Positions 1-58,220 of a stretch of 58,220 nucleotides of DNA are shown one piece after another. The DNA lies in contig JALGWI010000017.1 in NCBI GenBank assembly GCA_025774245.1, forward strand, positions 1 through 58,220. The letters are read 5' to 3'. A program made the position numbers and the translations under genes. This stretch comes from a bacterium. GTDB lineage: Bacteria > Joyebacterota > Joyebacteria > Joyebacterales > Joyebacteraceae. The number at the start of each line of letters is the position of its first letter. The first letter of the stretch is position 1. The notes below the pieces were generated by a model. The model was given only the letters and a program-made list of their open reading frames with translations. It searched no databases and was not told where the DNA came from.

Positions 1-1135
1 TCACTCGCTCGCTGCGGGTCGCGTGGGCCGTTCGTACTCGAGGCCGTACAGAACCGCGGCGATGTTCCTGGCAACGGTGAACGTGGACGGAAGCACATCC
101 TCGCTTCCGTCCTTCGCGTTCGACAGCACGACCACGAACCGATCGTCGTGGGTGTAGCTGTGGGCGCTGCAGAGGAACCCGTTGACGCTTCCCCCGAAGC
201 GGATGACGTCGACCTCGCGCTCGGAGGTCCCGATCGGATCCCGCGCCGCGGCGAACTCCAGAACGAAGTCGGTGTAGTCTTGCGAGAGGAGCTTCCCGTC
301 TCGCAACGCCCGATCCCACAGGTAGAGGTCGCGCACCGTGGACAAGAGGTGCCCGTACCCGTAGACGAACGACATCTCGATGAAAGGAGCGTTCTCGAAC
401 CCTCGCTCCTCATGGTAGTGCGAACCCTCGCTCCTCATGGTAGTGGTATCCGGCGGCGCGCCTCTCGATGAGCTGCGTGGTGACGTCGATCACCGTGTTC
501 TCCATGCCGGCCGGCGCGCAGATCCTCTCCTCCAGCAGATCGGCGTACGACGTGCCGCTCACCTCCTCCACGATCACTGCGAGCAGGAAGTACCCGAAGT
601 TGGAGTATCCGGCGCGGGAGCCGGGCTCGAACCAAAGGGTGTACCCGGCGATGTGTTCGAGAAGCTCGTCGCGCGAGTGGTAGACGCGCTCGATGCGCTC
701 GAGTTCCGGGACCGCCCACTCGCCCACGATGCCCGAGCTGTGCGTCAGAAGCTGCTCGATCGTGATCCTGTCGGCCGCGATGCCCTCGTAGCGCGGAAGG
801 TAATCGGCGATGGACCCGTCGAGATCGAGCGCGCCGTCCTCGACCTGCTGGAGGACGAGGATCTGCGTGAACGGTTTGCTGATCGACGCGATGCGGAACC
901 TCGTGTCGACCGCGTTCGGTACCTTGAGCTCGCGGTTGGCATCGCCGAACGCTTCCTCGTAGATGATCTCGCCGCCCTCCGCAGCGAGCACGGCACCGCT
1001 GAACATGCCCTGCCGTTCGTAGCTCCGCATCAACTCGCCGATCAGGCTCGCCGTCTCTTCGCCGACCGGGGCGGCCTGGCAACAGGCTGCGCCAGTCACC
1101 ACGAGAAGGCAGATCAGGGTCGCGTACCGCTTCAT
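1..1135 (-). pseudogene. Serine hydrolase (beta-lactamase/PBP-like), frameshifted by tandem duplication
   Basis: This would be a secreted serine hydrolase of the class C beta-lactamase family (PF00144). I chose the ATG at 1135 because GGAAGG lies 8 nt upstream and a hydrophobic signal peptide follows. S-I-S-K is at residues 84-87 and Y-S-N at 177-179. A perfect 25-bp tandem duplication at 396-445 then shifts the frame; the first frame ends soon after (stop about 410). The rest of the domain, including an F-G-G-S third-motif region, continues in another frame down to a TGA at positions 1-3. Removing one copy restores a single reading frame, so the lesion looks recent. The substrate cannot be deduced. 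Confidence 0.85.
396..445. repeat. 25-bp perfect tandem duplication
   Basis: Positions 396-420 and 421-445 are identical. The unit is not a multiple of three, so it breaks the serine hydrolase reading frame that spans it. Confidence 0.95.
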
Positions 1136-1343
1136 CCGCATGTCCTTCCGTCGGTGATCGGAGTTCCGTTGACCGTCGGGTGCCGCATCCACCACCTCAG
1201 ACTATACCACAAGCCCCGCGGTTGAATGCCCGCAGGGCGAGTGACTCTATCGGGAAGGGCACCCGCGCACACCCACGTGGTGCCTTCTGGATCGGCGGCG
1301 CGACGCGGCCGCATCGCGCACGGCTCAGACGTACCCGGGGATC

Positions 1344-1880
1344 CTAGCCCCCGACGAGCTTGTCGCGCACGCGTGCGGCCCACGCGACGACGTCGTCCCA
1401 ATCCGCGTAGCGGCCGGACTGTGGCTTCATGTTCTTGTGACGCACTCGACGAGCGAACGGCAGCCGCTGGCGTGCCGCCTCCAGCGGCCGCGCGGCTCCT
1501 CCGAACAACCCGACCTCGACCGGCTCCACCTCGGGATACGTCGCCCAGAGATCGGCGAGGCACTCCTCCGCGGCGGCCCGGTTCTCGGGCGTGTCGGCCT
1601 TTCTTGCAAGGCACACCGCAAAGAGAGCGACCGGAATCTGATCGAGCGCGGCGCGGTGCTGCTTGACGAACTCGTAGACGCCGCTGTGCAGATGACCCGC
1701 CTGGAGCGGAGTCCCCAGCACGAGCGCGCTGTACCCTCCCAGGTCGCCGACGTCGCCGGCAGCCTGGACGTCCACCGAGAACTCATCCGCGGACAGGGCT
1801 TCACCCAGCGCCGCGGCCACCGCTTCCGTGGAACCACCCCAGGCGCCGTAGGCGACGAGGACCTTGCCACTTCTGTCCAT
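1344..1880 (-). CDS. Flavodoxin-domain protein (HemG-like fold)
   Basis: This is a 178-residue FMN-binding flavodoxin-like protein. The N-terminal strand V-L-V-A-Y followed by G-G-S-T-E-A is the phosphate-binding loop, and G-G-Y-S-A-L-V-L-G-T-P with a later A-L-F-A-V-C-L fits flavodoxin_5 (PF12724), the family of menaquinone-dependent protoporphyrinogen oxidase HemG. The ATG at 1880 sits behind a strong GGAGGAGGAGG ribosome site, so longer versions are unlikely. A second, different flavodoxin is encoded at 49,355. The electron partner is unknown and a role in haem synthesis is not implied by context. Confidence 0.85.
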   Translation of the reverse strand: MDRSGKVLVAYGAWGGSTEAVAAALGEALSADEFSVDVQAAGDVGDLGGYSALVLGTPLQAGHLHSGVYEFVKQHRAALDQIPVALFAVCLARKADTPENRAAAEECLADLWATYPEVEPVEVGLFGGAARPLEAARQRLPFARRVRHKNMKPQSGRYADWDDVVAWAARVRDKLVGG

Positions 1881-2327
1881 GCTCCCTCCTCCTCCGCTCC
1901 CCGTCGCCCGCCGTGATGCAATGGACCGCGAATCGATCGCCCGCGTCAGGGTCGGTGCGGCGAGGGCTCGAGACCGGCGTTGCGCTGGCCAGCGCCGATT
2001 GCGCTCGCCGGTCGTGCGGCAGTCTTCTCCAGAAACCACATCTTCCCGCTGAACAGGAACGTCCTCTCAGTTTGACCCGCGAAGTGGGGCTCGAGTGAAA
2101 GCCGCAGCCAGCGAGCGTCGTCGTCGAAGTCTCCGGCCCCCCCGCGAACGAACGGAGCTTCTCGACGGTGGTCGGGTGCACATTCGGGAGCGCCCGCCCT
2201 CCCACAGCGTCTCGCATCCATGCCGTCGTTTGGGCGATTCAGGCCCAGCTCTCGATTCCGCGGCGGCGGGGCGAGCGTCCGGGACTGCTGGCGTGGGGCT
2301 GGCAGGGGGAGGTTGCCCCGGGGCGCG
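1881..2327 (-). other. Gene-poor stretch with a possible decayed ORF
   Basis: No intact gene is evident. On the minus strand a frame starting near 2217 (L-P-N-V-H-P-T-T-V-E-K-L-R) would join a second frame (G-D-F-D-D-D-A-R-W-L, then F-L-F-S-G-K-M-W-F-L-E) if one base of the C7 run at 2137-2143 were removed. That would give a small protein ending about 1946. It has protein-like composition but I do not recognise it. It lies directly downstream of the first copy of the promoter/leader element. Confidence 0.3.
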
Positions 2328-2421
2328 AAAAAGCCGTGGAACCCCGTCCTCGCGGCGAGTCGGGTGTCTCACGGCTGCGTCTTCAAGATCTTGGCCTCGC
2401 CCGAGGCGAAGGACCGCTCTC
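2328..2421 (-). ncRNA. Putative ~94-nt structured RNA, copy 1
   Basis: This is the transcribed part of a three-copy element. It begins about 7 nt after a promoter -10 box and holds a small hairpin (UCGCC/GGCGA). A larger hairpin follows, with arms GCCGUG and CACGGC at 2370-2375 and 2333-2338, then five U residues at 2332-2328, which is an intrinsic terminator layout. Inside the large hairpin the segment CUCG-CCG-CGAG can form its own stem. The copies at 6111 and 43551 have the same length and arm order with changed bases. Confidence 0.6.
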
Positions 2422-2427
2422 ACTCCC

Positions 2428-2457
2428 ATCATACCTGACGGGGGCTCATCATGTCAA
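2428..2457 (-). promoter_or_regulatory. Sigma70-type promoter of leader copy 1
   Basis: TTGACA at 2457-2452 and TATGAT at 2433-2428 are separated by 18 bp and read leftward into the structured leader. The layout matches the other two copies exactly. Confidence 0.75.
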
Positions 2458-2485
2458 GGCCCACTCTGCCTTCGATCCGGGGGCC

Positions 2486-2977
2486 CTACTTCCGCCCGTA
2501 CAGCGCCTTGATGGTGCTCCACGTGGTCGGCAGGCCGCCGTCCGGCACGGCCGTGCTGGTGCCTCCTCCGATCGACCAGAACTGGTACGTGCAGTCGAGG
2601 CAGTTGATGCCCGTGTAGTCGGCCGAGAACCACCCGATCCACTCAGTCTCGGAGAGGATCACGCCCGAGAGCGTGTAGGTCTCCCCGCACATGCCGCCCA
2701 CCGCTGCCGTCGCTGTGAACTGGAGGGCCCCGCAGTCGATCGTGCCCAGGAGCATGGGGAGCGGCCCCGGACCGGGCGTCACGGAGATCTCGCCGTTCCC
2801 GAGATCCTGGATGATCCAGGTGGAGACCGCCCAGTCGATGATGCCGAAGGCGCAGGAGTACTGCACGATGGGCACGGACTCGTAGTACCCCGGCATGAGG
2901 CACTGCGCGGACGCCTGGGGCGCGATGACCCCTCCCAGGATCGCGAGTGCGCAAAGGACTCGAAGGAGCGATGTCAT
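2486..2977 (-). CDS. Secreted protein with C-terminal W-x-x-I-K-A-L-Y motif
   Basis: This 163-residue protein has a clear signal peptide (M-T-S-L-L-R, hydrophobic run, cleavage near A-S-A-Q at 22-25). The mature part is hydrophobic and polar beta-rich sequence with several Cys residues (about seven), suggesting disulfides outside the cytoplasm. It ends T-T-W-S-T-I-K-A-L-Y-G-R-K, one of six proteins here with this tail. I recognise no catalytic motif. It may be a surface or matrix protein delivered by a sorting system that reads the tail; that is inference. Confidence 0.75.
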   Translation of the reverse strand: MTSLLRVLCALAILGGVIAPQASAQCLMPGYYESVPIVQYSCAFGIIDWAVSTWIIQDLGNGEISVTPGPGPLPMLLGTIDCGALQFTATAAVGGMCGETYTLSGVILSETEWIGWFSADYTGINCLDCTYQFWSIGGGTSTAVPDGGLPTTWSTIKALYGRK

Positions 2978-3014
2978 GTGACCTCCTCGTGTTGTCGGCT
3001 GATTGAAACGCTGG

Positions 3015-3530
3015 TCACCGCGGCCATTCGTCAGCGGACTCCGTGAGGAGGACGCCCGCTCCCGAAAGCCGCTTCTCCATGATCACGACGTCCCGGTCCG
3101 TGAAGGGACCGCCGGTCGGACGCCTCCTGCCTGCGACCGCCATCCCCATCGACTCGTAGAAGGGGACGGTGCCCGGCGTGGTGCCGAGGAGCATGCGGTC
3201 GGACCCCGCCTCTCGGATGGCGGACTCGGCGGCGGCGAAGAGCTCCGACCCGATACCCTGACCGTGCCGCGACGGCTCCACGTAGAGCTTCGTCACCTCG
3301 CTGCCCCCGACCGACACCATGCCCGCCAGCGTCCCGTCCACGCAGGCCACGAGGTAGAGCTCCTCGCGGGACTCGGCACGCACAGTCTCCTCCGAGCCTC
3401 GTTTCTGAAGCAGGAACGCCGCCTGCTCCGGCGTGTACCGCTCGCGCTCGGCGAGCCACCTGTAGCAGCTGCAGAGCACTTCGCTCACCGCCGCGGCGTC
3501 CTCGTTCTCCATTCTCCTGATCTGCACCAT
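3015..3530 (-). CDS. GNAT family N-acetyltransferase
   Basis: This 171-residue protein carries the acetyl-CoA-binding core of the GNAT superfamily: K-L-Y-V-E-P followed by R-H-G-Q-G-I-G-S-E-L (about residues 81-97), the Q/R-x-x-G-x-G/A loop that grips the pyrophosphate. The later P-F-Y-E-S-M-G-M is the usual strand before the C-terminal end. The ATG at 3530 begins the M-V-Q-I-R-R-M start common to this family. The neighbour at 3547 lies 16 nt upstream, so the two may be co-transcribed. The acceptor substrate is unknown. Confidence 0.85.
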   Translation of the reverse strand: MVQIRRMENEDAAAVSEVLCSCYRWLAERERYTPEQAAFLLQKRGSEETVRAESREELYLVACVDGTLAGMVSVGGSEVTKLYVEPSRHGQGIGSELFAAAESAIREAGSDRMLLGTTPGTVPFYESMGMAVAGRRRPTGGPFTDRDVVIMEKRLSGAGVLLTESADEWPR

Positions 3531-3546
3531 CGTTCCGCGGTCGCTC

Positions 3547-3858
3547 CTATTCGATTCGCTCGATCTTGAAGATGACGGGCCTGAACCAGTCGGTGCATCC
3601 TGCGATCTCGACGCCCTTCTTGCGCATGCCCGGCATGTCGCCTCCCGATGCCACGCGAGCGATGACGTGTCGGATGTCCGCCCACGCCCAGGGGCAGAAG
3701 CCGTCGGGCGGACCGAAGAGCTCGTCCACGATGAACTCCTGCCCATCCTCGAACCCCTCGCACGCCTCCATGCCGGCGTACTCGTCGTCGATGAACTCCG
3801 AGATGAGTTCCTTGTCGAGCGACCGTCTGAGGACCGTGATCCTGCACTTCGAGAACAA
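3547..3858 (-). CDS. TIGR04076 family small protein
   Basis: This 103-residue protein has the features I associate with the TIGR04076 family: an N-terminal K-C-R-I-T-V strand, a central C-P-W-A-W segment, and a C-terminal D-G/D-W-F-R-P-V-I-F-K-I. The conserved Cys residues (K-C-R, A-C-E, F-C-P-W, G-C-T-D) hint at metal or redox chemistry, but no function is established. It is 16 nt upstream of the GNAT gene and reads the same way. Confidence 0.7.
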   Translation of the reverse strand: MFSKCRITVLRRSLDKELISEFIDDEYAGMEACEGFEDGQEFIVDELFGPPDGFCPWAWADIRHVIARVASGGDMPGMRKKGVEIAGCTDWFRPVIFKIERIE

Positions 3859-3897
3859 GAGAGACGTCCCTCCTCTCTGACGCTGCCCGGACGCGGG

Positions 3898-4755
3898 CTA
3901 GTGAGCGATGGACTCCGGCATCTTGATGTCCACATCGCCAATCGCGATTCGCCAGGCGCTCTCGAGCGCCAGCTCGAACGAGTCCCCCAACGGCGCGCTC
4001 TCTTCAAGATCGAGGTCCGTCGGCGTCGCCGCTAGCGCGCTTCGCGGCGTCAGCCATTTCGCGTGCCAGACACCCGCGGCACTTCTGAAGACCGCCTCGG
4101 GACGCGGAAGCGCGAACCGCACGCTGGCCAGGGCAAACAGAAAACGCGCGTGGATCGGCGCGAGTCCCCCTGGACGCGACATCGAGAGCTGGTGGATGCA
4201 CGACTCGCTCTCGGGCACGCTCGCGTCGACCGACACCGTGTGGACGATCAGGATATCCTCGCCGCTTCGGACCTCCGGGATCGCGGGCCGAGGGGTGGCC
4301 GTCAGGTTCTCCCCGCGCAGCGCAGCGACGAGCGCGAGCTTCCTCGCACGATCCATGAGGGACGCGTACTCCTCGACCCGGTCGAGATCGAAGAACGTCT
4401 TAACGAAGGCCCTGTCGCGCTCGGACAGTTCCTCACGCTCGGGGTCCTCTCTCTCGACGGCGGCTCGTCTCTGTCCGAACCTCTTCTTCTGCCGGATCTT
4501 CCGACGGAGACGAGCGATCTCCTCGGCGATCACCTTCTCGTCCGGCCAGACGCTGAACAGCAGGAGCAGCCCGATGGTCGCGTCCTGCAACTGATTCCCC
4601 AGGGGCGAGCAGGTGACGACCATCTCGCCGTTGCGAGTGACCTTGCCACACATGACTCCGTCGACCTCGAGGAAGATGGACCCTTCGATGTCGGCGAAGA
4701 GCCCCACCCGGACATCGTCGAGCTCCTCCTGTCGCCGCTTCCGGAACGGACCCAT
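3898..4755 (-). CDS. Hypothetical protein, 285 residues
   Basis: I do not recognise this protein. It has no signal peptide. The N-terminal part (about 15-90) is beta-rich with hydrophobic strands such as G-L-F-A-D-I-E-G-S. The middle (about 85-140) is a highly charged helical region rich in Arg, Lys and Glu, probably coiled coil (R-L-R-R-K-I-R-Q-K-K-R). The rest is mixed alpha/beta. An AGGAG site precedes the ATG at 4755. It is probably cytoplasmic. Confidence 0.6.
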   Translation of the reverse strand: MGPFRKRRQEELDDVRVGLFADIEGSIFLEVDGVMCGKVTRNGEMVVTCSPLGNQLQDATIGLLLLFSVWPDEKVIAEEIARLRRKIRQKKRFGQRRAAVEREDPEREELSERDRAFVKTFFDLDRVEEYASLMDRARKLALVAALRGENLTATPRPAIPEVRSGEDILIVHTVSVDASVPESESCIHQLSMSRPGGLAPIHARFLFALASVRFALPRPEAVFRSAAGVWHAKWLTPRSALAATPTDLDLEESAPLGDSFELALESAWRIAIGDVDIKMPESIAH

Positions 4756-4825
4756 CGCGAGCTCCTATCGGTCGCGCGCTTCGCTCCCGGAACGCCGTCT
4801 CTCAGTGCGAAGGCCGCCCCGGACC

Positions 4826-6091
4826 CTATCGGTAGATCGCCTTGAGCTTCCCCCAGGTCGTTGCGCTCACGTTGCTCGCCCCGCACCCGACGTTGCGGCA
4901 ACCGATGAGCACGCCGCACGCGTTCCCCTCGGGCGCACAGGGCGACTCGACATCGATCGAGTACGGAAGATCCGGGTTCTGTTCGCCGCAGAAGAGAGGA
5001 TCGCCGGAGAAGTTACCGTCGACCGCCTCCTGCCCCTCGATACAGCCCACCCAGTCCCCGCCCTCGTTGCCGTACACGTTCGTGCACGAGAGGAACGCCT
5101 GCCCGCCGACGGAGCACGTGACCGCCTCGTCGTCGATCCCGAAGGCGAGAATCGACCTGTAGATTTCGATATCGGTCCCGTGCGCGTGGACACTGCTCCC
5201 GCGCATCGCCTCGTTCCCGACGAGTGTGCAGCCGGCGAGGACCGCAGATACGCTGTTGAAGACCCTGAGCACACCGCCACAGTAGTAGGCGTCGTTGCCG
5301 GCGAAGAGACAACCGTCGACCGAGATGCCGACGTTGACGGCCTGCAGCGCCCCGCCGGAGCCACCGCAGTCGTTCCCCACGAAGTCGCAGTCCCAGAACT
5401 CCACAACGGCGCGTGTCAATGCCCCGCCGCCCCGAACTCCGTAGGAGCTGCATCCGCCACCGCTCTCCCCGGCGTAGTTGCCCTCGAAGACGCATTGCTT
5501 GAAGACCGGCGTGCACAGCTCGCCGAGACCGCAGGTGCTGTAGGCCCCGCCGCCGGCGGCGTGCAAGCTCGAGTTCTCGATGAACCTGCAGCGACGGAAG
5601 AACGGCACTCCAGAGGTCCCACAGTGGACACCGCCCCCGTAGCTCACGGACTCGTTCTTCAGGAAGACGCAGTCGATGACCTTGGGCCCGTCGAGCGAGT
5701 CGTCGCAGTAGAGGCCGCCGCCGATGTGCGAGTGCCTGCCGGACCCGGCGTAGGTCGCGAACCCTCCCGTCATCGTGAATCCCTGGATCACGGTCTGGCC
5801 GTCGGCGCCCTCACACCACATGACGCGGCCTTCCTGCTGTGCGTCGATCGTGACGCAGAGCGGGTCGCCCATCTCGCTCCGAAGCCACACGCCCGTCTTC
5901 ATCCCAATGTCGTGCTCGGCGTAGACGCCGCACGCGACGAGAACCGTGTCGCCCGCGGACGCCGCGTCGAGCCCTTCCTGAATGGTCGGTTGATCGTCGG
6001 GAACGTGGATGGTCACCGCCGCGCCCAGGGCTGGCGCGAGGACAAGAAGAGCGACGGCGATCCCGTTCCTCAACGGCGAGTCTCGCCTCAC
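4826..6091 (-). CDS. Secreted right-handed beta-helix protein with C-terminal sorting-like motif
   Basis: This 421-residue protein starts at GTG 6091, set by GAGGAGG 5 nt upstream. A signal peptide is followed by V-P-D-D-Q-P-T-I-Q-E-G-L and G-D-T-V-L-V-A-C-G-V-Y, the classic entry to parallel beta-helix (PbH1) domains. Repeated G-G-G/N-x-A and C-x-F-x-x-N turns run through about residues 80-350. It ends T-T-W-G-K-L-K-A-I-Y-R. Such proteins are usually extracellular and bind or cleave polysaccharide, but catalytic residues cannot be assigned. The second copy of the promoter/leader element ends 20 nt before the start codon, so attenuation is possible. Confidence 0.85.
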   Translation of the reverse strand: MRRDSPLRNGIAVALLVLAPALGAAVTIHVPDDQPTIQEGLDAASAGDTVLVACGVYAEHDIGMKTGVWLRSEMGDPLCVTIDAQQEGRVMWCEGADGQTVIQGFTMTGGFATYAGSGRHSHIGGGLYCDDSLDGPKVIDCVFLKNESVSYGGGVHCGTSGVPFFRRCRFIENSSLHAAGGGAYSTCGLGELCTPVFKQCVFEGNYAGESGGGCSSYGVRGGGALTRAVVEFWDCDFVGNDCGGSGGALQAVNVGISVDGCLFAGNDAYYCGGVLRVFNSVSAVLAGCTLVGNEAMRGSSVHAHGTDIEIYRSILAFGIDDEAVTCSVGGQAFLSCTNVYGNEGGDWVGCIEGQEAVDGNFSGDPLFCGEQNPDLPYSIDVESPCAPEGNACGVLIGCRNVGCGASNVSATTWGKLKAIYR

Positions 6092-6110
6092 TGGTACCTC
6101 CTCGGAACGC

Positions 6111-6206
6111 AAAGAGCCGCGGAACCCCCTCCACCTCGCGGCGAGTCCGGTGTCCACGGCTTCATCTGCGTCGTCGCGGTCTCGCCGAAGGCGTAAGCCC
6201 GCTCTC
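6111..6206 (-). ncRNA. Putative ~96-nt structured RNA or attenuating leader, copy 2
   Basis: It begins about 7 nt after a TATGAT box. The small hairpin is CGCC-UUC-GGCG. The large hairpin pairs 6154-6160 with 6116-6122 (GCCGUGG with CCGCGGC, using one G-U pair), and a U-rich tail follows at 6115-6111. The inner CACC/GGUG and CUCG/CGAG stems are present. The beta-helix gene starts 20 nt further on, so here the element could act as a 5' leader. Confidence 0.6.
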
Positions 6207-6212
6207 ACTCAC

Positions 6213-6242
6213 ATCATACCTGAGTGGGACTCGGTACGTCAA
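6213..6242 (-). promoter_or_regulatory. Sigma70-type promoter of leader copy 2
   Basis: TTGACG at 6242-6237 and TATGAT at 6218-6213 are 18 bp apart and direct transcription into the leader and the beta-helix gene. Confidence 0.75.
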
Positions 6243-6259
6243 GGCCCGCCCCCATCATC

Positions 6260-6859
6260 TCAGATGGCGCCCGTTTCGTCTTCCTTCTCGCTCCCGCTCG
6301 ACTCCGGGCAGCACGGCGCCTCTCCCGTCCCGCAGTCGACGGCCGCCGGGCAGCACGCGCCGGCGGAGTCGCGCGCCAGCAGTCCCGAAGCGGCGACGAG
6401 ACCGGCCCTCACAATCAACCGCGCGGGAACGACCTCGTAGGTCGTTCCGTCGACCGACACTGTCCGGCATTCCACCTCGTCATCGAGCCCCGGGCAACAC
6501 GCTCCACAGAGGCTCGCCCCCACCTCGGCCCCCAACCACTCCTCCAGGGGTCGGTCCTCTATCCAGATCCGGTTCGACTGCATGATGTCCGCCGCGCATT
6601 CCTCTGAACTCAGGGCCACCTCCGCTGCGGCGACCTCGATCCCGAGCGGGCGGAGAGCCTCCCGCAGGCTCGCGACCGCGGCGCGGAACTCCTCCTCCGT
6701 GCCGCCGCACCGAGAGCACGTGCTCCCGTCCTCCCTCACGAGGCGCTGCCAGCGGACCGTCATGGTCACGTCCGCGCCCGCCCCTCCTTCCTCAGAGGGG
6801 TTGGAGCCGCACCCAGCCAGAACCAGGACAACGCAGACTGCGAGCGAGCACCACTTCAC
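6260..6859 (-). CDS. DUF2703 domain lipoprotein
   Basis: The protein has 199 residues. The first 17 form a lipoprotein signal ending in L-A-G-C. The body matches the DUF2703 pattern as I know it: V-R-W-Q-R-L, T-C-S-R-C-G-G-T, S-N-R-I-W-I-E-D-R-P-L-E-E-W-L-G-A, S-L-C-G-A-C-C, and C-R-T followed by Y-E-V-V-P. The Cys pairs suggest thiol or metal chemistry at the membrane. The function of this domain is unknown. The Cys-rich C-terminus (A-C-C-P, P-C-C-P) extends past the usual domain. Confidence 0.75.
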   Translation of the reverse strand: MKWCSLAVCVVLVLAGCGSNPSEEGGAGADVTMTVRWQRLVREDGSTCSRCGGTEEEFRAAVASLREALRPLGIEVAAAEVALSSEECAADIMQSNRIWIEDRPLEEWLGAEVGASLCGACCPGLDDEVECRTVSVDGTTYEVVPARLIVRAGLVAASGLLARDSAGACCPAAVDCGTGEAPCCPESSGSEKEDETGAI

Positions 6860-6948
6860 CTGTTCACCTCCCTGTGGGTTGTCATGCGTGCACCCGTCGT
6901 CGGATGCCTGTGACGTTCCTCAGACGAAAACCGCGGGCACGCGCCAGG

Positions 6949-7188
6949 CTACATGTGATACCGCTCGTACAGCTCGATCCGCACGGGACACCGGCAGACG
7001 TACCCGCCGGTCACCCCCTCCAGATAGGGGCACTCCCGCTGCCGGTCCGTATGGATGAACAGCGCGCCCCCGTTCTCTCGCTTCTCGACGGGACAGACGG
7101 AACCCGGAGCGTCCGAGAGGCACCGGAACTTGATCGGACACTCCGCCGCCCCACTGATACTGCTCTCACTGATGTCAAGCTGTGCCAT
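6949..7188 (-). CDS. Small Cys-rich protein, 79 residues
   Basis: I do not recognise this protein. It has seven Cys residues in C-P-I, R-C-L, C-P-V, C-P-Y-L and V-C-R-C-P-V contexts, so it may bind zinc or an Fe-S cluster. There is no signal peptide. GGAGGAGATCCC precedes the ATG at 7188. It stands alone between DUF2703 and alpha/beta-hydrolase genes. Confidence 0.6.
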   Translation of the reverse strand: MAQLDISESSISGAAECPIKFRCLSDAPGSVCPVEKRENGGALFIHTDRQRECPYLEGVTGGYVCRCPVRIELYERYHM

Positions 7189-7233
7189 GGGATCTCCTCC
7201 GCACCGTGTACACCTCGCCCCGCTAAGGGCGCG

Positions 7234-8106
7234 TCACTGCATGAAACCGAGCGACGCCAGGAACTCCTCCATCCGTGCCGTGGCATCGGACTGAATCGCG
7301 GGGTCCGGCTTCGGCACGCCGTCGTCCGCAGTTCCGGCGGGCGTGAAGAGGTGGCCGTATCCCTCGTACACCTTGAGTTCGCAGACGTTACCCGCGGCCC
7401 GCATGCGCTCGCAGAACCGCTCCGCGCCGGCGAGCGGTGTCACCGTGTCGACGTCTCCCTGCACGATCAGTGTCGGCGGGAGCCCCGGTCGCACATGCTC
7501 ATCGGGTGAGACCTCGCGGGCTCGAGCCCGGTCGCCGAGAAGCTCCTGGAACCACCCGTCTCCCACGAGAGAGACCGCGGGCGATTCGAGCAGGAGGGCA
7601 TCGGGGGCGCTGCTGAACGGTGAGTCAGGCTCCTCATCGTCGAAGATCGCCGCGCCTGTCGCCAGGTGTCCTCCCGCCGACCAGCCGTACGCGGCGATCC
7701 GCTCCGGGTCGACACCGAGCGTGTCAGCATTGGCGCGCATCCATCGGATGGCGTCGCGCGCGTCGGCCATGGCCTCGAGCGGCGTGATGTTCGCGTGATT
7801 CGAGAGGCGGTACTGCACCGCGACACCTACCATCCCCTTATCGGCGAAGCGTCTGGCGGTCGAGAACGCCCACTCGACTCGACCGATGTTCCAGCCACCG
7901 CCGTGGAAGACGGCGAGGGCCGCGCCTGGAGTGGTCGTCTCGACTGCAGGCGGAAACACGTACACCGCGAGCTCGACGCTGTCGTGCACGGCGTACACGT
8001 ACCGGACCGGACCCTGCGGAGCTTGCTCCTCGACGGCTCTCGCTGCCGGCACCAGCCAGAGGACCGCGAGGGCGACCACGAGCAGGGTGACTGCTTGTCT
8101 TCTCAG
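7234..8106 (-). CDS. Secreted alpha/beta hydrolase (carboxylesterase-like)
   Basis: This is an alpha/beta-hydrolase fold enzyme of the esterase/lipase (HSL-like, PF07859) type. H-G-G-G-W forms the oxyanion loop, G-W-S-A-G-G-H carries the nucleophile Ser, Q-G-D-V-D-T-V supplies the acid Asp, and G-Y-G-H-L-F supplies the His. A signal peptide (V-T-L-L-V-V-A-L-A-V) shows export. The start is uncertain: AGGAGA lies 6 nt before a CTG at 8106, which I prefer; an ATG at 8166 is also in frame but lacks a ribosome site. The ester substrate is unknown. Confidence 0.8.
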   Translation of the reverse strand: MRRQAVTLLVVALAVLWLVPAARAVEEQAPQGPVRYVYAVHDSVELAVYVFPPAVETTTPGAALAVFHGGGWNIGRVEWAFSTARRFADKGMVGVAVQYRLSNHANITPLEAMADARDAIRWMRANADTLGVDPERIAAYGWSAGGHLATGAAIFDDEEPDSPFSSAPDALLLESPAVSLVGDGWFQELLGDRARAREVSPDEHVRPGLPPTLIVQGDVDTVTPLAGAERFCERMRAAGNVCELKVYEGYGHLFTPAGTADDGVPKPDPAIQSDATARMEEFLASLGFMQ

Positions 8107-8167
8107 AACGTATCTCCTGTGGTCGCGGGCGCACCCTGCCGCCCCGACGCCCGCAACGCGCCCCACC

Positions 8168-9114
8168 TCAGCGCCCGCACGGGAAGTCCTCCAGGTAGCG
8201 CGTGAGCTCCTCGGCCGCCTCGGCCGAGACCTCGATCTCCCATCGATCGCAGAACGACGTGAACACGTCCAGGTTCCGGACGTGATCGTACGGCTCGAAG
8301 TGCTCGTCGACGTTTCCTTCCAGGTCTGCGTTCACATCCAGCATCAGGACGGCTGCTTCGCACGCGAAGTCGAAGCCGTCGAGCGAGAGCCGCTTCACTG
8401 TCGGGCTCGCGGCGGTTCGGAAGAGAACCTCGCTCTTCCCGATGTCGAACACGATGCTCCACTTCGTGTGGGGCGCCGAGACCGTGTTCACCAGAGCGTC
8501 GAGGACGTACTCCTCCGCGGATGCGACATCCTCCTCCGAGTAGCCTTCGAGCCTGGCGGCAGCGTCGACGAACCGCTCCACCGACCGGCCCGGGTCCTCC
8601 TCGGGCGTCGTCCCCTCTTCGAGACACGAGAAAGCGACGCTGTACGGGATGTTCGTGAGAGCCTTGACCGGCAGGGCCTCGCCGGTGTGACACACGAGCT
8701 GTCCTTCGAGGTACTCCATCGTGGCGCAGTTCCCCTGGGCGTCGGCGACGAGGAAGTGGCAGGCGTCCTGCGTCAACCTCACGAGCGAATCGGCGTCGAC
8801 GACCTCCTGCACGGTCGCGCAGGTGTCGAGGTGATGCTGGACCCAGAAGCCGCTGACGACGGGCGGTCGCTCATCGACCTCGGGGAAGCCCGTGGCCTCG
8901 CCACCTCCCCCGTCGTGCTCGCGAGGTAGCCTTCCTTCACGACGCCTCGCCTGTTCACGAACACGAGCCCTTCACCGATGAAGAGATCCAGGTTCGCCCC
9001 GAAGATGGGGCCATCGGACGTGTCGAGACAGAGGGAAGTGCAGGCCGCGGCGGGATGGCTCGCCGGACCGGCCAGAGCCAGGCAGACTACTGCTACTGCC
9101 AGAATCGCACGCAT
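8168..9114 (-). pseudogene. Choloylglycine hydrolase family (linear amide C-N hydrolase), internal deletion
   Basis: The N-terminal frame (start ATG 9114) has a signal peptide then A-C-T-S-L-C-L, whose first Cys is the Ntn-hydrolase nucleophile, and F-V-N-R-R-G-V-V-K-E-G. The C-terminal frame resumes with D-E-R-P-P-V-V-S-G-F-W-V-Q and C-A-T-M-E-Y-L-E-G. The family normally has some 40-45 residues between these blocks, including a G-G-M-N-E-A-G-L segment; here they are missing and the frame is shifted near 8890. The gene is therefore probably dead. Confidence 0.8.
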
Positions 9115-9189
9115 GTCGAACCTCCAACCGATCCCAGCGGCCGAGCTCACGGACACGCCGCGTCCGAAGGCGCCGGCGGGTAGAGACGT

Positions 9190-9270
9190 CTAACGCCGTT
9201 TGGCGAAGAACACCGCGACGCCTACGATCAGCACCACGATGACCACAATCAGTATCGGAGATGAGAACAC
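9190..9270 (-). CDS. Single-pass membrane microprotein, 26 residues
   Basis: A GTG at 9270 lies 7 nt behind GAGGAG. It opens a 26-codon frame that is almost wholly one transmembrane helix (P-I-L-I-V-V-I-V-V-L-I-V-G-V-A-V) followed by F-F-A-K-R-R and TAG. The positive tail implies an N-out/C-in orientation. It sits between two larger genes in an otherwise empty gap. I do not recognise a family; its small size makes chance a real alternative. Confidence 0.5.
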   Translation of the reverse strand: MFSSPILIVVIVVLIVGVAVFFAKRR

Positions 9271-9309
9271 GGAGAGGCTCCTCGTCGTGGAAGGGCTCGC
9301 CGACGACGC

Positions 9310-9999
9310 TCACCGATCAGGCGACGCCGGCAGTATCAGCTCCAGAAACACGCTGGATCCATCAACCTCCGTGATGCGAGGCTCGATGTCCATGGCCGCC
9401 CCCAACGATCGGAGCTGCGCCACCGTGAGCATCCCGGACCGGAAGCCGTCCTTGCACACGATCGTGCCGTTCCCCGTCTCGTCCCGATCCATCTCACCGA
9501 GAAGCCCTGCCCTCGACTGGGCCTCGAACCACTCCAGGCGCTCGGGCCAGAAGCTCTCCGAGTACGTCGAGAACAGCACGCGCCCACCGGGTCGCGTCAC
9601 TCGCACGGCCTCCCGAGCCAGCTGCCCGGGATCGACGCCGAACGCGCAGACGCCGTTCTGAACGCACGCGACGAGATCGAACTCATCGTCCCCGAAGCTG
9701 AGCACGACGGCGTCCATCTCGAGGAAGACGCAGCGCGGCTCCGTGCCCCCCAGTCGCCGCGCAAGGTCCAGGCTCTCCACGGCCGTGTCGATCCCGACGA
9801 CCGCCCGCGCCCGCTTCGCGAGCTCGAACGCCACGCGTCCGTATCCGCACCCGAGCTCGAGGACGGCATCCGTGGGCCTCAGGCCGCCGCGCACGAACTC
9901 GATCTCGGCATCGAGGTACCGCCTGACCCGAGCAGAGGCAAGCTCATAGCACTGGCGGAGTCGCTCTCCCGACAGGTTCCCCGCGTAGTAGCCTTCCAC
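9310..9999 (-). CDS. Class I SAM-dependent methyltransferase
   Basis: This 229-residue protein has the Rossmann SAM-binding motif I, V-L-E-L-G-C-G-Y-G-R (about 47-56), motif II with V-G-I-D-T, then D-E-F-D-L-V-A-C and R-V-T-R-P-G-G-R-V-L-F. This is the Methyltransf_11/25 layout. The substrate is unknown; small-molecule targets are typical. Confidence 0.85.
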   Translation of the reverse strand: MEGYYAGNLSGERLRQCYELASARVRRYLDAEIEFVRGGLRPTDAVLELGCGYGRVAFELAKRARAVVGIDTAVESLDLARRLGGTEPRCVFLEMDAVVLSFGDDEFDLVACVQNGVCAFGVDPGQLAREAVRVTRPGGRVLFSTYSESFWPERLEWFEAQSRAGLLGEMDRDETGNGTIVCKDGFRSGMLTVAQLRSLGAAMDIEPRITEVDGSSVFLELILPASPDR

Positions 10000-10006
10000 G
10001 CCGGCC

Positions 10007-10420
10007 TCATCTTCCCGGGGACCGCATGCGCCCGCCGGTCGCGGATGCCGGCCACTCCTCGGATTCGACTTCGCCCTCGAGGGAGTCGGGCCCGGGCAGC
10101 ATCCCGGCCGCGCCCAGACCTACTCCCTTGGCAACTGCGCCGCCTCCGCCCATGGACCTGACACTGAGGATCTCGGACGTCGCGATGACCGTGTCTCGTC
10201 GGGTCGGCTTGAGCAGGGTGAACGACGTGGAATCGGTCCGCGCGACGATGTCCTCGGCCTCGAGTTCCGCCCCTCCGCGCAGCACCACCGCCAGTTTTCG
10301 GCCCTCAACGGCTTCATTGAAACCGCTGATATCGATCAGCGTTGTCGGATCCACACGACGAACGCCGGAACAGCCCGCCAGCATGATGGCCGCCGTGAGG
10401 ACTGCAACGATCCGCAGCAT
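10007..10420 (-). CDS. Small lipoprotein, GCS-x-V-R-x-V-D family
   Basis: This 137-residue protein has a lipoprotein signal (I-M-L-A-G-C-S) followed by G-V-R-R-V-D-P-T, a beta-rich section with D-S-T-S-F, and a Gly-rich segment near residue 95-110. It has the same architecture as the lipoprotein at 44,396 (G-C-S-Q-V-R-H-V-D), so both probably belong to one family. The tail after the Gly-rich part differs and may be frameshifted. Function unknown; likely anchored in the periplasm. Confidence 0.65.
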   Translation of the reverse strand: MLRIVAVLTAAIMLAGCSGVRRVDPTTLIDISGFNEAVEGRKLAVVLRGGAELEAEDIVARTDSTSFTLLKPTRRDTVIATSEILSVRSMGGGGAVAKGVGLGAAGMLPGPDSLEGEVESEEWPASATGGRMRSPGR

Positions 10421-10542
10421 CGTCGGATCTCCTCTCGACGGGCAGCGAGACAGCCGTCGTCAGGTTGGCCTCGAGGACCCGAGGCGGAGGACCCGGGGCG
10501 CCGGCGGCTACGGCGCAGAGGGATGTTGAGTACCGCACCGGC

Positions 10543-11274
10543 CTAGCGAAAGAGCCCCTTGATGGAACTCCAGGTCCTCTCCTCGACAGGGCTGTCGTCC
10601 GCGTAGAGAATGAACGCGAACTCCTCCGGCTCGGATCCGAACTCCGAGTACGGAACCCAATCGGGGTGTCCCCAGAAATCCGATCGAAAGGCAGCTTCGT
10701 CCCTCCAGAAGTAGTCGGAGTGGGCTTCGTACCAGTACCACTGGCTGCTCTGCTCGACTCCCTGGATGCTGATCCAATACACCCCTCCGGCATTCGGACC
10801 GAACGGTACCGGGAGATCGGCCGTGTACCGGTAGTTGTTGCGGCTCGTTCCCGGTAACTCTTCCGTCGAGAACGTGTAGATCGACTGCTCGTAGGCGAGC
10901 GTGCCCGGAAGGCCCCGAGACGTACTCGAGCCATCTTCATAGAACCTCACGATGACGTACAGCAGATCGACCGGCGGACTCTCCGCGCCCCACCACTCGA
11001 TGGCGACGATGGGGCCCGCCGTGTCGGTGTGGAAGTCATCTGCAAGCTCGGCCCAGTAGCCGTCCGAGAGACGGACCGAGGACGTGTAGGCAGAGCCCTC
11101 CACCAGATCCGGAAGCTGCGTCCATACTGGTATCACGTTCCGCGCGGAATCGCGGCTGTCTCTTACCGTGCAGGTCGTCTGAGCACCAGGGAGTACCGAC
11201 GTGGTCGTGCTCCCCGAGGCGATCGAGGCCACCGTCACGAGAAGCAGGAACACAACAGGTATCGCCCTCTTCAT
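10543..11274 (-). CDS. Secreted protein with C-terminal W-S-S-I-K-G-L-F-R motif
   Basis: This is a 243-residue exported protein with a 21-residue signal peptide. The mature part is aromatic-rich and beta-like (L-A-D-D-F-H-T-D, I-E-W-W-G, P-N-A-G-G-V-Y-W-I-S-I), recalling extracellular jelly-roll domains of FCB-type secreted proteins. It ends R-T-W-S-S-I-K-G-L-F-R. No active site is evident. Confidence 0.75.
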   Translation of the reverse strand: MKRAIPVVFLLLVTVASIASGSTTTSVLPGAQTTCTVRDSRDSARNVIPVWTQLPDLVEGSAYTSSVRLSDGYWAELADDFHTDTAGPIVAIEWWGAESPPVDLLYVIVRFYEDGSSTSRGLPGTLAYEQSIYTFSTEELPGTSRNNYRYTADLPVPFGPNAGGVYWISIQGVEQSSQWYWYEAHSDYFWRDEAAFRSDFWGHPDWVPYSEFGSEPEEFAFILYADDSPVEERTWSSIKGLFR

Positions 11275-11320
11275 TCCGCACCTCCTCTGTGGCGCCGTTC
11301 GAGCGACGCGAGCACAGACA

Positions 11321-11503
11321 TCAGTCAGGCCGCCGCTCGGAGTTCCCTTCCTTCTCCGCCGGATCCCTGACGCGGACCGCGAGTTGGATCACAGCAGCCA
11401 CCGTCGCGACTACTGCCGCGATCACCTTCGCGGCACTGGGCCCTTCCTCAGCAACAAGCCACCAGTTGACGATCGCGACGAGCGCAAGCGCGACTCCCGT
11501 CAC
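11321..11503 (-). CDS. Small membrane protein, start uncertain
   Basis: The frame encodes two predicted membrane helices (V-T-G-V-A-L-A-L-V-A-I-V and A-A-K-V-I-A-A-V-V-A-T-V-A-A-V) and a charged tail ending R-R-P-D. GTG 11503 is the only in-frame conventional start close by and gives 60 residues. A better ribosome site (GGGAGG before ATG 11562) leads into a different frame that stops at 11500, so a frameshift near the start is possible. Function unknown. Confidence 0.45.
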   Translation of the reverse strand: MTGVALALVAIVNWWLVAEEGPSAAKVIAAVVATVAAVIQLAVRVRDPAEKEGNSERRPD

Positions 11504-11594
11504 CGTGCGGAGCCGAGCCCTCGCCCTCGGGGCATCGCTACCCTGGAGCTCAGCAATCCCATGGAGACCTCCCCAGCATCGGCCGTCCGGGCGG

Positions 11595-12281
11595 TCAGAC
11601 CACCTCCAGGACACGCTCCGCCACTGCCCGACGACGCAGGTCGTACCGATCGTCGCGCGCACGCCGCCTGAGCAGGCGCTCGAGCCCGGGAGCGGCGTAC
11701 CGCATCTCCGTTACAGCTTCTCTCCCTCCCGCCTCGCTCAGCGCCAGGAGGGTGTAGTAGAAGGGGAACCGTCGCCACCGCCCGTTCCCGTCCCGGTACT
11801 CCGTGAGCTGTCCGATCCCGCCGCAGAGCCGTTCTCTTCTCCGCGAAAGGCCCCCCGCGGCCAGGTGGCGCCAGACCGACGCCGTGCACGCTCCACATCA
11901 GAAGAACCCGCGGCGCCCGCGCTCTGTCTCAGACTCCGCGAGCCGCGCGTCCATCGACCGGACGGCATTCTCGAGGGCTCGATCCGCGTCGCGCACGCCG
12001 GCGTCGAGGAGGCGAAGCGTGCGACACGTCTCCTCCCCCAGTATGTGTCCGGTCGCTGCGCCGGAGGTGATGCGGTGGCCGGTGAAGAGCCTGATGCCGG
12101 TCTCGTAGTCCCTCGCCGTCGGTGCGAACATGCCGGCGTACGACCCGGGGAGATCGTGTCGGCTCGCCAGCCAACGGGCGAGGCGCCGTGCCTCGGCCTT
12201 CGGCACGCGGCGGTCGAAGAAGAGCGCCTCGTTCACGCTGTCGAGCGTCCCCGCAAGGCTGTTCTTGTCCAGGAGTTCCAA
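11595..12281 (-). CDS. Probable selenoprotein with U-C-G-A-C motif (in-frame UGA)
   Basis: The frame starts at TTG 12281, behind GGGAGGAGG and next to the end of the methyltransferase gene. It runs to a TGA at 11900-11898, and the same frame continues without a break to TGA 11597-11595, giving 228 residues. The part after the UGA is clearly protein-like (V-W-R-H-L-A-A-G-G, then G-R-W-R-R-F-P-F-Y-Y-T-L-L-A-L-S-E). The UGA codon (residue 128) sits in G-F-F-U-C-G-A-C-T, a CxxC-like context. The N-terminal part (S-Y-A-G-M-F-A-P-T, G-H-I-L-G-E-E) looks helical. A GC-rich hairpin can form just after the UGA. Function unknown. Confidence 0.6.
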
Positions 12282-12286
12282 TGCGA

Positions 12287-12793
12287 CTAGCCTCCTCCCT
12301 CCCACCCGCGCAGCCGCGGAACCCACCTTCGCACGTTGGCCCTGTACGAGTGGTAGGCGTCGCCGAACCTCGCCTCGAGCGCCTTCTCCTCGACAAGGGG
12401 GAAGTAGAGAGTGTTCGCCAGGAAGAAGACGACGGCCCACGCCGTGAGGGGCCAGGACCTGAACACCAGCGATTCCGCCACGAGGACGAGGAGGGCGCCT
12501 GAGATCATCGGATTGCGCACGTGGCGGTACGGCCCACGGATCACGAGTCGCTTCGGAGGGTCCCACGGAGCCGGCGTGCCGGAACCGAACTTCGCGAAGA
12601 GGGTAGCGGCCCAGATGCTCAGAGCGCCGCCGAGACATCCGATCGCGAGACCGAGCCAGAAGATGAGATGCGTCGGGCTCGCCACATCGGCCGCGAAGCC
12701 GCTACGTGCCGTCAGACGGACGATCAACACCGGGATGAAGACGAGCACGACCCCGGGAAGCACGATGATGGCGCGAACGATCCCCCAGCTCAT
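12287..12793 (-). CDS. PEMT/ICMT-type membrane methyltransferase
   Basis: This 168-residue protein has four or five membrane segments and the PF04191-like signature: G-P-Y-R-H-V-R-N-P-M near residue 90 and E-E-K-A-L-E-A-R-F-G-D-A-Y near 140. These form the SAM-binding end of isoprenylcysteine or phospholipid methyltransferase-like enzymes. Its stop is next to the start of the probable selenoprotein gene at 12281, so the two are likely translationally coupled. The substrate is unknown. A second member is at 50,104. Confidence 0.8.
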   Translation of the reverse strand: MSWGIVRAIIVLPGVVLVFIPVLIVRLTARSGFAADVASPTHLIFWLGLAIGCLGGALSIWAATLFAKFGSGTPAPWDPPKRLVIRGPYRHVRNPMISGALLVLVAESLVFRSWPLTAWAVVFFLANTLYFPLVEEKALEARFGDAYHSYRANVRRWVPRLRGWEGGG

Positions 12794-12893
12794 CGGCTCC
12801 TCCCTGGTCCGGATGGCGGTTCATTCTACCACGGACGGCATCCACCCCCGAAGCACCGAACCGCACGGCGGAGCCCGTTGACGGAGCAGGATC

Positions 12894-13028
12894 CTACCCC
12901 AGCTTGTCCGCGATCCTCTCGACCGCCCGCACGAGGCGGACGGCGAGGACGACGAAAAGGACTGCCACACCGATGCTGATGAACATAGGCATCACGGTCC
13001 AGGCGAGCATTGGGAAACTTTCACCCAT
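12894..13028 (-). CDS. Single-pass membrane microprotein, 44 residues
   Basis: An ATG at 13028 preceded by AGGTGGAG starts a 44-residue frame: M-G-E-S-F-P, a hydrophobic helix (M-F-I-S-I-G-V-A-V-L-F-V-V-L-A-V), then an amphipathic R-L-V-R-A-V-E-R-I-A-D-K-L-G tail. The helix-plus-amphipathic design is common in small membrane regulators. I do not recognise a family. Confidence 0.6.
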   Translation of the reverse strand: MGESFPMLAWTVMPMFISIGVAVLFVVLAVRLVRAVERIADKLG

Positions 13029-13050
13029 GTGCTCCACCTCTCCTCTGGCG

Positions 13051-14697
13051 CTACTCGAGCGTGAGCGTGGGAAGAAACGCCGGCGGCCTCCGCGCCTTCG
13101 TCGCCTGCTCGAAGGCGTGCGCGATGCGGAGGAGCGTCGGCTCGCTGTACGCCGTGCCGAAGAACGAGAGTCCGATCGGCAGATCGTGCACGCTGCCCAT
13201 CGGGACTGTGACGTTCGGGTAGCCCGCTGTCGCGGCCAGGCTCGAGCTCGCGATCGCGAAGTTGTCGCCGTTGATCAGATCGGTCAGCCACGCCGGCCCG
13301 TTGGTGGGCGCGATGATGGCGTGGAGATCGTGCTTCGCGAGCGCCTCGTCGATCAGGCCCTGCGCCACCGGCTTGCTGCCGGCGAGCGCCGCGATGTAGG
13401 CCGAGTCGGTCAGCGCCCCCTTCTCCGCTGCCGCCACAAATGTCTCCTGTCCGAAGTAGGGCATCACGTCCCCGGCCTGCGACTCGTTGAAGGCGATGAG
13501 GTCGTCGAGTGTCCGCATCCCGTTCGGCGATCCGTGCCTGACAAGGTACTCGCCCACGTCGGCCTTGAACTCGTACAGCAGAACCTCGTACTCGGCCTGA
13601 TACACCCCGTCCATGTCACCGAACTCGACCGGATCGGTCACCTCGGCCCCGAGAGATCTGAGTGACTCGATGGCCCGCCCGAGAGCCTCCTCGACGTCGG
13701 CGTTCGCCCCGGCGCCGTAGTAGTCGCGCATGACGCCGATGCGCACGCCCTGAAGGCCGCTGTCGCCCAACGCGGCGACGTAGTCGGGCATCTGCTCCGG
13801 GAAGCCTGCAGCGGCAGGATCGTCCGGATCCTCCGCCACCATCACGGTCAGCAGCACGGCCGCGTCTCTCACCGAGCGCGCCATCGGGCCGGCGGTGTCC
13901 TGGCTGTGGGCGATGGGAATGATCCCGTCGCGACTGACGAGACCCAGCGTGGGTTTGATGCCCACGACGCCGGTCGCGCCCGCCGGACACACGACGGACC
14001 CGTCCGTCTCGGTGCCGACTGCCAGCACCGTGAGGTTCGCGGCCACCGCCACCGCCGAACCGCTCGAGGAGCCACAGGGGTTGCGATCGAGGACGTACGG
14101 GTGTTTGGTCTGGCGACCCTGGCTGCTCCAGCCGCTGGAGGAATGGTCGGATCGGAAGTTCGCCCACTCGCTCAGGTTCGCCTTGCCGAGGATCACAGCG
14201 CCGGCGTTGCGCAGGCGCTCCACGAAGAAGGCGTCCCGGCCGGCTCTGTGGCCCGCGAGCGCCAGCGACCCGGCTGTCGTCGTGAGCTTGTCGCCGGTGT
14301 CGATGTTGGCCTTGAGCACTACCGGAATGCCGTGGAGCAGGCCTCGGGGGCCGCTGCGGTCCCTTTCCGCATCGAGCGCCGCTGCAATCGCCTGCACGTC
14401 CGGGTTGATCTCGATGATCGCATTCAGGCGAGGTCCGGCGTCGTCCAGTGCGGCGATCCGATTGAGATAGTGCTGTGTCAGCCCGCTGGCCGTGAGTCGC
14501 CCCTCCTCCATGAGCGACTGAAGCCCCTCGATGTCATACTCCTCGAGTTCGAGCGTGTCCGGTACGGCGACTTGCGATGTGCTCTCCGCCGCGCTCGAAC
14601 CGGACAGGATCAGGAGGCAGACGAGCCCGGCCAGAAGAAAGCGACCGCGGACGTCCCGAGGTCGGTGAGTTCCCCCGTGCGAGCTTCCGATGGTCAT
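13051..14697 (-). CDS. Secreted amidase (amidase signature family)
   Basis: This 548-residue enzyme of the amidase signature family (PF01425) has a signal peptide at about 18-37. The Ser-cisSer-Lys triad is visible as Lys129 in V-V-L-K-A-N, Ser near 210-212 in N-P-C-G-S-S-S-G-S, and Ser234 in T-E-T-D-G-S-V. Length and motif spacing match full-size family members. It hydrolyses an amide to acid and ammonia, outside the cytoplasm; the substrate is not predictable. The ATG at 14697 has a GGAG site. It is the longest intact enzyme in the left half. Confidence 0.9.
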   Translation of the reverse strand: MTIGSSHGGTHRPRDVRGRFLLAGLVCLLILSGSSAAESTSQVAVPDTLELEEYDIEGLQSLMEEGRLTASGLTQHYLNRIAALDDAGPRLNAIIEINPDVQAIAAALDAERDRSGPRGLLHGIPVVLKANIDTGDKLTTTAGSLALAGHRAGRDAFFVERLRNAGAVILGKANLSEWANFRSDHSSSGWSSQGRQTKHPYVLDRNPCGSSSGSAVAVAANLTVLAVGTETDGSVVCPAGATGVVGIKPTLGLVSRDGIIPIAHSQDTAGPMARSVRDAAVLLTVMVAEDPDDPAAAGFPEQMPDYVAALGDSGLQGVRIGVMRDYYGAGANADVEEALGRAIESLRSLGAEVTDPVEFGDMDGVYQAEYEVLLYEFKADVGEYLVRHGSPNGMRTLDDLIAFNESQAGDVMPYFGQETFVAAAEKGALTDSAYIAALAGSKPVAQGLIDEALAKHDLHAIIAPTNGPAWLTDLINGDNFAIASSSLAATAGYPNVTVPMGSVHDLPIGLSFFGTAYSEPTLLRIAHAFEQATKARRPPAFLPTLTLE

Positions 14698-14767
14698 GAT
14701 CAGACTCCGTTCTCTAGCGTGCCACACAGGAGTGTACCGTCGTGAAAGCAGACTTCCCACGCGCCAG

Positions 14768-15229
14768 TCAGGCGGCGCGCGATCGAGTGCGAACGACTCT
14801 GGTCTCCGCCACGCGATCGCCGAACCGAGCCCGCTCTTCGGACGAGGCAATGAGCACCGCAGCCACGATTCCGAGCGCGGGCAGACCGTCCACCACACGA
14901 AGGACGTTTCGGACCAGAGCCCTGGTCAGGCCGACGGGAGTCCCGCCCGCGCCCACGACGCGCAGGCCCAGGACACGCTTCCCCGGCGTCGCTCCGGACA
15001 GCCCCTCGAACAGAACGAAGTACAGGAACATGACGAGCAGGAAAGCCAGACACAGGGGATCCGTGACAAACCACCCGCGAGCCCACTGGTGATGCGCCGC
15101 CGCCATGACCCAGGTGCCCTTCACGACCCGAGTCACCGGGAAGAACACCGCCGACATCAGGATCACGTCCAGCACGAGAGCCGAGAAGCGGATCGACACA
15201 CCTGCGTATTCGGGTTTCCGCTCGTGCAC
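14768..15229 (-). CDS. RDD family membrane protein
   Basis: This 153-residue protein has two to three membrane segments and the RDD-type features: an early R-F-S-A-L-V-L-D (R and D in helix 1), a central helix, then G-A-T-P-G-K-R-V-L-G-L-R-V-V (about 85-98), the hallmark loop of PF06271. A role in transport has been proposed for the family. It is a sedentary single gene here; another RDD protein is at 19,806. Confidence 0.85.
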   Translation of the reverse strand: MHERKPEYAGVSIRFSALVLDVILMSAVFFPVTRVVKGTWVMAAAHHQWARGWFVTDPLCLAFLLVMFLYFVLFEGLSGATPGKRVLGLRVVGAGGTPVGLTRALVRNVLRVVDGLPALGIVAAVLIASSEERARFGDRVAETRVVRTRSRAA

Positions 15230-15272
15230 GTTCCTCCCGCTCCGCTGAGGGTGCTTCTGGGTTGCGCCTGGC

Positions 15273-16859
15273 CTAGTTCGAGTCGAGCACGAATCTCACC
15301 GTGTCACCCGCGGCAACGAACCTCCCGGGATGCGTCCCGCTCAGCACGAACCCATCCCCCGCGAGCTCGAACGACTCAAAGTCGCGCGTGCCTTGGGCGA
15401 GCGCCGCGGCCGGCTCCCCGTCGAAGGAGACGGAGTCGACGCCCGCATCGTACAGCACGACCGTCTTGGTTTCGGCATCCCAGTCGTTGATCTCCAGCAG
15501 ACCGGCCTCGTGCAGCTCGAGGGTCCAGTCTCCACCCCGCAGGGTGTAGACCCGGAAGTCGCTGCACAGCAGGAACCGCCCGTCGTCCATGAGCCACTTC
15601 TTCGCCCTGCTGACTCGCGACCGGGAGAGGTTGGAGGACGACACGGCGAGTTCGACTCGCACGCCGTCCTGAGTCTCGAACGCCTCGAGCTCGCGGGCGT
15701 AGGCGCTCCGGTACTCCTCAGCCGCTTCGGCCGTGGCAGCCAGGATCGACTCGTAGTCGTACTCGCGCTTCGCCCGGTCGACGAGTTCCGCGATCGCGCT
15801 CTCGTCCACGCCGAGACGGGTACCGAGCAGCTCCACGTAGGTGAACCCGGGACCCGCCTCCTGGGCGAGCGCCTTCCAGTCGATCCCGAAGTAGTCCAGC
15901 AGGAATCCCTCGACGGCGGCGACGGCGTAGATTCTGTTCCGGGGTATGTCCTCTGGTGCAAGACAGGTGTCCCCCATCCTCTCCCGGAGTTCCTGATGGA
16001 GGAGGTCCGGTATGGCCGCATCCGTGAACGAGCCGGCCAGCGGACTGGTCGCTCCGTCGAGAGATGAGACGTAGTCGACACCGCGCATGAGCTCGACGCA
16101 CCTGAGTTCGACGTACTTCGCCGTGCCCTCCTGCAGCTCCTTGCCCTGCTCGTACTCGCGGATGAAGGGGGCACCGTTGTCCCAGCGGTAGCGCCGGACG
16201 GCAACGAACGCCTCCGCGCTGAGCCGACACCGCTCGCGATCGCCGGCCAGGACGGCTTCGAGGGCGTCCTGCTGGACACGCATCTCGAGCCAGGCCAGCG
16301 CGCCGTTCTCCAGGTCGGAGATCGGGTACCTCTCCTCGCGAGCCCACGGTATCTCCCCGAACGCGCCGCGCTGGTACTGGTGGAACGCCTCATGAACGAT
16401 GTACGAAAAGGCGGCGACCTCTGGGTGCTCGACCCGCTCAGAGAAACCGTCGGGGAAGCCGATCGCCACCGTCGTCGTCTCGCCCAGAGCGAGGCTGAAC
16501 TCCAGCTGGCCCGCGAGAGCGCCGTACCGGCCCTCGTGATACTGGGCGCCCGGCCCCAGATCCGGCCAGTCCTCGGGACCGGCGCCGAATCCCTCCACCC
16601 GATCGGCCACGTTCAGAAGGAGCGCCCATCTCTCGGGTGCGTACACGAGGAAGGGCTGCTCGGCCAGCGAGTACCCCGGCCACACGGCGTCAGTCCGGCC
16701 CTCGAAGAGCCGCACGACGCCCTCGCAGATCCTGAGGAGGAGGTAATCCTCCCCCGTCGGGCCTTCCTCACCCACATCCTCCGGAGCCGCGAAGGAGGCC
16801 GGCAGGACGAGGAGAAGCAGGGCGAGGAAGACGCCGGAAAGCAGTCTGAATGTGCGCAT
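15273..16859 (-). CDS. Secreted putative HExxH peptidase, 528 residues
   Basis: A signal peptide covers about 1-25. The sequence Y-I-V-H-E-A-F-H-Q-Y-Q (H156-E-A-F-H160) is a HExxH zinc-peptidase signature, and an E-N-G-A-L-A-W-L-E segment downstream could supply the third ligand of a gluzincin. A later Q-E-G-T-A-K-Y-V-E repeats the pattern. The C-terminal 150 residues look like a beta domain. The peptidase call rests on the motif alone. It could be an inactive relative. Confidence 0.6.
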   Translation of the reverse strand: MRTFRLLSGVFLALLLLVLPASFAAPEDVGEEGPTGEDYLLLRICEGVVRLFEGRTDAVWPGYSLAEQPFLVYAPERWALLLNVADRVEGFGAGPEDWPDLGPGAQYHEGRYGALAGQLEFSLALGETTTVAIGFPDGFSERVEHPEVAAFSYIVHEAFHQYQRGAFGEIPWAREERYPISDLENGALAWLEMRVQQDALEAVLAGDRERCRLSAEAFVAVRRYRWDNGAPFIREYEQGKELQEGTAKYVELRCVELMRGVDYVSSLDGATSPLAGSFTDAAIPDLLHQELRERMGDTCLAPEDIPRNRIYAVAAVEGFLLDYFGIDWKALAQEAGPGFTYVELLGTRLGVDESAIAELVDRAKREYDYESILAATAEAAEEYRSAYARELEAFETQDGVRVELAVSSSNLSRSRVSRAKKWLMDDGRFLLCSDFRVYTLRGGDWTLELHEAGLLEINDWDAETKTVVLYDAGVDSVSFDGEPAAALAQGTRDFESFELAGDGFVLSGTHPGRFVAAGDTVRFVLDSN

Positions 16860-16897
16860 CGTTTCTTCCTCCTGTGAGGCAACTGCTTCGCGCTGTC

Positions 16898-17119
16898 ACC
16901 TGACTGACCGCGTAGCAACCGCGCCGGGCGGTGTCACGAGCGCTGCGGCGAACTCCGGGGAGGGCGACTGACACTGCCGGGGAGCGCCGCCGCAGGTGCG
17001 GCGCGCGCCCGCACACAGCCTACGGGGGGGGCGCGGCGGAGCAGGTGTGTCGCACGCGTCAGCGCGCCGTGCAGTCAACGTGACAGCCGAGCTCGTCGGC
17101 CGGCACGCGCTACTCAGGG
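16898..17119 (-). repeat. Eroded attC-like site
   Basis: The left core A-CCTGAC (16898-16904) and the right part GTGACAGCCGAGCTCGTCGG then CTCAGGG (17113-17119) resemble the right-half attC sites, but the middle is expanded. The stop codon of the methyltransferase to its right lies inside the right core, as in intact cassettes. Confidence 0.4.
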
Positions 17120-17809
17120 TGCGGCACTCCCATGCTGGACGGGCTTGCGAGCAAGCACGCCCCAGATGGTGTAGTCGAATGGATTGACCTCAAGGAAGTC
17201 CGCACACCTCTCCTTGTAGTCACTTCTCCGCTCAATCAGAACCGGAAGCTCCCACTCACGGAAGGCCTCGCGAATCCCGAGTTCGTCGAAGAAGTGGTGG
17301 GGCACTCCCGATTCGGACCCCGTGTCCTGCACGAACGTGCCAGGCTCGATCTCTCTCCCCACGCCGAAGGAATCTGCGTGCGTCGATTTGAACGTCGCCA
17401 GGAACCAACCACCGTCAACAAGATGTTGCCGCACGGTCCGCAGTGCCTCGTGAATGTTGGGAAGCACGTTGTGGTGCAGGGCGTCCCAGCTCACAACTCC
17501 GTGAAACAGCACGTCCTCCCAGTGGCAGACTGTCATGTCGGCCACGGCCGTCTCGGCTGTGAGCCCCAGCTGGGCCAGGCGCTCGCGCGCCAGGGCCACT
17601 CCCCGCTCAGCACCGTCGCTCGCGAACACGCTGTGACCGCGCTCAGCCATGGCGGCTGTGTGCCTGCCCGCACCACAGCACAGGTCCCAGATGCGCAGCG
17701 GACGCTCTCCAGACGATCGTTCAAGCAGCGAGACGAACTCCTGAACCGGGCGCTCGGGGAAACGCGCAATGCACCTCCCCTGCGCGAACAGCTCATCCCA
17801 AGTCGGCAT
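17114..17809 (-). CDS. Class I SAM-dependent methyltransferase
   Basis: This 231-residue protein has motif I I-W-D-L-C-C-G-A-G-R-H (about 39-49), V-F-A-S-D-G-A, D-M-T-V-C and W-D-A-L-H-H-N. The C-D/L-C-C-G-A-G-R-H-T form is typical of methyltransferases annotated near tellurite-resistance TehB-like enzymes. The substrate is unknown. Its TGA stop falls in an attC-like core, suggesting a former cassette. Confidence 0.8.
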   Translation of the reverse strand: MPTWDELFAQGRCIARFPERPVQEFVSLLERSSGERPLRIWDLCCGAGRHTAAMAERGHSVFASDGAERGVALARERLAQLGLTAETAVADMTVCHWEDVLFHGVVSWDALHHNVLPNIHEALRTVRQHLVDGGWFLATFKSTHADSFGVGREIEPGTFVQDTGSESGVPHHFFDELGIREAFREWELPVLIERRSDYKERCADFLEVNPFDYTIWGVLARKPVQHGSAAP

Positions 17810-17846
17810 CTCGATTGCGCTCCCCTACTGAGTTCATCGTGTCGCA

Positions 17847-17885
17847 GCCTGACGAACCACGTATCGCCCGCGAGCATCACTGGCC
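17847..17885 (-). repeat. attC arm remnant
   Basis: GCCTGAC followed by GAACCACGTATCGCCCGCGAGC matches the left arm of the array's attC sites. No matching right arm is found before the next gene ends at 17962, so the site is truncated. Confidence 0.5.
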
Positions 17886-17961
17886 CCTGTTGCTCCGCGC
17901 GTCCCAGGCTCGTCTGTCCGCTCCCTTCGCCCAGACGTCGGAACTCGGAGCGCGTGCCACC

Positions 17962-19128
17962 CTACTGCGGTTGAAACTCCGGCACCAGCAACTCCAGAGT
18001 GGGCGTCAGTAGCTCGCTTTCGTCACCCCCCATGCTGCTCATCATGCCTACCACGGTCAGCTGGTGAGCAGGCAGGTGGTAGACGAAGGACTCGAATCCG
18101 CCCGTGCTGCCTGCGTGTCCGAGCATCTCGATGTTGCCCGGTAGCAGGAACCTCATGATGCCAAGGCCGTAGCCGGCCGGGTATCTCGCCCCGCTGGCAC
18201 CTTCCGGCACTTCTACGAATTCCAGCATCTGATCCAGAGTCGAGGTGTTCTGGAAGAGCTCACCAGCCAGGACCGCGTTGAGGAAGCGGGCGAGATCCGC
18301 CGTCGTCGTGATCAGCGCGTGCCCACCCGCGGCACCTGCCATGGACGAGTCGATGCTGGTGAAGTCGATCAGCTCGCCTTCCATGTCGATGTAGCCGTGT
18401 GCGTGGTTGTCCGAGATGGTCAGGTCGCCGGGTTCGGGAAGTCGCGTGCTCTCCAGGTTCAGAGGCCTGAGGATGCGCTCGCGCACCTCTTGCCGCCACG
18501 AGTTCCCGGTCGCTTGCTCGATCACCAGGCTGAGCAGGCTGTAGTCCGTGTTCGAATACATCCAGCCTTCCCCGGGCGGGAAGTAGGGCTCCTGCGCCGC
18601 CGCGACATCAAGGTACTCGTGAACGTCCCAGACTCTTGTGGGATCGGAGGCGATCTGACCCATCATCGTCTCGGTGAGCCATTCGGGAATCCCGCTCGTG
18701 TGGTTCAGCAGCATACGCAGCGTGATCCTGTCGCTGTCGGGGAATCCCGAGGTGACGCTCTCAGGCAACACCCCTGTCATCGGATCGTCGAGCGAGAACC
18801 GTCCTTCTTCCGCCAGCTGCAGAACCACCACGGCGACGAAGGGCTTCAGGATGCTGCCCGCACGGAACTCCTCATCGGGTCTCATGGCATCAGCCGATTC
18901 AACATCGCTCACACCAGCGGCCCCAGCCCAGAGGCCGATCTCGGGACCGCTGACGTACAGCAGCGCGCCGGGGAATCTGTTGCCGGGACTCGCCACTGCA
19001 CCCTGAAGTGCCGTCTGCAGCTTGGCGGCGAGTTGTCTGTCAGGTCCTTTCTCGGGTGGGGCACTGCAGGCCGTCAGGCCGAGCATGAGGACGGACATGA
19101 TCGAGTAGCTGAAGGTGCTGGCTCTCAC
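17962..19128 (-). CDS. Serine hydrolase lipoprotein (beta-lactamase family)
   Basis: This 388-residue protein starts at GTG 19128 behind AGGTGG. A lipoprotein signal ends L-T-A-C21. S92-I-L-K95 is the SxxK nucleophile motif, Y-S-N-T-D-Y the second motif, and H-A-G-S-T-G-G the third, so all three catalytic elements of PF00144 are present. It may be an esterase, peptidase or penicillin-binding-like enzyme on the membrane surface. It is one of three such genes here (1, 17,962 and 52,343); unlike the first it is intact. Confidence 0.9.
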   Translation of the reverse strand: MRASTFSYSIMSVLMLGLTACSAPPEKGPDRQLAAKLQTALQGAVASPGNRFPGALLYVSGPEIGLWAGAAGVSDVESADAMRPDEEFRAGSILKPFVAVVVLQLAEEGRFSLDDPMTGVLPESVTSGFPDSDRITLRMLLNHTSGIPEWLTETMMGQIASDPTRVWDVHEYLDVAAAQEPYFPPGEGWMYSNTDYSLLSLVIEQATGNSWRQEVRERILRPLNLESTRLPEPGDLTISDNHAHGYIDMEGELIDFTSIDSSMAGAAGGHALITTTADLARFLNAVLAGELFQNTSTLDQMLEFVEVPEGASGARYPAGYGLGIMRFLLPGNIEMLGHAGSTGGFESFVYHLPAHQLTVVGMMSSMGGDESELLTPTLELLVPEFQPQ

Positions 19129-19196
19129 GGCGGTTCCACCTTTCGATGAGGACCCGGGCCGAGGGACGGCCACTGCGGCATCCCCTCACAGGTCGG

Positions 19197-19796
19197 TTAG
19201 TCGATCACCTCGAGCCAGAGTTCCATCGGAGGGTTCGGCAGCACGATCTCTTCGTAAGGAAGACCGAGTTCCTCTGAGATATGGAGACGCAGGGCGTCCG
19301 CGTCGATGGCCAGGCTGCTGAACGGATCCTGGCTCGGGAACTCCGGCGCCCGCTCCATCCCCAGCTCGGCGATGTCTATCTCCCGCTCGGTCAGCCGTCG
19401 GTCCGTTGCGAACACGCGCCACGTCGCCCGATAATCAGGATCCGCTCCCGGGAACCCCTGCCCGGCGCGGCCATCGGTCGCGTAGAACCCGTGGCCGTGC
19501 TTCACACCGGATCCCACGAGCGCTCTGCTCGGATAGAGCTCGACCCGGTTCACGACCGCGCCGTGCTCCCGGTGCAGGTCGAGGAGCGCTTTGGCGATCG
19601 TCTGCGCGTGCTCTTCGAAGTTCGAAGAGTCGGACACGATGTGCCACGCGCGCGCAGTTCGACCGGTCGACGTCGGCAGCGACTCGTCGTCCACTACCTG
19701 ATACGGCTTCGCGAGGCTCGTGTCGATCTCGGTGCCCGTGCACGAGACGCAGAGAACTGCGAGGAGTCCCAGGAGAGGCAAGCAGGTCGCCTTCAC
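19197..19796 (-). CDS. Hypothetical lipoprotein, 199 residues
   Basis: A lipoprotein signal (L-A-V-L-C-V-S-C-T) is followed by a compact alpha/beta domain with W-H-I-V, A-Q-T-I-A-K-A-L-L-D-L-H and V-V-N-R-V-E-L-Y-P. The tail is acidic and helical. I do not recognise a family. Probably a surface or periplasmic lipoprotein. Confidence 0.65.
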   Translation of the reverse strand: MKATCLPLLGLLAVLCVSCTGTEIDTSLAKPYQVVDDESLPTSTGRTARAWHIVSDSSNFEEHAQTIAKALLDLHREHGAVVNRVELYPSRALVGSGVKHGHGFYATDGRAGQGFPGADPDYRATWRVFATDRRLTEREIDIAELGMERAPEFPSQDPFSSLAIDADALRLHISEELGLPYEEIVLPNPPMELWLEVID

Positions 19797-19805
19797 GTTC
19801 CCTCC

Positions 19806-20564
19806 TCAGGAGGCCCGATGGGATCGCGCCCACCGTGTTCTCAGAACGACGGTGCTTGCGATTCGATCGTGCGCGAGTCTGCGGTTCGCGTCCCGCCAGA
19901 AGTCGAAGACACCCAGCCCGAAGGTCCCGAGGCTCGCCATGTAGCCTCCGAAGCGCTCGAAGCTCTCCCACCACGTGAGTGGACGGCCGTCGAGCCTCCG
20001 CACTCGCATCCCCAGGAGCCACTTCCCGATCGTCGCAGATCTCCTGCGCGCCGTGAAGAAGGTGAAGTAGAGCGCGGCCAGGCCGAAGAGCGCAGCCGAG
20101 CGGAGTCCCCTCGGAACGAGGCGCTCCGCCTCGATGAGAATGTGCCCCGGTCCTCGAGAGCTTGATTCTGCGGCAGGCGACAGCGAGATGTCGATCGAGT
20201 AGTCGGAGAGGATCTCCCCCGCGCGCTCCAGATCCGATTCCTCGACCGCCAGGGCGACAGAGGGCGGAAGTCCCGGCGCCTTGATTCGAACCAGCACGGG
20301 GGCAAGCGCTCCCATGCTCTGCGCGAGTTGGATCTCATCCTGCGCGCGCCCGTCGAAGAGCGCCACCGTGGCGCGGAGGGCGGCAGGGTCGGTGAACCAA
20401 AGCGACAGGGCCGCGGCCGCGACTGCGATGGCCGCGGACGGAAGGAACAGGAGCACGCAGTCGATGGCGAAGGCCACGAGCCGCCTCACCGGCGACGCGA
20501 GCGGCAGGCCCTGGACGTCCGGATCCAGCTCGAGGGGTGAGCCGCTGACTGCACGAGGGGTCAT
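19806..20564 (-). CDS. RDD family membrane protein
   Basis: This 252-residue protein begins with R-R-L-V-A-F-A-I-D (helix 1 with R and D), has a hydrophilic insert of about 90 residues after helix 2, then two helices flanking T-I-G-K-W-L-L-G-M-R-V-R-R-L-D-G, the conserved RDD loop. The large insert is unusual for the family. Substrate unknown. Confidence 0.85.
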   Translation of the reverse strand: MTPRAVSGSPLELDPDVQGLPLASPVRRLVAFAIDCVLLFLPSAAIAVAAAALSLWFTDPAALRATVALFDGRAQDEIQLAQSMGALAPVLVRIKAPGLPPSVALAVEESDLERAGEILSDYSIDISLSPAAESSSRGPGHILIEAERLVPRGLRSAALFGLAALYFTFFTARRRSATIGKWLLGMRVRRLDGRPLTWWESFERFGGYMASLGTFGLGVFDFWRDANRRLAHDRIASTVVLRTRWARSHRAS

Positions 20565-20637
20565 TGTTCCGTGCCCCTTGGAACGAGAGGTGTTTTGTCG
20601 AGGCGCGTCAGCCCCGCTGCCGGCAGACTACTCGTGT

Positions 20638-20889
20638 TCACTTCTCGAAGCGGAATCGGAGCTCGTGCTTCGACACGGCCAAAACAGTCACGCGGCCTCC
20701 GAGCATCGGAAACTCGCGCTGGCTCTTCTGGAAGTAAATGTTGTACGCGGCCGAGTTGTGCACCTCGGTCCACTCCGCCACGACCGAGAACACACCGGAG
20801 CTGACTTCGCCCGCGAACATGATGCGGCGTCTTGCAAACCATCCGGTACCAACCGTGACTCTCTCGCCGAGCTTCAGTGTGTGTTCCAT
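20638..20889 (-). CDS. Hypothetical protein, 83 residues
   Basis: It starts M-E-H-T-L-K-L-G-E-R-V. It is a compact, beta-rich soluble protein with no signal peptide and a basic tail (K-H-E-L-R-F-R-F-E-K). I recognise no family. Confidence 0.5.
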   Translation of the reverse strand: MEHTLKLGERVTVGTGWFARRRIMFAGEVSSGVFSVVAEWTEVHNSAAYNIYFQKSQREFPMLGGRVTVLAVSKHELRFRFEK

Positions 20890-21155
20890 AGAGTCGGACC
20901 CTCCTCGACCGCCCTGCCCCTCACTACACCCGGGCGGCGGGGACATTCGCCGCGATCCGTAGAACGCACTGTCCGGCCACGGATCCAGTGCCGAACGTAT
21001 CGTGCGCGCGCGTCGCGCGTCAAGACCGGCGCGGCGGGTTCACAAGCATCCGGCGTCAAGGCCGGCTCGTCAAGCCCGAACGCCGGTCGAATGCTGGAGG
21101 AAGCTCGCCGACCCTCCGAGTCCCATGCGGCGGGGGGCGCAGCCGGGAGGAGCAA
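20890..21155. other. Non-coding gap with weak attC-like segments
   Basis: No gene is seen. Two short tracts near 21018-21060 resemble the middle of attC sites (GCGTCAAGACCGGCGCGG and GCGTCAAGGCCGGC), but core boxes are not convincing. Confidence 0.3.
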
Positions 21156-21977
21156 CTAGGCCGCACGCGCCACCGACGAGCCGTCGAGCTCGATCACGGC
21201 CTGCACAACCGGATGCCCGTAAGTCGCCCTGGCCGTGAGTACAGCTACGTTCGGTCTGGGTGAGTACTGCCCGGGGCTGTGGGTGTGCCCGCAGAGGACG
21301 AGGAACCTCGTCTCGCTGTGTGTCTCGGCGCATCGGAGGATCGCGCTTCCGACTGCGTCGCACGAGAACCAGGGCAGCCAGTCGGGCGACGAGATCTCGC
21401 CCTCGTGCCACGTCGCGCCCTCGAACGGCGGGGCGTGTGTCACGACAACCACGTGCGCGTGGCGCTCGGCCGCATCTTCCAGCTTAGGACCCAGCCGGGC
21501 GGCCGCATGATCGCCGAGACGGTTCAGTCGCTGCACGAGTTCGGCTCGCGGGTGGCCGGTCAGCTCCTCGATCAGATAGAAGTCGTTCAGCTCGACCGGC
21601 GTCCCCAGGGGGTCGCCCAACCTGCCGTCCGCCCAGCCGTCGTCACCAACGACGGCCACGTTGGCGGCAAGCGGCTCGGGATCCGCGCTCGTCAGCCAGG
21701 CGAGCCGATCGCTCGACCGAGCCATGGAGGCTACCTCCGCGACCACACCTCGAATCGAGCCACGGTAGAAGTCGTGGTTTCCCAGAACGAAGTACATCGG
21801 TACCTGAATCTCACGCGCGAGCTCCTGCAGATAGCCGACGATCGAGGTTGCCTCGCCAACGTCACCCGAGAGCAGCCAAGCGTCGACCGGGTGAACCGAC
21901 AGAGACTCGAGGAACCGTCCCCGACTCGCATCGTCAAGGAAGTTCAGATGAATGTCCGAGAGCCATCCGAGCTTCAC
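21156..21977 (-). CDS. Metallophosphoesterase
   Basis: All calcineurin-like phosphoesterase motifs are present: S-D-I-H (residues 7-10), G-D-V-G, G-N-H-D-F-Y, T-H-A-P-P and G-H-T-H. The 273-residue enzyme binds two metal ions and hydrolyses a phosphoester; the substrate is not predictable. The start is GTG 21977, overlapping the TGA of the upstream peptidase-like gene (GTGA), so translation is coupled. Confidence 0.9.
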   Translation of the reverse strand: MKLGWLSDIHLNFLDDASRGRFLESLSVHPVDAWLLSGDVGEATSIVGYLQELAREIQVPMYFVLGNHDFYRGSIRGVVAEVASMARSSDRLAWLTSADPEPLAANVAVVGDDGWADGRLGDPLGTPVELNDFYLIEELTGHPRAELVQRLNRLGDHAAARLGPKLEDAAERHAHVVVVTHAPPFEGATWHEGEISSPDWLPWFSCDAVGSAILRCAETHSETRFLVLCGHTHSPGQYSPRPNVAVLTARATYGHPVVQAVIELDGSSVARAA

Positions 21978-22855
21978 GTCGCCTCCCCGGGAGGGCTGGG
22001 CAATCGCGCGTCACGGCCTTCCGCCTCGCCCCCCAGCGACTTCAGGAACTCCGCCCACTCCTCGTCGAGGGTACGCCCGTAGCGCTGCTCGAAGGCCGGG
22101 CCGAAGCGCTCGCCGGTGAGGACATCGCGCACCAAACCCCTGAACGCTTCCTCTCGCCCCACCGACAGGTACTCGACGAACATCAGGGACTGCGCGTGGA
22201 GCATGTGGCCGTCGATCCCGTAGTCCGAAGGTCCCTTCGGAACCGGGAATCTCCCGGTGGAATCGAGTTCGAGACGAGGACCATAGAGGAGCGCGCTCAG
22301 TGCGCGATCTCGCGAGACCACCTCCAGACCGGTCCCGGACACCCAGTCTGCGAGCCCCTCCAGGAACCACCCCGGCAAGAACCTCACTCGGTGCAGCCAC
22401 CCCACCTGCTGACCGACGTGGAGGTGTGTCAGCTCGTGCGCGAGCGTCTGCTCGTGCGTGTCCCGCCCGTGGAACGAGAACGCCTTGGGGGACACCCAGA
22501 TGTCCCTCGAGAACGCCAGTCCTCTGACGGGCGTGCTCCGGTGGTGGCCGGCGTGCGCAGCGAAGCTCTCGTGCGTGTTGCAGAGGTAGACCCTGAAGTC
22601 CGATCGAAACGGCATCGAGAGAGTGCTCTCTACCCTCGCTACCGCGCGCGGAAGAGCATCGGCCAGGCGGGACGCGATCTCCTCTGCGCCGGTCTCATAG
22701 TAGATGCGCGAGTCGGCTTCGTGCCGGGTGAATCCCGGCGCGATTCGCAGGGCGCACCGCGCGCGAGGGTTCGACAGGAAGAGCGCCACCCCCGCCAGGG
22801 CAAGCGCCGCGATGACGATGGAGACGACCGTCCTCCGAACGGCTCGACGCCTCAC
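21974..22855 (-). CDS. Membrane-anchored gluzincin-like peptidase
   Basis: This 293-residue protein starts at GTG 22855 with GGAGTG upstream. One N-terminal membrane helix (about 8-27) anchors it outside the cytoplasm. L-A-H-E-L-T-H-L-H (HExxH 140-144) followed 22 residues on by F-L-E-G-L-A-D (E166) is the gluzincin zinc site (peptidase MA-like). It overlaps the metallophosphoesterase by 4 nt, suggesting a two-gene unit. The target is unknown. Confidence 0.75.
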   Translation of the reverse strand: MRRRAVRRTVVSIVIAALALAGVALFLSNPRARCALRIAPGFTRHEADSRIYYETGAEEIASRLADALPRAVARVESTLSMPFRSDFRVYLCNTHESFAAHAGHHRSTPVRGLAFSRDIWVSPKAFSFHGRDTHEQTLAHELTHLHVGQQVGWLHRVRFLPGWFLEGLADWVSGTGLEVVSRDRALSALLYGPRLELDSTGRFPVPKGPSDYGIDGHMLHAQSLMFVEYLSVGREEAFRGLVRDVLTGERFGPAFEQRYGRTLDEEWAEFLKSLGGEAEGRDARLPSPPGEAT

Positions 22856-22926
22856 GAAGTCACTCCTTGTGTTCCGCGCCCGCCAGCGAATCGACCTACT
22901 CAGGATGGAGGGTCCCGGGTCCTTCC

Positions 22927-23109
22927 CTACGCCTTCTCCGTCCGCCGTCCCCAGCGCGCCGCGCGGAAGAGAAGCAGCACGGCCGTCAAGAGCATGAATG
23001 CGTTGCCGATGCCGGAATAGGTCTCGCCCGCGCTCCCGTTCATGTTGACGAGAGCGAAACCGTACGTCACCACGCCCAGACCGAAGAGAACGTAGCACAC
23101 GTAGATCAT
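22927..23109 (-). CDS. Small two-helix membrane protein, 60 residues
   Basis: ATG 23109 follows GGAGGGACTGCC. Two hydrophobic helices (Y-V-L-F-G-L-G-V-V-T-Y and A-F-M-L-L-T-A-V-L-L-L-F) flank a short loop N-M-N-G-S-A-G-E-T-Y-S-G, and the tail is basic. I do not recognise it. Confidence 0.65.
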   Translation of the reverse strand: MIYVCYVLFGLGVVTYGFALVNMNGSAGETYSGIGNAFMLLTAVLLLFRAARWGRRTEKA

Positions 23110-23173
23110 GGCAGTCCCTCCTGTGTTCGTCCCGCCTCGCTCGGTTGCCCATCGGGAGACGCGACGGCGATGC

Positions 23174-23269
23174 TCACTCAGGGCTGGCCGGGTCGCCTGC
23201 CTGCCAGTCCGCGTCGCCCACCCGGACCAGGTCCATCTCGAAGAGGCGCACGGGGTCGGTGGCGGGCAT
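23174..23269 (-). CDS. Short ORF, 31 residues
   Basis: This frame starts ATG 23269 with a G-rich tract upstream and encodes an acidic peptide (D-P-V-R-L-F-E-M-D-L-V-R-V-G-D-A-D-W). It may be a real microprotein or the remnant of a longer gene; a chance frame cannot be excluded. Confidence 0.25.
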   Translation of the reverse strand: MPATDPVRLFEMDLVRVGDADWQAGDPASPE

Positions 23270-23346
23270 GGTTCGCCCCCCCCTCGCGCCAAGTGCTGTC
23301 AACGAGCCGTTCCCGGCCGCGCTCGGTGACGCGGCACGCGCCCGAC

Positions 23347-23574
23347 CTACCGGAGCTTCGACACCGCCGAGATGAGCGCGACCCCCACCGCGGTCCCTCC
23401 CCCCAGTATCGGGAAGAACCCCTTCGCACTCGGACAACGCTGCATCAAGAACACCATCGCGATGATCGAGATTCCCCAGATGCCCACGTTGACCATGGCG
23501 AGCGTCCGCGCGCTGCGTGGCGATCCGTTGCGACTACCAGTCTCTTCTGCCAATTCGGGCTCCTTTCCCACCAC
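23347..23574 (-). CDS. Small two-helix membrane protein, W-G-I-S-I-I type
   Basis: This 75-residue protein has a hydrophilic N-terminus, then I-W-G-I-S-I-I-A-M-V-F-L-M and I-L-G-G-G-T-A-V-G-V-A-L-I-S. The pattern Trp-Gly in helix 1 and a Gly-Gly-Gly start of helix 2 recurs in the 69-residue protein at 37,344, so the two are probably distant paralogues. Function unknown. Confidence 0.6.
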   Translation of the reverse strand: MVGKEPELAEETGSRNGSPRSARTLAMVNVGIWGISIIAMVFLMQRCPSAKGFFPILGGGTAVGVALISAVSKLR

Positions 23575-23638
23575 CTATGGGCGCTGACCAAGGCACCCCG
23601 CTGGCTGCAGCGAGTGTCAGCATCCCGTTCCGCGGGTT

Positions 23639-24436
23639 TCACTCCGCGCCGTACTGCGCGCTCATTTCGATCACGTACCGGACGAACTTCAGGGTGCTCT
23701 CGAACTCCTTCGGGTCTACCGGCTGCCTGATCTTCAGAGACGGGTTCGGACGCCCGTCCCAGGTTCGATCGATCAACCCCGCCCAGGACGGGTCCATCAC
23801 GGTCTTCGCCCATTCGGCCCCGGCACGTTTGGAGTCGATGCACCCGACATGCAGGTCGTGCAGCATGCGGCAGTAGCTCAGAACGATGAACGACTGGTAG
23901 AATCGGTTCCTGAAGCGTTCCGGCTCAGCGAGAACCTCCTGACCCCAGTCGCACATGGTCTCCGAGATCTCCTGCCGCAGCACCTCGACTGGCACCGGAT
24001 CGACGAGCGTTTCGGGGCTCGGTCCCGCCAGAGCGATGCCGTCCTCATGCACGATCCAACGCACGACGGCCGTGTTGCAGTGTTCCGACAGGATGAGGAA
24101 CCGGTCCCCGTGCTCCAGGTACCAGAGCAACTTGCCCCGCTGATCGCAGGTCCGAAGGACGTCCTTCGGGAAGTAGGATCCCTCCAGGTGCTGCGCCCAC
24201 GGGCAGTCAAGATCGTAGATGCGGTCGTGCACGCGATTCAGGGACTCGATCTGCTCCTCGGAGAGTTCGTCCTCCACTGCGACGATGAAGTCGACGTCGC
24301 TGTCCTTGTCGAATCCGCCCGTCGCGAACGAGCCCTGCAGATAGGCCGCGAGGAATGTGTCGCCCAGGACGCCCTGAATGCCGGCTACCAGCTGACGAAG
24401 GACTGCGTTCAGTTCCGGGTAGGGTGTCGGGGGCAT
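23639..24436 (-). CDS. Nucleotidyltransferase (DUF4111/AadA-like)
   Basis: This 265-residue protein has the pol-beta-fold nucleotidyltransferase signature G35-S-F with D47-V-D49 (G-S-F-A-T-G-G-F-D-K-D-S-D-V-D-F). A C-terminal helical domain follows, as in aminoglycoside adenylyltransferases. It transfers a nucleotide to an acceptor, but resistance activity is not shown by sequence. The ATG at 24436 is chosen over an upstream ATG because the family starts close to this point. The gene converges with nothing and stands alone. Confidence 0.75.
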   Translation of the reverse strand: MPPTPYPELNAVLRQLVAGIQGVLGDTFLAAYLQGSFATGGFDKDSDVDFIVAVEDELSEEQIESLNRVHDRIYDLDCPWAQHLEGSYFPKDVLRTCDQRGKLLWYLEHGDRFLILSEHCNTAVVRWIVHEDGIALAGPSPETLVDPVPVEVLRQEISETMCDWGQEVLAEPERFRNRFYQSFIVLSYCRMLHDLHVGCIDSKRAGAEWAKTVMDPSWAGLIDRTWDGRPNPSLKIRQPVDPKEFESTLKFVRYVIEMSAQYGAE

Positions 24437-24586
24437 GAGGCTGGTCCTTCGTATCAGCGCATCCGGGCCAGCCGCCGGCCGACCCACGTCTGGCGTTTCC
24501 AGGGAACAATCCCGACCCTCGCAGCCTCCAATCCCGTGAGAGCCCGCGGCTGATGCGCAGCCGGAACCAGCATCAAGGAGGCCCCA

Positions 24587-24991
24587 ATGAGCGCAAGGAA
24601 GCTGTCGTTTGCCGTTCTCGTCATCCTCGCGGCGATCCTGTCGCCGATCTGCCTGACCAGCACAAATGCGGGAGCGCAGGGGACTACTCTCGAGATCGAG
24701 ATCACCATCTCACCGAGGACACTCAGTCTCGGCTCCCTGTCTGGCAGCAACACCGGCGTCACCGTACATGCGGACGTTCCCCTGAGCGAGGTAGACACCA
24801 CCACGCTGGAACTCGAGGGGATCCCGGTCGTGTATGCGAAGTCAGATAACCACGGAGATCTGGTGGCGAAGTTCGACCGGGACGACGTCTGCGCCGTCGT
24901 CGCTCCTCCCTCAGCCACTCTGACCCTGATTGGCTGCAAGCTGGACGGGACCCCGATCGCCGGATCGGACACGATCTCCGTCGTCGAGTAA
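24587..24991 (+). CDS. Secreted hypothetical protein (plus strand)
   Basis: This is the only plus-strand gene in the left half. AAGGAGG lies 5 nt before the ATG. A signal peptide (about 1-30, ending near N-A-G-A-Q) precedes a beta-rich 100-residue domain with L-S-L-G-S-L-S-G-S-N and a last strand T-P-I-A-G-S-D-T-I-S-V-V-E. The G-S-D-T-I-x-V ending resembles short beta-sandwich units in secreted proteins. It converges with the VOC gene, with 3 nt between stops. Confidence 0.7.
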   Translation: MSARKLSFAVLVILAAILSPICLTSTNAGAQGTTLEIEITISPRTLSLGSLSGSNTGVTVHADVPLSEVDTTTLELEGIPVVYAKSDNHGDLVAKFDRDDVCAVVAPPSATLTLIGCKLDGTPIAGSDTISVVE

Positions 24992-24994
24992 CTC

Positions 24995-25399
24995 CTACGG
25001 AGCCGTCCCCTTTCCTGCAGACTCAGTGTCCGTCCGAGATCGCTCCGCCACGTCGATGCGCATCGGCCGCGATCTCGGACGTCGCTTCTTCGAGAACTCC
25101 AGGTACTCCACCGGGGCGCCGTCACACACCACGAATGCCACGGTCACGCCCTCCGAGGGGCTGTTCGGTTCTATGAGGATCTCGTGGCCTTCCAGCGCGG
25201 CCGCAAGATCGTCCACCTCGAACGCGACGTGGGCCACCGACTTCACAAGATCGGGAAGCGGGCAGTCGGCCTCGAAGCGCATCCACTGGATGCCGAACGG
25301 GTTGCTCTCGTGGTCCGTGCAGAACGCCTTGTACTCCTCGAGATACGTCTCGCCCGGCCTCGGCGTCGTCGTCGGAATCCCCACGTGGTGGTATCTCAT
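24995..25399 (-). CDS. VOC family (glyoxalase-fold) protein
   Basis: This 134-residue protein begins Y-H-H-V-G-I-P and has V-A-H-V-A-F-E-V-D-D-L and V-E-Y-L-E-F, the metal-ligand positions of the vicinal oxygen chelate fold (His, His, Glu). Such proteins are dioxygenases, isomerases or resistance proteins. Here it appears as one complete VOC unit. The start at 25399 fits the fold; an upstream ATG adds ten residues. Confidence 0.8.
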   Translation of the reverse strand: MRYHHVGIPTTTPRPGETYLEEYKAFCTDHESNPFGIQWMRFEADCPLPDLVKSVAHVAFEVDDLAAALEGHEILIEPNSPSEGVTVAFVVCDGAPVEYLEFSKKRRPRSRPMRIDVAERSRTDTESAGKGTAP

Positions 25400-25446
25400 C
25401 GGCACGGGCCTCTCCCCGATCGAACGCACACGCGCTTCAGGCGCCG

Positions 25447-25785
25447 CTACTCGCGGAACCGCGTCAGCTTACAGCGAACACCGGCCTCCTCGCACTGCAC
25501 CTTCGCCGCGTCGAGCGCGCGGCGCTCCTGGAGAGACATCACCTTCACCACGCGGCGAAGGTTCGGTTCGAGACACGGATGCCGCACCGTGCGTGACCTG
25601 TAGCGGTTGCGCACGAAAAACTCGCGGAGCCACTGGACGAACTCCCGATCGCTGTCACTGAGAACCGCTCCGAAAGCGCAGGGGTGCTCGCGCGCCGCCC
25701 TGCGCCGGAGCCGTGCCATCACACGCTGGCGATCGCGAATGCGGCGTTCGCGACTTTGCTCGCCGCCGTCTGCCGGACGCGACAT
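25447..25785 (-). CDS. Arg-rich hypothetical protein, 112 residues
   Basis: I do not recognise this protein. It is strongly basic (R-R-I-R-D-R-Q-R-V-M-A-R-L-R-R-R-A-A-R) and helical at the N-terminus, then has S-D-S-D-R-E-F-V-Q-W-L-R-E-F-F. Nucleic-acid binding is possible. Its ribosome site is folded into a hairpin (see 25794-25841). Confidence 0.5.
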   Translation of the reverse strand: MSRPADGGEQSRERRIRDRQRVMARLRRRAAREHPCAFGAVLSDSDREFVQWLREFFVRNRYRSRTVRHPCLEPNLRRVVKVMSLQERRALDAAKVQCEEAGVRCKLTRFRE

Positions 25786-25793
25786 ATCTCCAA

Positions 25794-25841
25794 CCTCCGT
25801 CCGGCCTGCGGGCCTATTCCCGCAGGCTCGTCAGACGGAGG
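25794..25841 (-). promoter_or_regulatory. Hairpin that hides the ribosome-binding site
   Basis: On the minus strand CCTCCGTC (25841-25834) pairs with GACGGAGG (25801-25794), and inside this GCCTGCGGG pairs with CCCGCAGGC around an AATAGG loop. GGAGG in the last arm is the Shine-Dalgarno sequence, 8 nt before the ATG of the gene ending at 25447. The fold would block initiation unless opened. Confidence 0.6.
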
Positions 25842-25977
25842 TGAAGTAGTACGAGTAGTTATCCAGCACCTTGTCGCTCTCCTCGGATTTCTCTTGGTTC
25901 CCCACCGCGCGCCCGGTGACGCGCAGTTCGCGAATCCAGACCATGTGACACCGGCGCGTGGCGGCCGCGTCCGCCCG

Positions 25978-26386
25978 TCAGCCCGCGTCCTCGTCGCGGA
26001 GCCTCATCAGCCCCGCCAGCCGTACTCCGGAACCCCGCCCCTTTGTAGAAGGCGTCGAGATGCGGCTCGTAGTCCACGTGGAGCCACTCCGCGCCACTCT
26101 CTCGCGCTGCATCCGCCGCGCGCCGGACGAGTTCACGACCGACGCCCCGTCGCTGGAAGTCAGGGTCGACCGTCGGGTCCAGAAGGAAGGCGTGTGAGTC
26201 GCCGTCCCACGCAACGTTCACGAAACCGACGAGCCTCCCCTCTGAGTACGCGCACACGTACGCCAGGCTGCGCTCGAGCGAATCCGGGAAGTCCCGGTCC
26301 GTGTGTCCGGCCCACGCGCGCGCCAAGAGCGCGTTGAGCGCGGCGTTGTCGGCGGGATGGTTCAGCACATACTGCGTATCTGACAC
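25978..26386 (-). pseudogene. GNAT acetyltransferase with a C-terminal frameshift
   Basis: The GNAT core is intact: V-D-P-D-F-Q-R-R-G-V-G-R-E-L-V gives the acetyl-CoA loop, and L-D-A-F-Y-K-G-A-G-F the last strand. After that the frame departs. Dropping one base from the GGGG run near 26030 restores a natural ending (G-L-M-R-L-R-D-E-D-A-G) with a stop at 25978; otherwise translation continues in low-quality sequence to 25859. This may be real mutation or a base-call error. Substrate unknown. Confidence 0.7.
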
Positions 26387-26421
26387 TGGGCTGCTCCTTC
26401 AGGTTGACGCCGCGGCCGCTG

Positions 26422-26883
26422 CTATCGGAACAGGTGTCGATTCCTGGCCAGATACCAGCTTCCCCACAGAGCAATGCCCATCATCACGGCGGGGAGGATC
26501 ACCGCCTCCGGCGTCGTTGGCTGGTATGTAATCCCTGCCTGGCCGTAGAGGTACTGGCTGCACCAGAAGACCGTCGGCCAGTAGAGGGTCATCCCGAAGA
26601 CCAGCCAGGAAGCCACGGCACCGGAGAACCTCTTCCTCAGGAGTCCGATCACGGCCACCGCGAAGAGCGGGAACATGACCAGAGTGTCCGCGAGCCCGAT
26701 CGCCCTGTTGACCTCGACGATGACCGGATCGCTCAGCGCGCGGGGAGCCTGAAGCCCCCACTCGGCGACCGTGTCGTAGGACACGACGGCGCCGGTCTGG
26801 CCGAAGAGCCAGAGGACGAAGCTGACGACATGGAACCCGATGATGACCTTGACGCCGCGGGGAAGACCGTCGCCTTTTGGCAT
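26422..26883 (-). CDS. Four-helix membrane protein, 153 residues
   Basis: ATG 26883 starts a protein with about four hydrophobic segments (I-I-G-F-H-V-V-S-F-V-L-W, A-D-T-L-V-M-F-P-L-F-A-V, A-S-W-L-V-F-G-M-T-L-Y-W, L-P-A-V-M-M-G-I-A-L-W). Loop residues Y-W-P-T-V-F-W-C-S-Q-Y are distinctive. I recognise no family; an inner-membrane location is likely. Confidence 0.65.
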   Translation of the reverse strand: MPKGDGLPRGVKVIIGFHVVSFVLWLFGQTGAVVSYDTVAEWGLQAPRALSDPVIVEVNRAIGLADTLVMFPLFAVAVIGLLRKRFSGAVASWLVFGMTLYWPTVFWCSQYLYGQAGITYQPTTPEAVILPAVMMGIALWGSWYLARNRHLFR

Positions 26884-26953
26884 GATGGAGGATCCTCTCT
26901 CGATGAGCTTTCGTTGACCACAACCCGTATCGCGCATCACGCGGGTACGCCAG

Positions 26954-27964
26954 CTAGGGGTCTATCCCCGTCCCGGAGCAGGGAACGTCGGAGCAGTCGC
27001 TCGCCTCCGTATGCACGGTGCAGGTCTGGACCCCTGTCGTCGTCGGCGAGAAACGAACGACGACGGTGCGCGTCTCCTGTGAGTCGAGCGAGAACTCCCC
27101 ATCTCCGGAGAGAATCGAGTAGCCGCCGCAGGTGAGGTGGACGAACCCCGTCAGGGTCCCGCTGCCGATGTTCTCGATCACGAAGGTGCGATCGACGTAC
27201 GCCCCGACCACGACGCTCCCGAAGAAGAGCTCCGGGGGAATTATCACGCAGATCGGGCCGTCGCGCCCCACACCCGTGCAGGCTACTTGCGCGCACTCGG
27301 ACCCCGTGTTCACACCCGCGGTCTTGACACCGACTGAGGTCGGCTCGAACCGCACCGTCGCCGTCAGGGTCTGACCGAAGACGAGATCGAAGGTCCCCCC
27401 GCCACTCACAATCGAGTAGTGCTCGAAGCTCGTGCTCACGTATCCGGACACCACGCCGCCACCGAGGTTCCTGATGTGGAACGACTTCTCTACGTAGGAC
27501 CCCAGCGCCACGATCCCGAAGTCCAGGCTCGTGGGTTCGACGTCGCAGAGCGGCCCCTGACTCCCCGTCCCGGCGCAGTTCACCCGCGAGCACTGGTCGG
27601 ACCCCAGATCGATGCTCCCGGTCCTCGCACCGTGCGCGATCGGAGAGAAGCGCACGGTGACCAGATGGGTCTCGTCGGCACCCAAGCTGAAGGCCTCGCC
27701 GCCGGCCTGGATCGAGTAGTCGTCGGAGGCCTCGCTCACGGTTCCGTACAGCACTCCTGTTCCCTCGTTCTTCACGACGAAGGAGAGATCCTCGTGAGAC
27801 CCCACCTGCACGGTTCCGAACTGCAGGGCCGAGGGCATCACCCAGCACTGAGGACCCGAGGCGTCGGTACCGATCTCGCAGCCGGACAGCAGAACCGCCG
27901 CGCTGAAGAGCACGAGGAGACCGAGTCGCTGCCAGGCTCCACCTGTTGGAATCGACCGGGGCAT
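26954..27964 (-). CDS. Lipoprotein with three ASH/HYDIN-like repeats
   Basis: This 336-residue protein has a lipoprotein signal (V-L-L-S-G-C). It then has three similar units of roughly 90 residues, each with L-x-F-G-x-V-x-V-G-S/A, a middle T-V-x-F-S/E-P-T, and a Cys-containing end before the next C-x-V/I-x-P. This is the choice-of-anchor D or ASH/HYDIN beta-sandwich pattern of extracellular proteins. It is probably structural or adhesive, anchored in the membrane. No catalytic site is seen. Confidence 0.8.
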   Translation of the reverse strand: MPRSIPTGGAWQRLGLLVLFSAAVLLSGCEIGTDASGPQCWVMPSALQFGTVQVGSHEDLSFVVKNEGTGVLYGTVSEASDDYSIQAGGEAFSLGADETHLVTVRFSPIAHGARTGSIDLGSDQCSRVNCAGTGSQGPLCDVEPTSLDFGIVALGSYVEKSFHIRNLGGGVVSGYVSTSFEHYSIVSGGGTFDLVFGQTLTATVRFEPTSVGVKTAGVNTGSECAQVACTGVGRDGPICVIIPPELFFGSVVVGAYVDRTFVIENIGSGTLTGFVHLTCGGYSILSGDGEFSLDSQETRTVVVRFSPTTTGVQTCTVHTEASDCSDVPCSGTGIDP

Positions 27965-28057
27965 TCGTCGCCTCCCCTCATTGGGATGAGGACAGCTGAT
28001 CGACACGGTATCTCCCGTATCTCCCACGCAGGTATCACGCAGACGAAGAGCGGCCGG

Positions 28058-28567
28058 CTACTTCCCGACGCACCCTTCGCCCTCGAAGAAGACCTCGCGA
28101 TAGACCTCGAACCCTGGATCGTCGCCCTCGATCAGGCGAACGTAGAGCGTCACGCAGAGAATGGCTGACCGAGCTGACTGCATGGACGCGCGCTTGACGG
28201 TCATGGTCGCTCGCAGGTCCTCGAGCCGCCAGGTGTTCGCCTCTTCGCCGTCCACGACGCGGTAGACCTCATCGAACTCGAGCGACACGAACTCCACCTC
28301 CGGATCGTTGAACATCTCGGTCGACGCCGAGACGGAGTCTTCGCGGGGAAACACGTCGACTTCGGGCGGCGACACCGCAACCCAGATGTAGTCGGGCGCG
28401 AGCAGGCCCTCCAAGACCGCGAGATCGCGATCGGAGTACGCCGCGGAGAAACACTCGAGAACGACCTGCGGAAACTCCCCCGGGCACGAGGCGGAGACGA
28501 CACCCGCCGACAGCGCCAGCGCCACGAGCGTGCACGCGATTAGTCCCCCGAATGCTGATCGAAGCAT
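28058..28567 (-). CDS. Secreted NTF2/SnoaL-like protein
   Basis: This 169-residue protein has a signal peptide of about 26 residues. The mature domain begins with a helix, then A-A-Y-S-D-R-D-L-A-V-L-E-G-L-L-A-P-D-Y, the usual SnoaL/NTF2 opening, followed by long antiparallel strands (E-F-V-S-L-E-F-D-E-V-Y-R-V). The fold call is from pattern only. It may bind a small ligand outside the cytoplasm. Confidence 0.55.
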   Translation of the reverse strand: MLRSAFGGLIACTLVALALSAGVVSASCPGEFPQVVLECFSAAYSDRDLAVLEGLLAPDYIWVAVSPPEVDVFPREDSVSASTEMFNDPEVEFVSLEFDEVYRVVDGEEANTWRLEDLRATMTVKRASMQSARSAILCVTLYVRLIEGDDPGFEVYREVFFEGEGCVGK

Positions 28568-28601
28568 GGTTCCCTCCCATTCCTAACGTGGCCGCCGCAG
28601 G

Positions 28602-28979
28602 TTACAGAGGCCACCCGGCGGCCCAAACCAGCAACGCTCCAAGCGCGATCGCGACCAGAAGCCAGGTCCGCACGAAGACGGGCGGTCGCGCAAGCCACCG
28701 ATCGAGGAAGCGCTCGAAGCGACTCCGTCCAACTGCGAGCAATCCCAACGCGGCCACGAGCGAGACGACTCCGACGATGCGCACGATGAGCGGCTCGCGG
28801 CAGTAGGGCGCTGCGAGCAGAAAGAGGATCCCCAGAACGATGCGCAGGCCGGCTCCCACAGACAGGAGTATCGAAGCGCGCCACTTGCCGACAAGACCCA
28901 GGAGCGTCGCCGGCATGGCGACACCGAAGATCCCGATGATCGCGAGAAAGATGCCAAACGAAGAGACGAAGATTGCCAT
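28602..28979 (-). CDS. Membrane protein, 125 residues
   Basis: It has four predicted helices (F-G-I-F-L-A-I-I-G-I-F-G-V, L-R-I-V-L-G-I-L-F-L-L-A, I-V-G-V-V-S-L-V-A-A-L-G-L-L, W-L-L-V-A-I-A-L-G-A-L-L). I do not recognise a family. The start at 28979 follows AGGAGGACTTCGG. An attC site lies just to its right. Confidence 0.65.
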   Translation of the reverse strand: MAIFVSSFGIFLAIIGIFGVAMPATLLGLVGKWRASILLSVGAGLRIVLGILFLLAAPYCREPLIVRIVGVVSLVAALGLLAVGRSRFERFLDRWLARPPVFVRTWLLVAIALGALLVWAAGWPL

Positions 28980-28993
28980 CCGAAGTCCTCCTG

Positions 28994-29102
28994 CGTTAAC
29001 TGGCGAACCGCACGTCACCCACGAGCGTCGGGGCCGACGCGCCGCGGGCGAACGGCCCGGCCGCGCTGCAGCCGGCGTGACAGCCAAGCCAGTCGGTTAG
29101 AC
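28994..29102 (-). repeat. attC site (degenerate left core)
   Basis: The right core is GTTAGAC at 29096-29102 and the left core is CGTTAAC. The middle keeps GAACCGC, ACGAGCG and GCAGCCGGCGTGACAGCCAAG. The TAA of the GNAT gene to its right lies inside the right core. Confidence 0.75.
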
Positions 29103-29597
29103 ACCCGCATCCCGCGACAAGTCTATCCTCATGACACGGTCGCGGCCATCCAGCATCTCGCCGGTGTACTCGAATCCGAGCCTTCGGTAGAAAGCGCCTG
29201 CGTCGCCATCACCCACGAGGTGGCTGGTGATGAGCCGCTTCCCGTTCGGCGTACCCTTGATGCGTTCGACCAGAAGCTCCACAGCCCGGGACCCGTACCC
29301 CTTCCCCTGGTGCTTCGCGTCGATCATCAGCCTCCACAGGAAGTACTCCCCTTGCTCGGGGACCTCCGACGTCATGATGAAGCCCACCGGAGTCTCTCCC
29401 ACGTATACGGCCCTGAACCACACGGGATCGTCATCGGGTGGGTAGTGCGCTTCAGCGATGGAATACGCGTTGGAGCGCGGATAGACGCTCTTCTGCTCCT
29501 CTGCCACGCTGAGTGCGAGAACCGCCCTGAGGTTCTCGCTCGTGACAGCCCGCAGACTGACCTCTCGCGACTCGCCGTTGGGGCGCGTCTCTGCCAT
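29097..29597 (-). CDS. GNAT family N-acetyltransferase
   Basis: This 166-residue enzyme has M-I-D-A-K-H-Q-G-K-G-Y-G-S-R-A-V (about 92-107), the acetyl-CoA loop, and F-Y-R-R-L-G-F-E-Y-T-G-E near the end. The layout resembles polyamine acetyltransferases such as BltD/SpeG, but the acceptor is not proven. Its stop codon is supplied by attC 28994-29102, so it is a true cassette gene. Confidence 0.85.
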   Translation of the reverse strand: MAETRPNGESREVSLRAVTSENLRAVLALSVAEEQKSVYPRSNAYSIAEAHYPPDDDPVWFRAVYVGETPVGFIMTSEVPEQGEYFLWRLMIDAKHQGKGYGSRAVELLVERIKGTPNGKRLITSHLVGDGDAGAFYRRLGFEYTGEMLDGRDRVMRIDLSRDAGV

Positions 29598-29613
29598 CGT
29601 GCTCCTCCGCGGA

Positions 29614-29710
29614 GCCTGACGAACCGGCCGTCAGCCGCGCCGCCGCCGAGGGCGCCCCATCCCGGGTCTCGTGACACCCAGGCGCAAGGGCTGCATACGG
29701 CTTGTCAGGG
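29614..29710 (-). repeat. attC site
   Basis: Cores are GCCTGAC (29614-29620) and GTCAGGG (29704-29710); arms CGGCCGTCAGCCG and GGGCTGCATACGG pair partly. The TGA of the next gene to the right is inside the right core. Confidence 0.75.
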
Positions 29711-30298
29711 AGCTCTCCCGGCGAGTCCATTGAGATCCGCGCGGAAGAGAACTCCTTCTCCTCCCACGAACGACACGCTGCCGAACTCCGCCCCTCGCGA
29801 CATCTCGACGAAACCGAAACGCTCGTGGAGCGCTATGCTGACCGGGTTCCTCGCGTTCGAGAAGTAGTACGCGAAGCGGCTTCTGTCTGAGATCCACCGC
29901 AGCCGATCCCCGGTCAGCCTCGCCCCCACCCCTCGTCTTCGAAAACGAGGATCGACGACAACGCCTGTGAGATACCATCCTTCGGGAGTCACGCTCCCGT
30001 CGTCCGCACGCGCCTGGCCGAGGCGCTTCACCTTCCCGAAGCCTAGGATGCCGTGCTCCACCTCGGCCACAAGAACGAGCGACGTGCGACCGATCTCGTC
30101 GCTCTCGAGCGCTCGCATGATCGCGGCAGCGTGTGCCGGCGCGTTCCCGCCCTCTCGCTCGGCAGACAGCCGCCCGAGGGATTCGGCATCCGCCGGAGCA
30201 GCGCGCCGGATGGTGAGCGGCCCGGGCAGGCTGCACTCACCGGAACGATCGGGGTCTTCGTCCAACGGCTCGAAGAGGCGTGCACTGTCGTGGTCCAT
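29705..30298 (-). CDS. GNAT family N-acetyltransferase
   Basis: This 197-residue protein has T-I-R-R-A-A-P-A-D-A-E-S-L near its start, then V-V-V-D-P-R-F-R-R-R-G-V-G-A-R-L-T as the acetyl-CoA loop and S-I-A-L-H-E-R-F-G-F at the end. The start ATG at 30298 removes a short Arg-rich lead. Substrate unknown. Confidence 0.85.
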   Translation of the reverse strand: MDHDSARLFEPLDEDPDRSGECSLPGPLTIRRAAPADAESLGRLSAEREGGNAPAHAAAIMRALESDEIGRTSLVLVAEVEHGILGFGKVKRLGQARADDGSVTPEGWYLTGVVVDPRFRRRGVGARLTGDRLRWISDRSRFAYYFSNARNPVSIALHERFGFVEMSRGAEFGSVSFVGGEGVLFRADLNGLAGRAP

Positions 30299-30373
30299 GG
30301 GCCTGCTCCGTCGTGGTCTCACTGCACAGCGGGGGCGCCACGCCAGCGCACCACCGCGAATCGGCCGCGCGCG

Positions 30374-30835
30374 CTAGTTGTGCGCCGGACGATCGGTCCT
30401 CCGATACACGGCCTTGATGCACCCCCAGGTGATCTCGTCCACAGGACTGCCGCAGCTCACGGTCGCCACGAGGGTCTCCTCGTAGAGGACGGGTCCACCC
30501 GGAGCCTCGGCGGCAGTCATGGTATAGGGATACGCTCCATCCTCTACGACCTCACCGAGCGTGTCCCGTCCGTCCCAGATCACCTCGTGGTATCCGGTGA
30601 TGAGGTTGCCGTCGATGAGTGTCCGCACCACAGACGTTGTGTCAGGGCTCGAAACCTCGAGCCGGACGTGTGCGTTCTGTGGCAGCTCGAAGCGAATCGC
30701 CGTGCCGTTTGGGAAGACCTCCAGGCAGAACGGATCCGGTTCATTCTGATGGAGTACGAACTCGCCCGGAGGCTGCGCCAATGCGGAGCAGGCAAGAAGC
30801 AGGATCGTCGCGAGAACCGCCGCCGTCAGTCTCAT
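30374..30835 (-). CDS. Secreted FlgD-Ig-like protein with W-G-C-I-K-A-V-Y-R motif
   Basis: This 153-residue protein has a signal peptide, then L-H-Q-N-E-P-D-P-F and I-R-F-E-L-P, with R-T-L-I-D-G and W-D-G-R-D-T-L-G-E-V-V-E-D-G-A-Y-P-Y. This is the FlgD Ig-like module that FCB-group bacteria place at the C-termini of secreted proteins. Here it is the whole protein. T-W-G-C-I-K-A-V-Y-R is followed by nine extra residues, perhaps the result of a lost stop. Confidence 0.8.
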   Translation of the reverse strand: MRLTAAVLATILLLACSALAQPPGEFVLHQNEPDPFCLEVFPNGTAIRFELPQNAHVRLEVSSPDTTSVVRTLIDGNLITGYHEVIWDGRDTLGEVVEDGAYPYTMTAAEAPGGPVLYEETLVATVSCGSPVDEITWGCIKAVYRRTDRPAHN

Positions 30836-30919
30836 GTGGGACCTCCTTGTCGGTACAGCCCGCTGCCCCGGACGTCCGAGGCAGACACCTGACGGCGGGA
30901 TCTGTTCCGTCGGACGCCG

Positions 30920-31501
30920 TCAGCGGTACAACCCCTTGATGATGCCCCAGGATGACCCCTCGACCGGTACCTGCGAGCAATCCCCCTCCGGACAAGGCGC
31001 TCCGCCGATGCTGCCGTGCGCGAGGACGCAGTAGATGTCCAGCTCGCGCTCGTTCGAGCAGTCCACGACCCACCGCGCACAGATGAGGTGTTCGAGGATC
31101 TCGAGACAGCACTCACCGCCCAGGTACACCAGGTGGATCGCACCGATCACCGCGGGGTCGTCGTGGAAGCAGTAGTCGGAGAGGGCGAAGATTCCGTTGC
31201 CGACCCACGGCGGGTCGAGCGGAGGATCGCTCGACGGGAGCAGGTGCGTCCACCCTACCGACGCGAAGACGCCCGGGCACGCGACCATGGGATCGTCCAT
31301 CCGCAGCGAGACGCTCATCATCCCCTCGTCCAGCTGATCGAGGCACACGTACGCGTCGAACTCCTCGAATGGCGTTGGCGTGTACTCGAACACGTAGTTC
31401 GGCGGATCGAAATCGATGTAGACGCGGGCGTCCGGGTTGCCGCCCGCGAACGCGGGAACGGCCAGTGTGACCAGCAAGCCCATGAGAAGCAGCAGCTTCA
31501 T
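30920..31501 (-). CDS. Secreted protein with C-terminal W-G-I-I-K-G-L-Y-R motif
   Basis: This 193-residue protein has a 19-residue signal peptide. The mature part contains ten or more Cys residues (Y-V-C-L, A-C-P-G, D-Y-C-F, G-G-E-C-C-L-E, L-I-C-A-R, D-C-S, I-Y-C-V), suggesting several disulfides, and beta-rich sequence. It ends S-S-W-G-I-I-K-G-L-Y-R. It is adjacent to another protein with the same tail. Function unknown. Confidence 0.75.
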   Translation of the reverse strand: MKLLLLMGLLVTLAVPAFAGGNPDARVYIDFDPPNYVFEYTPTPFEEFDAYVCLDQLDEGMMSVSLRMDDPMVACPGVFASVGWTHLLPSSDPPLDPPWVGNGIFALSDYCFHDDPAVIGAIHLVYLGGECCLEILEHLICARWVVDCSNERELDIYCVLAHGSIGGAPCPEGDCSQVPVEGSSWGIIKGLYR

Positions 31502-31556
31502 GTCAGCCTCACATGTTAGTCGGACACTGGAACGACCCCGCCGTCGCCCGGCGACG

Positions 31557-31606
31557 ACCTGAGCATCCAGATGAGCGTGGCGTCCCGCCTCGGACGCCGG
31601 TCAGAC
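31557..31606 (-). repeat. Possible short or eroded attC
   Basis: ACCTGAG and GTCAGAC bound 50 bp with a GGCGTCC/GGACGCC hairpin. The stop codon of the gene to the right is in the right core. The arms do not show the array's usual sequence. Confidence 0.35.
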
Positions 31607-32389
31607 AACCGAACGTCCGGGCCACGCCTCAGCAAGCGTGGCTCTGAAGAGGCTATCGAGCCGCGCGACCTCAGTGGTTGCGCTTCCATCAAGATCTGTC
31701 ATCGCGGGGCCGCCGTCCATCTCCCCCTCGATGAACCTTTCTATCGAGTCAGGCAGACGCCTTGCGTCCAGCTCGCCGCCGGCTGACTTCGCTTCGAGCA
31801 AGGCCTCGATCGCCTCGCGGAGAACCGCGTCGGTGATCGTCTCGTACAGAAGGCGCCGGAACTCACCCGGCACCACCCCGAGTCCTGCCCGCACCCAGCG
31901 AACCGCCAGGAGACCGCGCAGCACATAGAAGCACTGCTTCAGCTGAGCGTCTTCCCCGGAAACGAGCTTGCGGAAACTGCCTTCCGCCATGTTCCGGTAG
32001 TGATGGTAGCTCGCCTTCGGCGAATGGAACTCCGGGATCATCTCTCTCAGGTGGCGGGCGAACATCAACTTCTCGACGTAGACCGTCTCGTACTGAAGCC
32101 ACTCGAGCAGCGGCGGATTCGACTTCCGGAAGAGCCTCAGCGCCTTGCGTATGTCCCAGCCGCAGAGATCGATCACATCCTCGATCGGACGTTCAATCAC
32201 ATCGCTTCGGCGCTCCAGGTCAATGCTGAGATACCACTCGGGACGGCGCACGTAGATGAAGCGCACGTCGTAGTCGCTGTCCGCGGACGGGAATCCCCAG
32301 GCCCGGCTGCCGGACTCCACGGCAAGACACACGAGCACGTCCTCGTCGCGCTCGATGTCCGCCAGTCGATTCTTGATGTGTCTCTCCAC
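31601..32389 (-). CDS. Nucleotidyltransferase (RlaP-like, PF10127)
   Basis: This 262-residue protein has E-S-G-S-R-A-W-G-F-P-S-A-D-S-D-Y-D-V-R-F (G27-S28, D39/D41), the pol-beta-type metal site in the form typical of the RlaP family. Then come E-R-P-I-E-D and W-D-I-R-K-A-L-R-L, and a helical C-terminus. Family members may act on nucleic acid ends, but the substrate here is unknown. Confidence 0.8.
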   Translation of the reverse strand: MERHIKNRLADIERDEDVLVCLAVESGSRAWGFPSADSDYDVRFIYVRRPEWYLSIDLERRSDVIERPIEDVIDLCGWDIRKALRLFRKSNPPLLEWLQYETVYVEKLMFARHLREMIPEFHSPKASYHHYRNMAEGSFRKLVSGEDAQLKQCFYVLRGLLAVRWVRAGLGVVPGEFRRLLYETITDAVLREAIEALLEAKSAGGELDARRLPDSIERFIEGEMDGGPAMTDLDGSATTEVARLDSLFRATLAEAWPGRSVV

Positions 32390-32451
32390 GAACTCCCCCG
32401 CAGGTTTGCCAACTTCGAGACGTGCCGGTCGACGGACCGTTCATCACCCGC

Positions 32452-33158
32452 CTACAGCGGCCCGTGGTGCGCGCAAAAGGGTCCGCCGGCCAGAGACATC
32501 CCCTGCTTGAACACCTCGGGTCGCCACAGGGTATCGGGATCGAGCGCCTCGCTCAGGTCCTTCAGCTGGTACCCCAGGCAGACAATCGCCCGCATGGCGG
32601 CAACCTCTGCCAGCAGCTCAGAGTCCGCTTCCTCCACTTGAGCCGCCGTGGACTCGCCGAGATCGTGCGCTATCAGCCGCAACAGCTCCCCGCGCCGTCC
32701 CATGCACTCCGCCACGTGTGGTTCTTCGTGGCCTTTGAGGTGGATATTGACGACCTCGTACCAGTGCTGTTTGTAGAAGGTCGTGTAGACCCTGTGGATG
32801 CTCCCCTGGGGCCCGTGAAACACTAACTCACGCATCCGCCCGCCGCCCCGCAGGTCTTCGTCTTCCGGGTGTCCGGCAGGCGCGTCCTCGGTGCGCCACT
32901 CGCGTGGCGGGTCCTTCCCGCACAGGATCTCCAGTTCCCGCGCGAACTGGACAACGTTCCCGTGGAATCCCAAACCGACGAAGTACTGATGCTTGATCGC
33001 GGACAGCGTGGTGCCCAGGTTGGCAGCTCCACGGCGTGAGTGACGTGACCATGCTCCTGGAGCTCGTCCTGCATGCGCTGAAGGGCGTCCGCAGGCGAAA
33101 GCAGATACGGCGACCCCAGGTAGACGCCGGGCTGAGGGTAGTAGAGCGTGCGTTCCAC
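32452..33158 (-). pseudogene. Hypothetical protein gene with one frameshift
   Basis: The N-terminal frame (from 33158: M-E-R-T-L-Y-Y-P-Q-P-G-V-Y-L-G-S) continues, after a shift at about 33015-33028, in a frame reading N-L-G-T-T-L-S-A-I-K-H-Q-Y-F-V-G-L-G-F-H-G-N-V-V. The two halves join naturally as a protein of about 235 residues. It has H-x-x-H-like elements (H-V-A-E-C, Y-K-Q-H-W-Y) but no recognised family. Real mutation and base-call error cannot be told apart. Confidence 0.6.
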
Positions 33159-33186
33159 GCGCGGATTCCTCCGATGTGACGCCTCT

Positions 33187-33206
33187 CCCTCTCGCCTGCG
33201 AGAGGG
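33187..33206 (-). terminator. Hairpin after the UbiA-like gene
   Basis: CCCTCTCG and CGAGAGGG form a perfect 8-bp stem with a 4-nt loop, 14 nt past the stop of the gene at 33220. No U-tract follows, so it may pause or protect rather than terminate. Confidence 0.45.
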
Positions 33207-33219
33207 CCGGCTCCGGGAT

Positions 33220-34128
33220 CTACCGGAACACCATCACGAGCGACGACGCGGCGATGGCCGCGCATACCACCAGGTGCAGAAGAACGGCGCGTGAGCGCGC
33301 CTCGCGCATTCGTGGGGCGTCCGCGTACCCGTTCCAGGATGCGGCCACGATCCGCCATACGAGCGTCAGCGAGAGCAGCGCCACCAGGGCCAACGGCATC
33401 ACCGACCCGGACAGGACGGCCACCAGGAGCGTCGCGCCGGTCAGCGCCAGGAGCGCTGGCACGACCACGCGGCCGGAGAAGCGAGCACCGAACGCGGTGA
33501 CCAGGGTCTCGCGCCCCACCTTCTCATCGTGGCCCCGTGTCACCATCAGTTCCGTCCACACCCACAGACCGGTCGCCGCGACAATCGGCAGCGAAGCCAC
33601 GTACACCGTTCGTGTGAGATCGCCGGTCTGGACAAGATAGGCTCCGAGGACGGGTATCAATCCCAGGCTCTGGGCAACGACGATCGCGCCAGCCGCGCGC
33701 TGGGACAGGCTGAAGGGCGGCACCACGTAGAGCACACCCGCGAAGACGGTCGAGAGCCCGTAGACGATGAAGATGCCGCCTGTTGTGAATCTGATCAGGT
33801 GCAGTCCCAGGAGACACGCCACGACGATGCAGCCGATCGCCGTCCTGAGAAGCCTGGACTCGGACCACTGGTCGGTGCTCCTGTGCTCGACCCGAGCCTG
33901 CAGAAACGAGAAACCCGCGTGCAGGAACACCGTCGCGATCAGGAACTCGATCGCTCCCCCCCACCTGAACGAGAAGCCCGGCGGGCGAAGCCAGAACGGA
34001 AGCGTCGTCCCCACGATCGCCGGGAGCACGGAAGCCGTCCAGTAACGGACCCCGGCGAAGTGGAGAGTGTTGGCGACTCCATCGTGGTGCCCTTCCTTCC
34101 GGGGGCGATCCGGCGTTCCCTGAGTCAT
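33220..34128 (-). CDS. UbiA-like prenyltransferase, divergent active site
   Basis: This 302-residue membrane protein has about eight helices. The region R-G-H-D-E-K-V-G-R-E-T-L matches the second Asp-rich motif of UbiA/MenA enzymes in part. The first motif, normally N-x-x-x-D-x-x-x-D, reads H-A-G-F-S-F-L-Q-A-R and lacks the Asp residues. It may have lost prenyl-transfer activity or have changed substrate. Confidence 0.65.
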   Translation of the reverse strand: MTQGTPDRPRKEGHHDGVANTLHFAGVRYWTASVLPAIVGTTLPFWLRPPGFSFRWGGAIEFLIATVFLHAGFSFLQARVEHRSTDQWSESRLLRTAIGCIVVACLLGLHLIRFTTGGIFIVYGLSTVFAGVLYVVPPFSLSQRAAGAIVVAQSLGLIPVLGAYLVQTGDLTRTVYVASLPIVAATGLWVWTELMVTRGHDEKVGRETLVTAFGARFSGRVVVPALLALTGATLLVAVLSGSVMPLALVALLSLTLVWRIVAASWNGYADAPRMREARSRAVLLHLVVCAAIAASSLVMVFR

Positions 34129-34227
34129 GGCGTGTTCCTTCTCGCAGGTAGCGCAAGGCCCGGGGTCGTCCCCTGCGGATGCAGTTCAGCCGGACTGCTG
34201 TGCGCGGCTCCGCTCCTCCGGCGGCCG

Positions 34228-34280
34228 ACCTGACGAACCGTGTGTCAGCCCCGCGCGACCAGACCGGCGCCATGAGTGCT
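34228..34280 (-). repeat. Truncated attC (left arm only)
   Basis: ACCTGAC then GAACCGTGTGTCAGCC matches the left arm. The right arm is missing; the SDR gene's end takes its place. Confidence 0.5.
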
Positions 34281-34993
34281 TATGCGGCGGCATGCTGTTC
34301 ATCGGACCTGAAGTCCTGAGCCGCGTACCGCTGTCCGCTGGGACCGTGGTCGTAGAGAAACGCGGGCACGAGGACGCCCGGAAGGACAGTGGTCACGTCG
34401 TGGTCTGCGTTCGGACCGCCCATGTCGGTCCTCAACCACCCCGGATCGAGGGCGTTCACCAAGACGTTGGTCCCACGTAACTCGGCCGCCAGGTCTTCCG
34501 TGTGCTTGTCGACTGCGGCCTTCGAGACGCCGTAGGGCGCAAGCTGCGGTGTGTCCTTGATCCCCGAGGTCAGGTTGATGATGCGCCCGTAGCCGCGCTC
34601 GACCATGACCGGGGCAAACGCGTTACACATGGCGATGAGCGCGAACACGTTCACCTGAAACGTGTCCTGCCACGCAGTCTTGGGAATCTCCCACACGGGC
34701 TGCCACTCGTTCATGATCGCCGCGTTGTTGTACAGAATGTCGACGTGGCCCGGCCCGGCTGTGACACCTTGGATGACGGATTCGACACCCTCGTCTGTCC
34801 CGAGGTCTCCCGTGACAACCGACGTCTCAATCTCATGCCCCTCGAGCAGCTCCAACGTCTGCTCTGCGTTCCCCGGCATCCGACAGTGCACAACGACGTT
34901 GCAGCGCACTTGCGCCAGCCCCATCGCGATCTGCTGCCCGATGCCTCTGCTCGAGCCCGCCACCAGAGCCCGCTTGCCAAGCAACGACTCCAC
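34280..34993 (-). CDS. Short-chain dehydrogenase/reductase (SDR)
   Basis: This 237-residue protein is a classical SDR: G-S-S-R-G-I-G (NAD(P) loop, about 13-19), N-N-A-A, catalytic Ser in I-N-L-T-S-G and Y-x-x-x-K in Y-G-V-S-K, then D-P-G-W-L-R-T-D. All catalytic residues are present. The C-terminus lacks an attC-derived stop, consistent with the truncated site next to it. Confidence 0.9.
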   Translation of the reverse strand: MESLLGKRALVAGSSRGIGQQIAMGLAQVRCNVVVHCRMPGNAEQTLELLEGHEIETSVVTGDLGTDEGVESVIQGVTAGPGHVDILYNNAAIMNEWQPVWEIPKTAWQDTFQVNVFALIAMCNAFAPVMVERGYGRIINLTSGIKDTPQLAPYGVSKAAVDKHTEDLAAELRGTNVLVNALDPGWLRTDMGGPNADHDVTTVLPGVLVPAFLYDHGPSGQRYAAQDFRSDEQHAAA

Positions 34994-35020
34994 TCAGCTC
35001 CCCCCGCTCCACTCGGCCTG

Positions 35021-35134
35021 TCCGCCAGATGAACCCCGTCCCCCCCCGCGAGCACCGAGCCCGGCACGGCGGCGCGGACGGCCGAACCGCGCCTTCAAGC
35101 GACCCCGCGTCGTGGACTCAATGCGTGGCGAACT
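35021..35134 (-). repeat. Heavily eroded attC-like segment
   Basis: CCAGATGAACCCCGT, CCCGCGAGCACCGAG and CGGCGCGGACGG align with the left arm and middle of array attC sites. Neither core is intact. Confidence 0.3.
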
Positions 35135-35755
35135 TCACCCGAGGATGAGATTCAGACCACTCAGGTCTTCGTTCGTTACCTTCGTGGTCGATATCAACTC
35201 GTCGTCCTCATCCAGCCCGGTGACAAACCTGTAGCCCAGACCGAGCGTGAGTCTTGCCTTGGCGCTCAGATTCAGCTCCACGTTGATGGCCGGTTCGATC
35301 AGGAAGAAGCCGGGGCCGGAGATGTTCCCGTAGTTGTCGAAGAGACTCGTCTTCTCCCGTTCGTGGTCTTTCGTCGATCCCCGTGCGACGAGAAGCTGAC
35401 CGCTGGCATGGATGACCTTCTTCGAGCTGAATGTGTACTGGCCAAGCAGTCCGATGTAGCCGTAGTTCACTGTGGGGTGGCTTACGTTCATCCCAAAAGC
35501 AAGTCCGACTATCGTCGAGCGACTTACGAGGGCGCCGCCGTAGATTTCCAAGAGCGTGCCTGTCTGGTCTTGTATCGAGTTCACCTTCAGGTCCGATCCC
35601 CAGGCGAAGCTCAGGTCGGTGTCTGAATCGAAAAGGGTCTCGGTCTCCTCCGCCTCCTGGGCAACGGCACTACTCTCCGTCTCCTGCGCGACAGCACCGC
35701 TGACCAAGAACACGACCAGGAGGAGCGCACAGCACAGCAGTTTGGAGTTCGACAC
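35135..35755 (-). CDS. Outer-membrane beta-barrel-like protein, 206 residues
   Basis: GTG 35755 behind AAGGTGAGA starts a signal peptide (about 1-25). The mature protein has alternating amphipathic strands (L-K-V-N-S-I, G-L-A-F-G-M-N-V, L-L-G-Q-Y-T-F, L-T-L-G-L-G-Y-R-F) and ends L-N-L-I-L-G. This is a small outer-membrane barrel pattern rather than an enzyme. Confidence 0.6.
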   Translation of the reverse strand: MSNSKLLCCALLLVVFLVSGAVAQETESSAVAQEAEETETLFDSDTDLSFAWGSDLKVNSIQDQTGTLLEIYGGALVSRSTIVGLAFGMNVSHPTVNYGYIGLLGQYTFSSKKVIHASGQLLVARGSTKDHEREKTSLFDNYGNISGPGFFLIEPAINVELNLSAKARLTLGLGYRFVTGLDEDDELISTTKVTNEDLSGLNLILG

Positions 35756-35856
35756 TCTCTCACCTTCCCGCTTGGGTGGTTCGTCTTCGAGACGAGTTGA
35801 TTCCGTTCGGACAACCGACATCATACTGCAGCGATTCAGCAGATCATCCCCGGACG

Positions 35857-35974
35857 GGCTAACGAATCGCTGTTCACACGAGAGCATGAAGGCTGGCGCG
35901 CCGGCTGCAAGCGGCGCAGCCGCCCCGTGGCCGGCATGACAGACAAACGAGTCGGGCGCACGCGCCATTCAGAC
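35857..35974 (-). repeat. attC site, degenerate right core
   Basis: The left core GGCTAAC is followed by GAATCGCTGTTCACACGAGAGC; the right part keeps CATGACAGACAAACGAGTCGGGCGCACGC with ATTCAGAC for the core. It is 118 bp long and follows the gene ending at 36007. Confidence 0.75.
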
Positions 35975-36006
35975 CGCGTCGTTCACAGGGCGATGCGGGA
36001 ACTCGA

Positions 36007-37326
36007 TCACATCTGTTCCTGCGCCTCCCCCAGCCGTGGGTCGTCGAGCCGCAAACGGTACATCACCTGGTTGTAGTTGTAGCGTGGGGTTCTCTCCGTC
36101 GCGCCGCTGAAGGAATCCGTGTAGGTCCCCTCCACGTAGATCTCGCGGCCGCCCTCTCTGTTGAAGAACGTGTGCGTCGCGACGTTGTAGAGATTGTACC
36201 GGTCGTGCTCGATGATCTTCACGGCCTTGCCGTACGGGCCTTCCGGCTGGGTTGCCTCGGCGTAGTAGACGTCGCCCGTATCTTCCAGCAGGAGGACCCA
36301 GCGCTCCCGGTACTCATTCCACACCACGCAGGACGGCCGACCGGTGTTCGAAGGCAACCGGACGTCGCGCGTTTCCCATTGGTTTGAATCCTGAATCGCT
36401 TCCCAATCGTTCGGCACCCGCAACCAAGGATAGAGATACCAGTAGCCGTCGTGCAGGAAGGGGTGAGAGGAGACGTGATGATCGCGGCAGGGCATCTCCA
36501 CCCACGGCTGGAACACCTGCATCGCGTCATCGAACAGCGCCAGGCCACACTCATCGGGGAACCGGAGGCCATCCTGCCGCGTGTAGGTGGCGATGAGCCG
36601 CTCCTCACCGTCCGGGTTCATCATTGGGATGAGGCCCTCGATCCACACCAGACCCTCGCCTTGAAGCGGGAGCATCTGGCTTGCGCGCCCGTCCGAATCA
36701 GTGAAGTAGCTGTAGTTCACCGCTACCGCTGGATCGTCGCTGAGATCGCTGGTCGCCGCTGAGACGCTGAAGTTCCAATACGACGGTCCGACCGTGTCGC
36801 CCCAGATCCAGAAGATCTTGCCCCGGTAGACCGCGGCGGAAACCGTGTCCTGGCCGAGCACCATGGCATTCATCAGTGGCTCGTCCATCGGCACGGGAAG
36901 ACCGGCCATGACGCTGTCACGATAGATGCCTTCCCCGGTGAGACGATAGAGTCGTTCAGCAATCATCGTGCGGCGGACGCGCAGCTCCCGTGTCTGGCCG
37001 GGCTCGATCCTCACGTGGGCGCCGCGCCCGAAGAGCGTCTCCTCCGAATACTCGTAGCCGTGACTGCGAATGGCGATGAACACCTTGCGCCCGACGAGCG
37101 ACGGTTCATCGAGTGCGGCGACGCCGGCGCTGTCGGTCCAGTACTTCACCTCGTTCGGGAGCTTCAGCTCGACCAGCGGCACGCCGCGGCCCGTATCCTC
37201 GTCGACCACGCGAATCACGCAGTACTCTGACGCCAGGCCATCCGCGCAGGACCAGAGCAGGACCGCCACGTTGAATGCAGCCATGAACAGCGAGGCAAAC
37301 CTCACGACGTACTCCGTAATCGACAC
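36007..37326 (-). CDS. Secreted beta-propeller-like protein, 439 residues
   Basis: A signal peptide is followed by a Ig-like or carboxypeptidase-regulatory-like beta domain (about 35-125: V-R-I-E-P-G-Q-T-R-E-L). The main domain (about 140-430) has G-K-I-F-W-I-W-G-D-T, S-S-H-P-F-L-H-D-G-Y-W-Y-L-Y-P and R-P-S-C-V-V-W-N-E-Y-R-E-R-W-V-L-L-L-E-D. These recall five-bladed-propeller glycoside-hydrolase-like proteins. No catalytic pair is assigned. Confidence 0.6.
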   Translation of the reverse strand: MSITEYVVRFASLFMAAFNVAVLLWSCADGLASEYCVIRVVDEDTGRGVPLVELKLPNEVKYWTDSAGVAALDEPSLVGRKVFIAIRSHGYEYSEETLFGRGAHVRIEPGQTRELRVRRTMIAERLYRLTGEGIYRDSVMAGLPVPMDEPLMNAMVLGQDTVSAAVYRGKIFWIWGDTVGPSYWNFSVSAATSDLSDDPAVAVNYSYFTDSDGRASQMLPLQGEGLVWIEGLIPMMNPDGEERLIATYTRQDGLRFPDECGLALFDDAMQVFQPWVEMPCRDHHVSSHPFLHDGYWYLYPWLRVPNDWEAIQDSNQWETRDVRLPSNTGRPSCVVWNEYRERWVLLLEDTGDVYYAEATQPEGPYGKAVKIIEHDRYNLYNVATHTFFNREGGREIYVEGTYTDSFSGATERTPRYNYNQVMYRLRLDDPRLGEAQEQM

Positions 37327-37343
37327 AATCAGACAAACAGCGG

Positions 37344-37553
37344 CTACTCCTTCGACTTCATCATCTTCGCCAACCCGCCGAGGCCACCTCCCACGACCAC
37401 AAGCGAACTAGCCGCGCCGGCGGCGAGGATGTTCTGTATCTGCTGGTACGCGCCGGTACCACTCAGCGTGTGCGACGACATGATCATGATGAAGCCCCAT
37501 ATGCAGGCGTTGACTATGATGATCACTGGGATGACCACTGCCGGTCTGTTCAT
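37344..37553 (-). CDS. Small two-helix membrane protein, 69 residues
   Basis: ATG 37553 begins M-N-R-P-A-V-V-I-P-V-I-I-I-V-N-A-C-I-W-G (helix 1). A loop with T-L-S-G-T-G-A-Y-Q-Q-I-Q follows, then A-S-S-L-V-V-V-G-G-G-L-G-G-L (helix 2) and a Lys-rich tail. It resembles the protein at 23,347 in helix pattern. Function unknown. Confidence 0.65.
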   Translation of the reverse strand: MNRPAVVIPVIIIVNACIWGFIMIMSSHTLSGTGAYQQIQNILAAGAASSLVVVGGGLGGLAKMMKSKE

Positions 37554-37660
37554 GTCGGTCCTTCCTTTCCTGCCTCCAGGCGCAGGCCTTGAGGCACACG
37601 TACTCGGTCGAGTGGTGTCGTCTCCGAACACATCACGGTGACGTGCCACGGTCGAGCGCC

Positions 37661-38662
37661 TCACACCGTGATGACGACCTTCCCGCGGGCGTGCCCCTCT
37701 CCCAGATGCCGCATCGCCTCGGGGACCTCATGCAACGGGTACGTCCTGTCGATGACCGGCGTGACCTTGCCGGCCTCAGTAAGCTCCTTCAAGGTGAGCA
37801 GGTCCTTCACGTTTCGCGACGTGACCCATGTGACCATCTTCTGGCTCACGAACGGTGCCAGCACGGACATCTTGAGCAACTCGGGCGCAGGTCCCAACCA
37901 CAGGCGCTCCGGTCGCCCGAAGGAAGCTACGTAGACCCCCTTGGGTTTCAATACGCGCCGGCACTCTGCCGGCGAACGGTTCCCCACGTTGTCGAGCATC
38001 AGGTCATAGCGCCGCTCGGCGCGTGTGAAATCCTCGCGGGTGTAATCGATCACCTGATCGGCGCCGATCGATCGGACCATGTCCAGGTTCCTCGTGCTGC
38101 AGACGCCCGTCACCTCGGCGCCGAACGACTTGGCGACCTGCACAGCGAACGTGCCCACACCTCCCGACGCACCGTTGATCAGGACCTTCTGACCCGCCTG
38201 GATCTCCCCCTGATCGCGAAGGCCCTGCAGAGCCGTAAGCGCGGCCACAGGCATGGCCGCCGCTTGCTCAAACGTCAGGTTGGCGGGTTTCGGGACCACC
38301 GAGTTCTCCGAGACACACACGTACTCCGAAAAGGAGGAGAGATCCAGCAGCGGTTTGCCAGGCACCTCTCCGTCGACTTCGCCGTACACCTCATCACCCG
38401 GACGGAACCGCGTCACGTTTTTGCCGACCGCTTCCACCTGCCCCGCCAGATCAGCGCCCAGACCGTTGATCTTCGGCTTGAGCAGCCCGCTCTGCATACG
38501 CAAGAGGTACGGCAGGCCCGTCATGAAGTGCCAGTCGATGGGATTGGCGGAAGCTGCGCGGATTCGTACCAGCACATTATCATCGTTCACGACCGGCTTG
38601 TCGATCTCCCGGAGTTGCAGGACGTCGGCCGAACCGTACTTGTCGAAGATGATCGCCTTCAT
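37661..38662 (-). CDS. NAD(P)-dependent quinone oxidoreductase/alcohol dehydrogenase
   Basis: This is a 333-residue medium-chain dehydrogenase. The N-terminal GroES-like domain has N-P-I-D-W and G-A-D-L-A-G-Q-V-E-A-V-G; the Rossmann domain has I-N-G-A-S-G-G-V-G-T-F-A-V-Q-V-A-K. Catalytic-zinc Cys and His ligands are absent, as in the zeta-crystallin/QOR group, so it probably reduces enones or quinones with NADPH. Length is normal for the group. Confidence 0.9.
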   Translation of the reverse strand: MKAIIFDKYGSADVLQLREIDKPVVNDDNVLVRIRAASANPIDWHFMTGLPYLLRMQSGLLKPKINGLGADLAGQVEAVGKNVTRFRPGDEVYGEVDGEVPGKPLLDLSSFSEYVCVSENSVVPKPANLTFEQAAAMPVAALTALQGLRDQGEIQAGQKVLINGASGGVGTFAVQVAKSFGAEVTGVCSTRNLDMVRSIGADQVIDYTREDFTRAERRYDLMLDNVGNRSPAECRRVLKPKGVYVASFGRPERLWLGPAPELLKMSVLAPFVSQKMVTWVTSRNVKDLLTLKELTEAGKVTPVIDRTYPLHEVPEAMRHLGEGHARGKVVITV

Positions 38663-38740
38663 GGCGTTCTTCCTGTTCGTTGTGAGTGTGGCTGCCTGCG
38701 CCTGCTCGGACGCTCGCGCAGGCCAGGTGGAGCCCCGTCC

Positions 38741-38845
38741 CTACTCGCGTGCCAGAGCCGCACCGAGCCTGTACCGCCTGGCCAGCAACCCACACACGAT
38801 GGGAACAACACCCGGAGCGGCGAAGAAGCCCAGTGTGTCTACCAG
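38741..38845 (-). CDS. Possible membrane microprotein, 34 residues
   Basis: A frame read from CTG 38845 (GAGGGAG 7 nt upstream) has one helix (G-F-F-A-A-P-G-V-V-P-I-V-C-G-L-L) and a basic end. It lies in an otherwise empty 200-bp gap. The non-standard start and small size make it speculative. Confidence 0.3.
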   Translation of the reverse strand: MVDTLGFFAAPGVVPIVCGLLARRYRLGAALARE

Positions 38846-38881
38846 GCACGATCTCCCTCACTCTCGCTGAGGAAAGGGCGC

Positions 38882-39127
38882 CTACTCAAGCGACTCCTCA
38901 CGGATCTCGCCATCGGGAGACACCACGGCCACGGCCCTGCCTTCTGGTTCGCGCCACACCGTCGTGCCGTCAGGCCACTGCTCCACGAAGAACGACGGAC
39001 TGCGAATACTCTCCTGGACGAGGGCCGCGGCGTCAACGATGGAGTCCAGCACTGGGTCCCCCATCGCGAAGTCACCGTGGGCAATCTCGCCGGCACTCAT
39101 CTCCGTGAGCTTTCGACTCTCTCGCAC
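38882..39127 (-). CDS. Hypothetical protein, 81 residues
   Basis: GTG 39127 lies behind GGAGAAGAG. The protein is acidic and soluble: D-P-V-L-D-S-I-V-D-A-A-A-L-V-Q-E, then F-F-V-E-Q-W-P-D-G-T-T-V-W and V-V-S-P-D-G-E-I. It has no recognised family. Confidence 0.5.
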   Translation of the reverse strand: MRESRKLTEMSAGEIAHGDFAMGDPVLDSIVDAAALVQESIRSPSFFVEQWPDGTTVWREPEGRAVAVVSPDGEIREESLE

Positions 39128-39207
39128 CTCTTCTCCACCCTCCGAGTTCCGCAGCGCGGCTCAGGCCAACTCCCTCCGACGGTGGCTTGAGCCCTGCGGC
39201 GCCCGCA

Positions 39208-39651
39208 CTACGATGCTTCCTTCAGCAGATCCACCACCAGTCGGTAAGCCGCGCCGACCGCCGGAAAGCAGACCCTCTGGGGTATGTCAGAGCTCATGTA
39301 CTGCTCGCGCCCCTCCTCCGTGCTCAGATCCGCCCCCGTCAATCCGCGGCACGTGATCTCTTCCATCTCGGCCTCGAAGCGACGACGAAACTCCTGCGGG
39401 ACCGCCAATCTGCGGAGTCCTTCGTCCATCGTGTCGGCCCTGCCCAACTTGAGACCGATGGCCATCACGGCACCAGCGACGGCACCGCAGACGGCCCCCG
39501 TGTTGCCGATCCCGCCGGCGAAGCCGAAGGCCATCCGGCGAATGACATCGTCCTCTACCTCAATCTCGAATTCCCGGCACACGGCCAGGAGTACGGCCTC
39601 CGATCAGACGCAACCTTGCCCCATGAACTGCGTGGCCCGGTTCTGCTCCAT
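39208..39651 (-). CDS. C-GCAxxG-C-C family selenoprotein (in-frame UGA)
   Basis: From ATG 39651 the frame reads G-Q-G-C-V, then TGA at 39606-39604, then S-E-A-V-L-L-A-V-C-R-E-F without interruption to 39208: 147 residues with the UGA at position 16. The family motif is clear: G-F-A-G-G-I-G-N-T-G-A-V-C-G-A-V-A-G-A-V-M, then C-R in I-T-C-R-G and V-C-F-P-A-V. A C-V-U redox pair at the N-terminus fits the known selenoprotein branch of this family. GC-rich sequence just after the UGA can fold. The only alternative is a start at 39582, which would discard the conserved N-terminus. Confidence 0.75.
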
Positions 39652-39850
39652 GGTCTTCCCCTTCTCCTTGTCTGCCGCCCCTACATCACCACCACCTGCT
39701 AGCGCGAACGGTGTCCTGATCGGCCGCCGCGGTGTCGGGGGCCACGCTCTCCGCGGCAGGAGCCGGAGCCGCGCTCCCATGGTCCCGGGCATCCTCCCGG
39801 ATCCACTCCTCCTCCACCCACTCGTCGGAGCGCATCCTGTCCACGCGACC

Positions 39851-39905
39851 ACCTACCGAATCGTTGCGAACAGACAAGCCCGCCGGCTGCAAACGCCAGT
39901 TGGGC
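39851..39905 (-). repeat. Short, partly eroded attC
   Basis: ACCTACC (39851-39857) then GAATCG on the left; GACAAGCCCGCCGGCTGCAA then ACGCCA and GTTGGGC (39899-39905) on the right. The right arm is almost consensus; the left and centre are reduced. Confidence 0.6.
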
Positions 39906-39918
39906 CACAGGCGCACAC

Positions 39919-40146
39919 TCATCGACGGGAGTCGCTTCTTGCCCGTGCCTTCACTCTCCATACGTACGCTCGCCCCGAACCCGGCGTCCTTGTGAGCCCG
40001 TTCTCGTCCTCCATGCGGCTCACCCACTCGGAGCACGGGCTCTTGTATGGCAGATTCAATCGATCCCTGAGCTCCGGCCACGTCAGGCCCTTGCGGTTGC
40101 GACGAAGCTCACGACATATCGAATCCCTGAAGTCGACGTACCTCAT
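39919..40146 (-). CDS. Small winged-helix-like protein, 75 residues
   Basis: This basic protein has F-R-D-S-I-C-R-E-L-R-R-N, T-W-P-E-L-R-D-R-L-N-L-P, C-S-E-W-V-S-R-M-E-D-E-N-G-L and R-A-Y-V-W-R-V, matching the helix-turn-helix plus wing pattern of a small DNA-binding protein. This is a fold-level guess only. Confidence 0.5.
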   Translation of the reverse strand: MRYVDFRDSICRELRRNRKGLTWPELRDRLNLPYKSPCSEWVSRMEDENGLTRTPGSGRAYVWRVKARARSDSRR

Positions 40147-40195
40147 CCCAATCTTCCTCCTGCCGGCACAGATCGTCCGACAAGGGCGCGTGGTC

Positions 40196-40262
40196 GCCCA
40201 ACGAGTCGCCCGCCGGTTGCGGGCGTCAACGGTGGCGCGACGGGTGCAAACGTTAGTCAGGC
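40196..40262 (-). repeat. attC site, internally shortened (67 bp)
   Basis: GCCCAAC (40196-40202) and GTCAGGC (40256-40262) bound the site. It follows the older copy of a duplicated cassette; the younger copy's site at 56770 is 104 bp. Confidence 0.75.
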
Positions 40263-40275
40263 ACCCTCGCGTCGA

Positions 40276-40755
40276 TTACTCGCCGCTCGCCGGAGACCGC
40301 TCGACGGCCACCATGAGGGTCTCGCCCAGCCACGCTGCAAACGCTCGTCGGTCCCCTGACTGCAGCAGCTGTGCCGGACAGGGACGCACCAGCTTGCGAC
40401 CGGCGTACACCCTGATCGCGTTGGACGAGCTTGAGCCTCGTTTGTCCGCAAGACTGAAACGAACCGAAACCTCCACGGGTACCAGCTGAACCACGGCCTC
40501 GGTCCAGCGCACAAGACCCCAAGGCCCCCCCGCGGCCCCCGTGCGCTCGACCTGGACCTTCCACCCAAACTTCCTGGCGCTTCTCTTGGCAACCCTGGCA
40601 GCCAGCCACAGGAAGCGCCTCGTGTGCCTCCGCTCGAGGGCCCGCAGACGTCTTCTTTGCTCCTGCCTGGCATGAGTTGCTGCCGCCCGCCGGCTCCCCC
40701 TGCGGCGAGCGGAGCCCATGTCTCCAGTGCGGCCACCATCCGGTCCTCGACTCAT
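40276..40755 (-). CDS. Hypothetical cassette protein, older copy of a duplicated pair
   Basis: This 159-residue protein is nearly the same length and about four-fifths identical by eye to the one at 56,887. The first 60 residues are very basic (R-R-R-G-S-R-R-A, R-Q-E-Q-R-R-R-L-R-A-L-E-R-R-H-T-R-R-F). The rest holds V-S-V-R-F-S-L-A-D-K-R-G, V-Y-A-G-R-K-L-V-R-P-C-P and G-D-R-R-A-F-A-A-W-L-G-E-T-L. I recognise no family; nucleic-acid binding is possible. Flanking sequence is also shared. Confidence 0.65.
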   Translation of the reverse strand: MSRGPDGGRTGDMGSARRRGSRRAAATHARQEQRRRLRALERRHTRRFLWLAARVAKRSARKFGWKVQVERTGAAGGPWGLVRWTEAVVQLVPVEVSVRFSLADKRGSSSSNAIRVYAGRKLVRPCPAQLLQSGDRRAFAAWLGETLMVAVERSPASGE

Positions 40756-40787
40756 CTCAGTACCTCAGTTCTGCGCCCGCGAGGTGT

Positions 40788-40870
40788 GCCTGACGAATCG
40801 CGCTTCAACCGCGGGCATCAAGGCTGGCGCGACGGCCAAGCAAGTCGGCTGCATTCGCCGGTTCCCTGGC
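40788..40870 (-). repeat. attC site, right core lost
   Basis: GCCTGAC then GAATCGCGCTTCAACCGCGG and GCTGGCGCGACGG on the left are near consensus. The right end reads GGCTGCATTCGCCGGTTCCC, so the core is damaged. Confidence 0.6.
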
Positions 40871-40998
40871 CGCATGATGCGACAAGGACGGTGTGTGTGC
40901 CGGGCCAACTGCATCGCATCGCGCACACTGCGCCGCCGCGACCAACGCATCGCGGTCCAGGTGCCGACACCTCGAGCCAGGATCAAGAACGCAGGATC

Positions 40999-41163
40999 TC
41001 AGGGGGCAACGGTCCTGGCGACACGGCACCCGTGGCCGCCGGACAAGTGCACCGCCAGGAACGGCTCAGCAGCAGCGGCGGGTGGCGTACAGCAGCACGC
41101 CAGCAGAACTAGTGCACTCGCGAATGCCAGGCCCACCCGACGGTGTCTCGATGATCGTGTCAT
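40999..41163 (-). CDS. Possible small secreted protein, 54 residues
   Basis: ATG 41163 follows GGGGAGG by 5 nt. A signal peptide (G-L-A-F-A-S-A-L-V-L-L-A-C-C-C-T) could also be a lipobox. The mature part is only about 30 residues. Codons beyond the TGA look non-coding, so this may be a truncated gene. Low confidence. Confidence 0.35.
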   Translation of the reverse strand: MTRSSRHRRVGLAFASALVLLACCCTPPAAAAEPFLAVHLSGGHGCRVARTVAP

Positions 41164-41357
41164 GGCATCCTCCCCAGGCAGGCACGGAACTGCACGGGCT
41201 GCTGCCCGAGTCTGCATCCCCCCGCAAGACAGGCGAGGCCAGCAACGCTCATCATCAGTGGCGGCGGGGCGCTCAGACTCACGGCATCTTCCTGTTGCTC
41301 AATCATCGGGTCGTGCTTCAGCGTCCTGCACAGCGCTGCTCCGCGCAACACTCGCTG

Positions 41358-42593
41358 CTATAGCCTCTCAATGACGAAGAACGTGATGTCGTCACTCTGC
41401 TTCTCACCGTCTGTGAAGACGAGCAGCAGATCAAGCAGGGCTCCCTTCAGTGACTCTGCCCCCGCAGGAGCGTGCTCCTGGAGCGTTCTGCGCACCATGT
41501 CCTCCCCAAGCATCTCGCCGCTGTGGTTTTCTGCCTCGGTCAGGCCGTCTGAGTAGGCCAGCAGAACGTCGCCAGACCGCAGCTCCGTTGGTTCAGATAC
41601 GAAGGCGCACTCGGGGAACACCCCGGCGACCAGGCTGTTTGAGGGCAGTTCCTCTACTGCAATCCGCTCGGCACGGTAGACGTATGCAGTGTTGTGCCCC
41701 GCGCTGGCATAGCGACATCGGCCGTCCCGATCGAACTGCAGGAGAAACAGAGTCACGAAGCGACCCGGCTCCTTCTCACACAGAATGGAGTTCAGCGTCT
41801 TCAGAGCGGATTCGAGGCTCTCATGCAGCCTCAGTTGCGCATCCAAGCACCCGAGGACCATTGAGCTCAGAAGCGACGCCGCTACACCCTTGCCGGCCAC
41901 GTCGCCCAAGAAGCCTATGGACCTACCTGATGGTATCGTCGTGAAATCATAGAAGTCGCCGCCAACGCGCTGCGCTGGCTCCGAGTAGGCGCTGATGCAG
42001 TATCCCTCGATCATTGGCAGCTGCCGAGGCACCAAAGCTCTCTGGATATCCTGGGCCAGCCGGAGCTCAGTCTCGATCACGAAGTGTTGAACGAAACTCT
42101 TGTGCAGCTCCGCACGCAGGATGGCCGGGACCGCGTCCGACATGGCCTCCGCAGGAGCGGGGCCATCGCACGATGACGGCACCTCTTCCGAGCTGTCTGC
42201 TACCATCGCGCGTTCAGCCTTGAAGCTGATCACGTCAGGGCTTGCCGCCAGGCGGATCTGATCGTGGTTCCGCAAGAGGCAAGCCTGGATCTGCTCTCCG
42301 TTGACGAAGGTACCGTTCACGGAGCCCAGGTCGACGAGAGCGTAGCCAGCATCAGAAGAGAGGATCTTGGCGTGATATCGAGACACCGATGTGTGTGGGA
42401 TCAGCACATCACAGTCATCGCCCCGGCCGATGAGCGTCTCGGGTCCGCGAACCGGGACGCTCCGGGAACTGCCTTCCGGCGGTTTCCACCGAAGGGAAGC
42501 TGGAGTGGGGCCGTCGTTGCTCCTCTGCAAGCGTCCCTCCGTGGTCGTTCGGGGCGCTGCGCGCCCCATGGGGCTGGCTAACGAATCGCGTTT
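41358..42593 (-). CDS. FHA domain plus SpoIIE/PP2C-type phosphatase
   Basis: This 400-residue-class protein has an FHA domain (about 35-125: I-G-R-G-D-D-C-D-V-L-I-P-H-T-S-V-S-R-Y-H-A-K, G-S-V-N-G-T-F-V-N-G) that binds phosphothreonine. A linker helix and a PP2C/SpoIIE phosphatase follow (G-D-F-Y-D-F, G-D-V-A-G-K-G-V-A-A, A-G-H-N, Y-S-D-G-L-T-E-A, D-D-I-T-F-F). Metal-binding Asp residues are present. It probably reverses Ser/Thr phosphorylation in a partner-switching pathway. Translation may begin at a GTG inside the neighbouring attC (about 42593) or at ATG in M-G-R-A-A-P. It is the most complex cassette gene here. Confidence 0.85.
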   Translation of the reverse strand, partial: KRDSLASPMGRAAPRTTTEGRLQRSNDGPTPASLRWKPPEGSSRSVPVRGPETLIGRGDDCDVLIPHTSVSRYHAKILSSDAGYALVDLGSVNGTFVNGEQIQACLLRNHDQIRLAASPDVISFKAERAMVADSSEEVPSSCDGPAPAEAMSDAVPAILRAELHKSFVQHFVIETELRLAQDIQRALVPRQLPMIEGYCISAYSEPAQRVGGDFYDFTTIPSGRSIGFLGDVAGKGVAASLLSSMVLGCLDAQLRLHESLESALKTLNSILCEKEPGRFVTLFLLQFDRDGRCRYASAGHNTAYVYRAERIAVEELPSNSLVAGVFPECAFVSEPTELRSGDVLLAYSDGLTEAENHSGEMLGEDMVRRTLQEHAPAGAESLKGALLDLLLVFTDGEKQSDDITFFVIERL

Positions 42594-42678
42594 CACCCGC
42601 GACCGTCAAGGCTGGCGCGACGGGTGCGTATGCAGCCGGCGTGACAACCAGGCTCGACGTGTCAAACGCTGGTTAGGC
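42576..42678 (-). repeat. attC site, near-consensus
   Basis: GGCTAAC and GTTAGGC cores enclose 103 bp; the left arm is GCGTTTCACCCGCGA, and the right arm carries GACGTGTCAAACGC. The start codon of the phosphatase gene lies in the left arm. Confidence 0.9.
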
Positions 42679-42689
42679 AGGCGCGACCT

Positions 42690-43328
42690 TCATTCGCCAT
42701 CGTAGAGCGCCTTCACCCGTCCCCAGGACGACGCTATCACGGGCGTTTGCTCGTCCGATACGACGGCTCGGATCATCCCGTCGACTCCGTTCAGCGGAAT
42801 CCACGTCTCGTCAAGCCTGACCAGCGTCGAGTCGTGGTGCGGCGCATCGGTGTCCCACCCTACGGCGGGCGACCCCAGTTCCAGCCATCGCACCTTCGCG
42901 TAGAACTTCCGATCGGGGAAGTCGGCCTCATCTTCGATCGACACAAGCGGGGCAAATCCCAGCTCCAACCACGCGTTCTCAGGATACCAGTCCCCGGAGG
43001 TGACCACTCCGGCCACCTGACCGGGCTGCGGCGGCTCTCCTGCCTCGACACCGTGAATCGACACCTCGAACGGCGCGGGATCCCCGCTGCTCCCCAAGTA
43101 CACCTGAACCGAGACGATCGACCGCGCCCATGGCGGTGCCTGGAAGAAGACAGCGAGCCCGTGAGTCGAGTACGACATGAACTCCTCGGCACTACCGTCG
43201 TCCCAGAATAGAACCTCCTCGATGCGCCCCGCAGCCGGCGTTGCTGTCGCCACTCCCAAGACCACCAGGACGAAGACGCCAGCCCACCGGAGCCTCATCG
43301 TCGACCGTTCCGCTAGATGGAGTCCCAT
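42690..43328 (-). CDS. Secreted protein with C-terminal W-G-R-V-K-A-L-Y motif
   Basis: ATG 43328 follows AGGAGG by 6 nt. A signal peptide leads into a beta-rich domain of about 180 residues (V-L-F-W-D-D-G-S-A-E-E-F, V-S-V-Q-V-Y-L-G, Y-A-K-V-R-W-L-E-L), like jelly-roll domains. It ends S-S-W-G-R-V-K-A-L-Y-D-G-E, where the usual final Arg is replaced by Asp-Gly-Glu. The putative RNA element copy 3 lies upstream, in the next unit. Confidence 0.75.
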   Translation of the reverse strand: MGLHLAERSTMRLRWAGVFVLVVLGVATATPAAGRIEEVLFWDDGSAEEFMSYSTHGLAVFFQAPPWARSIVSVQVYLGSSGDPAPFEVSIHGVEAGEPPQPGQVAGVVTSGDWYPENAWLELGFAPLVSIEDEADFPDRKFYAKVRWLELGSPAVGWDTDAPHHDSTLVRLDETWIPLNGVDGMIRAVVSDEQTPVIASSWGRVKALYDGE

Positions 43329-43355
43329 GTGTTACCTCCTAGGCAGTCGGGCTCT

Positions 43356-43459
43356 GCCTAACGAATCGCGTTTCACCCGCGAGCGTTAAGGCTGGCGCGA
43401 CGGGGGCGAATGCAGCCCGCGTGACAACCAAGCGAGTCGGCAACATGCGCTGGTCAGCT
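43356..43459 (-). repeat. attC site, right core altered
   Basis: The left core GCCTAAC and left arm are consensus; the right core is GTCAGCT and the arm GGCAACATGCGCTG differs from the usual GCAAACGC. Confidence 0.8.
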
Positions 43460-43550
43460 GGGGCGGTTACCGGCTTCGCCCTTCTCTCAGCTGCTCATCG
43501 GACCAGAACCGCCTTCACCGCGCGGGCGGACAAGCCTGCAACCAGACGTG

Positions 43551-43645
43551 AAAACGCCGTGGGCATATGCACCTTGTGGCGAATCCGGTGTCCCACGGCC
43601 CCAAACACATACGGTCGGCCTCGCCTAAGGCGTAAGCCCGCTCTC
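43551..43645 (-). ncRNA. Putative ~95-nt structured RNA, copy 3
   Basis: The small hairpin is CGCC-UUA-GGCG. The large hairpin pairs GCCGUGG (43599-43593) with CCACGGC (43562-43556), with inner CACC/GGUG arms, and is followed by GUUUU. The arms, spacing and total length match copies 1 and 2, while loop and arm bases differ. Confidence 0.6.
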
Positions 43646-43651
43646 ACCCCT

Positions 43652-43681
43652 ATTATACCTGACGTGAGCTCAGCGCGTCAA
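43652..43681 (-). promoter_or_regulatory. Sigma70-type promoter of leader copy 3
   Basis: TTGACG at 43681-43676 and a perfect TATAAT at 43657-43652 are 18 bp apart and read left. Confidence 0.8.
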
Positions 43682-43708
43682 TCTCCTCGACTCCTCGCTC
43701 CGCGGAGA

Positions 43709-44182
43709 CTAGCCATCGGACAAGGACTGAGCCCGTTTGTTGGCGAGCACCTCCTGCCGACCGTCGGAGTCGCTGAGTGGCTCGAGCTTGAGCCCGAGTT
43801 CAGACATGGCAGTCGATGTGACAGTCACCTTCACGAAGCACGCTCCGCCGGCAGCGGCATCGATCTCGAGGTCTCCCTCAAACCAACCCCTCGGTTCGGA
43901 AGCAGCAACGGTATGGCTCCCTGGGTCTGCAAGAGACACCAGATAGGTCCCGGGGGCAACTTCACCGAGCAGCACGCCGTCAAGCGATATCTGGAGCACA
44001 CAGGCTGTGCCGACGAACTGATTCGGACGTACGACGTAGACAGAGGCACTCCCGGGTGTGGGCACGAAGCGCTTCGCATCCGCATCGGCATCCGGATCTG
44101 CCATGGGCACGATGGCGCATCCGGGCGAAGCTGCGGCGAGCAACGTCAGCAGGAGTACGGTGATAATGGCAGACCCTCTCAC
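43709..44182 (-). CDS. DUF2846-like lipoprotein
   Basis: Start GTG 44182 is 7 nt behind AAAGGGG. A lipoprotein signal ends A-S-P-G-C. The domain has A-S-V-Y-V-V-R-P-N, I-S-L-D-G-V-L-L-G-E-V-A-P-G-T-Y-L and P-G-S-H-T-V-A-A, the DUF2846 (PF11008) pattern. Its role is unknown; membrane-anchored and probably periplasmic. Confidence 0.7.
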   Translation of the reverse strand: MRGSAIITVLLLTLLAAASPGCAIVPMADPDADADAKRFVPTPGSASVYVVRPNQFVGTACVLQISLDGVLLGEVAPGTYLVSLADPGSHTVAASEPRGWFEGDLEIDAAAGGACFVKVTVTSTAMSELGLKLEPLSDSDGRQEVLANKRAQSLSDG

Positions 44183-44258
44183 GGGGTTGCCCCTTTCGTG
44201 CTCGTCCACCCTCGAGGTACCGCGCAGAGGCCAAACTCAGGCCAGTCGTGCCCGGGCG

Positions 44259-44362
44259 GCCTGACGAGTCGCGTTTCACCCGCGAGCGCTAAGGCCGGCG
44301 CCACGGGTGCCCATGCAGCCGGCGTGGCAGATAAGCTCGACGGGTGCAAACGCTAGTTAGGC
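44259..44362 (-). repeat. attC site, near-consensus
   Basis: GCCTGAC and GTTAGGC cores, 104 bp; left arm GCGTTTCACCCGCGAGC, right arm GACGGGTGCAAACGC. Follows the lipoprotein gene ending at 44396. Confidence 0.9.
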
Positions 44363-44395
44363 AGGGGCCGAGGCTGCTACAAGATCGCACACGCC

Positions 44396-44920
44396 CTACT
44401 CACAAGCAGTCGAGGAAGCCGCTGCCCGAATGCTGTACTCGTCTCGGTGACCGGCAATTGCACCGACCGCAACGCCGGCAGTGAGCCCGATGAGCCCCAA
44501 GAAGAACGCACTCACCGTCATCGTGTCGCTCCGAGAGTAGATGTCGCCCTCTTCGGAATACAGCGCGGCACCCAGGAGTGCCCCGACTGCCAAGCCGCCA
44601 AGCAACCCCGCCAGCCCGCCGTCCAGCGCTCCCCTAGCTGCACTAGTCGTCTCGATTCTATCAATGGTCCATGTGGGCAACACCGTAGCCCTGGCTGGGG
44701 GACCCTCAAAGATGATGTCGGTGCAATCCGGAGCCAAGCTCACATGCTTCACTAGGAGCCTACTACCGTCCTTGCGGAGTACTGTCGCGTTCCTCTGCCT
44801 CAAAGAACGGTTAACCTCAGCCAGCGGCGTCGCATCATCCGTCACGTCAACGTGGCGAACCTGGCTGCATCCCGTGGTCACAAGGGCCAGTGACAACACG
44901 ATCGACAAGATTCGTTTCAT
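44396..44920 (-). CDS. Lipoprotein with Gly-zipper membrane region
   Basis: This 174-residue protein starts at M-K-R-I-L-S (44920); the longer frame merely reads attC sequence. The lipobox is T-T-G-C-S, followed by Q-V-R-H-V-D. A Gly-rich segment (G-A-L-D-G-G-L-A-G-L-L-G-G-L-A-V-G-A-L-L-G-A) and a later helix A-G-V-A-V-G-A-I-A-G may insert in membranes. Same family as 10,007. Confidence 0.7.
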   Translation of the reverse strand: MKRILSIVLSLALVTTGCSQVRHVDVTDDATPLAEVNRSLRQRNATVLRKDGSRLLVKHVSLAPDCTDIIFEGPPARATVLPTWTIDRIETTSAARGALDGGLAGLLGGLAVGALLGAALYSEEGDIYSRSDTMTVSAFFLGLIGLTAGVAVGAIAGHRDEYSIRAAASSTACE

Positions 44921-44935
44921 GATCCTCGGCCCCCT

Positions 44936-45039
44936 GCCTGACGAATCGCGTTTCACCGGCGAGCGTCAAGGCTGGCGCGACGGGTGCGAATGCAGCCGGC
45001 GTGACAGTCAAGGTCGTCGGGCGCAAACGCTAGTTAGGC
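44936..45039 (-). repeat. attC site, near-consensus
   Basis: GCCTGAC and GTTAGGC cores, 104 bp; left arm GCGTTTCACCGGCGAG, right arm GTCGGGCGCAAACGC. Central GCTGGCGCGACGGGTGC is kept. Confidence 0.9.
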
Positions 45040-45110
45040 GGCGTTAGTGCCTGAGGCTGCTGCGCGCATGATGTGCGCTCATCTGCCTTCAGCCCTCGCG
45101 ACCGAAGGAG

Positions 45111-45944
45111 TCAGCGCCGCTCGGCGACCGCGTAGCGTTCGATCCCGTGCGCCGGGTCGGCATCGACGTCGGAGATCATGGCCCAGCCGGTACCCTCGAT
45201 GTACCCGGGGAGGTCCTCGCTTCGCACGGCGGACTGGAACGGTTCGCCGACCAGGCGCATGATCATCGGGACAACCTTGCGTTCATCGGGAATCTTGTGT
45301 GTGAAAGCGATCCGGCTTCCCGGCCTCGTGCATGCTGCCGCCTCAGTCAGCAGGCTGCGCACCTCCTCGTCCTTCAGGTACAGAAAGAGGCCCTCCGCCA
45401 CCAGCACCGAGGGCCGCGAGCCATGCCAGCGACCGTCCTCCGACAACGCCTTCGAGAGAGCGCGTTTGCCGAGATCGGCTGCGATCTGGATCATGTTCTC
45501 CGGTTGGCCCTCTGCGGCAACTCCTCTTGCCTTGGCCGCCGACGTCGCGGGGTGGTCGACCTCGAAGAAACGCACATCACTGTGCTGCGGCGCGAGCCTC
45601 AGGCAGAGCGTGTCGAAGCCGGCACCCAATACCAGCACCTGTCGCGCGCCCTCCGCGATTGCGCTCTCCACCTGCTGCTGCATGAAGATCTTGCGGTGGC
45701 CGAAGCCCTCCCACTGCCCCGGCATCAGGCGGTCCTGGATCTCGTAGACGTGCACCATCCACTGCTTCTTGGACGCGCGCATCAGGCGCGGGCCGTAGCC
45801 CGGTGCACCCGAGGCCAGGAGCAGGCGCTCGCTGGTCTCCACGAGGCGGGGAGGAAGCCGTTTCGCCCAGCCGTCCTTGACGCTCAGCGTGATTATGCCA
45901 AGCGCAACCTTGAGAGCCGTCTGGCTGATGCGGCCCTGCTTCAC
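45111..45944 (-). CDS. Leucine carboxyl methyltransferase-like SAM enzyme
   Basis: GTG 45944 lies behind GGGAGG. This 277-residue protein has V-L-V-L-G-A-G-F-D-T-L-C-L-R-L (motif I), F-F-E-V-D-H-P-A-T and S-V-L-V-A-E-G-L-F-L-Y-L, the LCM/PPM pattern (PF04072). Members methylate carboxyl groups or polyketide-type metabolites; the substrate here is unknown. Confidence 0.85.
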   Translation of the reverse strand: MKQGRISQTALKVALGIITLSVKDGWAKRLPPRLVETSERLLLASGAPGYGPRLMRASKKQWMVHVYEIQDRLMPGQWEGFGHRKIFMQQQVESAIAEGARQVLVLGAGFDTLCLRLAPQHSDVRFFEVDHPATSAAKARGVAAEGQPENMIQIAADLGKRALSKALSEDGRWHGSRPSVLVAEGLFLYLKDEEVRSLLTEAAACTRPGSRIAFTHKIPDERKVVPMIMRLVGEPFQSAVRSEDLPGYIEGTGWAMISDVDADPAHGIERYAVAERR

Positions 45945-45997
45945 GGTCAACAACCTCCCACAAGTCCGACGATTCCGAGAGGACTCACGTTCCCGCC

Positions 45998-46112
45998 GCC
46001 CAACGAGGCGCGGTTCAGCCGCGGCCGGTGCTGGCAAGAGCGCTGACCGCCGCCAGGCCCACTGCGGCGCGAGTGGCAGCGCCGTGACGTCGGCTGGATG
46101 CGCTAGCCCGGC
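45998..46112 (-). repeat. attC site, degenerate right core
   Basis: GCCCAAC then GAGGCGCGGTTCAGCCGCGG on the left; right end GTGACGTCGGCTGGATGCGC with GCCCGGC as the altered core. The TAG of the next gene is inside (46103-46105). Confidence 0.75.
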
Positions 46113-47038
46113 GGCCGTCTGTCGGCCCCAGGCAGATGCACCGCCAGGTTGCGGGGCAGAACGCCCAACCAGACCTGAAGATCCCAGTTCTCGAGCTTCT
46201 CCTTCAGACGGTGCGGCAAATCGCCGGGTCGACCGGCACGCAGTAGCGCCTCCGTCTCATCTTCGGTGAAGCTGGGACCAGGCTCCTGGTAGTCGAGGAC
46301 TGCCTCATTCTCCGGGCAGGCCAGCTGGCAATGCAGGCACCCGACAAGGCAATCGTGCCAGTCTCTGGCCAGCCATTCGGGAAAGGGAACCTCTCCGGGC
46401 TTCTCATTCCAGTTGGTGATGCAGAGCTCAGCCCGCAGAAGGAAGCGGTCCTCGGGTATCGCTCCCGTCGGACATGCGGACACACAGAGCGTACACCCTT
46501 CGCACCTCGGCATCATCGATGGGACCAACCACGCCCCCTCGTCGCAGGGAAGCTCCGTGCACACCGTAGTGAGTCCGTAGAAGCTCCCGAAGCCCGATAT
46601 GTAGCTGATGTTGTTTCTGCCATAGCGAGCGAGGCCGCTTCGGACCGCCAAGAGCTTGTGAGGTGCGTTGATGAGGGACGCGGCAAGGTACGGCCGGGGC
46701 AGCAAGTCTGCCACCGCCCGCGCAACCTCTTCGCTCTTCCGTCTGAGGTGAAGATAGGTCGGAGGAACGGGGATCGAGACCTCACCTCCCTGCCATCTGA
46801 AGGTGCAGCACACCACCGGGTCTCTTGTGGCAACGACGATCAGCGAGCGTGGACGCGGTACCGCCTCCGGAGGCCGCAAGGAGAGTCCTTCCAGCAGTTC
46901 CCGGGCGATGCACTCATCAAGCTGTCCCCGTCTGGAGAGGTCCTCATAGTGCTCGCGAAGTTCCTCCAGGCGCCCAACCGGAACCGCCGCCGCCCTGTGT
47001 CCCCCTGCCTCCAGCTTGGCGAGAACCTCGGCCAGCAT
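46103..47038 (-). CDS. QueG-like two-[4Fe-4S] reductase protein
   Basis: This 311-residue protein has C-E-G-C-T-L-C-V-S-A-C-P and C-L-H-C-Q-L-A-C-P, the two [4Fe-4S] binding motifs found in epoxyqueuosine reductase-like proteins. H-K-L-L-A-V-R-S-G-L-A-R-Y-G-R-N is the related G-L-G/A-R-Y-G element of the N-terminal domain. It is shorter than QueG (about 360-380), so a true epoxyqueuosine role is uncertain. It ends in its attC, hence a cassette gene. Confidence 0.75.
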   Translation of the reverse strand: MLAEVLAKLEAGGHRAAAVPVGRLEELREHYEDLSRRGQLDECIARELLEGLSLRPPEAVPRPRSLIVVATRDPVVCCTFRWQGGEVSIPVPPTYLHLRRKSEEVARAVADLLPRPYLAASLINAPHKLLAVRSGLARYGRNNISYISGFGSFYGLTTVCTELPCDEGAWLVPSMMPRCEGCTLCVSACPTGAIPEDRFLLRAELCITNWNEKPGEVPFPEWLARDWHDCLVGCLHCQLACPENEAVLDYQEPGPSFTEDETEALLRAGRPGDLPHRLKEKLENWDLQVWLGVLPRNLAVHLPGADRRPPG

Positions 47039-47072
47039 CCCTCAGCCTTCCGTGTACAGAGTCAGACGGGCC

Positions 47073-47149
47073 GCTCAACGAATCGCGTTTCCGCCGCGAG
47101 CGTCGAGGGTGGCGCGGTTGGTGGACTCGACAGCGTCCGGGTCTAGGGT
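47073..47149 (-). repeat. attC site, shortened and degenerate
   Basis: GCTCAAC then GAATCGCGTTTCCGCCGCGAG is consensus on the left. The right side is cut down to GGACTCGACAGCGTCCGGGT; 77 bp in all. Confidence 0.65.
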
Positions 47150-48138
47150 ACCACCTTGACCAGTTGCCCATCGTCACCGGGCCAGGTCACGGCCCACACG
47201 TAGTCGTCCTTGACAGTCGCGAACCCACCGAGATCGGCCAGCCCAACCGCTCTCTGTACCGCCCCGTTGTCCGGATCGACGACGTAGAGCGTGTCGGAGC
47301 CTTCCACGACCACCCAGAGATTCACACCATCGAATGCCAGACCCCGGGGATGTGCACTCCCCCTCGGCGATGGGAATGCCCCGGTCTCCGTTCCGCTGGG
47401 AGTGTATGTGTGAATGAGACCGTCCCCGTCCCGGCCGGACTCATCGCTCCCGACGTAGAACTCGTCGCCGTCCCAGGCCACTCCACCTGGGCCAGCGGTG
47501 TAGACAGTCGGGAAGGAGGACAGGGTAGCCCCCGTTTGAGAATCGCGTTCGTACAAGACCGTCCCGTCGTTGACCCAGAGGTGGGTCCCATCCCACGTGA
47601 TGCCCCCTGTCCAGTTGGTCAGACCGGCAATCGTGTCCACGATCGCGCCGCTCCCGGCATCGCTCTTGTAGATGTCGTCGATCCAGCCCGTGAACCAGAA
47701 ATCCGTGCCGTCGGTGGTCAGTCCGTGAGGGAAATAGCCCGAGGGAAGGGTGAGTGTGCTCACGATCTCCCCGTGACGCGTATCGAGCACGAAGCTCGCG
47801 ACAGCCTCGTGCGTCTCGGCCCCGTCCCGGACCTCGACGGCAGTCTCGATCGCGTCTCCGGAGGCGAAGCGCCGTGTCACGGTTGACTCACTCGACCAGT
47901 CGGTGTCCCACACACCGTCGTTCTCCCAATCCCAGCGGAATTCGAGAGATCTGCTTCCCGACGCACTCCCACTTGCGTCGAAGACGAAGTCCGTCAGGAC
48001 CGTGCCGGCTGCCGGAGTGACCGTTAGATCGGCCGTCGGACCCTCTTCATCCGGTGATGTCGAGCTGCTACAGCCTGCGAGCAGAACCGCGAGCGCTATG
48101 ACGCTGAGCGTTAGGCTGATTACCTGGACGATTCTCAT
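47143..48138 (-). CDS. Lipoprotein with PKD-like and beta-propeller domains
   Basis: This 331-residue protein has a lipoprotein signal (V-L-L-A-G-C). Then comes a PKD-like domain (about 33-115: F-D-A-S-G-S-A-S-G, W-D-W-E-N-D-G-V-W-D-T) and about five propeller-type repeats with G-I-T-W-D-G-T-H-L-W-V and G-V-A-W-D-G-D-E-F-Y-V. It is a surface binding or sensing protein; no catalysis is evident. The start is at M-R-I-V-Q-V (48138). Confidence 0.8.
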   Translation of the reverse strand: MRIVQVISLTLSVIALAVLLAGCSSSTSPDEEGPTADLTVTPAAGTVLTDFVFDASGSASGSRSLEFRWDWENDGVWDTDWSSESTVTRRFASGDAIETAVEVRDGAETHEAVASFVLDTRHGEIVSTLTLPSGYFPHGLTTDGTDFWFTGWIDDIYKSDAGSGAIVDTIAGLTNWTGGITWDGTHLWVNDGTVLYERDSQTGATLSSFPTVYTAGPGGVAWDGDEFYVGSDESGRDGDGLIHTYTPSGTETGAFPSPRGSAHPRGLAFDGVNLWVVVEGSDTLYVVDPDNGAVQRAVGLADLGGFATVKDDYVWAVTWPGDDGQLVKVVP

Positions 48139-48213
48139 GCGGACCCTCCTCAAGCACCATGACTGTCTATCGGACCCCATGTCAGCATGTGCGGGTGTCG
48201 ACCTCGGCACCAA

Positions 48214-48293
48214 TCCTAACACGGTGCGCTGGCCATCCGGAGTGACAAGGCGCCGTGACAGCCAAGCTCGCCGGGTGCAAGCGCTAGTTAGAC
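48214..48293 (-). repeat. attC site, short central region
   Basis: TCCTAAC and GTTAGAC cores, 80 bp; left arm GCGCTGGCCATCCGG pairs with CCGGGTGCAAGCGC in the right arm. The stop of the next gene lies in the right arm. Confidence 0.8.
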
Positions 48294-48745
48294 GGCGCCG
48301 CAACGCTCCTCAACCGCTTGATGATACGAAGCACGAGCATGATCACAAGAACGACCATCAGCAGATGCATGACCGTATGGTAGCCATCTGGTACCACTCG
48401 ATCGTTCTGCTTGGGTATCAGGTACCAGTTCGGGAAGGCGTCGTAGTACCGCTGCACACCCTGCGGAGACGGTGGCGTGAAGAACCGCTGCCAGTGTCCA
48501 ACGTACTGGATGTACACCCACACACCAAGAACAGAGAGAAGCTGCCATTCGCCCCAGTCCCAACCCCGCCACAGAGCGTACGCTCCGATAACGAGGCCGA
48601 TGGCCAGAGCGACTGCCAGGTAGAACCATATTCCGTCCGAGACGTGCCACGGACTCACGAGCCCTGGGACACCCATGAATGTCAGACCAAACCAGACAGT
48701 GAGGACAAGGAGTACCACCAACACAGCGACGTCTCGATGCTTCAT
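48284..48745 (-). CDS. Membrane protein, 153 residues
   Basis: It has about four helices (V-A-V-L-V-V-L-L-V-L-T-V-W, I-W-F-Y-L-A-V-A-L-A-I-G-L, L-L-S-V-L-G-V-W-V-Y-I, M-H-L-L-M-V-V-L-V-I-M-L-V-L) with a polar loop G-H-W-Q-R-F-F-T-P-P-S-P-Q-G-V-Q-R-Y. I recognise no family. Its TAG is supplied by the attC (A-P-S-N-stop). Confidence 0.65.
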   Translation of the reverse strand: MKHRDVAVLVVLLVLTVWFGLTFMGVPGLVSPWHVSDGIWFYLAVALAIGLVIGAYALWRGWDWGEWQLLSVLGVWVYIQYVGHWQRFFTPPSPQGVQRYYDAFPNWYLIPKQNDRVVPDGYHTVMHLLMVVLVIMLVLRIIKRLRSVAAPSN

Positions 48746-48783
48746 CTGCTGTCCTCCGCGTCGCGCGTAATCGCTCCGGCGAC

Positions 48784-48904
48784 GGCCAACGAATCGAGTT
48801 TCACCCGCGGCGAAGGGCGGCGGCGCGCGTGCCGGCCGCCGAAGGCGGCCCCCATTGCAGACGCCGTGACGGCCAAGTCCCCCGGCCGCAAACGCTAGTC
48901 AGGC
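48784..48904 (-). repeat. attC site, long-loop type
   Basis: GGCCAAC and GTCAGGC cores, 121 bp; left arm GAGTTTCACCCGCGG, right arm CCGGCCGCAAACGC. The centre has a GC-rich palindrome (GCCGGCCGCCGAAGGCGGCC). Confidence 0.85.
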
Positions 48905-48911
48905 ATCCCAG

Positions 48912-49172
48912 CTAGTGGTCCTTCTCATCACTCCCGCCGCAACGGCGTCTCCAGTGCGCATGGAGGATCAAGGCCAGGATCACTCCGAAGAGTGCGCCGC
49001 GCGGGATCGCCAGGAGAAGCGCGACGACACTTGGCCTGCCGACCTCGAACAGCACGTGCGCAGACAGAACGGCTCCCCAAGCGGCGAAGCCTGCGACTGC
49101 TCCGACCAGGCCCATGTACACGACTAGGGACGACCGCGACATCGCACGCATCGAACTCCAAGTGATGCCCAT
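48912..49172 (-). CDS. Membrane protein, 86 residues
   Basis: Start about 49172 (M-G-I-T-W). It has two helices (V-V-Y-M-G-L-V-G-A-V-A-G-F-A-A-W and S-V-V-A-L-L-L-A-I-P-R-G-A-L-F-G-V-I-L) and ends R-R-R-C-G-G-S-D-E-K-D-H. Function unknown; a second start eight codons on is also possible. Confidence 0.6.
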   Translation of the reverse strand: MGITWSSMRAMSRSSLVVYMGLVGAVAGFAAWGAVLSAHVLFEVGRPSVVALLLAIPRGALFGVILALILHAHWRRRCGGSDEKDH

Positions 49173-49219
49173 TCTTGCTCTGACTCCTTCACCAGACAGC
49201 GACGGGTGTACCACGGGCT

Positions 49220-49347
49220 GCCTAGCGAATCGCGTTTCACCCGCGAGCGTTAGGGCTGGCGCGGGGTGTGCCGGCTGACGCGAAGCGGCGCCCCTCAGTG
49301 CAGACACCGTGACAGACAAGCTCGACGGGTGCAAACGCTCGTTAGAC
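49220..49347 (-). repeat. attC site, long-loop type
   Basis: GCCTAGC and GTTAGAC cores, 128 bp; left arm GCGTTTCACCCGCGAGC, right arm GACGGGTGCAAACGCTC. The centre is enlarged. Confidence 0.85.
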
Positions 49348-49354
49348 CGCCGCG

Positions 49355-49933
49355 TTACTTCGCCCGAGTCGCGCGCTCAGCGTAGACGGCCAACATCTGC
49401 CGCCCGAACCTTCCTGCTTCTTCTAGATCTACAGTGTCTGGGTGTTTCCTCCCTTCCAGCAGGTACGAGCGCCACTCGTCATCATCGGGGAGTATCGTCG
49501 TGTGGATGAACTCCTCGATTGGGGGTGAGGGCGCGCCCTGGCATCCGAAGTAGCCCAGGAGCTCTATTCGTGTGTCGCTTGATGCCGCCTCGAAGGACTT
49601 CGGACACCCCGAGGCCCAGGTCTCGTACAGCTCGCGAGCGCGATCACTACCCCCGGGCAGCGAGCATGAGTGCGTGGCAAACCCCGCCATCTTCAACCCT
49701 GATCCAGAGGGAATGCCACTGAGGATCTCAAGAACGGGCTCCGCCAGAGTCGACGAGTGACACGCGGACCCAAGGAAGATGACGTCGTACCCGCCAAGAT
49801 CGGCGACGGTGAGCCCCTGCACGTCCCTGAGCGTGGCGTCGTGCCCGCTTGAGACGACTGAGTCGTGTATCGCCCGCGCGACCTTCTCTGTGTTCCCGGT
49901 CTGACTGAAGTACGCTACCAGTACCTTCGCCAC
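49355..49933 (-). CDS. Flavodoxin family protein
   Basis: This 192-residue protein has K-V-L-V-A-Y-F-S-Q-T-G-N-T-E-K-V-A, the FMN phosphate loop of flavodoxins, Y-D-V-I-F-L-G-S-A-C-H-S-S-T, and F-G-C-Q-G-A-P-S-P-P. The last block is common in flavodoxin-like electron carriers. It carries electrons for an unknown partner. Confidence 0.9.
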   Translation of the reverse strand: MAKVLVAYFSQTGNTEKVARAIHDSVVSSGHDATLRDVQGLTVADLGGYDVIFLGSACHSSTLAEPVLEILSGIPSGSGLKMAGFATHSCSLPGGSDRARELYETWASGCPKSFEAASSDTRIELLGYFGCQGAPSPPIEEFIHTTILPDDDEWRSYLLEGRKHPDTVDLEEAGRFGRQMLAVYAERATRAK

Positions 49934-50009
49934 GCCGCTGCCTCCCTCCTATCTGACAGGTTGCCGGCCAGCAGAACTCCGTCCCAAGTCTTCCTCGGCT
50001 CAGCAGGCG

Positions 50010-50109
50010 GTCTAGCGAGTCGTGTTTCAGCTGCGCGCGAGATGGCGCGCCTTGCGCGCATGCAGACCGCGTGACGGACAAGCTCGACGGGTGCAGACCC
50101 TGGTTAGGT
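50010..50109 (-). repeat. attC site, GCGTTTCAGCTGC-type
   Basis: GTCTAGC and GTTAGGT cores, 100 bp; left GTCGTGTTTCAGCTGCGCGCG, right GACGGGTGCAGACCC. The stop of the next gene (TAA 50104-50106) is inside the core. Confidence 0.85.
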
Positions 50110-50736
50110 TGCGTCGCAGTTCCCGCGTTGTCTGTTCCCGCTGACTCGCGGAGCAAACCGCGGGACGTCCTTAGCATACTCAACGTATCGTGAACCGAAC
50201 CGAGCCTTCAGTTCATGTTCCTCAAGCAACGCGATCACGAAGATGGCCCCCACGTACACGACGAAAAGAACGTAGACCGCAGCGTAGTTGGTCAGAAGAG
50301 CCATCGCGGCAACTGCCAGTGCCATTGCCGTGAATCTGGGGTGGCGCAGGCGCGAATACACGCCGTCGGTGACAAGCTGACCGGGGCCATCAGAAGATAT
50401 CTCTGCCAATCCGAAGGCCACGGACTTCGGCACCTGTCTGTAGACCAGCGCGTTGAGATAGAACGACACCGCCAGAAGTACAGCAGATGCGCATGCGAGC
50501 GGCCAGTGAACGCCGAACCGGAGACGCAGGAGTGGTTCGCGCACAAGGTACATGCCGAGCATTGCGAGAACAGTGGCGGCCGTGATGAAGAGCAGAGTCT
50601 TCGCAGGACCGACCCGACGCCAAAACGAGACGAACGGATGCAGCAGCAACCACGCGATCAGAGTCGCCGGGACAGTGATGAGAGTGATGAGCGCCAGGGA
50701 GTAGATAACGCGATCCAGCATGAGTTCGCACCTCAC
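50104..50736 (-). CDS. PEMT/ICMT-type membrane methyltransferase
   Basis: This 210-residue protein has five to six helices and G-V-Y-S-R-L-R-H-P-R-F then E-E-H-E-L-K-A-R-F-G-S-R-Y-V-E-Y, the SAM-binding signature of isoprenylcysteine/phospholipid methyltransferase-like enzymes. Its TAA is attC-derived. Substrate unknown; a relative is at 12,287. Confidence 0.85.
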   Translation of the reverse strand: MRCELMLDRVIYSLALITLITVPATLIAWLLLHPFVSFWRRVGPAKTLLFITAATVLAMLGMYLVREPLLRLRFGVHWPLACASAVLLAVSFYLNALVYRQVPKSVAFGLAEISSDGPGQLVTDGVYSRLRHPRFTAMALAVAAMALLTNYAAVYVLFVVYVGAIFVIALLEEHELKARFGSRYVEYAKDVPRFAPRVSGNRQRGNCDAT

Positions 50737-50761
50737 GATGTCGACTCCGGCCAGCGACGCA

Positions 50762-50865
50762 ACCTAACGAATCGCGTTTCACCCGCGAGCGTCAGGGCTG
50801 GCGCGACGGGTGCGTATGCACAGCGCGTGACAACGCGGTGTGACGGCTGCATTCGCTAGTTAGGT
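50762..50865 (-). repeat. Chimeric attC site
   Basis: ACCTAAC and GTTAGGT cores, 104 bp. The left arm is GCGTTTCACCCGCGAGC (as in the commonest sites), but the right arm is GTGTGACGGCTGCATTCGC (as in the other subtype). The arms therefore match poorly beyond the cores. Confidence 0.85.
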
Positions 50866-52113
50866 GGCGCCGCCGTACCTCTGTCCGAGTCGGCACTCCG
50901 GCTGCGCCTGTCCCCCGCGAACCACGTCGACGGGAAATTGGCCGGTATCCGCTCAGCACGCAGAATCACCGGGAGAAGGCGTTGCTGATCCGGCAACGTC
51001 GCTGGGTTGATGTACTCCCACACAACAGTTCCATCGGGCGAAACTTCTATGATCCTCGCACCTTCTGACTCAGTAATGAGGGTGTTGCCGTTGACGAGCC
51101 ACTGCTGCGCCCGCCCCCTTGGTGAAGAATCCCGGTTCTGTGAAGGACCAGACCACCGCATGGCTATCGAGGTCGATCTCGAGGACGCGTGACTGCTCGA
51201 GCGCTGGCTTCGTCTTCGTGAGTCCAAGGTTGTCAAAGAGCAGCAGATTGCCCTCCACCAACTGGGCTTCGTGCTGCTTACGCCATTGCCCTGACAGAGC
51301 CCACATGATCTTCTTGGAGCTGACGTCGAGGAGCGCGACCGTGCTGATACTCCGAATGGAAAGCAGAAGCTGAAGACGACCGTCTCTGGACAGAACCTCC
51401 ACTGAGTTCGTGTGGAAGATGTCCGGGGTGTCGGACGGAAGACGCTCAACCAGCCGTTCCCCCCCCAGTAACGATCGCTCAAACGCCTCCAGCAGCGATA
51501 TGGACGACAGTGCGCGCCCCTCGGCGTCAAGCACTACGATGTAGTCGTCGAGGACGGCTTCCCCATCGTTGAGATAGGGCCGAGTGACGGGCAAGCGCAC
51601 GATTGCGAAGATCGCACCGTCTGGCATGACAGCCAGATCATGGTGCACATGCCCGCCGATCCGCCAAACCAGCTCTGAGTCACGGTTCAGGCGCAGCAGC
51701 TGTGCTGGGCCGCAGGTGATCGCCAGCAGATCGCCGTTCTCAAAAACGTGGGCTCGGGCCCAGTAGTGGGAACCGGGATACTGCCACGAGTGCACGACCT
51801 TACCTTCCATATCGATGAGAACCGCGTAGGGATCCTCCGTGCTCGTGTGGAGGGTGAAACCGGCGAACGCCAGATCAGGTGTGTGCTTGAGCACTCCGCG
51901 TCGGGCAGATGTCGGCTCGACCCCAACGACGTAGCCGAGAGTCGCTATCCGATGGAGCTCCGCCTCCTGGGCAGGTGTGAGATCCGCACCTGCACTGGCG
52001 GAGTGCGGCACGTCCGAGGGAGCGCGTTCTCTCTCCTGACATCCCAGAAGCGCTACGCCGATGCCGAGAGCGGCCATTACCCACGCTGCGCTGGCTCTGG
52101 ATGAAGCGGACAC
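50856..52113 (-). pseudogene. Arylsulfotransferase-like lipoprotein, frameshifted
   Basis: GTG 52113 behind AAGGAG starts a lipoprotein (V-A-L-L-G-C-Q). The domain has Y-A-V-L-I-D-M-E-G-K-V-V-H-S-W and H-H-D-L-A-V-M-P-D-G-A-I, as in arylsulfotransferase (ASST)-like beta-propellers. The frame shifts at a C5 run (51114-51118); deleting one base continues G-R-A-Q-Q-W-L-V-N-G-N-T-L-I-T-E to a TAG supplied by the attC (P-P-N-stop). Complete except for that shift, so error or recent loss. Confidence 0.75.
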
Positions 52114-52207
52114 CCCCTGTTCTCCTTGTCCTCTCCGTACGTTCACAGCGCGTCCGACTGAGGCTGCCAAACAGCAATCCGGACCGTCCGTCCAACTGGC
52201 GGCGACC

Positions 52208-52335
52208 ACCTGACGAATCGCGTCTCACTCGCGTGCGCTGACGAATCACGAATCAGCTGCACGCGAGGTGGCGCGCGTTGTGCGAAGGCAGAACGCGTGA
52301 CAACGAGGTGTGACGGCTGCATTCGCTGGTTAGAC
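52208..52335 (-). repeat. attC with a nested second left arm
   Basis: ACCTGAC (52208-52214) begins one left arm (GCGTCTCACTCGCGTGCG). Immediately after it, at 52237, a second GCTGAC core with ACGAATCAGCTGCACGCG starts a site of the second subtype ending at GTTAGAC (52329-52335). Confidence 0.8.
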
Positions 52336-52342
52336 CGCCGGT

Positions 52343-53830
52343 TCAGCCTCGTGTCGATCGCCGCAGCTCCACACGCGACGGTAGCTCGTAGTGTCCTGCT
52401 CGAGCTTCCCACGAGCCGACGCTTATCACTGCCCCGTACAGCCGGTCCCCGTCGCGAGTCACTGCGAGGCGATTCCGATACGGATTCCGTTCGTTGTCAG
52501 GAGTGGGGATGCTGGCGTCGAACATCCCCAAAAGGAACGTCGGAGACAATACCCAGACCTCCACGTCGTCCTGAGGCTGATCGTTCACGGCTATCCTCGC
52601 ACCCGCTGAATCGACGAGCAACTCGATCTCCAGTTCCCGGTCGTAGGCTACGATCCGCCCTTCCCAGATTCCGTACATCTCGGTCGGCTCAGCGGGGAGC
52701 TGACCGCCTGAGCTTGCCTGGGTCGGCTCGGGCTCACCCAGCTCGGGAATCAAAGCCGCGAAGAGAGCCTTCTGGATGTCGCCGAGCTTCTCGCACTCGG
52801 CATTGCACAGTATGATCGCAGCAATGTCCTCGGTTGGGAACAGCCGCATGAAAGCATCCGCACCCGGTCCCTCGCCTCCGTGGTAGACAGAACGGAACCC
52901 GCGCTCGCTGCCGTCGAGGTGCCAGCCGATGCCATAGCGGAGATTCGAGGTGGGATTCGGCTCCTGCATGGATCTGATGCTCTTGTCGGTGAGAATGGCC
53001 TTCTGGTAGGGCAGATGATCCTCCAGATGGAACATCGCGAAACGGATCAGATCGTGGGCACTCGCGTAGATGCCCTCTGCGCCCGGATAGCTGTACAGAT
53101 AGGGTGGGATTCTCTCGAGCGCCTGTGTGTAGCTGGCTGCGTAGGGCTCGCTGAACGGCAGTCCCTCGTAGACACGAGACTCGGTCATCCCCAGCGGCGT
53201 GAACACCCGCTCCTCGATGTGCTCGGCATAGCTCATCCCCGAGACCTCGGCGATGAGGCTGGCGAGCATCTGATAGCCGAGATTGCAGTAGACGTACGAC
53301 CAGCCGGGCGGGTACACGACGATCCCATATCGGCGGACAGTCTCCGCCAACGGGCGCCGGCCTTCGGGGTCGTCCTCGTAGAAGAACTCAGCGTAGGCCG
53401 GCATGCCCGCTCGATGATTGAGCAGCAGCCTAACGGTGACATCCCCGGGTTCTCCCTCGAATGTCCGCGGTCTGACATCCTCCGGCAGATAATCGATCGC
53501 AGGACTGTCAAGGTCCACCAGGCCGTCTTCGACCAGCGACATCAGCCCAGTCGCCGTGATCGTCTTGGAGATGGAGCCCAATCTGTACATCGTGTGGGGA
53601 GTCGCAGGGACCTGGTCCTCCACGTTCGACCATCCGAACGCCTCCTCCCAGATGATCCGACCATCTTCCGCCACGGCCACCGCAATGGAGGGCACTCCGC
53701 CGTTTTCGACTTGGTCGATGATGAGCTCACGAACCTCGGAGAGCCGAGCATCAAGAACTACGGTTGAATCCTGCGCGCAGGCCAACGTGAACAGAACAAG
53801 CATCAGTGCCGAAGTGCGTAACGTCTTCAT
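52343..53830 (-). CDS. Serine hydrolase lipoprotein (beta-lactamase family), 495 residues
   Basis: A lipoprotein signal ends T-L-A-C18. S86-I-S-K89 is the nucleophile motif, Y-V-Y-C-N-L-G-Y the second motif (Y-C-N) and Y-H-G-G-E-G the third. A C-terminal domain of about 130 residues (about 365-495) with beta strands follows the catalytic domain, as in many class C-like esterases. The ATG at 53830 avoids attC-derived lead sequence. Substrate unknown. Confidence 0.9.
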   Translation of the reverse strand: MKTLRTSALMLVLFTLACAQDSTVVLDARLSEVRELIIDQVENGGVPSIAVAVAEDGRIIWEEAFGWSNVEDQVPATPHTMYRLGSISKTITATGLMSLVEDGLVDLDSPAIDYLPEDVRPRTFEGEPGDVTVRLLLNHRAGMPAYAEFFYEDDPEGRRPLAETVRRYGIVVYPPGWSYVYCNLGYQMLASLIAEVSGMSYAEHIEERVFTPLGMTESRVYEGLPFSEPYAASYTQALERIPPYLYSYPGAEGIYASAHDLIRFAMFHLEDHLPYQKAILTDKSIRSMQEPNPTSNLRYGIGWHLDGSERGFRSVYHGGEGPGADAFMRLFPTEDIAAIILCNAECEKLGDIQKALFAALIPELGEPEPTQASSGGQLPAEPTEMYGIWEGRIVAYDRELEIELLVDSAGARIAVNDQPQDDVEVWVLSPTFLLGMFDASIPTPDNERNPYRNRLAVTRDGDRLYGAVISVGSWEARAGHYELPSRVELRRSTRG

Positions 53831-53875
53831 CCATGCCTCCACGACGGAGTCGCTGCGGCCGGATAGGACCCTGCG

Positions 53876-53976
53876 GCCTGACGAATCGCGAATCAGCTGT
53901 ACGCGAAGGTGGCGCGCGTTGTGCGAAGGCGGAATGCGTGACACCGAGGTGTGCCAGCTGCATCCGCTAGTTAGGT
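53876..53976 (-). repeat. attC site, second subtype
   Basis: GCCTGAC and GTTAGGT cores, 101 bp; left GCGAATCAGCTGTACGCG, right GTGTGCCAGCTGCATCCGC. The TAA of the next gene is in the right core (53971-53973). Confidence 0.85.
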
Positions 53977-54579
53977 GGCGCCATCCCTGCGTGCGATGTA
54001 GCCGATGCGCGCCTGGTTGAGTTTGTCGCCATCATACAGCTTCTCGACAAGCCTCTTCTCCTTGCGAAGGATGGTGAAGCCGTCGAAGTAGGCGTCGGCC
54101 TCGTCATCTTCGTAGTGCGCGAACCGCCGACTTCCCAGCACCTCGCGCAGGAAGGACGACTTGCTGAACTCAGATCGATCCGGATCGTCCACTGAGTCGA
54201 AGTTCACGTAGAACAGCCCCGCGGGCCGCAGAACGCGCTCCATTTCGGACATGGCGATGGCGATATCCGGCTTCGTCATGAAGCCGATCGCGTTGTAAGA
54301 GTAGACGAAGCTGAACGACCCGTCCGGGAACGGTATCTCTCGCATGTCACCTTCGCAGATGCCGAGTTCGGTGCCTGTCCTCTCGCAGTACGCTGCGGCT
54401 TCGCTGACTGCCACGGGATTCACATCGATGCCGGCGGTCGTGTAGCCGAAGCGACGGAAGAGGGCGAGCGGAGGACGCTCCCCGCCGGCCCCGCAGTCCA
54501 GGACGGTCTTGGGCAGCTCGGCTTCCTCGCAGTACTTGAGAAACTCGTAGAGCGGGGTCGCCCAGCATACCTCCGGCAT
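53971..54579 (-). CDS. Class I SAM-dependent methyltransferase
   Basis: ATG 54579 starts M-P-E-V-C-W. Motif I is V-L-D-C-G-A-G-G-E-R-P, motif II T-A-G-I-D-V-N-P-V, then G-S-F-S-F-V-Y-S-Y-N and E-R-V-L-R-P-A-G-L-F-Y-V-N-F-D-S. Of 202 residues. The stop is attC-derived. Substrate unknown. Confidence 0.85.
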   Translation of the reverse strand: MPEVCWATPLYEFLKYCEEAELPKTVLDCGAGGERPPLALFRRFGYTTAGIDVNPVAVSEAAAYCERTGTELGICEGDMREIPFPDGSFSFVYSYNAIGFMTKPDIAIAMSEMERVLRPAGLFYVNFDSVDDPDRSEFSKSSFLREVLGSRRFAHYEDDEADAYFDGFTILRKEKRLVEKLYDGDKLNQARIGYIARRDGAT

Positions 54580-54617
54580 GGCGTTACCTCCGGTAGAAGG
54601 CTCACGTGGATGGGGCC

Positions 54618-54738
54618 ACTTAACGAATCGCATTCCACCCGCGAGCGTAAGGCTGGCGCGGGGTGTGCCGGCGCCGAAGGCGCCCCCCTCGCAGACGCCG
54701 TGACAGTCAAGCTCGACGGGTGCAAACGCTAGTTAGGC
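54618..54738 (-). repeat. attC site, long-loop type
   Basis: ACTTAAC and GTTAGGC cores, 121 bp; left GCATTCCACCCGCGAGCG, right GACGGGTGCAAACGC. The centre has GGCGCC-GAA-GGCGCC, a perfect hairpin. Confidence 0.9.
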
Positions 54739-55082
54739 AGCCGACCTCCCCGCCTCAGTATGCTCTTTCGCACCGACCAGCCCAGTGCTGCTTCTAGAAT
54801 GCCTAGGCCGAAGTACAATGCGTGGAGCCAGTGGAGCCCCATCCAATAGACCTGGACTGCGATCCACGCAACGGCTCCCGCGAGGCTCCCCGAACCGTTG
54901 ACAATGAAGAGAACGATGCCCGGAACCAGGAAGGTCGCGAAGGGCGTCTTCTCGAGCAACTCAATCGGCGTCCCGAGGCTCTCGCCACTTGGGTCCAGGA
55001 CTAGCGCAAGACCACCCGCCACAGCACCGACGCCAATGAACAGCTGCAGAACTCCCAGCCCGTGGAATAGGCTCTTCCTCAT
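54729..55082 (-). CDS. Membrane protein, 117 residues
   Basis: It has about three helices (L-Q-L-F-I-G-V-G-A-V-A-G-G-L-A-L-V, T-F-L-V-P-G-I-V-L-F-I-V, L-A-G-A-V-A-W-I-A-V-Q-V-Y) and ends G-R-L-P-N with an attC-derived TAG. The pattern is seen in small membrane proteins of unknown role. Confidence 0.65.
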   Translation of the reverse strand: MRKSLFHGLGVLQLFIGVGAVAGGLALVLDPSGESLGTPIELLEKTPFATFLVPGIVLFIVNGSGSLAGAVAWIAVQVYWMGLHWLHALYFGLGILEAALGWSVRKSILRRGGRLPN

Positions 55083-55153
55083 CTCTGTGATCGCCTCCAG
55101 TCGAGCAGATACGCCCTGAGACCGCCTGGCGACATTGGCAGTGGCGTGAGGCT

Positions 55154-55253
55154 GCCTAGCGAATCGCGCATCAGCTGCACGCGAGGTGGCGCGCGTTGTG
55201 CGAATGCAGAACGCGTGGCACCGAAGTGTGACGGCTGCATTCGCTAGTCAGAC
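55154..55253 (-). repeat. attC site, second subtype
   Basis: GCCTAGC and GTCAGAC cores, 100 bp; left GCGCATCAGCTGCACGCG, right GTGTGACGGCTGCATTCGC. It belongs to the toxin-antitoxin cassette to its right. Confidence 0.85.
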
Positions 55254-55271
55254 TGCTGGCACACTTCCTGC

Positions 55272-55300
55272 TTGACAATATGTCGCTGGCGACATATACT
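55272..55300 (+). promoter_or_regulatory. Toxin-antitoxin promoter with palindromic operator
   Basis: TTGACA (55272-55277) and TATACT (55295-55300) are 17 bp apart. The spacer carries the inverted repeat ATATGTCGC-TG-GCGACATAT at 55278-55297, a probable operator for the antitoxin. The toxin ATG is only 7 nt past the -10 box. Confidence 0.8.
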
Positions 55301-55306
55301 GGCACT

Positions 55307-55639
55307 ATGGCAAATGACCGAAAACCAGTGATCTGGGTCCACGGGGAGCTCAAGTCGCCTCCCATGTCCTCGGCCGCACGAATCGAGGCCGGCTACCTGC
55401 TGGGGCTTGTGCAGGAGGGCGTGAGCCTCGAAATGCCCCAGTCTCGCCCGATGCCCCAGATCGGACCGCGGTGCCACGAACTCCGTGTCAGAGATGAGGA
55501 CAGCAACTGGCGGATCATCTACAGGATAGACGACCGGGCGATCCTCGTTGTCGACATCTTCAAGAAGAAGTCCGCCGCCACACCCAAGAGGGTCATCGAA
55601 ACGTGCGAGAGGCGTCTCAAAGCTTACGACCCGAAGTAG
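55307..55639 (+). CDS. HigB/RelE-type toxin
   Basis: This 110-residue protein has the phage-derived Gp49/HigB-like toxin pattern (PF05973): C-H-E-L-R-V-R-D-E, W-R-I-I-Y-R-I-D, A-I-L-V-V-D-I-F-K-K-K and a C-terminal helix with C-E-R-R-L. Such toxins cut mRNA on the ribosome. The ATG at 55307 fits; the longer frame upstream crosses the promoter. No Shine-Dalgarno is seen, so the message is likely leaderless. The gene is on the plus strand, opposite to the array. Confidence 0.85.
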   Translation: MANDRKPVIWVHGELKSPPMSSAARIEAGYLLGLVQEGVSLEMPQSRPMPQIGPRCHELRVRDEDSNWRIIYRIDDRAILVVDIFKKKSAATPKRVIETCERRLKAYDPK

Positions 55640-55651
55640 AGGAAGGCAGCC

Positions 55652-55975
55652 ATGAAAGCCAGCAAGAAGAAGACGAAGAAACTCGAGCGCGGCGGATGGA
55701 AGATCGGTACCGTCCAGGATCTCCTCGGACTCACCGACGAGGAGGCCGCGTACCTCGAGCTCAAGCTCGCACTCAGTAGGGCACTGAGGCAGCGACGGCA
55801 GAAGCATAAGGTCACCCAGGTTCAGTTGGCCAAGAAGATCGGGTCGAGCCAGTCTCGCGTTGCGAAGATGGAAGCTGGCGATCCGTCCGTGTCAATCGAT
55901 CTGCTCATCCGCTCGCTCATCGCGCTCGGCGCTACTCCCGAAGCTGTGGCGCGCTCGATTAGGTCTGCCAAGTAG
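55652..55975 (+). CDS. HigA/XRE-type antitoxin
   Basis: This 107-residue protein begins with a basic stretch and has an XRE-type helix-turn-helix at about 45-100: R-A-L-R-Q-R-R-Q-K-H-K-V-T-Q-V-Q-L-A-K-K-I-G-S-S-Q-S-R-V-A-K-M-E. It should bind and neutralise the toxin and repress the operator at 55278. It follows the toxin by 12 nt with GAGGAAGG as ribosome site. Confidence 0.85.
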   Translation: MKASKKKTKKLERGGWKIGTVQDLLGLTDEEAAYLELKLALSRALRQRRQKHKVTQVQLAKKIGSSQSRVAKMEAGDPSVSIDLLIRSLIALGATPEAVARSIRSAK

Positions 55976-55983
55976 TTCCAGCA

Positions 55984-56105
55984 GTCTAACGAATCGCGTT
56001 TCACCCGCGAGCGTCAAGGCTGGCGCGGGGTGTGCCGCTGCCGAATGCAGCCCCCTTGCAGACCCCGTGACAGACAAGCTCGCCGGGTGCAAACGCTAGT
56101 TAGGT
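55984..56105 (-). repeat. attC site, long-loop type
   Basis: GTCTAAC and GTTAGGT cores, 122 bp; left arm GCGTTTCACCCGCGAGCG, right arm GCCGGGTGCAAACGC. Follows the GNAT gene ending at 56122. Confidence 0.9.
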
Positions 56106-56121
56106 CGCGGCCACTGGGACA

Positions 56122-56751
56122 TCACAAGTCCTTCGTCATGCGCACGAACACCGTCGGCAGAAACCGAGGGCCAGGCCACTCCGAGGACTCGATCATCCCG
56201 CGGCGCGCATACAGCTTACGAGCGCCCTTGTTCTTGGCAGCGACGTCCAGTGAGAGCCTGACTGACCCGCTGGCCCGGGCGCGCCCCTCGACATCGTTCA
56301 TGAGAAGCGAGCCGATCCCTGCTCCTCGAAGCTCCGGCTCGACCGCGAGGCCCTGAAGGTAGAAGTCTCCCTCGGGAACCGTGTCCAAGATGCGCCAGAG
56401 CGGTGCCAGTAGCGTTCGCACGAACTTCATTCTCAAGGCGCCGCGCCCTGCAGCACGCTTCAGGGGCTCGTCCGAGAAACCACGGTGCTGCGCGCCCGTG
56501 TACGCCGAACTCATGCCGACGACCACACCCTCTCGCTCGGCGAACATCACGTGCTCATGCGAGAGCGTATGCCCCGGCTCGAGGAACGCCGAAGCGATGA
56601 TGGTCTCAGCGTTCCGGCCAAGCATGAAACCGAAGAAACCCTCGGCGGCCTCATCGATGTAGCGAGCGAAGAGCAGCCCCTCGCCGGACTCCGGCCTAGC
56701 CGGACGCAGCTGCGTCACCTGGTCTCCCATGTCCTCGAACTCCAGCTCCAT
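56122..56751 (-). CDS. GNAT family N-acetyltransferase
   Basis: This 209-residue protein has L-A-V-E-P-E-L-R-G-A-G-I-G-S-L-L-M, the acetyl-CoA loop (about 146-162), and A-A-K-N-K-G-A-R-K-L-Y-A-R-R-G-M near the end. It has an N-terminal extension of about 60 residues with A-E-G-F-F-G-F-M-L-G. Substrate unknown. Confidence 0.85.
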   Translation of the reverse strand: MELEFEDMGDQVTQLRPARPESGEGLLFARYIDEAAEGFFGFMLGRNAETIIASAFLEPGHTLSHEHVMFAEREGVVVGMSSAYTGAQHRGFSDEPLKRAAGRGALRMKFVRTLLAPLWRILDTVPEGDFYLQGLAVEPELRGAGIGSLLMNDVEGRARASGSVRLSLDVAAKNKGARKLYARRGMIESSEWPGPRFLPTVFVRMTKDL

Positions 56752-56769
56752 TCACGTGCTGTGGCCGCG

Positions 56770-56873
56770 ACCTAACGGACCGCGTATCACCCGCGAGCAT
56801 CAACGCTGGCGCGACGGGTGCGTATGCAGCCGGCGTGACAGACAAGCTCGCCGGGTGCAAACGCTAGTTAGGC
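56770..56873 (-). repeat. attC site, near-consensus
   Basis: ACCTAAC and GTTAGGC cores, 104 bp; left arm GCGTATCACCCGCGAGC, right arm GCCGGGTGCAAACGC. It belongs to the younger copy of the duplicated cassette. Confidence 0.9.
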
Positions 56874-56886
56874 ACCCTCGCGTCGA

Positions 56887-57366
56887 TCACTTCCCGCTCC
56901 CCGTAGACCGCTGGACTGCCAGCCCGAGTGTCTCACCCAGCCACGCTGCAAATGCCCGTCGGTCCCCTGACTGCAGCAGTTCTGCCGGACATGGACGCAC
57001 CAGCTTCCGACCGGCGTACACCCGGATCGCGTTCGACGAGCCTGAGCCTCGCTTGTCCGCAAGATTGAAACGAACAGAAACATCTACGGGTGCAAACCGA
57101 ATCACCGCCTCGGTCCAACTCACGAGGCCTCGCGGACCCGCCGCGCCCCCCAGCCGCTCGACCTGAGCCTTGCACCCGAAGCGCCTGGCGCTTCTTCTGG
57201 CAACCCTGGCAGCCACCCACAGGAACCGCCTCGTGTGCTTCCGCTCAGTGGCTCGGAGACGCCTTCTCTGCTCTTGCCTGGCAAGAGCAGCTGCTGCGCG
57301 CCGATTCCCCCTGCGGCGAGCGGAGCCAATGTCTCCTGTGCGGCCACCGTCCGGTCCTCGACTCAT
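56887..57366 (-). CDS. Hypothetical cassette protein, younger copy of a duplicated pair
   Basis: This 159-residue protein matches that at 40,276 over its whole length. Differences are scattered substitutions without gaps (for example F-G-C-K-A-Q-V-E-R-L-G against F-G-W-K-V-Q-V-E-R-T-G), so both have been under protein-level constraint. The basic N-terminus and the R-K-L-V-R-P-C-P segment are conserved. Function unknown. Confidence 0.65.
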   Translation of the reverse strand: MSRGPDGGRTGDIGSARRRGNRRAAAALARQEQRRRLRATERKHTRRFLWVAARVARRSARRFGCKAQVERLGGAAGPRGLVSWTEAVIRFAPVDVSVRFNLADKRGSGSSNAIRVYAGRKLVRPCPAELLQSGDRRAFAAWLGETLGLAVQRSTGSGK

Positions 57367-57398
57367 CTCAGTGCCTCACTTCAGCATACGCGAGGTGT

Positions 57399-57502
57399 GC
57401 CTAACGAATCGCGTTTCACCCGCGAGCGCTAAGGCTGGCGCGACGGGTGCGTATGCAGCCGGCGTGACAGACAAGCTCGACGGGTGCAAACGCTAGTTAG
57501 GC
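57399..57502 (-). repeat. attC site, consensus
   Basis: GCCTAAC and GTTAGGC cores, 104 bp; left arm GCGTTTCACCCGCGAGC, central GCTGGCGCGACGGGTGCG, right arm GACGGGTGCAAACGC. The best-preserved site in the window. Confidence 0.95.
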
Positions 57503-57547
57503 CGCCTGCTCATCGGCAGCACTTGCTCTTCCGATGGCAGCGGTTCG

Positions 57548-57937
57548 CTACTCCTTCTCTTGCCTCTTGGCCGCGTACGCCCACAGGATCTTGAGGTCGG
57601 CGCGAAGCTCCTCGGAGAAGGTCCGGAGATCATAGTCATCCAGAGAGAGACCGTTCTCCTTCATGAAACCGCGCAACTGCTTCGGAAGGTCCTCGGCTGC
57701 CGCCTTCTCGCTTTCGGCGAACGCCATGGCACCGCAGGCGACCGCGAAGCCGACCTTGGCAGTCGGGGAAAGAGAGCCATTCTGTACCGCGTCCCGAAGC
57801 GCCTCGCCTGCAGTCTGCTTGACGTTGCTCGGCGGCTCAATGAACACATCGGGGTCGTGGACGCATATCCCCATCATCGCGTCGACAATGGTCGGTGGCT
57901 GCCGTGAGGCACCGAACAACTTCGACAAGATGCCCAT
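57548..57937 (-). CDS. Hypothetical protein, 129 residues
   Basis: ATG 57937 follows AGGAGGAGAGA. The protein is mostly helical and acidic at the C-terminus (L-S-L-D-D-Y-D-L-R-T-F-S-E-E-L-R). It has a Gly-Ala-Cys centre (V-G-F-A-V-A-C-G-A-M-A-F-A-E). No family recognised. Confidence 0.55.
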   Translation of the reverse strand: MGILSKLFGASRQPPTIVDAMMGICVHDPDVFIEPPSNVKQTAGEALRDAVQNGSLSPTAKVGFAVACGAMAFAESEKAAAEDLPKQLRGFMKENGLSLDDYDLRTFSEELRADLKILWAYAAKRQEKE

Positions 57938-57972
57938 TCTCTCTCCTCCTCTGACGACGGCCCGTCAAGGCC

Positions 57973-58094
57973 GCCTAACGAATCGCGAATCAGCTGCGGG
58001 CGTGAAGGGTGGCGCGGCACGTGCCGGCGCCGAAGGCGCCCCCCTTGCAGGTGGCGTGACACCCAAGCCCGTCAGCTGCATCCGCTAGTTAGAC
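57973..58094 (-). repeat. attC site, long-loop type
   Basis: GCCTAAC and GTTAGAC cores, 122 bp; left GCGAATCAGCTGCGGGCG, right GTCAGCTGCATCCGC. The centre has the GGCGCC-GAA-GGCGCC hairpin. Confidence 0.9.
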
Positions 58095-58220
58095 CGCGCG
58101 CCCCCTGAGCTGACCCGGCTCACGCGCACCGTGTCCATGAGTGCAGACTCACCCGGTCCATGAACCACTACTACCATATCACCCTCGTAGAGAGGGTAGA
58201 TGTCCAGCTCCCGCCCGCCG
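58085..58220 (-). CDS. Partial gene, C-terminal 44 residues
   Basis: The frame enters at the right edge and reads R-E-L-D-I-Y-P-L-Y-E-G-D-M-V-V-V-V-H-G-P-G-E-S-A-L-M-D to A-R-S-N and a TAG from the attC. Beta-strand-like. Too short for identification. Confidence 0.6.
   Translation of the reverse strand, partial: GGRELDIYPLYEGDMVVVVHGPGESALMDTVRVSRVSSGGARSN

Follow-up and report, generated by a model that had tools for sequence, protein, structure and literature searches.

A gene on the minus strand of the window, the whole 58,220-nt stretch of DNA analyzed here, in all likelihood encodes a selenoprotein of an undescribed family with a predicted alpha/alpha-toroid fold. Translation of the window bore out the original prediction of a 228-codon frame that is open apart from a sole internal TGA at codon 128, in the context G-F-F-U-C-G-A-C-T (Table 1). 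The accompanying proposal that this gene specifies a selenoprotein is supported by Cys homologues, a SECIS-type hairpin and the decoding machinery, and judged from sequence it is very probably correct. Annotation that takes UGA only as a stop would cut the gene at codon 127. The prokaryotic selenoproteome would gain one family, and selenocysteine (Sec) would reach the alpha/alpha toroid, a fold without a described selenoprotein in the sources searched. The family is spread over numerous uncultured bacteria, and behind the Sec form stands an uncharacterized Cys-based protein family in more than 10 phyla.

Table 1. Positions of the gene, its putative recoding signals and related features in the window
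Feature	Position	Strand	Remarks
Putative selenoprotein gene	12281-11595	(-)	TTG at 12281 as start, behind a good ribosome-binding site; 228 codons, then a TGA terminator
UGA codon 128, predicted Sec, first residue of U/C-C-x-x-C	11898..11900	(-)	TGA in the window, L039, L055 and L060; Cys in other homologues covering the site
Candidate bacterial SECIS hairpin, GGCGUC-[GGUCU]-GGCGCC	11867..11883	(-)	Identical in four TGA genes; agrees with the model of PMC13188914
Shine-Dalgarno-like AGGAGG	12291..12296	(-)	9 nt 5' of the TTG start; from sequence
Upstream PEMT gene (phospholipid/isoprenylcysteine methyltransferase-like)	12287..12793	(-)	PF04191, E 2.3e-11
C-GCAxxG-C-C family selenoprotein gene	~39208..39651	(-)	UGA 39606-39604; PF09719, E 1.5e-24; TIGR01909

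UGA 128 at the site of an invariant cysteine

The same TGA is found in three other metagenome-assembled genomes, whose proteins are 68-72% identical to that of the window. One of these, L039, belongs to the same genus and was recovered in a search of 98 genomes as a full gene with 68% identity and the same single TGA; L060, from Candidatus Eisenbacteria, carries it at codon 128, as does L055. Recurrence of the codon in a same-genus gene at this level of divergence, and in two further genomes, indicates that the internal TGA is not a product of chance. Length and frame are kept in all three orthologues, which have ATG at the aligned start codon, and in a maximum-likelihood tree the four TGA genes form one clade among the Cys genes with support of 100/99. 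Identity among the four is 63-77% on either side of the TGA. Where dS was computable, dN/dS was ~0.13-0.28 on each side (~0.16-0.28 before the UGA and 0.13-0.27 after it), values which indicate that purifying selection acts on both flanks and agree with the protein-like character first noticed there. Under a strict setting, a scan of the window by codon composition picked out this TGA; a looser setting returned about two dozen, this one included, most of them spurious.

Cysteine occupies position 128 in about 60 further homologues from more than 10 phyla, with [C/U]-C-x-x-C invariant. Among 84,980 species genomes scanned, 44 relatives turned up, three of them (L039, L055 and L060) with TGA at codon 128, and every non-TGA row that covers the site in the resulting 45-row alignment has Cys in the pattern C-C-x-x-C. 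HxLGEE and G-[RFM]-[YF]-C-C-x-x-C formed the basis of the two scan patterns, so this set was to some extent bound to show these motifs conserved. Neither pattern entered into a profile search of the WOR-3 phylum, which found full-length homologues in 24 of 147 genomes, all 24 with C-C-x-x-C and HxLGEE, and the aligned residue is likewise Cys in a distant stop-free copy from the 98-genome search. In many phyla, the alignment of homologues with Cys at residue 128, on which the original prediction hinged, runs straight through the UGA, and these comparisons place UGA 128 within one conserved protein, at the site of an invariant Cys. One weak match (L004 in G006) had two stops inside it and was set aside as looking like chance.

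Putative recoding signal and selenocysteine machinery

Each of the four TGA genes has a hairpin that starts 14 nt 3' of the UGA, with a 6-bp stem and the 5-nt loop GGUCU, which begins 20 nt after the UGA (11877-11873 in the window). Folded alone, it has a free energy of -8.9 kcal/mol, and it lies within a 23-nt run that is invariant across the four genes. The bacterial SECIS model of PMC13188914 describes a 3-9 nt loop, a 4-16 bp stem, G in the first two loop positions, a spacing of 16-37 nt and at most -7.5 kcal/mol, and the hairpin agrees with it on each point. In this GC-rich window a model-fitting hairpin of equal stability follows ~4% of the TGAs by chance, so it is conservation and not stability, in itself a weak indicator, that carries the argument for a SECIS. 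At the 118 codons that are amino acid-invariant and have synonyms, the four genes share the same codon at 21, and 6 of these 21 are consecutive, at and just 5' of the hairpin (P 0.0018 by permutation; for the region, Fisher P 0.002). Counting against this reading, the hairpin spans codons whose protein sequence is conserved too, and longer stretches fold into other structures in some members. The homologous site of 14 Cys genes is mostly without such a hairpin; three have one within the energy limit, with different stems and loops. For the SECIS to be sought after the UGA, this hairpin is a candidate conserved at synonymous sites.

The source genome encodes selA (535 bits), selB (350 bits) and two Sec-containing selD genes with a TGA in each, adjoined by two strong tRNA-Sec genes, so that the decoding machinery thought plausible in the original prediction is present in full. 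selA occurs in all four TGA-bearing genomes and is absent from three of the seven Cys-bearing genomes tested. At gathering score, the window itself gave no match to a tRNA or to any Rfam family. It does contain the second UGA gene of a known selenoprotein family that had been reported there, of the C-GCAxxG-C-C family, in which the loop of a SECIS-type hairpin is likewise placed 20 nt after the UGA.

Were the UGA an ordinary stop, the gene would be a degraded pseudogene or a Cys gene split by an assembly error, and a Cys form of equal length does exist elsewhere. This is very improbable in view of a TGA that recurs in four independent assemblies, purifying selection before and after it, the frozen hairpin sequence and the complete Sec machinery. 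Still less credible is the production of two proteins by translational coupling, with a stop at the UGA and a restart at the overlapping AUG: although all four genes contain TGATG, the AUG frame is not conserved, running for 132 codons in the window and 31-54 in the other three. Frame 0, by contrast, shows 64-77% identity beyond the UGA, where it is homologous to the Cys proteins. That UGA has been reassigned throughout the genome, say to Trp or Gly, has nothing but the read-through in its favor and appears just as far-fetched, given that selA and selB lack internal TGA codons and that the homologous residue is always Cys and never Trp or Gly; moreover, all four TGA genes end in an in-frame TGA terminator, which points to local recoding. 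We have high confidence in the sequence-based reading that SelB inserts Sec at the hairpin. SelB with Sec-tRNA(Sec) would decode UGA 128 under the guidance of the hairpin loop 20 nt downstream, and the terminal UGA would end translation in the usual way.

Predicted fold and possible chemistry

An AlphaFold2 model of the read-through protein, computed with Sec as Cys from the 45-row alignment, is essentially all-helical and unbroken at residue 128 (pLDDT 96.9, pTM 0.93). The model shows the alpha/alpha-toroid architecture of the terpenoid cyclase/prenyltransferase superfamily, and from it we assign the protein to a compact alpha/alpha toroid with high confidence. The nearest PDB folds in Foldseek were C3d, squalene-hopene cyclase, alpha-2-macroglobulin and farnesyltransferase beta, the top matches having probability 1.00, TM about 0.5-0.6 and marginal E values of about 0.003-0.02. 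Some members give weak matches to PF00432 or PF13243, none above the Pfam cut-off; among them, the remote members L076 and L109 match PF13243 (SQHop_cyclase_C) below cut-off at E 5e-5 to 9e-5 (8.9e-5 for L109).

The best structural match was the thioester domain of C3d and alpha-2-macroglobulin (1qqf, E 5.9e-3, TM 0.53), from which the protein differs in being a bacterial stand-alone domain with 16% identity to C3d. In the complement thioester domain, the known chemistry is that of a reactive Cys with which a helix starts. Farnesyltransferase beta, in which a Cys at the beginning of a helix is a catalytic zinc ligand, has the toroid in common with our protein, which is smaller and without significant sequence match to it. 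The predicted fold is also like the toroids of squalene-hopene cyclase and other terpenoid cyclases (PF13243, PF00432); here, in contrast, there is a single toroid of 228 residues with U/C-C-x-x-C and HxLGEE conserved. Squalene-hopene cyclase is a two-domain enzyme of ~630 residues with a DxDD acid motif, and identity with it was rejected on the length of the protein, its one toroid and a translation free of DxDD. A thioredoxin-fold redox protein was likewise rejected, the model being essentially all-helical with toroids as its best Foldseek matches.

In the model, Sec128, Cys129 and Cys132 occupy the loop and first turn at the N terminus of helix 130-141. Several toroid enzymes have catalytic residues at the N termini of inner helices, and this precedent, together with the (near-)universal His79, Glu83, Arg163 and Glu192, leads us to infer that U/C-C-x-x-C at the start of this helix forms the active site. 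Other (near-)invariant residues include Y48, P54, G68, G82, E84, U/C128, C129, C132, R138 and W169. The alternation of Sec and Cys at position 128 points to this residue as probably the reactive one and offers a direct handle on the chemistry of an unannotated family. Sec128 might serve as nucleophile in a selenol/thiol redox cycle in which Cys129 or Cys132 would be the resolving thiol and a small peroxide, disulfide or electrophile the substrate, and the rest of the family would act likewise with Cys. We give this redox cycle roughly an even chance; the U-C-x-x-C motif and general selenoprotein precedent (PMC13188914) speak for it.

Alternatively, and more tentatively, the U/C-C-x-x-C motif with His79, Glu83 and other conserved residues could, in what would still be a selenoprotein, serve as a binding site for Zn, Fe-S or a soft metal, or activate a thiol for group transfer, in the manner of the zinc site of prenyltransferase beta. 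The zinc ligands of protein prenyltransferase beta are Asp, Cys and His. Three invariant Cys/Sec residues within five positions, the near-universal His79, Glu83 and Tyr176, and a toroid common to the zinc-dependent farnesyltransferase beta fit this possibility, but where Cys and Sec replace one another, the chemistry is most often redox. Covering redox and group transfer alike, the broader proposition that this is the first selenoenzyme on the terpenoid-cyclase/complement-thioester toroid, and one of a widespread, so far unrecognized set of [Sec/Cys]-Cys-x-x-Cys enzymes of uncultured bacteria with a chemistry new to the fold, seems to us somewhat better than an even bet.

Gene neighbors do not settle the choice between redox and metal chemistry, since none recurs across the family. 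Neighborhood clustering gave no general functional partner, only lineage-level synteny with a heptosyltransferase in one clade and with a 4HBT thioesterase and an O-methyltransferase in one WOR-3 group; genes for OsmC, glyoxalase-type, DinB, thioesterase, HdrA-like and molybdo-flavoprotein proteins adjoin single members or lineages. In the window, the stop of the PEMT gene lies 5 nt before the start of the selenoprotein gene, so the two are probably co-transcribed; the neighborhood survey did not find this pairing kept in relatives.

Novelty and distribution of the family

Searches of Pfam, NCBIfam and PADLOC returned no usable family match for the protein, and Table 1 of PMC13188914 (2026), which covers 119 prokaryotic selenoprotein families and subfamilies, has no recognizable entry. 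Of the new families of deep-Sep (PMC12013277), which include three hypothetical proteins, the comparison covered those tied to NCBIfam models by PMC13188914, and none of these match. A text search of open-licence papers gave nothing relevant on a selenoprotein with an alpha-alpha toroid. Within these sources, the original claim of an undescribed selenoprotein holds, and the best reading of the sequence is a new family within the bacterial selenoproteins. With the U-x-x-C selenoproteins (PMC13188914) it has in common an in-frame UGA, a downstream SECIS-type hairpin, Cys homologues at the same site and SelA, SelB, SelD and tRNA-Sec in the genome. It differs from them in placing U-C-x-x-C in an all-helical toroid, where theirs is commonly in a thioredoxin-like fold, and in matching none of the NCBIfam and Pfam models that hold most of those families.

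No relatives were found among viral contigs and plasmids. One WOR-3 genome with the standard gene also encodes a distant 300-aa paralogue (L109, G269:C216) with the motif CSLSC. In the source genome of the window, the two selD and tRNA-Sec loci (G000:C30:94415-95571 and G000:C97:2223-3388; L013, L014, L019 and L020) can be aligned over 3.7 kb at 78% nucleotide identity, and stem either from a duplicated locus or from an assembly that includes a second organism. The L060 genome (CP070702.1) is the only one of 47 genomes searched of its phylum to carry the gene, the 46 others being without a copy. Set against this rarity, the close copies in the window genome and its same-genus relative suggest that the selenoprotein gene may have been transferred horizontally together with its SECIS between the phylum of L060 and that of the window.
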